Shown: positions 1 to 36,896 of the stretch, piece after piece
Position numbering within the stretch: the stretch's first letter is position 1
Layout of the letters: the number at the start of each line of letters is the position of its first letter
Source of the DNA: Deltaproteobacteria bacterium
GTDB lineage: Bacteria > Desulfobacterota > DSM-4660 > Desulfatiglandales > HGW-15
Assembly (NCBI GenBank): GCA_020060215.1
Contig: JAGVAP010000027.1
Span: forward strand, 1 to 36,896
Direction of reading: 5' to 3'
DNA length: 36,896 bases
Notes under the pieces: generated by a model
What the model was told of the DNA's origin: nothing
The model's input: the letters and a program-made list of their open reading frames with translations, nothing else
Database searches by the model: none
Position numbers and translations under genes: made by a program

Positions 1-73
1 AGTCCTGAAACCGTGGTTCGCCACCCTTTCTCCCTGGGGTCCTCAGCTTTTTCTACAATCAGCGGAGGCAACT

Positions 74-205
74 ATGGACAACTTTACATTCGGAATCACG
101 ATGTTGGTATGCGGGATGGGGGGGACCATCCTGACTCTCTGTATCATGAGCCTGGTCATGACGCTTCTGGGGAGGCTGTTCCCCTACAAGAAGGAGGAGG
201 AATAG
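74..205 (+). CDS. Small membrane subunit, OadG/gamma-like, of Na+-translocating decarboxylase
   Basis: A 43-residue protein with one hydrophobic helix (about residues 7-33) and a charged tail ending KKEEE. Its ATG is preceded by GGAGG at 64-68, and its TAG lies 2 bp before the ATG of the beta subunit, so the two are surely co-translated. In oxaloacetate and methylmalonyl-CoA decarboxylases the gamma/delta subunit is a small single-helix protein that anchors the soluble carboxyltransferase to the membrane beta subunit. Position, size class and topology suggest that role here; there is no diagnostic sequence motif. It is shorter than usual (about 80-115 residues in known complexes) and lacks the long hydrophilic C-terminal part. 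The 73 bases before it hold no gene I can support. Confidence 0.75.
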   Translation: MDNFTFGITMLVCGMGGTILTLCIMSLVMTLLGRLFPYKKEEE

Positions 206-207
206 TC

Positions 208-1350
208 ATGGAACAGGCGATACTGAACGGTTTACAGGGTCTGACCAACGGGTTTGCCCACCTCGACTGGCGCACCATCGTCATGTTTCTCATCGGTTTG
301 ACGCTGCTGTGGCTGGGGATCAAAAAGGATTGCGAGCCGCTGCTTCTGGTCCCGATCGGGTTCGGTTGCATCCTGGTGAACATCCCTTTGGGAAATCTCA
401 TGGGCGAGGAGGGGTTCCTTCGCACGATCTACAACATGGGCATCGCGAATGAGCTCTTCCCTCTGCTCATCTTCATCGGGATCGGCGCCATGACCGATTT
501 CGGCCCGGTCCTGTCCAACCCGTCGACCTTCCTGCTGGGGGCCGCCGGGCAGTTCGGGATCTTCATCACCCTGGCCCTGGCCCTGGCCCTGGGGTTCCCG
601 AAGATGGAGGCGGTCTCCATCGGGATCATCGGGGCCTGCGACGGTCCCACCGCCATCTATGTCACCTCCCAGTATGCGCCCCAACTCCTGGGCGCCGTCT
701 CGGTGGCCGCCTACTCCTACATGTCCCTCGTGCCTGTGATCCAGCCCCCCATCATGAGGCTGCTGACCTCGGAGAAGGAGAGGACGACCGTCATGCCCAC
801 CATGAAGGGCAAGGTTTCCAAGACCACAAAACTGCTCTTCCCCCTGGTCATTACGGTCCTCGGGGGGCTCATCGCCCCAATGGGGCTGCCCCTTCTCGGG
901 ACCATCATGCTCGGGAACCTGATGAAGGAATCGGGCGTAGTCGCTCGGCTCACCAAGGCCTCCGAGAACGAGATCGCCAATGTGGTCACCCTGTTCCTCG
1001 GGATCTCCATCGGGGCCACCATGGCCGGGGACGCCTTTCTGCGGCCCCAGACCCTGATCATCCTCTGCCTGGGTTTCCTGGCCATCTGCCTGGACACGGT
1101 CTGCGGGGTGCTGTTCGGGAAGATCCTGTATCTGCTGAGCGGCGGGAAAGTCAACCCCCTGATCGGGGCCGCAGGGATCTCCGCGTTCCCCATGGCCGCG
1201 CGAGTGGCCCAGCGGGAGGGGCAGAAATACAACAAGAAGAGCTATCTGCTGATGCATGCCATGGGAGCCAACGCCGGAGGGCAGGTGGGATCGGTCATCG
1301 CGGCGGCCGTCATGCTCTCCGTGCTGAGCGGCATGGGGATCATCGGCTAG
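208..1350 (+). CDS. Na+-translocating decarboxylase beta subunit (OadB/GcdB/MmdB family)
   Basis: A 380-residue polytopic membrane protein of the sodium-ion-translocating carboxylyase beta family. It decarboxylates carboxybiotin and couples this to Na+ export. The family's functional segments are intact: GACDGPTAIY around residue 150, carrying the Asp implicated in Na+ transport, and NPLIGAAGISAFPMAARV near residue 325, followed by a GANAGGQVGS motif. Length fits the family (about 375-430). I chose the ATG at 208, behind AAGGAGGAGG (191-200), because the frame upstream of it reads through the gamma-like gene in another phase. The partner carboxyltransferase and biotin carrier are encoded on the opposite strand immediately downstream. 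Which acyl-CoA is the substrate cannot be told from this subunit. Confidence 0.95.
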   Translation: MEQAILNGLQGLTNGFAHLDWRTIVMFLIGLTLLWLGIKKDCEPLLLVPIGFGCILVNIPLGNLMGEEGFLRTIYNMGIANELFPLLIFIGIGAMTDFGPVLSNPSTFLLGAAGQFGIFITLALALALGFPKMEAVSIGIIGACDGPTAIYVTSQYAPQLLGAVSVAAYSYMSLVPVIQPPIMRLLTSEKERTTVMPTMKGKVSKTTKLLFPLVITVLGGLIAPMGLPLLGTIMLGNLMKESGVVARLTKASENEIANVVTLFLGISIGATMAGDAFLRPQTLIILCLGFLAICLDTVCGVLFGKILYLLSGGKVNPLIGAAGISAFPMAARVAQREGQKYNKKSYLLMHAMGANAGGQVGSVIAAAVMLSVLSGMGIIG

Positions 1351-1525
1351 CCCGTCATCTGCTCGGGGGTATGTGCAGGGAAAAGCTTTCGTACGGGCGG
1401 AGCAGGGCAGGAAATCGGCGAGGGCCGTCGTTTCCCTCTCTTATCCCCCATGTGCGCGGAAAAGTCGCAGGGGTTGCCTGGGGAGAGCACGGGCACCCCG
1501 CCGGCCGGCTTGCCTCGGAGGGGAT

Positions 1526-3076
1526 TTACAGGGGTATGTTGCCGTGCCTCCTGGCAGGGAGGGAATCCTTTTTGTCCTTGAGCATCATGAGGGCGTCGAT
1601 GAGGCGGGGACGGGTGTTCTCGGGGAAGATGATCGCATCGATGTAGCCGAGTTCGGCGGCCCGAAAGGGGCTGGCAAAATTGTTCCTGTACTCCTCGATC
1701 AGCCGGTTTCTCGTCTCGGTCTTGTCTTCGGCGTTCTCGATCTCCTTCTTGAAGACGATATTGACCGCGCCTTCCGGACCCATGACCGCGATCTCCGCAG
1801 TGGGATAGGCAAAATTGATATCCCCTCCATGATGCTTGCTGGACATCACGTCGTAGGCGCCGCCGTAAGCCTTGCGGGTGATCACCGTGATCTTGGGGAC
1901 CGTGGCCTCGCAATAGGCATAGATGACCTTGGCCCCATGCTTGATGATGCCTCCGTACTCCTGATTCACCCCCGGCAGAAAACCCGGAACATCGACAAAG
2001 GTCACCAGGGGGATGTTGAAGCAGTCGCAGAACCTGACGAACCTGGCGCACTTGATGGAGGCGTTAATATCCAGGCAGCCGGCCAGGAATCTGGGCTGGT
2101 TGGCGACCACCCCGACCGTATGCCCATTCAGCCTCCCGAAGCCGACCACCATGTTCATGGCATAGTGCCTGTGGACCTCGAGAAAGGTTCGGTCGTCGAG
2201 GACGGTCTGGATGATCTCCTTGATGTCGTAAGGGAGCTTGGGGTTGGTGGGCACCACCTTGTTCAGAGACTTGTCCGACCGCTTCGGGTCGTCCTTGCAT
2301 TCCATGACCGGCGGTTTCTCGCGATAGTTCTGGGGCAGGAAGCTCAGGATCTCCTTGACCCGGTCCAGCGCGGCCTGGTCCGATTCTTCTGCGAATTGAG
2401 CTACGCCGCTCTTGGTATTATGGGTCATGGCGCCGCCCAGCTGCTCGGGGGAGACCTCTTCCGAGGTCACGGCCTTGATCACCTGGGGCCCCGTGATGAA
2501 CATGTTGCTCGTCTTCTTCACCATGATGGTGAAGTCGGTGATGGCCGGCGAATACACGGCGCCGCCCGCGCACGGGCCCATGATCACGGATATCTGCGGG
2601 ATGACGCCGGAGGCCAACACGTTTCTCTTGAAGATCTCCCCGTAGCTCCCGAGGCTGACGATACCTTCCTGGATCCTCGCCCCCCCGGAATCGTTCAGAC
2701 CGATCATGGGGGCGCCGTTCTTCAGCGCAAGATCCATGATCTTGCACACCTTCTCTCCGAACGGTCCGCTCAGGGAACCGCCGAACACAGTGAAATCCTG
2801 TGAAAACAAAAACACCCGGCGGCCGTGGATGGTCCCGTAACCGGTCACCACGCCGTCGCCGGGTATCTTCTTCTTGCCCATGCCGAAATCATGACAACGA
2901 TGGACGACGAACTTGTCTATTTCTTGGAAACTGCCCTGGTCAAGGAGGTAATCGATTCTTTCCCGGGCGGTCATCTTGCCCTTTGCGTGCTGCTCTTCGA
3001 TCCTGGCCTTCCCGCCCCCCAGTTCCGCAAGACGGTTCCGCTCCTCAAGCTCCCTGATCTTTTCCTCTATGTTCAT
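1526..3076 (-). CDS. mmdA: Acyl-CoA carboxyltransferase / methylmalonyl-CoA decarboxylase alpha subunit
   Basis: A 516-residue carboxyltransferase of the PccB / MmdA / transcarboxylase 12S family. It starts with the typical N-terminal helix and [20 protein letters not shown] segment, has an N-domain with [11 protein letters not shown] and [13 protein letters not shown], and a C-domain with [12 protein letters not shown] and [13 protein letters not shown], which form the CoA and biotin sites. It transfers a carboxyl group between an acyl-CoA and carboxybiotin. The biotin carrier gene lies 42 bp upstream in the same direction. With the membrane beta subunit next door and no biotin carboxylase (AccC) in view, a Na+-pumping decarboxylase, most likely for (S)-methylmalonyl-CoA, is the best reading; a propionyl-CoA carboxylase is the main alternative. 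Confidence 0.9.
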
Positions 3077-3118
3077 TCCGGAGTCTCCAAGAAATAGAAT
3101 GGGCCGTCAGTCTTCCCG

Positions 3119-3331
3119 CTATCCCAAAACGATCAGTACCGCGTCTGCCTCGACTGCGTCTCCCTTCTTGCACTTGATCTCTTTCACGGGGCCGGAACCC
3201 GAAGCGACCACGGGAAGCTCCATCTTCATGGCCTCGAGGATCACCACCTCATCTCCGTCATTCACTGAATCTCCGACCTTCACCTTGACGTCAATGACCT
3301 TTCCTCCCATCGGTGCAGTGATTTCGCTCAC
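3119..3331 (-). CDS. Biotin carboxyl carrier protein (biotin/lipoyl attachment domain)
   Basis: A 70-residue stand-alone biotinyl domain. The biotinylation motif EAMKME is present with Lys36 as the modified residue, the glycines of the hammerhead fold are in place, and the protein ends ADAVLIVLG. It carries CO2 between the carboxyltransferase and the membrane beta subunit. The GTG start at 3331-3329 is preferred because AAAGGAGG precedes it at good spacing; the frame stays open far upstream but that part has no family similarity and crosses a promoter. Most family members also have an Ala/Pro-rich linker before the domain, which is absent here, so this is a minimal carrier. First gene of a two-gene unit with the carboxyltransferase. 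Confidence 0.93.
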   Translation of the reverse strand: MSEITAPMGGKVIDVKVKVGDSVNDGDEVVILEAMKMELPVVASGSGPVKEIKCKKGDAVEADAVLIVLG

Positions 3332-3382
3332 AACCGTTTCCTCCTTTGAATAGTGAAAATGAGACTCCACACGGAAGCCTAT

Positions 3383-3412
3383 ATATAACAATTTACGGCC
3401 ATGACCTGTCAA
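3383..3412 (-). promoter_or_regulatory. Sigma70-type promoter for the biotin carrier / carboxyltransferase genes
   Basis: On the minus strand TTGACA (3412-3407) is followed after 18 bp by TTATAT (3388-3383), about 50 bp ahead of the GTG start. It lies in a locally AT-rich patch. Confidence 0.6.
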
Positions 3413-3580
3413 GTTCAAACTACGGGGGAGAATGCGCCGGAAAGCCCGTGAGGACGTGATTTTTCGCGGGATTTCCCGCTTCCACAAACGCCGGCGGCCG
3501 TCCGCTCTCTGAGGAGATGCCCCCCTCCTGAGCCGTTCCTGTGGGGTTCGGAATGAAATTTGCATCATTTTTCCGTCAGC

Positions 3581-3609
3581 TTGACATGGTCTGTATCTTT
3601 CACTAATAG
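3581..3609 (+). promoter_or_regulatory. Sigma70-type promoter for pilC-pilS
   Basis: TTGACA (3581-3586), a 17-bp spacer and TAATAG (3604-3609), about 80 bp upstream of the pilC ATG. The -35 is a perfect match and the spacing ideal. Confidence 0.7.
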
Positions 3610-3691
3610 TACGGCCCATGCCAGGAGGTCACGGCCGCAGATCCAGGGTCGGAAGCATCCGCGGTCCGTCGAAAACCCCGGGAGGATTTCC

Positions 3692-4900
3692 ATGCCGATC
3701 TATCAGTGGGTTGCCGTAACGAAGAGGGGCAGAAGACTGAAAGGCGAGCTCGATGCCGCGAACGAGAAGATCGCCCTCGGTCTGCTCAAGAAGAGGAACC
3801 TCACTGTAAAGAAGTTCAAACCCAAGCCCAAGGATCTCTTCGCGGGCCTCTCCATCATGCAGCCCAAGGTCACCAAGAAAGACCTTGTGGTGTTCACGAG
3901 GCAGTTTTCCACGATGATCGATGCCGGGCTCCCTCTCGTTCAGGGCCTGCAGATCCTGGGGGAGCAGTCGGAGAATCCCACCTTCAAGGGGATCCTGAAG
4001 GAGGTCAACCGGGACGTGGAGGGGGGCTCGACCCTGGCCGAGGCACTGAAGAAACACCCCCAGGTCTTCGACTCCCTGTTCGTGAACCTGGTAGCGGCAG
4101 GGGAGGTCGGAGGCATCCTCGACACCATCCTCCGCCGCCTGGCGGGGTTCATCGAAAAGGCGGAAAAGCTGAAGGCGCAGATCAAGGGGGCCATGACCTA
4201 TCCGATCGTGGTGGTCGCCATCGCGATCATCGTGATCACCGTGATCCTGGTCTTCGTCATCCCGGTCTTCGAGGATATGTTCAAGGGCTTCGGAAAGGCG
4301 CTCCCCGTCCCCACCCAGCTCGTGGTCAACATGAGCCGGTTCATGAAGGGAAACTTCTACTGGGTGTTCGGCGCGGTCTTCGCGGTCCTGTTCGCCTTCA
4401 AGAAGTACCGGAGCTCAGTCGGGGGGAGAAAGACCACGGACACCCTGTTTCTCAAACTCCCCGTGTTCGGAGATCTCCTGAAGAAGACGGCCGTGGCCAG
4501 GTTCACGCGGACCCTCGGGACGATGCTTGCGAGCGGTGTGCCTATCCTGGACGCCCTGGAAATCGTGGCCAAGACCTCGGGCAATACCGTGATCGAGGAG
4601 ATCATCCTGGAGGTCCGGGGCAGCATTGCAGAAGGCCAGACCATTGCGGAGCCGCTTTCCGAGAACGACGTCTTTCCCGGCATGGTCATTCAGATGATCT
4701 CCGTGGGTGAAGCCACCGGGGCACTGGACACCATGCTCGAGAAGATCGCCGATTTCTACGACGACGAAGTGGACGCAGCGGTCAGCGCGCTCACCTCCAT
4801 GCTTGAGCCTCTGCTCATGCTCTTTCTCGGGGGCAGCATCGGTGGACTGGTCATCGCCATGTATCTCCCCATCTTTCAAATGGCCGCAGCCCTGGGGTAA
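3692..4900 (+). CDS. pilC: Type IV pilus inner-membrane platform protein PilC (GspF family)
   Basis: A 402-residue PilC/GspF-family protein that forms the inner-membrane platform of the type IV pilus machine and works with the PilB/PilT ATPases. The N-terminal segment (MPIYQWVAVTKRGRRLKGEL) is typical. Two T2SSF domains follow (about residues 70-195 and 270-395), each with the FTRxxxTMxxxGxPxxxxL pattern, and there are three membrane stretches (about 170-195, 215-235, 370-395). The ATG at 3692 has GGAGG nine bases upstream; the longer frame starting at 3560 would cross the promoter. A PilS-like kinase follows after 32 bp. The pilB and pilT genes that normally adjoin pilC are not in this window, so the pilus locus is split. 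Confidence 0.95.
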   Translation: MPIYQWVAVTKRGRRLKGELDAANEKIALGLLKKRNLTVKKFKPKPKDLFAGLSIMQPKVTKKDLVVFTRQFSTMIDAGLPLVQGLQILGEQSENPTFKGILKEVNRDVEGGSTLAEALKKHPQVFDSLFVNLVAAGEVGGILDTILRRLAGFIEKAEKLKAQIKGAMTYPIVVVAIAIIVITVILVFVIPVFEDMFKGFGKALPVPTQLVVNMSRFMKGNFYWVFGAVFAVLFAFKKYRSSVGGRKTTDTLFLKLPVFGDLLKKTAVARFTRTLGTMLASGVPILDALEIVAKTSGNTVIEEIILEVRGSIAEGQTIAEPLSENDVFPGMVIQMISVGEATGALDTMLEKIADFYDDEVDAAVSALTSMLEPLLMLFLGGSIGGLVIAMYLPIFQMAAALG

Positions 4901-4932
4901 GGTCGAGCCTCAGGATAAGCCGACACCTCAAC

Positions 4933-6636
4933 ATGGCCGATTCCGATCTGAACATGCCGCAGGCGGAGCTCTCCAAACGTCTCCAGAAACTCATGTTCCT
5001 GAGGGTGCTGTCCGTTTCTCTGCTCCTGGGTATTTCCGTGTTCCTCCAGGTCAGGGATACAAAGACCTACTTCGGGGACATTCAGACGGCGCACTACGCG
5101 CTCATCGCCGCCATCTACTGCCTGACCTTCATCTACCTCCTGCTTTTCAAGGCCAGCCGGGATCTCGTCAAGTTGGCCTACATCCAGCTTCTGATGGATC
5201 CCCTGATCGTCACCGCCCTCATCTTCTCGACCGGAGGAATCGAGAGCATCTTCTCCTCCCTTTACATCCTCACGATCATCAACGGCAGCATCATCCTCTA
5301 CCGAAGGGGCGGCATGGTGGTGGCCACGTTCAGCAGCATCCTCTACGGCTCCCTTCTCGAGCTCCACTACTACGGGGTCATCCACCCGATCGGCAGCCCC
5401 CTGGGGTTCTCCGGCACCTATCGGAGTTTCTACATCTTCTACATGATCATCGTGAATGTGGCCGCCTTCTATCTGGTGGCCTTCCTGAGCAGCTACATCT
5501 CCGAACAGGCGAGAAAGAGCGGCGTCGAGCTCAAGGCGCGACAGGACGACATCATCCAGCTCGAGGCCCTGAACGAATGGATCATCCGAAGCATCACTTC
5601 AGGATTGATCACCATGGACAGGGATGGAAAGATCATCCTGTTCAACCCCGCTGCAGAAGAGATCCTGGGGATGCGGGCCGGCCAGGTCATCGGAGGGAGA
5701 ATACTCGACGTCCTTCCGGGGCTCCATTCCCAGATGGGGAAGATGGAGCAGGCCCGCGCAGGAACCGCGGGAAGGGTTCGCAAATACTTCGATCTGAACT
5801 ACACGAGACAAGACGGCAAGAAGGTCTTCCTCCGTTGCTCCATGTCCCCCCTCACCCTTCCGGAGGGGGGGGAAAAGGGAGAGATCCTGCTGCTCCAGGA
5901 CCTGACGGAACTCAAACAGATCGAAGAGGAGATGAAGAAGGTCGAGGGGTTGGCCCTCATTGGAGAGCTTGCCGCAGGCATTGCTCACGAGGTGAGGAAC
6001 CCGCTCGCCTCCATCAGCGGTTCCATTCAGATGCTGCGAGAGGATCTGGACAGGAGCGAGATGAACAGTCAGCTCATGGATATCATCCTGAGAGAGATCG
6101 GGAGGCTGAACCATCTGGTCAGCGATTTCCTCCTCTTCGCCAGGCCGAAGCAAACCAACATCGACCACTTCGACCTGAATCAGCTCATCCTGGATTCGCT
6201 CACGATTTTCGAGAACCGCGACAAATGGCCGAAGCAGATCCGGGTGGAGACCGATTTCCAGGCACCGGTTCTGCTGGGATCGGACCCTGAACAGATCCGC
6301 CAGGTGTTGTGGAACCTCTTCCTGAACGCCTGCCAGGCCATGCCGGAAGGCGGGTCTCTCCATGTCAAGACGGAAAAGATCGCCTCCAGGTACCGCCGTG
6401 ACGAGCCCGGAGACATGGTCAGGATTACGATCAGGGATACCGGCGAAGGATTCCGTCCGGAAGCGCTCACGCAGCTCTTTACACCCTTCTTCACGACCAA
6501 GGAAGGGGGTACCGGCCTGGGTCTGGCCGTGGTCAAGAGAATCGTCGAAGGGCTCCAGGGAAAGGTTTCGGGCCGAAACCACCCGGAAGGGGGTGCGGAG
6601 ATCACCATCCTCCTCCATTCTTCCCCGCCGTCATAG
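4933..6636 (+). CDS. PilS-like membrane sensor histidine kinase
   Basis: A 567-residue histidine kinase. About six membrane helices fill residues 20-190, as in PilS. A PAS domain follows (about 215-330, with NEWIIRSITSGLITMDRDG, the usual start of a PilS PAS). The HisKA H-box is GIAHEVRNPLASISGS near residue 355, and the HATPase domain has the N-box LFLNACQA, the G1 box DTGEGF, FTPFFTTKEGGTGLGL and a final G-rich segment. In type IV pilus systems PilS phosphorylates the sigma54 activator PilR to drive pilA transcription. Its position directly after pilC supports that role. No pilR follows: the next gene is unrelated, so the kinase is an orphan in this window. The start codon is the least certain part, since the ATG at 4933 has only a distant AGGATAAG. 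Confidence 0.9.
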   Translation: MADSDLNMPQAELSKRLQKLMFLRVLSVSLLLGISVFLQVRDTKTYFGDIQTAHYALIAAIYCLTFIYLLLFKASRDLVKLAYIQLLMDPLIVTALIFSTGGIESIFSSLYILTIINGSIILYRRGGMVVATFSSILYGSLLELHYYGVIHPIGSPLGFSGTYRSFYIFYMIIVNVAAFYLVAFLSSYISEQARKSGVELKARQDDIIQLEALNEWIIRSITSGLITMDRDGKIILFNPAAEEILGMRAGQVIGGRILDVLPGLHSQMGKMEQARAGTAGRVRKYFDLNYTRQDGKKVFLRCSMSPLTLPEGGEKGEILLLQDLTELKQIEEEMKKVEGLALIGELAAGIAHEVRNPLASISGSIQMLREDLDRSEMNSQLMDIILREIGRLNHLVSDFLLFARPKQTNIDHFDLNQLILDSLTIFENRDKWPKQIRVETDFQAPVLLGSDPEQIRQVLWNLFLNACQAMPEGGSLHVKTEKIASRYRRDEPGDMVRITIRDTGEGFRPEALTQLFTPFFTTKEGGTGLGLAVVKRIVEGLQGKVSGRNHPEGGAEITILLHSSPPS

Positions 6637-6751
6637 CCCTGATCCGGGATTCCCCGGTGCAGGAACCCGACCATCGCGACGCTCCGGTTCTTTCAGCCCG
6701 GCCAGGAAAACACCCCTATCCCTTCCCGGTAAAATCCTTTATCCTGTTAGC

Positions 6752-6772
6752 TGCATCTTGCATCCTGCATCG
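6752..6772. repeat. Three tandem 7-bp units TGCATCN
   Basis: TGCATCT, TGCATCC and TGCATCG follow one another in the 150-bp gap before the radical SAM gene. Short, degenerate tandem array with period 7, ending 14 bp before the start codon. Confidence 0.7.
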
Positions 6773-6786
6773 TCTTCGAGGTTCAA

Positions 6787-9291
6787 ATGAGCATTTTTGA
6801 TGAACCATGGTTTGCCGGGATCCGGCACCCCAGCCGCTATATCGGCGAGGAAATCCATTCCATCCGGAAGGATCCTTCAACCGTAGAAGTCTCCATCGCA
6901 CTGGCTTTTCCCGATGTATATGAGGTGGGGATGTCCCACCTGGGTCTCAAGATCCTCTACCATATCCTCAATGGAGTCGAGTGGATTGCCGCGGAGCGGG
7001 TGTATGCGCCCTGGGTGGACATGGAGCGCATGTACGAGGCAAACCAGCTGATCCTCCATGCGGTCGAATCCGACAGGCCGATCCGGGATTTCGACATCCT
7101 GGGATTCAGTCTGCAGCACGAGCTCACCCTCAGCAATGTCGTGACCGTTCTTCACCTCGCCCGCATCCCGTTTCGGGCCGGGGCGAGGGACTCATCCGCG
7201 CCTCTGGTCATCGCAGGAGGGCCGGCATGCTTCAACCCCGAACCCATGGCCCTCCTTTTCGACGCGATCCTCATCGGCGACGGCGAGGAGTCCGCGGTCG
7301 AGATCTGCCGAAGGGTCAGGGCGTGGAAAAAGGTCCGCTCCGGAAGACGGGATGACCTCCTCGAGGATCTCGCAACCGTGGAAGGCGTGTACGTGCCCCG
7401 GTTCTTTGAGGTATCTTATCGCCCCGGCGGAACGGTCGAGAAGGTCGAATCGAAGAGGCCCGGGAAAGACCGCGTCAGGAAGGCCCTCGTCCCCGATATC
7501 GGCCGGTCGGTCCCGCCGGCCTCACAACTCGTGCCCCATGTCGGACTGGTGCATGACCGGCTGTCGATCGAGATCTCCCGGGGCTGCACCAGGGGATGCC
7601 GCTTCTGTCAGGCAGGGATGATCTACAGACCCGTGAGAGAGAGAAACCCCCAGGCCGTGTTTGACGATGCGGGGGCGGCCCTGGCATCCACGGGCTATGA
7701 GGAGCTCTCGCTGCTCTCGCTCAGTTCAGGGGACTACACCTGCATTGCGCCGCTCCTGAAGGCACTGATGGACGCTCACAGCAGCAGGAGCGTGGCCGTC
7801 AGCCTCCCTTCCCTGCGGGTGGGCAGCCTGGACCCGGCGTGGTTCGAAGAGATCAAGCGCGTGAGAAAGACCGGTTTTACCCTGGCTGCGGAGGCTGGAA
7901 ACGACCGGCTGAGAAGGGTGATCAACAAGGGTCTCACGAACCGGGAGATCGTGGACATGGCCCGGGAGGTATACGGGGCGGGATGGAATCTCATCAAGCT
8001 CTATTTCATGATCGGCCTTCCCCAGGAACGGGATCAAGACGTCGACGATATCATCGCCCTTGCAAAAGAGGTCGCGAATCAATCCCGAAGCAGGGGAGGG
8101 CGGCCCAAACTGAATGTGAGCGTTTCGACCTTCGTCCCAAAGTCCCATACTCCGTTCATGTGGGCGTCCCAGATCAGCGTTGCGGAAAGCTGGAGAAGGA
8201 TCCAGAAGATCCGATCCGGACTGGGGGGGCGCATCCACGTGAAGTGGAACCTGCCGCAGATGAGCCGGCTCGAGGGGATTTTCTCGAGGGGGGACAGGAG
8301 GCTGCTGGCGGTCCTCCTGGAGGCGTGGAACCGGGGCGCCCGCTTTGACGCCTGGAGCGAGCACTTCAAGCCGGAACTGTGGGAGGACGCTTTCCGCTCT
8401 TGCGGGATTGACCCGGATTTTTATCTGGGCCGGGAGAGAGAGCTCGATGAGGTGCTCCCCTGGGACCATATCGATTGCGGGGTGAGAAAGTCCTATCTCC
8501 GGAGGGAGTGGGAGAGGGCACTGGAGGGCGGGATCACCGAGGACTGCCGCCGCAAGTGCCTCGAGTGCGGCGTCTGTGACCACCAGCGGATCGACCCCGT
8601 CCTCCATGAGCACTGGAGCCCTCCGGAAATCCGCGCTGAGCGGCCGGAGACGGACACCGAATGGAAGCCCAGGTTCAGGCTCCGATTCACCAAGCTCGGC
8701 AGGAGTCGATACCTGGGCCACCTGGAGCTGGTCCGCCTCTTCGCCAGGGCATTCAGAAGGGCGGGGCTCGACCTGGTCCACTCCGCCGGTTTTCACCCCA
8801 TGCCGAAGCTCTCCTTCCATTCCGCGCTGCCGGTGGGGATGGAGAGCCTGGACGAGAGCCTGGACGTGCAGCTTCGGCGCTCCGTGCTGCCGGATGCCTT
8901 GATGGAACGGCTGAATTCGGCTCTCCCCTCGGGTATCCGGATCGTTTCCGTTGAGGACATCACGGGGGAGAAGAAGAGGCCGCAGATCAGGGAGAGCCGT
9001 TTCCGGATGACCCTCGACGGACTGAACCCGAGTGTCTCCGCTCTCGAGCGCTTCATGGGATCCGAGGTGGTCCCCGCCACCAGGAAGGGAAAGGATCGCG
9101 AGATCAGCGTGAACGCGAGGGCATCGGTGGTTTCCATGGAACGGACCTCGCCTCACGAGATCACTCTGGTGCTCAACCACGGCAACGGACCGCAGCTCAG
9201 GCCGGCCGAGATTCTTCAGATCGCCTGCGGGCTGCGGGAGGACGAGGTCAAGAGGGTCCGGGTCGTCAAGACGGGGCAAGTTCTTTTGTGA
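6787..9291 (+). CDS. TIGR03960-type radical SAM protein fused to DUF2344
   Basis: An 834-residue fusion. The N-terminal half is a TIGR03960 radical SAM protein: a cobalamin-binding-like segment with GGPACFNPEP and LIGDGEE, then the cluster motif CTRGCRFC (Cys at about 266, 270 and 273) and the LAAEAGNDRLR segment of the barrel. A Cys cluster (CRRKCLECGVC, near residue 588) links to a C-terminal DUF2344/TIGR03936 domain beginning FRLRFTKLGRSRYLGHLE. The reaction is not known to me. This pair of domains is commonly encoded directly upstream of rng in bacteria, and that order is kept here (90-bp gap), which suggests a role linked to RNA or ribosome metabolism. The ATG at 6787 fits the conserved N-terminus of the family. 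Confidence 0.93.
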   Translation: MSIFDEPWFAGIRHPSRYIGEEIHSIRKDPSTVEVSIALAFPDVYEVGMSHLGLKILYHILNGVEWIAAERVYAPWVDMERMYEANQLILHAVESDRPIRDFDILGFSLQHELTLSNVVTVLHLARIPFRAGARDSSAPLVIAGGPACFNPEPMALLFDAILIGDGEESAVEICRRVRAWKKVRSGRRDDLLEDLATVEGVYVPRFFEVSYRPGGTVEKVESKRPGKDRVRKALVPDIGRSVPPASQLVPHVGLVHDRLSIEISRGCTRGCRFCQAGMIYRPVRERNPQAVFDDAGAALASTGYEELSLLSLSSGDYTCIAPLLKALMDAHSSRSVAVSLPSLRVGSLDPAWFEEIKRVRKTGFTLAAEAGNDRLRRVINKGLTNREIVDMAREVYGAGWNLIKLYFMIGLPQERDQDVDDIIALAKEVANQSRSRGGRPKLNVSVSTFVPKSHTPFMWASQISVAESWRRIQKIRSGLGGRIHVKWNLPQMSRLEGIFSRGDRRLLAVLLEAWNRGARFDAWSEHFKPELWEDAFRSCGIDPDFYLGRERELDEVLPWDHIDCGVRKSYLRREWERALEGGITEDCRRKCLECGVCDHQRIDPVLHEHWSPPEIRAERPETDTEWKPRFRLRFTKLGRSRYLGHLELVRLFARAFRRAGLDLVHSAGFHPMPKLSFHSALPVGMESLDESLDVQLRRSVLPDALMERLNSALPSGIRIVSVEDITGEKKRPQIRESRFRMTLDGLNPSVSALERFMGSEVVPATRKGKDREISVNARASVVSMERTSPHEITLVLNHGNGPQLRPAEILQIACGLREDEVKRVRVVKTGQVLL

Positions 9292-9300
9292 ACTGTTTTT

Positions 9301-9331
9301 TTGATTCCACGGCCTGTACTTGTGCTATAAA
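9301..9331 (+). promoter_or_regulatory. Possible promoter before rng
   Basis: TTGATT (9301-9306) and TATAAA (9326-9331) are separated by 19 bp, longer than ideal. It sits in the 90-bp gap between the radical SAM gene and rng. Confidence 0.3.
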
Positions 9332-9381
9332 AAACCGGTTGCTCGGCATAGGCGTGACGGAGCTCCAACCGGGAAATCGAC

Positions 9382-10923
9382 ATGGCAAACGAACTGATCA
9401 TCAATGCCAAACCCCAGGAAACGAGGGTCGCTCTCGTGGAAAACGGCCAGGTGGTGGAGCTCCATATCGAGAGGAGGACCGGCCAGGAGCTCATGGGGAA
9501 CATCTACCGCGGGAGGGTCGTCAGGGTCCTTCCCGGGATGCAGGCGGCCTTCGTCGACATCGGACTGGAGCGAAGCGCCTTCCTCTACGTCTCCGACGTG
9601 CACAAGGACGTCATGGAGCTGGAGCAGCTCATGCTCCGCAACAGCGGCGTAAATGAGCCCGGGAACGATCATGGGAGAGAGGTCGTGGACAGGGCGGCCA
9701 CAGAGGTCCACTTCAGCGTCGAGGAACTGCTCCACGAAGGGCAGGACATCATGGTCCAGGTCTCGAAAGAGCCCCTGGGTACGAAGGGGGCGCGCCTCAC
9801 TTCCTATGTATCGCTTCCTGGAAGGCACCTGGTGCTCCTGCCGACGGTGAACCATATCGGGGTGTCCAGAAAGATCGAAGACCCGGCCGAAAGAGAACGA
9901 CTGAAGGGCATGATCCAGGAGCTCAGGCCCAATCACTCGGGTTTCATCGTCCGAACCGCGAGCGACGGGATCGAGAAGAGCAAGATCAAATCGGAGATGG
10001 ACTTCCTGCTGAAGCTCTGGTCGAGCATCCAGGAGAAGATGTCCAGATCCCCGGGGCCGACCCTACTCTACAAGGAGCTTTCCATCTCCCTGCGTTCGGT
10101 GCGCGACCTGTTCGCAAGGGAGGTGGACCGGCTCATCATCGACGCGCCGGACGTCTACAGCCAGGTCATGGAGTTCATCGAGACCTTTGTCCCTGCCCTG
10201 AAATATTCGGTGGACCTGTATGACGGGCCTGAGCCCATTTTCGACTATTACGGGGTCGAACTGGAGATCTCGCGCGCCCTCCACCGTAAGGTATGGCTCA
10301 AGTCGGGAGGCTACATCGTCATCGAACTGACCGAGGCCCTCACGGCCATCGATGTGAACACGGGCAGCTATGTGGGGACGAGGAATCTGGAAGAGACCAT
10401 CCTCAAGACCAATCTCGAGGCCGTAAAGGAGATCGCCCTCCAGCTCCGCCTCAGGAACCTGGGGGGACTCATCGTCATCGACTTCATTGACATGGAGAAG
10501 AAGACGAATCGTGAAAGGGTCTTTACCGCTCTGAAGGAGTCCCTGAGCAAGGACAAGGCCAAGACGCACATCCTCAAGATGTCGGAGCTCGGACTGATCG
10601 AGATGACGAGGAAGCGGACCCGTGAAAATCTCAACCGGATCCTCGGAGAACCATGCTTTTACTGCGAGGGGAGGGGGTTTTTGAAGTCCAAGAAGACCCT
10701 CTGCTACGAAATCCTCAGGAGCATCGAGCGCGAGGTCCCCGGCTCGGGGGAAGGCGGCGGTCTGTACGTCCTGGTGAATCCGGCCATCGACCACCTCTTG
10801 AGAGAGGAGGAGCAGCAGTCCATCGCGGAGCTGGAAAGAAGACTGAACAAGAGGATCATGATCCTGGCCAGGGATCACTTCCATCTGGAGCAGTTCGAGA
10901 TCGCCACCCAACCGCCCTCCTGA
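9382..10923 (+). CDS. rng: Ribonuclease G (RNase E/G family)
   Basis: A 513-residue RNase E/G-family endoribonuclease that acts in rRNA 5'-end maturation and mRNA decay. It opens with MANELIINAKPQETRVALVE, followed by an S1 domain interrupted as usual (about residues 35-125, GNIYRGRVVRVLPGMQAAFVDIG). The catalytic DNase I-like region carries AIDVNTGSYVG (near 323) and GLIVIDFIDM, which hold the two metal-binding aspartates. The Zn-link cysteines are in CFYCEGRGF (about 425-428), and a C-terminal small domain follows. Length is typical of RNase G rather than of RNase E, which has a long disordered scaffold tail. The usual deltaproteobacterial neighbours rplU and rpmA are not downstream here. 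Confidence 0.97.
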   Translation: MANELIINAKPQETRVALVENGQVVELHIERRTGQELMGNIYRGRVVRVLPGMQAAFVDIGLERSAFLYVSDVHKDVMELEQLMLRNSGVNEPGNDHGREVVDRAATEVHFSVEELLHEGQDIMVQVSKEPLGTKGARLTSYVSLPGRHLVLLPTVNHIGVSRKIEDPAERERLKGMIQELRPNHSGFIVRTASDGIEKSKIKSEMDFLLKLWSSIQEKMSRSPGPTLLYKELSISLRSVRDLFAREVDRLIIDAPDVYSQVMEFIETFVPALKYSVDLYDGPEPIFDYYGVELEISRALHRKVWLKSGGYIVIELTEALTAIDVNTGSYVGTRNLEETILKTNLEAVKEIALQLRLRNLGGLIVIDFIDMEKKTNRERVFTALKESLSKDKAKTHILKMSELGLIEMTRKRTRENLNRILGEPCFYCEGRGFLKSKKTLCYEILRSIEREVPGSGEGGGLYVLVNPAIDHLLREEEQQSIAELERRLNKRIMILARDHFHLEQFEIATQPPS

Positions 10924-11009
10924 ACCCCCCTGAACCGCGGGGGCCAGCGCATTCACCTGACCCTGCGGGGCCGGGTCGGAGAAAAAGTCCCAGCCGGCAA
11001 AGGCGCCCT

Positions 11010-11047
11010 GGAACGATGGATCCATCATCTCGTCATTCCATCGTTCC
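11010..11047. repeat. Perfect 11-bp inverted repeat in the rng / kinase gap
   Basis: GGAACGATGGA (11010-11020) and TCCATCGTTCC (11037-11047) are exact reverse complements around a 16-bp spacer. There is no T-run on either side, so it is not a standard terminator. The CATTCCATCGTTCCA composition resembles the 7-bp-periodic intergenic elements seen elsewhere in the window. Confidence 0.75.
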
Positions 11048-11104
11048 ATGATACCGGCATTCCGGTGTGCCGCGCCACCGCCTCCACCCCATCTCACATT
11101 TTGA

Positions 11105-11133
11105 TTGACATTAAGCCATTGTTTTGATAAGGT
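11105..11133 (+). promoter_or_regulatory. Candidate promoter for the kinase-phosphatase-FHA genes
   Basis: A perfect TTGACA (11105-11110) and a weak TAAGGT (11128-11133) are 17 bp apart, about 40 bp before the kinase ATG. Confidence 0.45.
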
Positions 11134-11173
11134 TTTCAACCTCTCCAAACGGATCTCTTTGCGGAAGGAGCCT

Positions 11174-13672
11174 ATGACCCAGAGGAAGCCGAACCTTACC
11201 TGCGCTGTGGGGGTCGCATTCACCGTCTTGTTCACTCTTCTGGCTCTTTCTCCGCCCCCCTTCGTGCAGTCCCTGGAACTGTTCCTCTACGATACGGCCA
11301 TGAACCTCCCCGATGTGGGAGAGGAGACGCGAAAACCGGACGTCACCCTGGTGGAAATCGATGAAGAGAGCGGCCGGAGCCTCGGTCCATGGCCCTGGCC
11401 CAGGCACCTTCTCGCGGAGATGGTGGCACTCCTCGACCGCGACGGGGCAAAGGTGATCGGCATGCATGTGCCCTTGCCTGAAAAGGAACTCCATCAGGGG
11501 CTGAAGGAGTTGCGGGGCTTCAAGGAGAGGTTCAGCGCATACTCCTTCAGCAAGAAGGATGAAGGCCTCAGGGAGTGGGTCCTGGAGAATCTCAAGGAGA
11601 TGGAGGAGAAGCTCGACGCGGACCGGCTGCTTGCAGAGAGGACGAAGCTCGCCGGCAACGTCATCTTCGCCGCCCTCGTGCGGGTCGGCCGGACAGGGAT
11701 CGGATCAGCCGAAGAGGACGATCCTGCCCTGCTCAAGGCCGCCATCGACCGGGGCGGACTCTCCCTGCCGGGTGAGCAGCCGCCGGGGATAACCGTCCCT
11801 TTTGCGGACCTCCTCCAGGCAGGCCTTGGAATAGGACATGCGGGGCTCAGCCTCGAGGAGGGGATGGAAGGTCGATCCCATCCTCCCTTTGTCGTCTACA
11901 GGGACCGTCTCCTTCCATCCTTTCCCCTGCGGTCGGCCATGGCCTTCCTCGGCCTTGGACTGAACCAGCTGGGCGCGGATGCGTCACGGGTCAGGATGGG
12001 AGACTCGACCCTCCCGTGGCGGAACGGCGAGTTGCTCGTGGACTTCAGGAGATCGGCCGCCCCCCTGCCGCGGTATTCATTCGGTGAGGTGCTCCGGGCG
12101 GGGAAGCTCCCTGCAGGGGTGGCCGGAAAGATCGTCCTGATCGGCTTCAACCTGGAGGAAAGCCGGAAGGTCGCGACTCCCGTCTCTCCCATGACCGTGC
12201 TGGAGTTCCATGCCCGTGTCATCCAATCGCTGCTGTCGGGCCGGTTCATTCAACGCCCATCGTCAATGCTCGCTATCGAGATAGGGACCATATGGTTGGT
12301 CGGGCTGTTTGCCCTGTTCATGTTCATGCAGCCCGTTCGCTGGAGGAGACATCTGTCCATGGCCGGACTGCTGGTCTTGGCGGTGGGGATGGGTTTTCTC
12401 CTCCTTTCGGAAGGCCTGTGGATGAAAACGGGCCTGACGGCGATCTTCATCATGGCCCTCTATCCTGCGCTCTTCCTCTCCTCGGTCATTCCGGGCAGGA
12501 AAACGACCGCGGAATCCTTCAAGGTGGACCGTCTGCTCGGGATCAGGCTGCAGGAACAGGGGCTCCTGGATCCGGCCCTTGAGCAGTTTCGGAAGATACC
12601 CCTCGATCAGACCGTCAAGGAACTGATTTACCGGTTGGGCCTGGAGTATGAGAGGAGGGGGGATATCGAGAAGGCCCTCGGGGCCTATGATATCGTCCGG
12701 GGGGGCGGGGGTTACGGAGACATCGAAGATCGGGTGAAGGGACTGAGAGATCAAAGCGCTGCTCAGCCGACCGGCGGCACGGAGAGGGATGCAGAGGGGC
12801 AGGAGTCCGGCCCGGAAGGGGAGATCAAGAGGGTCGGTCGCTACGAGGTCATCCAGGAACTGGGGAAAGGCTCCATGGGGCTGGTCTACAAGGCGCGCGA
12901 TCCCAGGATCAACCGGTTGCTGGCCATCAAGACCATCCGCTTTTCAGACGAGTTCGATCCCGAGGTCGTTCAGGAGGTCAAGGCCCGTTTCTTCAGGGAG
13001 GCGGAGATCGCCGGCAGGCTTTCTCATCCCTCCATTGTCACCGTCTATGACGTCGGAGAGGACCAGGATCTCACCTACATGGCCATGGAGTACCTGGAAG
13101 GGGAAGATCTCGAGATGTACGTCACCAAGGGCAACCTGTTGCCGTTGAGGAGGGTGCTGGAGGTGGTGGCGAGCATCGCGGATGCGCTCGATTATGCCCA
13201 CAAGGCCGGGGTGATCCACCGGGACATCAAGCCCGCGAACATCATGCTCCTGAAGCAGGGGGGGGTGAAGGTCACCGATTTCGGGATTGCAAAGGCGGTT
13301 TCTTCGTCCAGGACCAGGACAGGAGTGATCCTCGGAACGCCGAACTACATGTCCCCGGAGCAGATCATGGGGCAGCGAATCGATTACCGAACGGACATCT
13401 TTTCCCTGGGCGTGCTTTTTTATCAGTCCGTCACCGGGGAGCTGCCCTTCCGCGGCCAGAACCTGAGCAGTCTCCTCTACCAGATTACCCAGGCCAAGCA
13501 CTCCCCGGCCAAAGATCTGGCGCCGAGGCTCCCCAGGGCCTGTGAACAGATCATCGACAAGGCCCTGGCCAAGAATCCGAACCACCGCTTCAGCAGCGCA
13601 GGAGAAGTGGCAAGGCTTGCGAGGCTGATTATTTCAAAGATGGACCAGATGCAGAAACCGCTGGCGGCATGA
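11174..13672 (+). CDS. CHASE2-domain transmembrane Ser/Thr protein kinase
   Basis: An 832-residue membrane kinase. Residues 8-28 form a membrane helix. A CHASE2 sensor domain (about 30-355, outside the membrane) starts LELFLYDTAMNLPD and includes PDVTLVEIDEESGRSLGPWPW. Three clustered helices follow (about 360-440), then a short TPR-like stretch (LDPALEQFRKI and KALGAYDIV). A complete Hanks-type kinase domain begins near residue 555: glycine loop GKGSMGLVY, AIKTI lysine, HRDIKPANIML with catalytic Asp684, and DFGIAKA. It probably senses an envelope signal and phosphorylates cytoplasmic proteins on Thr/Ser. The ATG at 11174 is behind GGAAGGAG; an upstream TTG in frame falls inside the -35 box. 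A PP2C phosphatase and an FHA protein follow, the expected partners. Confidence 0.95.
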   Translation: MTQRKPNLTCAVGVAFTVLFTLLALSPPPFVQSLELFLYDTAMNLPDVGEETRKPDVTLVEIDEESGRSLGPWPWPRHLLAEMVALLDRDGAKVIGMHVPLPEKELHQGLKELRGFKERFSAYSFSKKDEGLREWVLENLKEMEEKLDADRLLAERTKLAGNVIFAALVRVGRTGIGSAEEDDPALLKAAIDRGGLSLPGEQPPGITVPFADLLQAGLGIGHAGLSLEEGMEGRSHPPFVVYRDRLLPSFPLRSAMAFLGLGLNQLGADASRVRMGDSTLPWRNGELLVDFRRSAAPLPRYSFGEVLRAGKLPAGVAGKIVLIGFNLEESRKVATPVSPMTVLEFHARVIQSLLSGRFIQRPSSMLAIEIGTIWLVGLFALFMFMQPVRWRRHLSMAGLLVLAVGMGFLLLSEGLWMKTGLTAIFIMALYPALFLSSVIPGRKTTAESFKVDRLLGIRLQEQGLLDPALEQFRKIPLDQTVKELIYRLGLEYERRGDIEKALGAYDIVRGGGGYGDIEDRVKGLRDQSAAQPTGGTERDAEGQESGPEGEIKRVGRYEVIQELGKGSMGLVYKARDPRINRLLAIKTIRFSDEFDPEVVQEVKARFFREAEIAGRLSHPSIVTVYDVGEDQDLTYMAMEYLEGEDLEMYVTKGNLLPLRRVLEVVASIADALDYAHKAGVIHRDIKPANIMLLKQGGVKVTDFGIAKAVSSSRTRTGVILGTPNYMSPEQIMGQRIDYRTDIFSLGVLFYQSVTGELPFRGQNLSSLLYQITQAKHSPAKDLAPRLPRACEQIIDKALAKNPNHRFSSAGEVARLARLIISKMDQMQKPLAA

Positions 13673-13723
13673 GGATTGCAGTCGAACAGGGATGCGGTTG
13701 CAGAAAGCGCGGCAGGAGAGAAC

Positions 13724-14578
13724 TTGGAGATCAGGAGCGCTGGCATAACGGACGTCGGACTGAAAAGGGACGGCAATGAGGATGCTTTCTCCATAGACGA
13801 CTCACTCCGTCTGTTTATTGTCGCCGACGGCATGGGAGGCCACCTGGCAGGGGAGGTGGCGAGCCGGGTTGCCGTGGAGATGATCAACAAGAGCTACCGA
13901 AGGTGGTCGGAGAAGGAGACGCCGGAGGAGGAGCTCTTCGCTCCCCCGGACGGCTCCATCTCCGCAAAGGGCAACTATATCAGGAGCAGTATCCTGCTGG
14001 CCAACAGGGTCATCTATGAAATGGCCCTGGAGCATCAGAAATACCACGGAATGGGCACGACGGTCGTTGTCCTGCACGTTTCCAGGGAGCTGGTGGTCGC
14101 CGCCAATGTCGGGGACAGCCGGATCTACCTGGTTCGGAACGGACGCATTGAAAGGCTTTCCAAAGACCATACGATCGTTTCCGAACAGGTGGAAATGGGC
14201 ATGATGAGCGAGGAGGAGGCATCCGCCTCCCCCCTCAAGCATATCCTGACCCGGAATCTCGGGTCATCGGAAGAGACGGAGCCCGAGGTCTTCGAGCTGC
14301 TGCCCTCCGTGGACGATCGGTTCATTCTCTGCTCCGACGGGCTCACGGACCTGGTTGGAGACGAGGAGCTCCTGGGGATGGCTCGGAAGGCCGCCGGCCC
14401 CGATGAGCTGTGCAGGGAGCTGATGGATCTGGTCTTGAGGCGCGGGGCCCATGACAATACGACCATTGCATGTGTGTTTATCGGGGGAATGGGTCGGATG
14501 AAAAAGGGGCCTCTGACCCGGATCGGGCTCACGCTGGCGAGCCTGTTCGTGGGGATTCAGAGGGTGCTGAAAAAATGA
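13724..14578 (+). CDS. PP2C-family protein Ser/Thr phosphatase
   Basis: A 284-residue PPM/PP2C phosphatase, expected to reverse phosphorylation by the kinase encoded just upstream. The metal-binding motifs are intact: KRDGNEDAF, IVADGMGGH with the GEVAS helix, VANVGDSRIYL, LCSDGLTDLV and GAHDNTT. The start is uncertain because no ATG is available. TTG at 13724 has AGGAGAG three bases upstream and is preferred; an in-frame TTG at 13676 would add 16 residues but its only AGGA touches the codon. The C-terminus beyond the catalytic fold is basic and hydrophobic (LTRIGLTLASLFVGIQRVLKK) and could be a short membrane-associating helix. Soluble cytoplasmic catalytic domain. Confidence 0.93.
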   Translation: MEIRSAGITDVGLKRDGNEDAFSIDDSLRLFIVADGMGGHLAGEVASRVAVEMINKSYRRWSEKETPEEELFAPPDGSISAKGNYIRSSILLANRVIYEMALEHQKYHGMGTTVVVLHVSRELVVAANVGDSRIYLVRNGRIERLSKDHTIVSEQVEMGMMSEEEASASPLKHILTRNLGSSEETEPEVFELLPSVDDRFILCSDGLTDLVGDEELLGMARKAAGPDELCRELMDLVLRRGAHDNTTIACVFIGGMGRMKKGPLTRIGLTLASLFVGIQRVLKK

Positions 14579-14657
14579 ACCTTAACCCAATTTCAACTTG
14601 CTATTTTTCGGCCTATTTGAAGAATATGCAAGGGAGTCACGACTGGGGGGTACCATC

Positions 14658-15377
14658 ATGGCTAGGCTGATCCTCATGTTCAACAAGCAGGTCATCAGGG
14701 AGTTCCCCTTGATGAGGGACAGCGTTACCGTGGGCAGGTCTGAAGACAACACGGTGGTCATCGATAACCTGGCGGTTTCATCCTATCATGCAAGAATCGA
14801 TAAGGCCGGTTCGGACTTCATCCTCACCGATCTTCAGAGCACAAACGGCACGTTCATCAACGAAAACCGCGTGGTGTCCCATAAGCTCGTCCATGGGGAC
14901 AATATCTCCATCGGAAAGCATGTCCTCCTGTTCGTGGGTGAAAAGGGGAAGGCCGAAGAGGAACCTGAAAACAAGATGAGTCTCAACAAGACCATGATCC
15001 TGGACACCGTGAAACAGCGGGAGCTGCTGGCGAAGCAGAAAGGGTCCGCCCCTCAGCCCCGGCCTGCTGAAAAACTGGGTGTCCTCAGCTTCGTGGACGG
15101 CTCCGGGCTGGGTGATATCGAGCTGAGCAAGAAGCTGACCAAGATCGGAAAGGCGGATACCTCAGAGGTTCGCCTGTCGGGTCTCCTGATTGGACCGACC
15201 GCAGCGACGATCAGCAGGCGCCCCTCCGGGTATGCGATCACGTTTACCGGAGGCATGGCGAAGCTGAAGGTGAACGGGCAGGTGGTCAGGGAGAGCGTGG
15301 ATCTCAAGGAATTTGACACGATCGAGATTGGGTCCTATAAGTTCCAGTTCTACCTCAGGGAAGCCAAGTCGGCCTGA
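14658..15377 (+). CDS. Protein with two FHA domains
   Basis: A 239-residue protein. The first FHA domain (about residues 5-95) has the phosphothreonine-binding signature: GRSEDN, SSYHARI and LQSTNGTFIN. A linker contains MSLNKTMILDT, whose threonines resemble the phospho-acceptor sites of FHA proteins regulated by Hanks kinases. The C-terminal part (about 145-235) looks like a second, degenerate FHA or Yop-like fold: KIGKADTSEVRL, TAATISRRPSG and LKVNGQVV. Its job would be to read phosphorylation made by the CHASE2 kinase and removed by PP2C; the output partner is not visible. ATG at 14658 is preceded by a G-rich stretch. Convergent with the next gene, ending 1 bp apart. Confidence 0.9.
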   Translation: MARLILMFNKQVIREFPLMRDSVTVGRSEDNTVVIDNLAVSSYHARIDKAGSDFILTDLQSTNGTFINENRVVSHKLVHGDNISIGKHVLLFVGEKGKAEEEPENKMSLNKTMILDTVKQRELLAKQKGSAPQPRPAEKLGVLSFVDGSGLGDIELSKKLTKIGKADTSEVRLSGLLIGPTAATISRRPSGYAITFTGGMAKLKVNGQVVRESVDLKEFDTIEIGSYKFQFYLREAKSA

Positions 15378-15378
15378 A

Positions 15379-15609
15379 TCAGTCCTTGCCCCTCCTGACT
15401 CTCTTGAACTCGCGCAGTTTGGCCTCGACTTCTTCCTTGGAGTAGACCTTTCCGCACCGGGTGCACTCGAAGGATTCCTCGGTAGACCGGTCATAGATCA
15501 GATCGTCGGAAAAATTGACGGTATGGAACACCACGGAAAAACTATAAATCTGCCTGAATGTCCTGCATTCGCATGCACTGCAGGAAAAGAAGTCCCGGTA
15601 GACGTCCAT
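15379..15609 (-). CDS. Small two-CxxC zinc-ribbon-like protein
   Basis: A 76-residue protein with two Cys pairs, CSAC near residue 10 (followed by a further Cys at 14) and CTRC near residue 50, and a basic helical tail (KLREFKRVRRGKD). The layout suggests a small zinc ribbon. I do not recognise a named family. GGGGAGGTGGGGAATAG precedes the ATG and a good promoter lies 30 bp upstream, so it is very likely a real, separately transcribed gene. It ends 1 bp from the FHA gene on the opposite strand. Confidence 0.75.
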   Translation of the reverse strand: MDVYRDFFSCSACECRTFRQIYSFSVVFHTVNFSDDLIYDRSTEESFECTRCGKVYSKEEVEAKLREFKRVRRGKD

Positions 15610-15640
15610 CTATTCCCCACCTCCCCAGAGATAAGTCCCC

Positions 15641-15669
15641 TATTTACCTCTTGGCGGGCCTGATGACAA
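15641..15669 (-). promoter_or_regulatory. Promoter for the small zinc-ribbon gene
   Basis: Minus strand TTGTCA (15669-15664), 17-bp spacer, TAAATA (15646-15641), about 32 bp before the ATG. Confidence 0.6.
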
Positions 15670-15753
15670 TAGAAAGATGCGGGTTGCAGGTCGCGCGAAC
15701 CACACCCGCCGTCCCCCACGGCTGAATCGACCAGAAGAGGGTCCCGACTCCAA

Positions 15754-16827
15754 TCAGTATCGAAGCGGCGCCAGTTGCTCCCTTTTGCGAATCGCCTCCA
15801 GAATGCCGACCGTCCCTGTCATCATGTTGTCTCCCAGGGGGGAACCGCGATGGATCGGCAGGCGCGATCCTTCCAGCAAGGCGCGCTTCGGTCCGGTAGC
15901 CACCATGATGTCGATCCGCTCCAGACCGACCGCCCTTCGGATATAGGCGCCATGCCCCCCCTCCTGGAGGACCCTCGCATGCTCCAGGTCGCCTTCGGCC
16001 AGCCGGCCGATCAACCCTTCCACTTTGTCCAGGGTAATATCGCGGGTGTGATATTCAAAGAACCCGGCCACTTCACCGCATTCCAGAACGGCGCCCACGG
16101 TGTGGGAGGTGGCGATATCGAGGGTGAGGACCCTCTCTCCGGCCCTTGCGGCCGGGTCCATGGAGGCCCCTAACATGGCTGCGATTCCACTATCCATGAC
16201 ATAGATCCGGTCTGCGGGCAGGTTTCCCACGCTTTCGGCGATGGCCCTCAGTCGATGAAAAGGGGCGGGGATATCATCCGACCGGTAGAGGAGAGAATGG
16301 GGGAAGGGGCTCTTCTCCAGGGAGGCCTTGAAGAGGTTATGGCGGAAGTCCAGGTGAGAAACACCCGGCGGGGGGACCCCGTGATCCTGCGCACAGATGC
16401 CGATCGCGTCAAAGACGAAGGGTACGCCCAGTCCCTCTACGATGTCCCTCAAACGGTCCTGTTCCAGGTCCTCAAGCACCAGCAGGCTGAACTTTCCATC
16501 CTCTCGCAGCCCTTCGGCCTGCTGGTCTTCGATCACCTGAATGCCCAAAGCCCGGACCTTCTCGGGATCGTGGTTCACCGTGGCCGAAGCCGATCGAGAC
16601 ATTACCACCAGCCCCTCGTGCGTTCTCCTCTTGAGGACCTGTGCAAGGGATCCGCCTCCCATCTCGGTGCCGAGGACCAGCAGGTCTCCCGGCAGGTTCG
16701 CCGCCTTCTCCGCCACGGTGAGCGCGGGAGAGCGCGCAACGGCCTTGAAATGGAGATCGGACCCGGTGTCGTAACAGAGAATGTCCAACGTGCCCGCGCC
16801 GATATCAAGGATCAGGAATCTGGCCAT
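15754..16827 (-). CDS. DUF1786-family protein (ASKHA-fold-like)
   Basis: A 357-residue protein that I place in DUF1786, a family once labelled putative pyruvate formate-lyase activating enzyme without experimental support. Sequence features fit an actin-like/sugar-kinase (ASKHA) ATPase rather than a radical SAM enzyme: a phosphate-1-type opening FLILDIGAGTLDILCYD, and a second similar strand LTLDIATSHTVGAVLE about 220 residues later; no CxxxCxxC is present. Function unknown. Start ATG at 16827 behind GGGGGG; the reading frame extends 20 codons further but without family similarity. It follows the metallophosphoesterase after a 114-bp gap that holds an inverted repeat, so transcription may be shared or attenuated. 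Confidence 0.75.
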   Translation of the reverse strand: MARFLILDIGAGTLDILCYDTGSDLHFKAVARSPALTVAEKAANLPGDLLVLGTEMGGGSLAQVLKRRTHEGLVVMSRSASATVNHDPEKVRALGIQVIEDQQAEGLREDGKFSLLVLEDLEQDRLRDIVEGLGVPFVFDAIGICAQDHGVPPPGVSHLDFRHNLFKASLEKSPFPHSLLYRSDDIPAPFHRLRAIAESVGNLPADRIYVMDSGIAAMLGASMDPAARAGERVLTLDIATSHTVGAVLECGEVAGFFEYHTRDITLDKVEGLIGRLAEGDLEHARVLQEGGHGAYIRRAVGLERIDIMVATGPKRALLEGSRLPIHRGSPLGDNMMTGTVGILEAIRKREQLAPLRY

Positions 16828-16863
16828 ACCGTACCCCCCCTCGTAGTCAAATAAGATCTTTAT

Positions 16864-16927
16864 GCCACCAAGACACGAAGACACCAAGGAAAAATACGAA
16901 GGCTTCGTGTCTTGGTGACTTCGTGGC
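16864..16927. repeat. Imperfect 25-bp inverted repeat built of 8-bp units
   Basis: The arms (16864-16888 and 16903-16927) pair with four mismatches around a 14-bp loop. Each arm is three or so copies of an 8-bp unit, CTTSGTGN in one direction and its complement in the other. The element fills most of the gap between the metallophosphoesterase and DUF1786 genes. A shorter relative with the same core lies at 21663-21717. Confidence 0.85.
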
Positions 16928-16941
16928 GGATCTTTCCTTCT

Positions 16942-17646
16942 TTAAACGTCAAAGCAGAAGAACGGAGGGAGGCCGAAGCGGCTCAGGACAAACCGTGAGA
17001 CATTGTACACCCGGGCCTTGTTCGGGGTGGAGCCGTAGGGGGAGCCCTTGTGGGCGTGGCCGTGAACGATCACTTCCACCCCTTGCCGGTCGAGGGCGTC
17101 ACCGAACAGGGACGAGCCCAAAAAGGGGTAGAGCTCCTCTTCTTCCCCGGAGAGGGTGTCGCTGACAGGGGAATAGTGGAGGACCCCCACCTTATGCAGC
17201 GTGGAAAGACCCATGGCGGCCTTCTCCACACGCACGACCTCGTCGATGCCCGCCTGTATGAAAGCCTTGATGGGGCGCTCCCCGAAAGGCTGGATCCGGA
17301 GCTTGCCGAACCCGCCGCAGAATCCCTTTGTACCGACGAACCCGACTTCCCCGATCTCGCAGGTGGTCCCGTCCAGGACGTAGATTCCCCTGCTTCGCAT
17401 CATGTTCATGAGGACTTCGATATGGTCGTTTTCGTGGTCGTGGTTTCCGGGAACCGCGACGACCGGCATGGAGAAGTGATCGAGTTCGTCGAGCAGCACC
17501 GCCATCTCTTCCATCAGGCCTACATTGGTCAGGTCTCCGGCAAGCAGGAGCACCTCCGCTTGATCGTTCACGCCCTGGAGGAGGTCCCGGATCTTTCCCC
17601 TTGAATCCGTCTGGCAGTGCAGATCACCCACAGCGGCAATTTTCAC
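16942..17646 (-). CDS. Calcineurin-like metallophosphoesterase
   Basis: A 234-residue phosphoesterase with every metal-ligand block of the family: GDLH at the N-terminus, LLLAGDLTN, VPGNHDHE and HGHAHKG. It would hydrolyse a phosphate ester or diester in the cytoplasm; the substrate cannot be inferred. The GTG start at 17646 overlaps the TGA of the upstream nucleotidyltransferase (GTGA, 4 bp), so the two are translationally coupled and probably act together. Length is normal for small archaeal and bacterial members of this family. Confidence 0.93.
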   Translation of the reverse strand: MKIAAVGDLHCQTDSRGKIRDLLQGVNDQAEVLLLAGDLTNVGLMEEMAVLLDELDHFSMPVVAVPGNHDHENDHIEVLMNMMRSRGIYVLDGTTCEIGEVGFVGTKGFCGGFGKLRIQPFGERPIKAFIQAGIDEVVRVEKAAMGLSTLHKVGVLHYSPVSDTLSGEEEELYPFLGSSLFGDALDRQGVEVIVHGHAHKGSPYGSTPNKARVYNVSRFVLSRFGLPPFFCFDV

Positions 17647-18458
17647 ATCAGGCCCCCATGTTCATCGACCAGCGGCTGAGTATCCCGGACGTCTTCATAC
17701 CCCCAGGAGAGGCAGTCCACTTGAAAGGAGACCGGGTCGACCAGCATGCCGCGAAACGTCTTCTCGGGCGGCGGATTGGAGCGGGTGCGAACCATGGACT
17801 CGTAGATCCGGTCCATGAGCGAGGCGGGGAGGTAGTGGACATGGCCGGGGTAAACATACTGGAAGAAGACAAAGTACCAGAGGAGCAACGACTGGTCCTT
17901 GCCCAAGCTCCTTGAAATCCATTTCCAGTCCAGTTGCCCTTTGGATCCCAGGATCAGGTGGGCGATATCCGCCCCGTCGAATCGATCCCTTCTGGTCACA
18001 TAGAGTTTGGAGATGATCAACTCCTCGAGGGCCAGCAGGGGTACGGTCATTCCGAATACTTGAGCCCGCCGGCTTCTACGGACCCAGCCCATGTCGATCT
18101 GGATTTCCTTGTTCGGATTGGCGAAGATCAGATCGATGAAGTAGATATCCTTGTGGGCCTTGGCCAGCCAGAGCCCGTCCCTCACCTCGGTTCTGAATCC
18201 TCTTGCGCCCAGGGTGAGCAGCGCCTTCTTGACATGTTCGGCCGGGAGAAATACGTCCAGATCCTTGGTGTTCCGCTGGATGCCCGTATAGGCGTAAAGG
18301 GCGAACGCTCCGGCCAGTATAAAAGGCACATGCGCTTCAAGCAGGGCGCCCAGGCAGTCCTTGTAGATCTGCGCCTGTTCGGGCGGTATCCACGACGTAT
18401 CGAGTCCGACGGCGATTTCGTCGTTCTCCTCAGGTTCACCTGTCACATCATTCGGCAT
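17643..18458 (-). CDS. Nucleotidyltransferase-fold protein
   Basis: A 271-residue protein with a minimal nucleotidyltransferase core: FILAGAFALYAYTGIQRNTKDLDVFL supplies the GGxA-like turn and the DxD pair (split here across residues 44-69), and the later DLIFAN and IQIDMGW segments supply a third acidic strand. This is the pattern of MNT-type and DUF6036-like proteins that move a nucleotide or nucleotide-sugar, or have lost catalysis. The ATG at 18458 (MPNDVTGEP) is chosen; the frame continues upstream without a better start and the Shine-Dalgarno is weak. It overlaps the metallophosphoesterase by 4 bp, suggesting a transferase/phosphoesterase pair. No toxin-antitoxin partner (HEPN) is visible next to it. 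Confidence 0.75.
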   Translation of the reverse strand: MPNDVTGEPEENDEIAVGLDTSWIPPEQAQIYKDCLGALLEAHVPFILAGAFALYAYTGIQRNTKDLDVFLPAEHVKKALLTLGARGFRTEVRDGLWLAKAHKDIYFIDLIFANPNKEIQIDMGWVRRSRRAQVFGMTVPLLALEELIISKLYVTRRDRFDGADIAHLILGSKGQLDWKWISRSLGKDQSLLLWYFVFFQYVYPGHVHYLPASLMDRIYESMVRTRSNPPPEKTFRGMLVDPVSFQVDCLSWGYEDVRDTQPLVDEHGGLM

Positions 18459-18610
18459 AGGTTCTCGGCCCTTTCGTGCGCGTGTTCTGTACCCTTTGAG
18501 ACTACGGGTTCCCCAACCTCCTTCCATGGGGAAAACGACGTATTCTGCCGCTCCATATCCTGTATTTGGAACACTCCCGCGACACATGGCTTCTGGCACT
18601 CAGGCGGCAA

Positions 18611-19735
18611 ATGGGGTATAAGTCGGGGAAACGTTCGCCGGATGGGCATGGAGGTGTACTGCAGTTGGCTGGATCGATCCCGATCACAGGAGTCGAGCCC
18701 CCGTTGGGGAACTTCCTGGCGGATTCCCTGAGGGGTCTGGGGCATGAAGGGCTGGAGGTTCATGTGCGCCCTCTTGCAGGCGACGGCTCGACCCGGAAAT
18801 TCTGGAGGGTTCGACTTCCGAAAGAGGGGATGAGCTACGTGGCCATGCAGAACCACCCGCGGGATCCGAAGGGGGTTCGCGAGAACAGGGCCTATCTCCT
18901 GATCGGCAGGCATCTGCTCTCCAGGTCCGTCCCGGTCCCGGAGATATACGGTGCAGATCTCTCCTCGGGATTCTTCATCATGCAGGACCTCGGGGACGAG
19001 AACCTGCAGGACGCTTCGGGAGCGCGGGATCGACTCCTCCTGTATCGCGAGGTCCTCCAGATCTTGATCCGGATGCAGATCCGGGGGGCGGAGGGATTCG
19101 ACCCCGCATGGACCTGTCAGACCGAGAGGTACGACCGGTCGGTCATGGCGCGCTACGAGGCGGACTATTTCAAAGAGGCGTTTCTCGGTCGATATCTCGG
19201 CCTGGAATCCGACCGACCGGAGCTGAGGGGGTCCTTTGAGACCATCGCGGAGGGGGCATCCCGGGCCGCGAATCACTTTTTTCTGCATCGCGACTTCCAG
19301 TCGCGCAACATCATGATCATGGGTACGAAGATCGGTGTCATCGACTGGCAGGGAGGCAGGATGGGACCGCTCGGGTATGATCTGGCATCTCTGATCATCG
19401 ACCCCTACACCGGGCTCTCCCCCGGTGAACGAGAGGAGGTCTACCGTTCATACGTCGGCCTCCTTAGGGATTGGGAACCCTCATGGGTCCCATCCTTCGA
19501 GGATTCCTTTCCGTACCTGGCCCTGCAGCGGAATCTGCAGATCCTGGGCGCCTTTTCCCACCTTAGCAAGGTGGCTGGGAAGACCTATTTTGAGGCCTAC
19601 ATACCGAAAGGCCTGGAATCTCTCCATGGGCTCTTGGAAGGGATCCAGGCAAAGGGGACCGGACCTCTCCGGGACCTGGTTGCGTCGCTGCGAGGGCAAA
19701 CCCATCCAGCGCAGGCTGCGCCCGGAGAGGCATGA
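18611..19735 (+). CDS. APH-family phosphotransferase (COG3178, AmgK-like)
   Basis: A 374-residue kinase of the aminoglycoside-phosphotransferase fold. Catalytic and metal-binding motifs are FFLHRDFQSRNIMI (HxDxxxxN) and GVIDWQGG, and the nucleotide-binding strand is GDGSTRKFWRV. The FQSRNIM form is typical of COG3178, the group of AmgK, which phosphorylates N-acetylmuramate or N-acetylglucosamine in peptidoglycan recycling. In that pathway the next gene encodes the uridylyltransferase MurU, which is absent here. An AmpG-like permease occurs 9 kb away, but no link can be shown. Start uncertain: ATG 18611 has AGGCGG nearby, whereas TTG 18665 has GGAGG ten bases upstream and would give 356 residues. 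Confidence 0.85.
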   Translation: MGYKSGKRSPDGHGGVLQLAGSIPITGVEPPLGNFLADSLRGLGHEGLEVHVRPLAGDGSTRKFWRVRLPKEGMSYVAMQNHPRDPKGVRENRAYLLIGRHLLSRSVPVPEIYGADLSSGFFIMQDLGDENLQDASGARDRLLLYREVLQILIRMQIRGAEGFDPAWTCQTERYDRSVMARYEADYFKEAFLGRYLGLESDRPELRGSFETIAEGASRAANHFFLHRDFQSRNIMIMGTKIGVIDWQGGRMGPLGYDLASLIIDPYTGLSPGEREEVYRSYVGLLRDWEPSWVPSFEDSFPYLALQRNLQILGAFSHLSKVAGKTYFEAYIPKGLESLHGLLEGIQAKGTGPLRDLVASLRGQTHPAQAAPGEA

Positions 19736-19799
19736 GAATCGACCCTACACCCCTCCGCCTCTCTGCTTCTGGGGCGAGAAGAGAGCTGATCCATTCCCG

Positions 19800-19869
19800 T
19801 TTTGGCCATTTGGATTTGGGTCATTGCATATGGCTTTCGGATTTCGTGCCTCGGATTTCGAATTTACTC
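19800..19869. repeat. Ten degenerate 7-bp units, TTTCGGA-like
   Basis: The gap between the convergent kinase and nucleotidase genes reads in register every seven bases: TTTTGGC, CATTTGG, ATTTGGG, TCATTGC, ATATGGC, TTTCGGA, TTTCGTG, CCTCGGA, TTTCGAA, TTTACTC. The middle units are nearly identical and the edges decay. Base composition (T/G rich on +) differs from the flanking coding DNA. Confidence 0.75.
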
Positions 19870-19940
19870 TTCCTGGGGAGCATGAGCCCCCGGGGGGGGT
19901 GAATCCAGGCTCCTGCGGGTCCCTGACCGCAACCGCGCCC

Positions 19941-21548
19941 TCACGGGCGGATGGTGATGCGCCCCCCGGTTTCGGGCGTCAAACGGCCGCCCATGGCCTT
20001 GATGTATTCGATCAGCACCGGCTGCTGCGTCGCAGCGGTATCCCATTTCTCCCGGCCCTCCAGGAATATCCTGTAGCCGTCGCCCCCGGCGGCGAGATAG
20101 GAGTTGGTGGCGATCCTGTAGGTCTTTTCCGGGTCGATGGGTCTTCCATTCACCAGAACCCCGGTGAATCTCCGGGAGGTTCGATCCAGAACCGCGCTCA
20201 CTTCCCTGGAGAACTGCGGGAAACCCCCGCTGCCGGGGGGGACGGCCGCCATGAAATCGAACAACCGGCTCACATCCTCGCCTCTCAGGCTCAGAAGAAC
20301 GATGCTGTTGTCGAAGGGGAGCATGTCGTAGATGGATTTCAAGGAGACCGGTCCTGCAGGAAGGTCGCTGCGAATGGATCCCCCATTCTGAACGGCGAAG
20401 TCGGCCCCCCACTTCGCCGCGTACCATTGCATGGAGTCCGCCACCAGGTTGCCGACGGCCGTCTCTTCACTCCTCGCACGACTGCTCGAAAAGCGATCGG
20501 CCGCAGAACCGATGACTTCTGAGAGCCTGGATTCCGCCTCTTCGGCGTAAGGCTGGAGCAGCTTGAGCAGTACCGGGTCTTCGGGGATTTCGGGGGGACC
20601 GTGGACGATGGTCCCCTCCCTTGTCCTCTGGATCTCTCTGAGGTTGATCGGGACGGCCTTGTAGCGGGAACCTATGACGCGGCCCCCCTGTATCCAGAGA
20701 TCGAGTCTTCCGAGCACGAGCCCCCATTTCCAGGCCTGAACCACAAGGGTGGTCGAGCCGGAAGGGTTTCGGACCTGGATCGGAGAGTCCAGCCGCGTAT
20801 GGGAATGTCCGTCCACGATCACGTCGATCCCGCTCACTTCAGAGGCCAGCCTCCTGGATCCGGTATACGATTCGAAGAGCCCGAGGTGGGTCAGGCCGAT
20901 CACGAGGTCGGCCTCTTCTCTCAGCCTGGGGACGAGGGCCCGTGCGGTCTGGATCTCGTCCATGAAGAGAAGGTCTTGGACATGCGATGGGTTTGCCAGC
21001 GCAACCGTCTCCTTGAGGGTGAGGCCGAAGACAGCCACCTTGAAGCCGCCGAACTCCCTGATGATATAGGGCTGTGTAAAAAGCACGCCGCCCTTGGTCT
21101 GCAGGTTTGCGCAGAGGAAGGGAAATCGGGCGGAGGCCATCTGCTGCTTCAGGACGTCCTGGGGATGGTCGAACTCATGGTTCCCCAGCGCCACGGCGTC
21201 GTATCGCAGGTAGTTGTACCCTTCGATGTCCGGCCTGGCCTTGAAGAGGTTCGATTCCGAACGGCCGGTGTTGAGATCCCCTGCATCCAGCAGGAGGACG
21301 TGGGGGTTTTCTTCGCGGACCTGCCGGACGAGCGAGGCCCTCGCCGGGAGTCCCCCCGCGTCCTGGGAACCGGCATGAGGGAATTTCAAGGGGTGTCCGT
21401 GGTGATCGTTGGTATGGAGGACCACCAGGTGGTGAACAGGTTGGTCTTGGTCCTGTAGGCCGGGGCCCGTGCTGCATCCCGGTAGGAAGAAGAGCAGGAA
21501 CAGCGAGAGGGTGATGGTCTTCCACCCTCTTGTTCGGTTATGGCCCAT
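19941..21548 (-). CDS. 5'-nucleotidase / UshA-type metallophosphoesterase lipoprotein
   Basis: A 535-residue exported enzyme. The N-terminus is a lipoprotein signal (LFLLFFLPGC, lipidated Cys25), so it is anchored outside the inner membrane. The metallophosphatase domain has LHTNDHHGH, DAGDLNTGR, ALGNHEFDHP and VDGHSHTRL, the UshA/5'-nucleotidase signature. The C-terminal nucleotidase domain (from about residue 340) has VQNGGSIRSDLPAG and TNSYLAAGGDGY, the nucleoside-stacking part. It would hydrolyse nucleotides or UDP-sugars in the periplasm to release nucleoside and phosphate. The ATG at 21548 is preceded by GGGAGAG. It is convergent with the APH kinase, with a 7-bp repeat array between them. 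Confidence 0.94.
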   Translation of the reverse strand: MGHNRTRGWKTITLSLFLLFFLPGCSTGPGLQDQDQPVHHLVVLHTNDHHGHPLKFPHAGSQDAGGLPARASLVRQVREENPHVLLLDAGDLNTGRSESNLFKARPDIEGYNYLRYDAVALGNHEFDHPQDVLKQQMASARFPFLCANLQTKGGVLFTQPYIIREFGGFKVAVFGLTLKETVALANPSHVQDLLFMDEIQTARALVPRLREEADLVIGLTHLGLFESYTGSRRLASEVSGIDVIVDGHSHTRLDSPIQVRNPSGSTTLVVQAWKWGLVLGRLDLWIQGGRVIGSRYKAVPINLREIQRTREGTIVHGPPEIPEDPVLLKLLQPYAEEAESRLSEVIGSAADRFSSSRARSEETAVGNLVADSMQWYAAKWGADFAVQNGGSIRSDLPAGPVSLKSIYDMLPFDNSIVLLSLRGEDVSRLFDFMAAVPPGSGGFPQFSREVSAVLDRTSRRFTGVLVNGRPIDPEKTYRIATNSYLAAGGDGYRIFLEGREKWDTAATQQPVLIEYIKAMGGRLTPETGGRITIRP

Positions 21549-21662
21549 GATGAACGGTCTCTCCCGGTGCGACCATGTCCCGCGGAATTCGCCGCAGTCA
21601 CCTCATTTATGGTCCAGCGGAAGAAAAAGGGCAAGGAGGAAAAGCGGATCTGCCAGGAAACG

Positions 21663-21717
21663 CACTAAGACACAAAGCAAACCGCGATATCTTCCTTGGC
21701 CTCTTCGTGTCTTAGTG
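21663..21717. repeat. 15-bp inverted repeat, relative of the 16.9-kb element
   Basis: CACTAAGACACAAAG (21663-21677) pairs with CTTCGTGTCTTAGTG (21703-21717) with one mismatch around a 25-bp spacer. The core GTGTCTTRGTG and its 8-bp period match the arms at 16864-16927. It lies between the DsrE-like gene and the nucleotidase gene. Confidence 0.85.
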
Positions 21718-21748
21718 GCGGGATTTGGTTGCGGCCGTAAGGCCTGCG

Positions 21749-22255
21749 TTAGGTGAACATGTTGATCTTGCTGTTCCGGGCCAGCTTCATGTAGTCCTCG
21801 GCCGTCATGATCTCGATGCCGTCGATGAAGTCCTCCTTCTTCAGGCCCATCATGTCCACGGTCATCTGGCAGCCGATGAACTTCACGCCCTCTGCCGCGG
21901 CCATGTCCATCATGTCTTCCACATCCGGGATTCCGGCCTTCTCGATCATCTTCTTCATCATTCCCGTAGCCATGGAGGACATGCCCGGAACGGCGCCCAT
22001 GGCACCGGGGGGATGGAATTTCAGCTTCTTTGCCCGCCCTTTTCGGATGACGTTGATCCCCATGAAGGTGAAAAAGACGGTGGCATCCATACCCATCCTG
22101 CGCGCATTGGTGGAGAGGACGAGAGAGGGGTACACCCCCTCCAGGGTGTCCCTGGAGCAGATGAAGGTCGCCGATTCCTGCTGCGCCTGGGGACGGGGTT
22201 CTCCCTGCTCCCGCTCGAAGGTGGACTGCTTGTTCACTGCCTGATTCTGAGCCAT
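21749..22255 (-). CDS. DsrE/DsrF/DrsH-family protein (COG2210)
   Basis: A 168-residue protein of the DsrE-like peroxiredoxin-related group COG2210. The core has ATFICSRDTLEGVYPSL (Cys33), FFTFMGINVI and FIGCQMTVDMMGL (Cys129); the GCQMT cysteine is the usual conserved one and may carry a persulfide. A Met-rich insert (GMSSMATGMMKKMIEKA) is typical of this branch. Likely role: sulfur handling or sulfur transfer in the cytoplasm. The first 28 residues are polar and Gln-rich, and the preferred ATG at 22255 sits 5 bases behind GGAGG. An ArsR repressor gene ends 22 bp upstream in the same direction, so this is the likely regulated target. Confidence 0.9.
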   Translation of the reverse strand: MAQNQAVNKQSTFEREQGEPRPQAQQESATFICSRDTLEGVYPSLVLSTNARRMGMDATVFFTFMGINVIRKGRAKKLKFHPPGAMGAVPGMSSMATGMMKKMIEKAGIPDVEDMMDMAAAEGVKFIGCQMTVDMMGLKKEDFIDGIEIMTAEDYMKLARNSKINMFT

Positions 22256-22277
22256 GTTTTCCTCCGCAAATAAATGG

Positions 22278-22580
22278 TTACGTTTCACATTTCCTGAGAC
22301 ACTCCAGGATATGGAGCACCTCGGGCATCTCGATGGAGTAGTACATGAGTTTGCCGACCCGGTGGGACCTGAGGATCCCCCTCGACTTCATGAGGGAGAG
22401 CTGCTGGGAGGTCAAAGACTGCGAGATCCCCAGCGCATTCTGGATCTCGCCCACGGTCATGTCTTTCTGCTCCAGGAGATCCACGACCTGGAGCCGGATC
22501 GGGTGCGCCACCGCCTTGAGGATCTCCGCCGCCTTTTCCGCTTTCTGCCACTCCGCCAACCCGTTTTTCCGCTTCTTCAT
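22278..22580 (-). CDS. ArsR/SmtB-family transcriptional regulator
   Basis: A 100-residue winged-helix repressor: AHPIRLQVVDLL, then the recognition region TVGEIQNALGISQSLTSQQLSLMKSRGILRSHRVG and the wing KLMYYSI. Its only cysteines are Cys94 and Cys98 (ECLRKC) in the C-terminal helix, which lies at the dimer interface in ArsR proteins and is a known site for metal or redox sensing. With a DsrE-like protein directly downstream, sensing of a sulfur species or a thiophilic metal is a reasonable inference. A dyad operator covers its own promoter, so it is probably autoregulated. The Shine-Dalgarno before ATG 22580 is weak. Confidence 0.93.
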   Translation of the reverse strand: MKKRKNGLAEWQKAEKAAEILKAVAHPIRLQVVDLLEQKDMTVGEIQNALGISQSLTSQQLSLMKSRGILRSHRVGKLMYYSIEMPEVLHILECLRKCET

Positions 22581-22605
22581 GATGAGCGATCCTCGCGATT
22601 TTCAT

Positions 22606-22636
22606 ATTACAATATTCAGATATTTAAATATGTCAA
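22606..22636 (-). promoter_or_regulatory. Promoter for arsR-dsrE-like operon
   Basis: Minus strand TTGACA (22636-22631), 19-bp spacer, TGTAAT (22611-22606). The dyad operator lies between and over the boxes. Confidence 0.5.
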
Positions 22637-22640
22637 TATC
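22611..22640. promoter_or_regulatory. Candidate ArsR operator (30-bp dyad)
   Basis: The centre is a perfect palindrome, ATATTTAAATAT (22620-22631). Going outward, AATATT on the left and AATATC on the right extend the symmetry, giving 12 of 15 matched pairs over 30 bp. AT-rich dyads of this kind are the usual binding sites of ArsR/SmtB repressors, and this one covers the arsR promoter. It is the most AT-rich stretch in the region. Confidence 0.75.
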
Positions 22641-22651
22641 ATTTTGCGGGA

Positions 22652-22679
22652 TTTACATTTCCCGGGGGCCGTATATAAT
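22652..22679 (+). promoter_or_regulatory. Promoter for the isochorismatase gene
   Basis: TTTACA (22652-22657), 16-bp spacer and a perfect TATAAT (22674-22679), about 50 bp before the ATG. The ArsR-type dyad ends 11 bp upstream of the -35. Confidence 0.7.
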
Positions 22680-22731
22680 TGGCCGGGCTGGGAATTCAGA
22701 ACGAAAAATCTTCGGAAAGAGAGGAACCCCC

Positions 22732-23292
22732 ATGAACGGACCCGGGCGGAAAAGCGATCGCCTGATCACGAGGGAGGAGTCCCTGATCGTGATCATCGAC
22801 ATGCAGGAGAGGCTTGTCCCTGCCGTCGCCGAGAAGGAGAAGGTTGTCGAGAACGTCGTGCGCCTTGCCCGTTTTTCGAGGATCACCGGTGTGCCGGTGA
22901 TCGTGACGGAGCAGCAGAAACTGGGAGGGACGCTCCCGGAGATCATGGAAGCGCTGGCCCATCCGGTTCCCCTGTCCAAGGTGGACTTCGACTGCTTCGG
23001 CGCGGCCGGGTTTGCGGAGAAGGTGCGGGCGCTCGGACGAAAGACGCTCCTCCTCACGGGGATCGAGGCCCACATCTGCGTCGCACAGACGGCCCTGTCC
23101 GCGCTGTCCGAATATCGGGTCCACGTGGCGGTCGATGCCGTCTCATCGCGGACGCTTCAGAACAGGGATACCGCCCTTCGCAGGATGGAAAGAGAAGGGG
23201 TGACGATCACCTCCACGGAGATGATGATCTACGAGGTTTTGGAGCGGGCCGGCACCGATGAGTTCCGGGAGGTCCTGAAGCTGGTGAAATAG
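22732..23292 (+). CDS. Isochorismatase-family cysteine hydrolase
   Basis: A 186-residue hydrolase of the isochorismatase/nicotinamidase fold. The catalytic triad is visible: Asp23 in IVIIDMQERL, Lys83 in LSKVDFDCF and Cys116 in IEAHICVAQTA. The family cleaves amides or vinyl ethers; the short, YcaC-like form with no metal-binding histidines next to the Asp argues against nicotinamidase, and the true substrate is unknown. GAGAGGAA precedes the ATG at 22732; an in-frame extension upstream crosses the promoter. It is transcribed divergently from arsR and may share its control region. Confidence 0.9.
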   Translation: MNGPGRKSDRLITREESLIVIIDMQERLVPAVAEKEKVVENVVRLARFSRITGVPVIVTEQQKLGGTLPEIMEALAHPVPLSKVDFDCFGAAGFAEKVRALGRKTLLLTGIEAHICVAQTALSALSEYRVHVAVDAVSSRTLQNRDTALRRMEREGVTITSTEMMIYEVLERAGTDEFREVLKLVK

Positions 23293-23412
23293 GGAAGATC
23301 TCTCGCAGGGGCGATGAGGCGCTGAGACGGGAGCGGGTAATGGAGTGTTCAAGGGATACCCCCTGCGTCTCTTCGGCTCTGCGCGAGGAGAAAACATGAC
23401 GAGGATGAAGAG

Positions 23413-23832
23413 ATGGAGGAATGCATATTCTGCAGGATCGTGCGCGGGGAGATGAACTGCTTCAAGGTGTACGAAGACGACAGGGTCCTGGCCTTCGAGG
23501 ACATCAACCCCATTTCAGAAGGTCATACGCTGATCATCCCCAAGCGTCACGCCGAGAACCTCTGGGAGATCCCGGACGAAGACCTCTCCGCGATCCACCT
23601 GGCCTCGAAGAGGGTCGCCCATGCCATGCGAAAGGCGTTGGCTCCGTCAGGCGTGGCCGCCCTTCAACTGAACGGGAGAGGGGCCAACCAGGTGGTCATG
23701 CATTATCACCTCCACCTCGTACCGCGGGCAAGCGGCGGTCCGGCCCTGCCTGTGACGGCCTGGGAATCGAAACCCGGCCGCATGGAAGCGATCGCCGAGA
23801 CCGCCAGGAAGATTGCGTCGGCCCTCGGGTGA
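23413..23832 (+). CDS. HIT-family nucleotide hydrolase/transferase (HINT-like)
   Basis: A 139-residue histidine-triad protein. CIFCRIVRGE at the N-terminus (Cys4, Cys7, a Zn-site pair common in this group), DINPISEGHTLIIPKRH in the middle and the triad HYHLHL (His97, His99, His101) at the active site. HINT-type enzymes hydrolyse nucleoside phosphoramidates or adenylylated compounds. Length and motif order are typical. Gap to the isochorismatase gene is 120 bp without a visible terminator, so co-transcription is possible. Confidence 0.95.
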   Translation: MEECIFCRIVRGEMNCFKVYEDDRVLAFEDINPISEGHTLIIPKRHAENLWEIPDEDLSAIHLASKRVAHAMRKALAPSGVAALQLNGRGANQVVMHYHLHLVPRASGGPALPVTAWESKPGRMEAIAETARKIASALG

Positions 23833-23856
23833 AGCGGATCATGAACGCAAAAGAGC

Positions 23857-23871
23857 AGGGCCGCAGGCCCT
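23857..23871 (-). terminator. Possible terminator of the HNH gene
   Basis: AGGGCC and GGCCCT form a 6-bp stem with a 3-base loop between the convergent HIT and HNH stops, overlapping the HNH stop codon. On the minus strand it is followed by GCTCTTTTG, a weak U-tract. Confidence 0.45.
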
Positions 23872-24394
23872 ATTCCAGGATCTCGACGTTCCAGTAGAGA
23901 TAATCCCTCCAGGACTCCGGGATCCGCTGAAACCCGACGGTGATCCTGAGGGTCGGAACCCATTCGGGTCTGCGCGGTTCTCGGATGAGCCTCATCAGGG
24001 CCTCCTCGGGGGTGCGGCCTCCTTTTCTCCGGTTGCACTCCACGCAACAGGTCACGATGTTCTCCCATCGCGTCTTGCCGCCCCGGGACTTCGGGATCAC
24101 GTGGTCATAGGTCAGCTCTTCCGTGGGAAAACGGCTGCCGCAGTACTGACACTGATAACGATCCCGGGCGTAGATATTCTGCCTTGAGAAGCGGACGGCG
24201 CCTTTGGGTCTCTTCACCATCCGGAGCAGGCGCACTACGGAAGGAAGTCGGATGGCAAAACTCACCGAGCGAATCGTCTCGCTGTATTCCTCGATGACCT
24301 CCACCTTCCCCAGAAAAAGCATGGTGACGGCCTTTTTCCAGTTGATGATCTTGAGAGGCTCGTAGGTGATGTTCAGCAGCAGAACCTGTTCCAT
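23870..24394 (-). CDS. HNH endonuclease family protein
   Basis: A 174-residue protein whose C-terminal half is an HNH nuclease: a zinc-binding CQYCG (Cys82, Cys85), YDHVIPKSRGG with the catalytic Asp-His pair (97-98), NIVTCCVECNRRKGG with the second Cys pair and the Asn. The N-terminal half (LLLNITYEPLKIINWKKAVTMLF) is the standard leader of a widespread chromosomal HNH group in bacteria, often unlinked to mobile elements. Cellular role unknown. ATG 24394 is preferred; a GTG at 24403 is possible. A near-perfect -10 lies about 65 bp upstream. Confidence 0.93.
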   Translation of the reverse strand: MEQVLLLNITYEPLKIINWKKAVTMLFLGKVEVIEEYSETIRSVSFAIRLPSVVRLLRMVKRPKGAVRFSRQNIYARDRYQCQYCGSRFPTEELTYDHVIPKSRGGKTRWENIVTCCVECNRRKGGRTPEEALMRLIREPRRPEWVPTLRITVGFQRIPESWRDYLYWNVEILE

Positions 24395-24459
24395 CCAAAA
24401 CACCTGTGAAGTGGTAGTTCTGCGTCCGGATGACCGGAGTGCCTGTACAGTGTCCCGAA

Positions 24460-24486
24460 ATTATACGAAATTTTGGAAAATGACAA
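24460..24486 (-). promoter_or_regulatory. Promoter for the HNH gene
   Basis: Minus strand TTGTCA (24486-24481) and a perfect TATAAT (24465-24460), 15 bp apart. The spacing is short, the -10 strong. Confidence 0.5.
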
Positions 24487-24547
24487 GAAAAATCTGCTTC
24501 CGGTCAAACATGGACCCGGTCCGAAGCGGGAGTGTTCAGGAGCGACT

Positions 24548-25747
24548 TTGAAGAAGGCGGCAGGGATCAGGGTATCCGCCGGATGGCTGGTGGACGGGAA
24601 CGGGAGGGCGGCCCTGAGGCATGTTCTGATGGAGGTGTCCGGTGGGGAGATCCGGTCCATCCGGTCCGGATGCACTGCAGGGGAACGGGCCGGCGCCGAC
24701 GTGGACCTGTCGTCGTGCACGGTTCTGCCCGTTCTCTGCGATTGCCATGTCCATCTGAGCATGTCCGGAACCGAGGACGGCGCGGTGCGGAAGAAGCAGC
24801 TTTCGGCCTCCTTTGCAGAGGCGAAGGAGACGATCGGGAGAAACCTGGCCTCCCACCTGGCGCACGGAATCGCAGCGGTCCGTGACGGCGGCGATCGGCA
24901 GGCGCATGCCCTTCAGTACAAACGTACCGAGCTGCCGTGCGGAGCGCCCGTCCAGGTCCTCTCTGCCGGCCGGGCATGGCACGCGAGAGGTCGCTATGGG
25001 GCCATGATCGGCCGGACGCCGGCACAGGGTGAGAGCCTCGCATCAGCCATCCTGCGCTCCGGCGGCACGGATCTCGTCAAGATCCTCAATTCAGGGCCGA
25101 ACAGCCTCTCCCGCTTCGGCAGGGAAACCCCCCCTCAATTCTCTCTCGAAGACCTGCGGCAGGCGGCCTCCTCTGGGCGCTCCCTGGGATTGAAGCTGAT
25201 GGTCCACGCCAACGGAAGAGTGCCGGTCCAAGGGGCCCTGGAGGCCGGATGCGATTCCATCGAACACGGATATCTCATGGGTATGGACAACCTGCGGCGC
25301 ATGGCCGACCGCGGCATCCCGTGGACTCCGACGGCCCATGCCATGCAGGCCCTATCGCGGGCCATGCGCGGGACCCCTGAAGGAGACGCGGCAGCCAGGT
25401 ATCTCGACCTGCAGCTCGATCTGATCCGGCTTTCCCGGGAATACGGGGCGGTGGTGGCGCTCGGGACCGACGCCGGCAGTCTGGGGGTGAATCACGGAGA
25501 GGCCCTCCTGGAGGAGCTTCGTCTCTTCATCACAGCCGGGATGTCCCCGGAGGAAGCCGTGCAATGCGGTTCCTCTACGGCATTCCGCCTGCTGGGCCTC
25601 GACCGGCTCGGCAGCCTCGAGGCCGGCCGCGAGGCCTCCTTCGTGGCAGCCGGAGGGGGGCCGGAGCGCCTGCCCGAATCCTTGAGGACGCCGGAGGCAG
25701 TGTTCATCGAAGGGGTCCGGATTGCCCGTGGATCATTTATCGTTTAA
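24548..25747 (+). CDS. Amidohydrolase (imidazolonepropionase-like)
   Basis: A 399-residue metal-dependent hydrolase of the amidohydrolase superfamily. Metal ligands are in place: CDCHVHL (HxH, near residue 65), LVKILNS (the Lys usually carboxylated), MVHANG, SIEHGY and the final LGTDAG Asp. The fold opens and closes with the small beta-sandwich domain (AGWLVDGNGRAALRHVLMEV and REASFVAAGG). It would hydrolyse an amide, cyclic imide or dipeptide; the substrate is not predictable. The TTG start at 24548 is chosen because CAGGAG lies five bases upstream; there is no in-frame ATG near. Divergent from the HNH gene. Confidence 0.9.
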   Translation: MKKAAGIRVSAGWLVDGNGRAALRHVLMEVSGGEIRSIRSGCTAGERAGADVDLSSCTVLPVLCDCHVHLSMSGTEDGAVRKKQLSASFAEAKETIGRNLASHLAHGIAAVRDGGDRQAHALQYKRTELPCGAPVQVLSAGRAWHARGRYGAMIGRTPAQGESLASAILRSGGTDLVKILNSGPNSLSRFGRETPPQFSLEDLRQAASSGRSLGLKLMVHANGRVPVQGALEAGCDSIEHGYLMGMDNLRRMADRGIPWTPTAHAMQALSRAMRGTPEGDAAARYLDLQLDLIRLSREYGAVVALGTDAGSLGVNHGEALLEELRLFITAGMSPEEAVQCGSSTAFRLLGLDRLGSLEAGREASFVAAGGGPERLPESLRTPEAVFIEGVRIARGSFIV

Positions 25748-25773
25748 CATTCTTCGTCCGAGTTTCGTAAAAT
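25744..25773 (+). promoter_or_regulatory. Promoter for the iron-sulfur flavoprotein gene
   Basis: TTAACA (25744-25749), 18-bp spacer, TAAAAT (25768-25773). The -35 overlaps the stop codon of the amidohydrolase. Confidence 0.5.
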
Positions 25774-25817
25774 GATCCATGGAAAGAAAATTGATCGATG
25801 ACCAAGGAGGGGCAGGT

Positions 25818-26381
25818 ATGAAGGTGTTGGGAATCTACGGGAGCCCGCGGAAGGGCGGCAACAGCGATCAGCTTCTGGACAAGGCCCTCGAAGGTGCAAA
25901 GGCCGCCGGGGCCGAAATCTCCAGGGTCTATGCGCGGGACCTGAAGATGTCGGGGTGCATCGAGTGCGGGGGTTGCGATGAGACAGGAAAATGCGTGGTC
26001 CAGGACGACATGCAGTCTGTCTATCCTCTGCTGGAAGAGGCGGACATCATCTTTCTCTCCACCCCGATCTTCTTCTATGGGGTCACGGCCCAGGTGAAGG
26101 CGCTGATCGACCGGGCCCAGGCCATGTGGTCGAAAAAGATGCTGCTCGGGGGGGAACCCGGAAACCGAAAGGGATATCTGATCGCGGTCGGCGCGACCAG
26201 AGGGAAGAACCTGTTTGAAGGGGCGCAGCTCACGGCGAAGTACTTCTTCGATGCCCTCAACATGGCCTATCACGGAGGCATATTCTTCCGGCGGCTGGAG
26301 AAGAAGACCGCTGCGCAGGACAACCCCGAATCCCTGCAGGAGGCCTTCAATCTGGGGAGGAAGGCGGTGAGTCCCTCCTGA
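25818..26381 (+). CDS. Iron-sulfur flavoprotein, Isf-like (NADPH-dependent FMN reductase fold)
   Basis: A 187-residue flavodoxin-fold protein. KVLGIYGSPRKGGNSDQLL is the FMN-phosphate loop, and STPIFFYGVTAQVKALIDR is the second flavin contact. Cys47, Cys50, Cys53 and Cys59 form C-x2-C-x2-C-x5-C, the compact motif that holds a 4Fe-4S cluster in iron-sulfur flavoprotein (Isf) of methanogens and many anaerobes. Likely a cytoplasmic electron carrier or a reductase of oxidants such as O2 or peroxide. ATG 25818 is behind AAGGAGG (25804-25810) at seven bases. The last 35 bp overlap the 3' end of queG on the other strand. Confidence 0.92.
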   Translation: MKVLGIYGSPRKGGNSDQLLDKALEGAKAAGAEISRVYARDLKMSGCIECGGCDETGKCVVQDDMQSVYPLLEEADIIFLSTPIFFYGVTAQVKALIDRAQAMWSKKMLLGGEPGNRKGYLIAVGATRGKNLFEGAQLTAKYFFDALNMAYHGGIFFRRLEKKTAAQDNPESLQEAFNLGRKAVSPS

Positions 26382-27276
26382 TCGCCAGGAGGTTTCTCTT
26401 CACGCGTGCCAGCCCCGGCCTGGCAAGGGCCGTGGTGGCGAACTGCCTTGAGAAAGTCGCCTCGTCCATCCCCAGAAGCTCCTCCGAGGACGGCAGGGTC
26501 AGGAGCCGCGTGTTCTCCGCCCCGGCCATTTCCCGGTTGAAGGGGCAGACCTCCTGGCACCGGTCGCATCCCAGAAAGCAGTTCCCCATGAGCTTCTGCC
26601 TGCCGTTCGGGATCTCCCCTCGAAACTCCACAGTCAGATAGGAGAGACACTTCGCCGTGTTCAGGCGGAAGGGTTTCTCCAGTGCGCCCGTCGGGCACGC
26701 CTGGATGCAACGGTTGCATTCACCGCACAGGGATTCCATCCGTTCCGGGGTGTCGAAGTCGATAAGGGCGGTCGTGAGGATCTCGGCAAGGTTTACGTAG
26801 GATCCGCGACCCGGTACGATGAGCATGCTGTTTTTCCCGATGAAGCCCAGTCCGGCGCCGTGGGCGATGCTCCTCTCCAGGACCGGTCCCGAGTCAACGA
26901 AGATCCTGGATCGAACGCCCGGAAATGCATCCTGAAGCATATGCGCCAGCTCGAGACAGAGGGTACGGATTCCCGCGTGGTAGTCGATCGGCGAAGAGGC
27001 ATACCTGGCAAGGGCAAACTGGTCAGGGGTCTTTGACGGCCAGGCCGGGTAGGGCACCGCGAGGGAAATCATGGTGCGGCAGCCGTTCAGAAGCCTCCGG
27101 GGGTCCTGCCTCAGGTCGATGTTTTTCCTGAGCCAGACCAAGTCCCCGTGCTTTTCCTCTTCTAGCCACTCGACAAATCGGTCGAAATGAGGAGGGACGC
27201 GCGGCTCCATGAAGCCGACGGCGGCGAATCCGAGCTCCGTCGCTCGTTGCCTGAGGAGGAGAGAAAGATCGAACAT
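26347..27276 (-). CDS. queG: Epoxyqueuosine reductase QueG
   Basis: A 309-residue cobalamin-dependent iron-sulfur enzyme that performs the last step of queuosine synthesis in tRNA, reducing epoxyqueuosine. RSRIFVDSGPVLER carries the catalytic Asp128. GLGFIGKNSMLI is the conserved family motif. Two 4Fe-4S clusters are held by CGECNRCIQACP (184-194) and CFLGCDRCQEVCP (233-244). It is shorter than E. coli QueG (about 380) and lacks the C-terminal HEAT-like extension, as many homologues do. No other queuosine gene is nearby. The Shine-Dalgarno before ATG 27276 is weak (GAAAGAAAA). Confidence 0.95.
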   Translation of the reverse strand: MFDLSLLLRQRATELGFAAVGFMEPRVPPHFDRFVEWLEEEKHGDLVWLRKNIDLRQDPRRLLNGCRTMISLAVPYPAWPSKTPDQFALARYASSPIDYHAGIRTLCLELAHMLQDAFPGVRSRIFVDSGPVLERSIAHGAGLGFIGKNSMLIVPGRGSYVNLAEILTTALIDFDTPERMESLCGECNRCIQACPTGALEKPFRLNTAKCLSYLTVEFRGEIPNGRQKLMGNCFLGCDRCQEVCPFNREMAGAENTRLLTLPSSEELLGMDEATFSRQFATTALARPGLARVKRNLLAIRRDSPPSSPD

Positions 27277-27608
27277 TTTTCTTTCAAGCTGGTGTTGCGT
27301 TCATCTGGAACCGTATGCCGCCCATCATGTCCTCCGTGAACTCAAGTGGGGTCTGAGGAAGTGGTGTAGGAGCAAGCTCCTGCTTGCGATCGTGGAAACG
27401 CAACCGGCCCGTCCTCCGCAGTAAACGGAAGAGGCATGGTCATGCGCCAAGACCGGGATAGGTCCGGCTGTACCATACCCCGTCCACAACCGACTGCTAC
27501 GGAGGATGGAGAGGTTGCTCCCTGCAGAGGATCATGAGAACTCACTGGGAACGACATGGGGGCCCGGGCATCTTCTGATTCACTCTGTTCGACATTCGAG
27601 CAGCCGCA
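27277..27608. other. 332-bp gap between map and queG
   Basis: No supported gene. It holds a REP-like hairpin (27366-27387) and a small palindrome GCATGGTCATGC near 27435. Short open frames here lack ribosome sites or family similarity. No promoter I trust for queG is visible. Confidence 0.6.
27366..27387. repeat. REP-like hairpin with GTAG leader
   Basis: GTAG (27366-27369) is followed by GCAAGC (27372-27377), a TCCT loop and GCTTGC (27382-27387). GTAG plus a G/C-rich hairpin is the form of REP sequences that RAYT (TnpA-REP) transposases act on. Only one copy is in the window and no RAYT gene is present. Confidence 0.45.
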
Positions 27609-28508
27609 TCACAGAGGTGAATTCAGGTCAAACGGGGTGAGACTCTCGTATCCCCCTTCCGTGATCAGGATGGTCTGTTCGAACTGGGCCGAAAGGGAGC
27701 CGTCCTCGGTCACCGCGGTCCAGTTGTCGGGCAGAATGCGGAGATCCTTCTTTCCGAGGTTGATCATGGGCTCAATGGTAAAGACCATCCCCGGCACCAG
27801 GAGGATGCCTTTCCCCTGCTGGCCGTAATGGGGTACTTGCGGGGGCTCGTGAAAGTCAAAGCCGACACCGTGCCCTACAAACTCGCGAACGACGGAGCAC
27901 CCCTGGGATTCGGCATAGGTCTGGATGGCCCACCCGATATCGCCGATCCGGTTTCCCGGGCGCGCCATGCCGATGCCTGCCTTGAGGCACTCCCTGGCCA
28001 CATTGACGATCTTCACGGCATCCGGTCCGGGGGTGCCTGCGAAATAGGTCCTGCTTGTATCGGCATAATAGCCGTCCAGGATCGGGGTGACGTCCACGTT
28101 GACGATATCCCCCTCCTTGATCACCCTGCCACCCGGGATCCCGTGGCAGATCTCTTCGTTCACCGAGACACAGACGCTCTTGGGGAACCCGCGATAGTGC
28201 AGCGGTGCAGGGGTCGCGCCGTTCCTGATCGTGAACTCGTGAACAAGGGTATTGATCTCGTCCGTGGCGATGCCGGGCCGGATGTGGGGCTCCACCAGTT
28301 CCAGGGTGGCAACGGCCAACCGCCCTGCTCTACGGATGGCTTCGATGTCGGAGTTGGATTTGAGGCGGATTCGGTGCTCCCGCAGATACCTTTCCTGGGT
28401 GGATTCCCCGGGGTTTGCGCCCATGCAGCATTTCTTGTACTTGAGACCGCTCCCGCACGGGCAGGGATCATTTCGTCTCACCTTGGCACCATTTCGCTTG
28501 AGAAGCAC
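27609..28508 (-). CDS. map: Methionine aminopeptidase type I with N-terminal SEC-C zinc motif
   Basis: A 299-residue methionine aminopeptidase that removes the initiator Met from nascent proteins. The N-terminal SEC-C motif RRNDPCPCGSGLKYKKCC binds zinc and, in such fusions, may help ribosome association. The catalytic domain has the five metal ligands in DVTPILDGYYADTSRTY (two Asp), GHGVGFDFHE (His), FTIEPM (Glu) and the final Glu in LSAQFEQTILIT; PLHYRGFPKSVCVSVNEEICHG is the substrate pocket. The start is uncertain: GTG 28508 with a G-rich upstream sequence is preferred, GTG 28481 would begin right before the SEC-C motif. Confidence 0.95.
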   Translation of the reverse strand: MLLKRNGAKVRRNDPCPCGSGLKYKKCCMGANPGESTQERYLREHRIRLKSNSDIEAIRRAGRLAVATLELVEPHIRPGIATDEINTLVHEFTIRNGATPAPLHYRGFPKSVCVSVNEEICHGIPGGRVIKEGDIVNVDVTPILDGYYADTSRTYFAGTPGPDAVKIVNVARECLKAGIGMARPGNRIGDIGWAIQTYAESQGCSVVREFVGHGVGFDFHEPPQVPHYGQQGKGILLVPGMVFTIEPMINLGKKDLRILPDNWTAVTEDGSLSAQFEQTILITEGGYESLTPFDLNSPL

Positions 28509-28633
28509 GGTCTCTTTTCCCCCCTGGCCCGTTCCCCGGCACCCGAGCGAGGCTGACGAATTCGTCCCTCGCCCGGCGGGCCGAATAAACAAGATAGCAG
28601 AAGCGGCACATCTATTCAATCTTCAAAAACCTG

Positions 28634-28662
28634 TTGATTAATCCACCCCGAGCCGGTATTAG
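28634..28662 (+). promoter_or_regulatory. Promoter for the small Cys-rich ORF and transporter
   Basis: TTGATT (28634-28639), 17-bp spacer, TATTAG (28657-28662), about 95 bp before the ATG of the small ORF. Confidence 0.5.
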
Positions 28663-28755
28663 CAAATGGCTTAGGCATTCGCCGGCTTCCTTTCAGGGGC
28701 CTCCCAGGGGAGCTTCTCAAGGGCAGAGCGACAGAACCGGATTCCGGAGTGATGG

Positions 28756-28923
28756 ATGAAAACCATTCGTTGCGGCTGCGGGGGTGAACTGGTCCTCGTG
28801 AAGCGCTGAAGGGGCGTATCCTGGGTCTGCAGGTCGTGCGGGCTCACAAGACCTCTTGAGGCGGGGGATATCACCGAGGAAGTCGAAGAGATGATGGCGA
28901 CCATCCGGTGCGACCGGATATGA
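28756..28923 (+). CDS. Small Cys-rich protein with in-frame TGA; candidate selenoprotein
   Basis: Read through one TGA (28807-28809, codon 18), this frame gives a 55-residue protein: MKTIRCGCGGELVLVKR, the TGA position, then RGVSWVCRSCGLTRPLE and an acidic helix ending MATIRCDRI. The Cys pairs RCGCGG and CRSC, with hydrophobic strands between, look like a small zinc ribbon. GGAG precedes the ATG by six bases, a promoter is upstream, and the final TGA overlaps the transporter ATG (ATGA), all marks of a real coupled gene. From memory, small two-CxxC deltaproteobacterial proteins include forms with Cys or selenocysteine near this site; I cannot verify that alignment. A hairpin directly follows the TGA. 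Alternatives are a recent nonsense mutation or a sequencing error. No Sec-synthesis gene is in the window. Confidence 0.55.
28814..28839 (+). promoter_or_regulatory. SECIS-like hairpin right after the in-frame TGA
   Basis: Upper stem CCTG/CAGG (28820-28823 with 28830-28833) closes a GGUCUG loop. A 2x2 internal loop separates it from a lower stem of two G-C and two G-U pairs (28814-28817 with 28836-28839). It starts 4 bases after the TGA. The E. coli fdhF SECIS also shows GGUCU in its apical loop at a similar distance. Short hairpins occur by chance in GC-rich DNA. Confidence 0.35.
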
Positions 28924-30497
28924 ATCCAATGGCAGTCCAAGCCAAGCAGATCGAATCCGAATCCACCCGTGCGCGTGAAGGACGGCTCCGCCGGCTCCAG
29001 ACACCGTATCTGTGGGCCTTTACCACCTATTTCGCGGAGGGTTTCCCTTATTCGCTCATCAGGACCGTCTCGTCGGTCTTCTTCCGGGACATGAGGGTCA
29101 GTCTCGAGGCCATCGGTCTGACCAGCCTTTTCGGCCTCCCCTGGGTCCTCAAGTTCCTATGGGGCCCGCAGATCGATCAGTTCGGCACGAAGCGGCGCTG
29201 GATGCTGGCCATGCAGGCCATCCTCGTCATGCTGATCCTCGCGGTCGCCTTTCTCTCTCCCCTTTCAGGGACCCTGAAGATCATCGCAGTGATCCTCTTC
29301 GTTGGCGCATTCGTCGCCGCCACGCATGATATGGCGATCGACGGCTACTACCTCGAAGCCCTCGATCAGCAGGGGCAGGCCAGATTCGTAGGGTACAGGG
29401 TCATGGCCTATCGAATCGCCATGATGACGGGAACAGGCGTGGTCGTCACCCTTGGAGCGCTGTACGGATGGCTGCTGGCCTTTCTGTCGGGAGGGATCGT
29501 GCTGGCCGCGCTTTTCCTTTATCACCTCCTTCTCCTCCCCGGGGTGGAGCAGGAAAGAAAACCTTTTTCCGCCCTCTTTGATCTCCTCCTCCAGAGGAGA
29601 TCGCTTCTCATCATCGCCGTTCTCGTCGTGGCCGCATCGCTTCTGTCCTGGGCCGGATCGCTTGGGTTCTTCTCGAAAGCAGCCGCCGTACCCGTCCTTG
29701 GGAGGATATCCCTGTCCGGCTGGATAGGCATAGGGCTCCTCGCCGGCCTGCTCCTCCTCGGGCTGTTGAGGAACCGGTTGAAGTCCATCCTCATTCAGGA
29801 GAAGGACTCCTTTTATGCGAGGGCCTTCATGACCTACATGGACCGGGAGCGGATGGGGATGATGCTGTCGTTCATCATCCTGATGAGGGCAGGGGATGCC
29901 ATGCTCTCATCGATGGTCTCCCCGTTCCTGGTCGATCTGGGCATCAAGGTCCACTACGGCTGGATCTCTGCGGGCGTTGGGCTCCCTCTCTCCATAGCAG
30001 GAGCCATGATCGGCGGATGGCTGATCTCCAGATACGGCCTGGGGAGGACCTTGTGGCCTTTTCTGCTCGCCCAGAACCTCACCAACCTCGTCTACATGAT
30101 CCTCGCCCTTTACCTCGCTCCCTTTGTCCACATGAACACAGGGGCGGCCATTCCTCAGCCCATCGGCAGCCTGAACCTCCTCCTGGCCGCATCGGTCCAC
30201 GGCTTCGATCAGTTCGCAGGGGGGCTCGGGACCTCGGTCCTGGTGACCTTCATCATGCGGACCTGCCTCACCGAATTCAAGGCTGCGCACTTCGCGATCG
30301 GTACCGGCCTCATGAACATCAGCGGGGTCTTCTCCGGGGTCCTGAGCGGATTCCTGGCCGAGTGGGCGGGGTACGGGTACTTCTTCGGGATCAGTTTCCT
30401 CCTGTCCCTGCCCGGCATGGTGCTCGCCTTCTCCGTACCCCTGGGGGAGGACGCGGAGAGCAGCCCGGGGAGCGCGAAGCGCATAGCGCAGCACTGA
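28920..30497 (+). CDS. AmpG-like MFS permease (PAT family)
   Basis: A 525-residue membrane protein with about 12-14 helices, related to AmpG, the permease that imports muropeptides (GlcNAc-anhydroMur-peptides) for recycling. Family landmarks are TTYFAEGFPYSLIRTVSSVF in helix 1, LPWVLKFLWGPQIDQFGTKRRW at the helix 2-3 loop, and ATHDMAIDGYYLEAL. Helices in the second half are interrupted by FDQFAGGLGTSVLVTFIMRTC, also typical. The ATG at 28920 overlaps the TGA of the small Cys-rich ORF, and lacks its own strong ribosome site, so it depends on translation of that ORF; an in-frame GTG (28908) and a later ATG (28929) are alternatives. The real substrate may differ, since the next gene is a chelation-type DUF364 protein. 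Confidence 0.88.
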   Translation: MNPMAVQAKQIESESTRAREGRLRRLQTPYLWAFTTYFAEGFPYSLIRTVSSVFFRDMRVSLEAIGLTSLFGLPWVLKFLWGPQIDQFGTKRRWMLAMQAILVMLILAVAFLSPLSGTLKIIAVILFVGAFVAATHDMAIDGYYLEALDQQGQARFVGYRVMAYRIAMMTGTGVVVTLGALYGWLLAFLSGGIVLAALFLYHLLLLPGVEQERKPFSALFDLLLQRRSLLIIAVLVVAASLLSWAGSLGFFSKAAAVPVLGRISLSGWIGIGLLAGLLLLGLLRNRLKSILIQEKDSFYARAFMTYMDRERMGMMLSFIILMRAGDAMLSSMVSPFLVDLGIKVHYGWISAGVGLPLSIAGAMIGGWLISRYGLGRTLWPFLLAQNLTNLVYMILALYLAPFVHMNTGAAIPQPIGSLNLLLAASVHGFDQFAGGLGTSVLVTFIMRTCLTEFKAAHFAIGTGLMNISGVFSGVLSGFLAEWAGYGYFFGISFLLSLPGMVLAFSVPLGEDAESSPGSAKRIAQH

Positions 30498-30626
30498 GTG
30501 CCCCGATTCCCTTGCCCCCCCGAGTGCAGATCCGCTAGAATCGCAAGACAAGGGGTCAAAGGCCCTTCGTGCGTGTGCAGGAGGAGTCGGCCCTGCACCG
30601 GACAGGGGCCGAAAGGAGGCTCATTC

Positions 30627-31388
30627 ATGCGGGTGTCCGAGAGAATCGAAGAGGCTGCCCTGCCCGTCGCCCGTGGGGTGGGGGTGAGGGATGTGCGCAT
30701 CGGGCTGTTCTACACGGCGGTGATGCTGGAAGACGGCCGGGCCGGTGTTTCTTTCACCTTCAATCGCGGGCGCCGCGTGGAGTGCAGCCGGTTAAGGGCC
30801 GTGTGTCCATTGCCCGGTCGGGACGCCTCCGAGCTCGTGGAGCTGATGGATGCTCCGGAAGAGGTCGAGCGCGCCGTGGCCCTTGCCACGGTCAATGCCC
30901 TCGTGAACACGGACCTTCCGACCGCGGGGGAGGGTGATTTCCTGACCATGCTGGACATCCGGCCGGACGAGCAGGTCGGCATGGTAGGCCTTTTCACGCC
31001 GGTCCTGCCGAGATTGCGGCAGAGAACGTCCTCGATCCTCATCTTCGAGCAGAACCCGGACCCCGGAAGAGGGGTCGATCTCCTGCCGGAACAGGATGCC
31101 TACAGGCTCCTGCCCGGGTGCGGGGTGGCCGTGATCACCGCCACATCCATCGTGAACGGGACCATCGACAGGCTTCTCGAGGCGGCATGCAACTGCAGGA
31201 AGGTGGTGCTCCTGGGGGCCTCCACGCCCCTGGTGACCGAACCGTTCGCCGGCACCCCCGTGACGCTTCTCTCGGGAGTCGTCGTGCTCGATGCCGAAGA
31301 GATCCTGCGCCGGGTCAGCGAGGCGGGCGGGACGAGGAGCTTCAAGCCCCATGTGCGGAGGGTGAATGTGCCCTTGAGCCCCGATTAA
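30627..31388 (+). CDS. DUF4213 / DUF364 protein (putative heavy-metal chelation family)
   Basis: A 253-residue protein. The N-terminal part (about 1-85) matches DUF4213, an enolase-N-like fold with GVRDVRIGLFYTAVML and CPLPG. The C-terminal part is DUF364, with VGMVGLFTPVLPRLRQR, the FEQNPDPGRGVDLLPE motif and VVLLGASTPLVTEPF, a Rossmann-like fold in which a conserved site is thought to bind a metal or pterin-like ligand. Function is unproven in all members known to me. GAAAGGAGG lies seven bases before ATG 30627. Its TAA shares a 4-bp TTAA palindrome with the stop codon of the convergent ATPase gene. Confidence 0.85.
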   Translation: MRVSERIEEAALPVARGVGVRDVRIGLFYTAVMLEDGRAGVSFTFNRGRRVECSRLRAVCPLPGRDASELVELMDAPEEVERAVALATVNALVNTDLPTAGEGDFLTMLDIRPDEQVGMVGLFTPVLPRLRQRTSSILIFEQNPDPGRGVDLLPEQDAYRLLPGCGVAVITATSIVNGTIDRLLEAACNCRKVVLLGASTPLVTEPFAGTPVTLLSGVVVLDAEEILRRVSEAGGTRSFKPHVRRVNVPLSPD

Positions 31389-32080
31389 GGGGCGATCAGG
31401 AACGTGTTCGGGTCCAGGGCGACGCTCGCGTCCGGCTTCACGGGGGTGTCGTGGTCTTTGACCAGCCTGAGCAGAACCGCAGAAGGGGTCGGCAGCAGTT
31501 GCAGGATGATGCTCAGGAACTGGTCCACATGGCTGCACGGATGCGGGATCCCCCTCTCGTTGCTCTCCGTGTTCGCGGGGTCCGACAGGGCGGAGAGCCA
31601 GATCTCCACGTCGAACTCGCCCGCAATCTCCTTGAAGCCGCGAAAGGTATCGGGGCCGGCATCGGCGAAGTTCAACCCGTCCACGATGAGGGTCTCGGGG
31701 ACGAAATCGATCTTTTCCGCCAGGTTCCTCATGTTCTGTTTGAGGCGGGGGATCTGGAAGCTCTGGTTGAGGTAGGCCAGGATCATCCGGTTTCGATCCA
31801 TGATCATCTTGTTCTCCTCCTCACCTCTTACCCCCAGTGCCTTCATGAGATCGTAAAAGATCACGTTGTAGTAGGAGGTGACCTTCTCGGGCATGTCCAC
31901 GAGAGAGACATGGATCAACTTCTCCTTTCGGAAGAGCTTGTCCAGGGCGATGTGGATGAGGCAGGCGGTCTTGCCCACCCCCGCACGGGCCACGAGGACG
32001 CCCAGATTGCCGCGGCCGAGACCTTCGTGGGACGACTTTTCCAGGATTCGCAAGGGGCTGACCTTCTGAAAATCCTTCAT
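31385..32080 (-). CDS. RecA/KaiC-like P-loop ATPase, coupled to EF-G
   Basis: A 231-residue P-loop protein with Walker [10 protein letters not shown] (31-39) and Walker [11 protein letters not shown] near residue 130, in the layout of small RecA/KaiC-like ATPases. The part between ([26 protein letters not shown]) is helical. I do not recognise a named family. The start ATG overlaps the EF-G stop (ATGA), so it is translated with EF-G, which hints at a role in translation or its control; this is inference only. The C-terminus is short, ends at a strand, and has no DNA-binding element that I can see. Confidence 0.8.
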
Positions 32081-34167
32081 TTCGCTTTTCCCCCCTTCTT
32101 CTTTTCCGCACTCTTTTTCTTCAACTCCTCCATCATGGACTCGGGCACCTTCGCATACCTGGAGAACTCCATGGTGAATTCGGCCTTTCCCTGGGTGATG
32201 GACCGCAGTGCGGTGGCGTAGCCGAACATCTCCGCCAGGGGCACCTCTGCCTCGATCGTGGTGAAGACCCCGTCCTCCGTGGAGCTCATGATCAGCCCCC
32301 GGCGCTGGTTGATGGTGGCCATCACGTTTCCCTGAAAATCCGAGGGGGACTCCACCGCGAGCTTCATGATGGGTTCCAGGACCTGGGGTTTGGCCTTGGG
32401 GTAGGCCTGTTTGAAAGCGCCTACGGCCGCCTGGCGAAAGGCCAGTTCCGAGGAGTCTACCGGGTGGGAGTTGCCGTCGTTCACGGTTACCCGGACGCCG
32501 AGCACCGGAAACCCGAGAAAGAGCCCTTTTTCCAGGCAGGACCGGAACCCTTTGTCCACGGCGGGGATAAACTGGGTGGGGATCGCTCCTCCCTTCACCT
32601 CGTTGGCAAACTCGTAGGCCTCGCCTTCGGCTGGCTCCAGGAACCCCGCCACCCGGCCGTACTGACCGGCTCCGCCGGTCTGCTTCTTGTGCGTGTAATC
32701 GAAGTCGGCGCGGGTCGAAATCGTCTCCCGATAGGCCACCTGGGGCATACCGGTCTCCACTTCGGCCCCGTACTCCCGCTTCATCCGCTCCACATAGATC
32801 TCCAGATGCAGCTCCCCCATGCCGGAGATGATGGTCTCCCCGGACTCGGGATCCACATAGGAGCGGAAGGTGGGGTCTTCCCGGATGAAGCGGTTGAGGG
32901 CCTTCGATACCTGGGCCCCCGACTTGGTATCCTTCGGCGTCAGGGAAAGGGAGATCACCGGTTCCGGCACGAACATGCTCGACATCGAGTAATTGACGCG
33001 GCCGTCCGTGAAGGTATCCCCCGAGAAGCAATCGACCCCGAACAGGGCGATGATGTCCCCCGCCTGGGCATCGGTGATGTCCTCCATCTCGTCCGCATGC
33101 ATCCGGACCAGCCTGCCCACCCGGATCTTCTTCCTGTTCCGGGCATTGAAGATCTCATCCCCTCTTGTGATCTTTCCCTGGTAGATCCGGAAGTACGTCA
33201 GCTGCCCGTAGGGCGTCACCTCCAGCTTGAAGGCGAGCCCGACGAGGGGGCCGGCGGGATCCGAGGAGAGGACCACTTCCCGGTCCCCGTTCTCCAGTTC
33301 GAGGGCCTTGTTCTCCACGTCCAGGGGCGAGGGAAGGTAGTCGCCCACGCCGTCGAGCAGGCTCTGGACCCCCACGTTCTTGTAGGCGGAGCCGAGGAAC
33401 ACGGGCGTCATCTTCCGGCTCAGGGTCCCTTTGCGGACGGCCTGCCTGATCAGTTGCTCGGTCACGGAGCCCTCGAAAATGGCCTCCATCAGCTCGTCGC
33501 TGAACATGGAGGCCGCATCCAGCAGCTCCTCCCTTTTCGCGCGGGCCTCTTCGAGATACTGCGCCGGGATCTCCCGGACCTTCACGTCCTTGCCGAACTG
33601 CCCCTCGAAGGTAAGGGCCTTCATGCCGACCAGGTCGATGACTCCGGAGAGGTCCCCCTCCAGACCCATGGGGATCTGCATGAGCACGGCATTGTGGTTC
33701 AATCTGTGGCGAAGCTGATCCACGACCCTGTAGGGAGACGCGCCCGACCGGTCGCATTTGTTGATGAACGCGATCCGCGGCACCTGGTACCGGTTCATCT
33801 GCCGGTCCACCGTGATGGACTGCGACTGCACCCCGCCTACCGCACAGAGCACGAGGATCGAGCCGTCCAGCACCCTCAGGGAGCGCTCGACCTCGATCGT
33901 GAAATCCACGTGTCCCGGGGTGTCGATGATATTGATCCGGAACCCTTTCCACGTGCAGTAGGTGGCGGCGGAAGAGATGGTAATGCCGCGCTCCTTCTCC
34001 AGTTCCATGGAATCCATCTTGGCGCCGACCCCGTCCTTGCCCTTCACCTCGTGTACGGCGAAGATCCTCTTGGTGTAGTAGAGAATCCTCTCGGTCAGGG
34101 TGGTCTTGCCGGAATCGATATGGGCGCTGATCCCGATGTTTCTCAGCTTTTGAATCTGTTCAGACAT
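32077..34167 (-). CDS. fusA: Elongation factor G, mitochondrial-type / spdEFG1
   Basis: A 696-residue translocation GTPase. The P-loop reads AHIDSGKTT rather than the canonical AHIDAGKTT, followed by [31 protein letters not shown]; these match mitochondrial EF-G1 (GFM1) and the spdEFG1 group of spirochaetes, planctomycetes and deltaproteobacteria. The other G motifs are DTPGHVD and NKCD. Domain II, III, IV and V follow, with domain IV carrying [13 protein letters not shown]. In organisms with two spd EF-Gs, one performs translocation and the other ribosome recycling; this one has the translocation-type sequence. GGAG precedes ATG 34167; the frame stays open upstream to about 35019 but overlaps the dehydrogenase gene and is not coding there. 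Confidence 0.95.
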
Positions 34168-34198
34168 CACAACTCCAGTGAGGAAGCGTCCTGCAATG

Positions 34199-34228
34199 AT
34201 AAAAAGAGGGTTCTTTGCAGAACCCTCT
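34199..34228 (-). terminator. Rho-independent terminator of the acyl-CoA dehydrogenase gene
   Basis: AGAGGGTTCT (34205-34214) and AGAACCCTCT (34219-34228) form a perfect 10-bp stem with a 4-base loop. On the minus strand it is followed by a run of T (34204-34200). It separates the dehydrogenase from EF-G. Confidence 0.9.
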
Positions 34229-34289
34229 CGATAGTTATATAACTCAATATGCTCTTGATGAAAAGGGGTTTTTCTCCGCCTGTCTCTCA

Positions 34290-36086
34290 TCACAGCTTCG
34301 TCAGGTTGTAGCGGGCTACCGGGATGACGCTCTCGGCGATCTCGCGCTTGAGTGCGATGGTATTGACCGGCGTGTGACGGGCGAGTCTCTTGAGCCCCAT
34401 GAGCTGGGTCCTCAGTTCTTCGCCTTCGGCGATCGCCGCAAAGATCGTCTTTGCCTTGAGGTCGATCTTGGGAAAGGTCTCGTTGATGTAGACCCTGGTG
34501 GCGGCGATATGGACCCTGCAGGCCGCTTCTCCTTCCCTGCGGACCTTCTTCAAGGTCCGCAGGAGCGCGGACTCCATGGCAAAGACCTCGATGATCATGT
34601 CCGCGATCGTTGCGACGATCTCCTGCTCGTCGGCCAGCTTCTGCATGTATTTCTGCGTGGCCGCCCCTGCGGCGAGCATGCCGATCTTCTTGGCCATGGA
34701 GACGAGCTTCCCTTCCCGCTCCAGGACCCCTTCCTCTTCCCCGCCCATATCCGGCCTCATGTTCAGGATCTCGCCCATGACCTGCCGGATGGCGTCCAGC
34801 AGCGGCAGCTCCCCTTTCAGGGCGGCCCTCATGAGCATGTCGACGATCAGGAGCCGGTTGATCTCGTTCGTCCCCTCCCAGATGCGGTTGATCCGCGAGT
34901 CCCTGTAGGCCCCCTCGGCCGGATAGTCCTGGATGTAGCCGTACCCTCCGAAGATCTGAACGCATTCGTCCACCACGAAGTCGAGCGCCTCGGTCCCGAA
35001 GACCTTGTTGATGGAGCATTCCAGGGCGTACTTCCGAAGGGCCTCGCCGGTCTTCTGCCCGGCGTCCTCTTTGGTGGGATCGATGCCTTCCAGGGCCAGG
35101 TCCAGCAGCGCGGCGGTCCGATAGGCCATGCTCTCCAGCAGGTAGATGCGGATCAGCATGTCGGCCATCTTCTGCCTGATGAGGCCGTACTCCGAGATCG
35201 GCTTCCCGAACTGCACGCGCCCCTTGGCATACTTGATCGTCTCCGCGAAGATGGACTTGGCCGAGCCCACGACCATGGGGGCGATCTTGAACCGTCCGAC
35301 ATTGAGGGTGTTCAGGGCGACGACATGGCCCCTGCCCACCTCCCCCAGCACGTTTTCGACCGGGACCTTCACGTTCTGGAAGATGACGGCCCTGGTGGAG
35401 CTCCCGTGCATCCCCATCTTCTTCTCTTCCTCATCCACGGAGACCCCGTCCCATTTCCTCTCGACGATGAAGCTCGTGAACCTGGTCTCGTCCACCTGCG
35501 CATAGGTGACGAAGAGGTCCGCAAAGCCGGCGTTGGTGATGAACTGTTTCTGGCCGTTCAGCACATAGTACTTCCCGTCGTCGGAGAGCTTGGCCTGGGT
35601 CTCCGCTCCGAGTGCGTCGGACCCGTGGCCGGGTTCGGTCAGGGCGTAGGCGGCCACCATCTCGGCGCTGGCGATCAACGGCAGGTACTTCTTCTTCTGG
35701 GCCGGGGTGCCGAAGAGGACGATGGGCAGGCTGCCGATCCCGGTCTGGACCCCGTAAGCGGCCATGAAGCCCGAGACCCCGGAGCAGAGCTTTTCGGAGA
35801 TGAGCATGGAGCTCACCTTGTCCAGCTCGGATCCCCCGAAGACCTCCGGCATGTCCGCCCCCAGAAAGCCCAGCTCCCCCGCCTTCCGGAGCAGATCTTT
35901 CACGAGGGGCACATTGAGGTCCACGAGCTCTTCCCGCTTCGACATCAGCTCTTTGTTCCCGAACTCCTCCGCCGATTGTCCGACCAGCCTCTGATCCTTC
36001 GTAAAATCCTCAGGGGTGAACACCTCTTCGGGCAAGGCTTCCGTCAGCAGGAATTCACCTCCTTTGAAAAATCTCTCTTTTGCCAT
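34290..36086 (-). CDS. Acyl-CoA dehydrogenase, long form (VLCAD/ACAD9-like)
   Basis: A 598-residue FAD-dependent dehydrogenase for the first step of fatty acid beta-oxidation. Core motifs: [14 protein letters not shown] and [12 protein letters not shown] (flavin and substrate contacts), [24 protein letters not shown], and [11 protein letters not shown] with the catalytic Glu. Its length exceeds the usual 380-400 because of a C-terminal domain of about 170 residues beyond the core, as in very-long-chain and ACAD9-like enzymes, which can associate with membranes. AAAGGAG lies upstream of ATG 36086. It follows a thiolase gene in the same direction, the normal beta-oxidation order, and ends at a strong terminator. 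Confidence 0.96.
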
Positions 36087-36109
36087 GGCGCATCTCCTTT
36101 CAGAAGACA

Positions 36110-36195
36110 GTTACGAGTTACGAGTCCGCCCTTGCGGGGCTGACGAGCCACGAGCTTTCTCCTTCTGTGTCCATCCTTGACTCGTTACTCGTCAC
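36110..36195. repeat. 17-bp inverted repeat of 7-bp units (GTTACGA)
   Basis: GTTACGAGTTACGAGTC (36110-36126) pairs with GACTCGTTACTCGTCAC (36179-36195) with two mismatches. Each arm is made of 7-bp units. It fills most of the 120-bp gap between the thiolase and dehydrogenase genes. Confidence 0.8.
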
Positions 36196-36206
36196 TGGTC
36201 ACTTTC

Positions 36207-36896
36207 TCAGTAATCTTCTCTTTCAAAAACGGCCGCAGCGCCCATCCCGAACCCGATACACATGGAGACCAGGCCCCAGCGCTGTCTCCTCTCCTGCATC
36301 TCGTACACAAGCTGGGCCGTGAGCTTGGCCCCCGTGCACCCCAGGGGGTGGCCCAGGGCGATGGCCCCGCCGTTCACGTTGACGATCTCTTCTCGGATGC
36401 CCAGTTCCCGGATGCAGTAGACGGCCTGTGCGGCGAAGGCCTCGTTCAATTCGATCAGCTCGATCTGATCCAGCCCCATGCGGGCAAGCTTGAGGACCTT
36501 GGGGATGGCGACCGCCGGCCCGACCCCCATGTACTCCGAAGGGCACCCTTCCACCGCGTGCACCCGGAAGGTGGCCATGGGTTTGAGACCGAGCGCTTTC
36601 GCCTTTTCCTTGGACATCAGCACCACGCCGGCGGCCGCATCGCTCGTCTGGGATGAATTTCCGGCGGTGACGGATCCGTTCACCTTAAAGGCGGGCCGGA
36701 GCTTGGAAAGGGCCTCTTTCGTGGTCCCGGGCCGCACGCCCTCGTCCGTGTCGAAGACCACTTCGTCGAACCCGAAACGGCCGTTGGGCTGCTTTTTCTG
36801 GACCTTCACCTTGAGGGGCACGATCTGGCTCCTGAAACGGCCTTCCCGGAGGGCGGCCTCCGCCTTCTGCTGGCTCCTTGCCCCGAATTCGTCCTG
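36207..36896 (-). CDS. Acetyl-CoA acyltransferase (thiolase), C-terminal part; cut by window edge
   Basis: The last 229 residues of a thiolase; the start lies beyond the window. [20 protein letters not shown] carries the active-site His and the pyrophosphate-loop glycines, and [15 protein letters not shown] near the end carries the catalytic Cys (a second Cys is in the missing N-terminal half). [16 protein letters not shown] is also typical of FadA/FadI-type thiolases. It cleaves 3-ketoacyl-CoA to acyl-CoA and acetyl-CoA in beta-oxidation. The gene directly downstream, after a 120-bp gap with a 7-bp repeat, is an acyl-CoA dehydrogenase. Confidence 0.96.

Follow-up and report, generated by a model that had tools for sequence, protein, structure and literature searches.

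A small ORF with an in-frame TGA that very probably encodes a CxC-type selenoprotein variant of the NF041197 (OS_HP3) family

The window analysed here, that is, the whole stretch of 36,896 nucleotides, contains a 55-residue ORF with a single in-frame TGA. In all probability (about 0.9, judged from sequence comparison) this is a selenocysteine (Sec)-coding gene that represents a CxC-type variant within the NF041197 (OS_HP3) family. The frame 28756-28923 translates as MKTIRCGCGGELVLVKR, followed by the TGA at codon 18 (28807-28809), then RGVSWVCRSCGLTRPLEAGDITEEVEEMMATIRCDRI and the stop; the TGA is very likely read as Sec. The selenoprotein assignment is borne out by the relatives of the gene, despite an empty protein-database search and a score just under the naming cut-off of the family. 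The preliminary description had proposed a new selenoprotein, which does not hold, as the family is NCBIfam NF041197 / OS_HP3 and already named. As far as the sequences tell, what is new is the CxC variant, not the family: a CxC subtype is added to NF041197, whose Cys forms NCBI has named before. The comparison within the family, with Sec or Cys at one position, two registers of the SECIS element and a predicted location of Sec at the zinc-ribbon tip, offers testable handles on function.

The features of the locus are collected in Table 1. Several points of the preliminary description were found as claimed. The coding frame is the same on either side of the TGA, with a Cys pair on each side (C6/C8 and C25/C28); the ribosome site GGAG (28746-28749) lies six bases before the ATG; and the stop of the small ORF overlaps, within ATGA 28920-28923, an in-frame ATG of the MFS/AmpG-like transporter gene, for which GTG 28908 is an alternative possible start. 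Further, the ORF is more than a chance occurrence, for the same ORF with a TGA at the equivalent codon is found in many other genomes.

Table 1. Positions of the selenoprotein candidate, its elements and its immediate neighbours in the window
Feature	Position	Strand	Remark or basis
Methionine aminopeptidase-like gene (Peptidase_M24 + SEC-C)	27609..28619	-	Divergent upstream neighbour
Shine-Dalgarno-like GGAG	28746..28749	+	6 nt 5' of the ATG of the ORF; from sequence
Predicted selenoprotein ORF	28756..28923	+	55 residues with Sec18; stop TGA 28921-28923; homologues
First predicted zinc knuckle, C6-x-C8	28771..28779	+	CxC is the subtype feature
Predicted Sec18 (in-frame TGA)	28807..28809	+	TGA/Cys counts in relatives
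Putative bacterial SECIS hairpin	28822..28846	+	10-bp stem, loop GGUCG 28832-28836, 22 nt after the TGA
Second predicted zinc knuckle, C25-R-S-C28 (CxxC)	28828..28839	+	Same codons form the apical SECIS part
PAT/AmpG-like MFS transporter gene	28920..30497	+	ATGA overlap with the selenoprotein stop

Relatives of the ORF were reached by way of the transporter: a small ORF lies directly upstream in 3 of 80 transporter loci (L001, L004 and L007). Their identity to the window ORF is 70%, 60% and 42%, respectively, and all three have TGA at codon 18. The four ORFs together formed a model for six-frame searches of Desulfobacterota genomes, which matched 77 of the 395 genomes of the phylum of L001 at E <= 0.01, in 85 places. 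Of these, 78 were examined (the other seven are weak, with E 5e-4 to 6e-3); together with the window, L004 and L007 they give 81 loci, L001 being already present as L183. The aligned codon 18 is TGA in 65 of these and Cys in 14 (TGC in nine, TGT in five), while two lack the motif; it should be noted that codon 18 was Cys in the search model and that nothing but TGA or Cys passed the motif filter, so that the count leans toward these two and the motif-less loci could not be scored. The latter are L191, a Trm112-like chance relative, and L152, an apparently degraded copy (L152:3885-4022) in which the first knuckle and the Sec codon are gone; similar intact copies exist in L159 and L163. The proposal of Sec at codon 18, with TGA or Cys as its counterpart in relatives, is thus upheld by 65 and 14 of 81 loci, and the varied sense codons named beforehand as speaking against Sec appear in none of the 79 loci with the motif, under a filter that favoured TGA and Cys. 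Among the 85 genomes in the order of the genome of L001, 21 have a match at E <= 1e-6, and every one of these matches contains a single TGA. The gene is patchy, as only 5 of the 17 genomes in the family of the same genome match (E <= 0.001), next to the 21 of 85 in the order. A protein-database search with the window ORF gave no match, as there was no candidate with enough words in common; such an outcome would be natural if gene prediction ends the frame at the TGA. The named databases do hold Cys forms, with 261 proteins at E <= 1e-3, several of which NCBI has named 'dual CXXC motif small (seleno)protein'.

The stretch downstream of the TGA is under protein-level selection, to judge from codon comparisons, and to a similar extent on both sides. 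When 17 pairs of relatives are pooled, with some sequences occurring in more than one pair, pN/pS is 0.286 before the TGA, where the stretch measures 11 codons, and 0.223 after it. Only one of the 17 pairs exceeds 1 before the TGA and none does so after it.

The RNA downstream of codon 18 points in the same direction. According to section 5 of PMC13188914, a bacterial SECIS (bSECIS) element has a loop of 3-9 nt, a stem of 4-16 bp, a G in the first two loop positions, a distance of 16-37 nt from the UGA and an MFE <= -7.5. The window hairpin (10 bp, GGUCG loop, 22 nt, -13.6 kcal/mol) satisfies these rules. Taken alone, the hairpin region of the window folds no better than controls (z -0.82, p 0.21; second run z -0.83), and scans of the window with Rfam at the gathering threshold and for tRNAs gave no match. 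Across the family, 35 of the 65 Sec genes have a rule-meeting hairpin at or below -7.5 kcal/mol, where 60 rounds of synonymous shuffling give 9.9 +/- 2.3, with a maximum of 16; among the Cys genes there is 1 in 14, against 0.5 in the shuffles. Folding of the whole region gives a mean z of -1.08 in Sec genes, 20 of 65 falling below p 0.05, and of -0.47 in Cys genes (0 of 14), a difference in z-score that is not significant (p 0.12).

As the sequences are related, the figures for covariation are to be taken as supportive and not as probabilities. In the nine sequences that share the register of the window, pairing is 90.1% and covariation is 0.349 versus 0.176 in shuffled alignments (reached by 0 of 500). 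The covarying columns 17-25/31-39, here and in the clade comparison that follows, correspond to 28823-28831/28837-28845. The 15 members of the clade of the window are 93.3% paired, with a covariation of 0.273 versus 0.187 (4 of 500 shuffles); double-sided pair changes are not enriched among them (53 of 500 shuffles reach them). A second register, in which the loop lies six bases nearer the TGA, is found in fifteen sequences (86.7% paired, 14 double-change cells), with a covariation of 0.410 versus 0.228 shuffled (0 of 500) and no enrichment of further pair types (487 of 500 shuffles). These alignments suggest that the position of the SECIS element has shifted inside a single gene family. The second register (group A4) includes L128, L129, L141, L144, L149, L150, L160, L167 and others.

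The machinery required by such a reading is widespread among the genomes of relatives. SelB was found at E <= 1e-70 in 353 of the 395 genomes of the sample; as read from the match listings, 75 of the 77 family-matching genomes have it, as do 278 of the remaining 318 (Fisher p 0.007). The two exceptions, G049 and G120, both have a tRNA-Sec at 74-75 bits. Overall, tRNA-Sec exceeded the cut-off in 78 of 79 genomes, a cut-off also passed by 5 of 14 control genomes, and reached at least 58 bits in 74 of the 79, the remaining five having SelB. As to the genomes of the closest loci, those of L001 (G001) and L004 (G002) encode full-length SelB, and the tRNA-Sec match is strong in G001 but not in G002; that of L007 (G003) has only a C-terminal SelB-like fragment, but a strong tRNA-Sec match. 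To judge by the comparison of relatives, SelB with Sec-tRNA very probably decodes the UGA of codon 18 as Sec, with the hairpin at a distance of 22 nt as the guiding signal; the codons of the second CxxC make up the apex of this hairpin.

The NF041197 profile matches the window protein at E 1.1e-9 and 38.3 bits, below its curated cut-off of 40. In the six-frame search, L007 in G003 scored above the cut-off (41.3 bits) and the loci in G001 and G002 below it (32.4 and 36.4), and in the wider alignment each of the 50 sequences matches the profile at E <= 0.01. The window protein resembles NF041197.2 (CxxC_Se_CxxC, 'dual CXXC motif small (seleno)protein') in size, in the position of Sec or Cys between the motifs, in the second CxxC, in the U-x6-C-x2-C spacing and in the C-terminal DR motif. 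It differs at the first knuckle, which is CxC and not CxxC, in being two residues shorter past the second one, and in the AmpG-like neighbour found in part of its clade. Because it lacks the first CXXC and scores below the cut-off, it is called a variant of NF041197, with which it shares the second CXXC and the Sec or Cys between the motifs. In most of the NF041197-family loci examined the first knuckle is CxxC, whereas the window ORF has C6-G-C8; the 15 members of its clade have CxC there and share the shortening by two residues past the second knuckle, and CxC is also found in L179 and L203-L206. The designation OS_HP3 reportedly goes back to a 2007 paper. NF041197 is listed as OS_HP3 with the motif RxU in PMC13188914, where a 'hypothetical protein DW' (GxU) carries the same accession; the family list entries in PMC13188914, PMC12013277 and PMC9312934 give no function. 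A branch comprising L148, L153 and L184-L189 has GRU (GKU in L187) instead of RxU and lacks the DR at the C terminus. A scan of seven of the eight members gave a match to NF041197 for all seven, four of them at or above the cut-off, and judging by its motif the branch fits the 'hypothetical protein DW' of the literature. In one member (L189:6811-6957 and downstream) the ORF continues for more than 110 residues past the zinc ribbon, a possible fusion.

Other zinc-ribbon families resemble the protein less closely. A Pfam scan of the window protein returned no family at E 10 or at E 0.1, and Zn_ribbon_6 (PF07191) matches 45 of the 50 aligned family sequences weakly (E 0.1 or better). The best PDB sequence match is E. 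coli YfgJ (2jne; E 5e-4), which has the CxxC-x9-C-x6-C spacing in common; its chain is longer and the matches fall in two separate ribbons, and a resemblance so weak led to YfgJ being rejected as a family name. Similarly, Trm112 was rejected because the profile resemblance to Trm112-like ribbons (PF03966) is weak and confined to some relatives (13 of 50 at E 0.1 or better). The PDB match 6zxw_H ('Uncharacterized protein') and L191 are, by eye, what we take to be Trm112-like proteins, and L191 has no Sec or Cys at the codon-18 position. The FmdB model gave weak matches in 4 of 50 family members. FmdB-type zinc-ribbon selenoproteins are listed among selenoprotein families with the motif U/CxxU (PMC9312934); there the Sec lies inside a knuckle, whereas in the window protein it lies between the knuckles.

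An AlphaFold2 model built from 50 sequences is of moderate quality (pLDDT 74.8, pTM 0.52) and places strands at 11-17 and 20-25, Sec18-Arg19 at the turn between them and a helix at 41-48. Zinc-ribbon chains (RNA polymerase subunit I/Rpb9-type, ZifS) head the fold comparisons, none of them strong; no Foldseek match reached E 1e-3, and the lack of a strong fold match is not evidence of absence. Invariant in the 50 aligned sequences are C6, C8, residue 18, C25 and C28. The C-terminal D/N followed by R/K is found in 57 of 57 core Sec rows, and the Cys preceding it (Cys52) in 36 of 57. In the model, C6, C8, C25 and C28 would hold one zinc in a predicted zinc ribbon, while Sec18, at the turn that joins the strands, would be remote from the metal and presumably form an exposed, reactive selenol. 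The protein might then act as a small thiol/selenol redox protein, or as a redox-sensitive binding protein reacting with a partner, with Cys52, where present, as a possible resolving thiol. Based on the predicted fold, such a thiol/selenol redox mechanism is put forward tentatively, at somewhat less than even odds.

The best surviving alternative is that Sec18 is itself a zinc ligand, so that the selenoprotein would be structural or metal-sensing and not redox-active. The second ribbon of YfgJ has Cys at equal spacing (CxxC-x9-C-x6-C), which leaves this option, and the Zn_ribbon_6 matches in 45 of 50 members are compatible with it. However, the four invariant cysteines suffice for one zinc, and the model puts Sec18 in a hairpin turn, which makes a ligand role unlikely and favours the exposed selenol.

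A second question concerns the transporter, to which the preliminary description had considered the selenoprotein coupled. An AmpG-like gene directly follows in 5 of the 15 clade members (the window, L001, L004, L007 and L197), and it is preceded by the small ORF in 3 of 80 transporter loci; to this extent the claim stands. Elsewhere it does not. In each of the other ten clade members, the 1.5 kb or more of available downstream sequence contains no close relative of the AmpG-like gene; the one MFS gene present in L155 and in L199 is remote (27-32% identity) and lies on the opposite strand. The family is present in two of another ten genomes with the transporter, as a Cys form over the cut-off, one with a weak TGA match in addition, and a plasmid collection gave no match for the ORF together with the transporter. 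Across the family the neighbours differ clade by clade, and the transporter was rejected as a constant partner. The 30 representative neighbours annotated include FabD-like, MoaA-like, glycine-cleavage-H-like, semialdehyde dehydrogenase, alanyl-tRNA synthetase, sigma-70, TruA-like, ArgJ, MeaB and outer-membrane efflux proteins, among others. In the clade of the window, queG-like and map-like genes are common to six loci and an FMN-reductase-like gene to four; the map-like gene lies near the ORF in five loci other than the window. In the window protein encoded at 27609-28619, the SEC-C motif precedes the peptidase domain, and a DUF364/DUF4213 'putative heavy-metal chelation' gene (30498-31388) immediately follows the transporter. 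In L177 (6629-8829), the family gene lies between LuxR/Fe-S regulator-like and 2-hydroxyglutaryl-CoA dehydratase D-like genes.

It could be argued that the UGA serves in addition as a selenium switch for translation of the transporter: without Sec-tRNA, ribosomes would stop 110 nt before the transporter ATG, and coupling through the ATGA overlap would cease. The locus would then be a selenium-gated two-gene unit, joining a 55-residue zinc-ribbon redox sensor, with a free selenol at its hairpin tip, to UGA-dependent and hence selenium-dependent translation of the AmpG-like transporter. In favour are the ATGA overlap in the window, the distance of only 1 nt from the selenoprotein stop to the next ATG in L001, and a transporter gene at close range in L004, L007 and L197. 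However, of the four junctions compared (the window, L001, L004 and L007) only that of the window is a true overlap, only a third of the clade (5 of 15) has the AmpG-like neighbour and the rest of the family has others, so that both the switch and the gated unit appear very unlikely. The transporter gene is probably no more than a neighbour in the same transcript, and any functional coupling to the Sec-coding gene would be local.

The preliminary description held that a nonsense mutation fits almost as well as Sec; the zinc-ribbon gene would then once have been intact, or else the TGA would be a sequencing error. A TGA is indeed one base away from sense codons, and decay seems to occur in the family, since the L152 copy has lost the first half of the motif. 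However, the same TGA is shared at the same codon by 65 of 81 loci and by 21 of 21 matches in the order, selection after it is purifying, and the hairpin is conserved and covarying; the view is untenable, and mutation or error is now highly improbable. Just as improbable is that the TGA is read otherwise, as Trp in a deviant genetic code, through nonspecific readthrough or by a frameshift: the frame is open on either side, as such decoding would have it, but it is one and the same frame, the hairpin conforms to the bSECIS rules, the sense codons at codon 18 are Cys and never Trp (under the TGA/Cys filter, the two leftover loci being motif-less), and 15 of the 24 window ORFs whose stop was inspected end in TGA.
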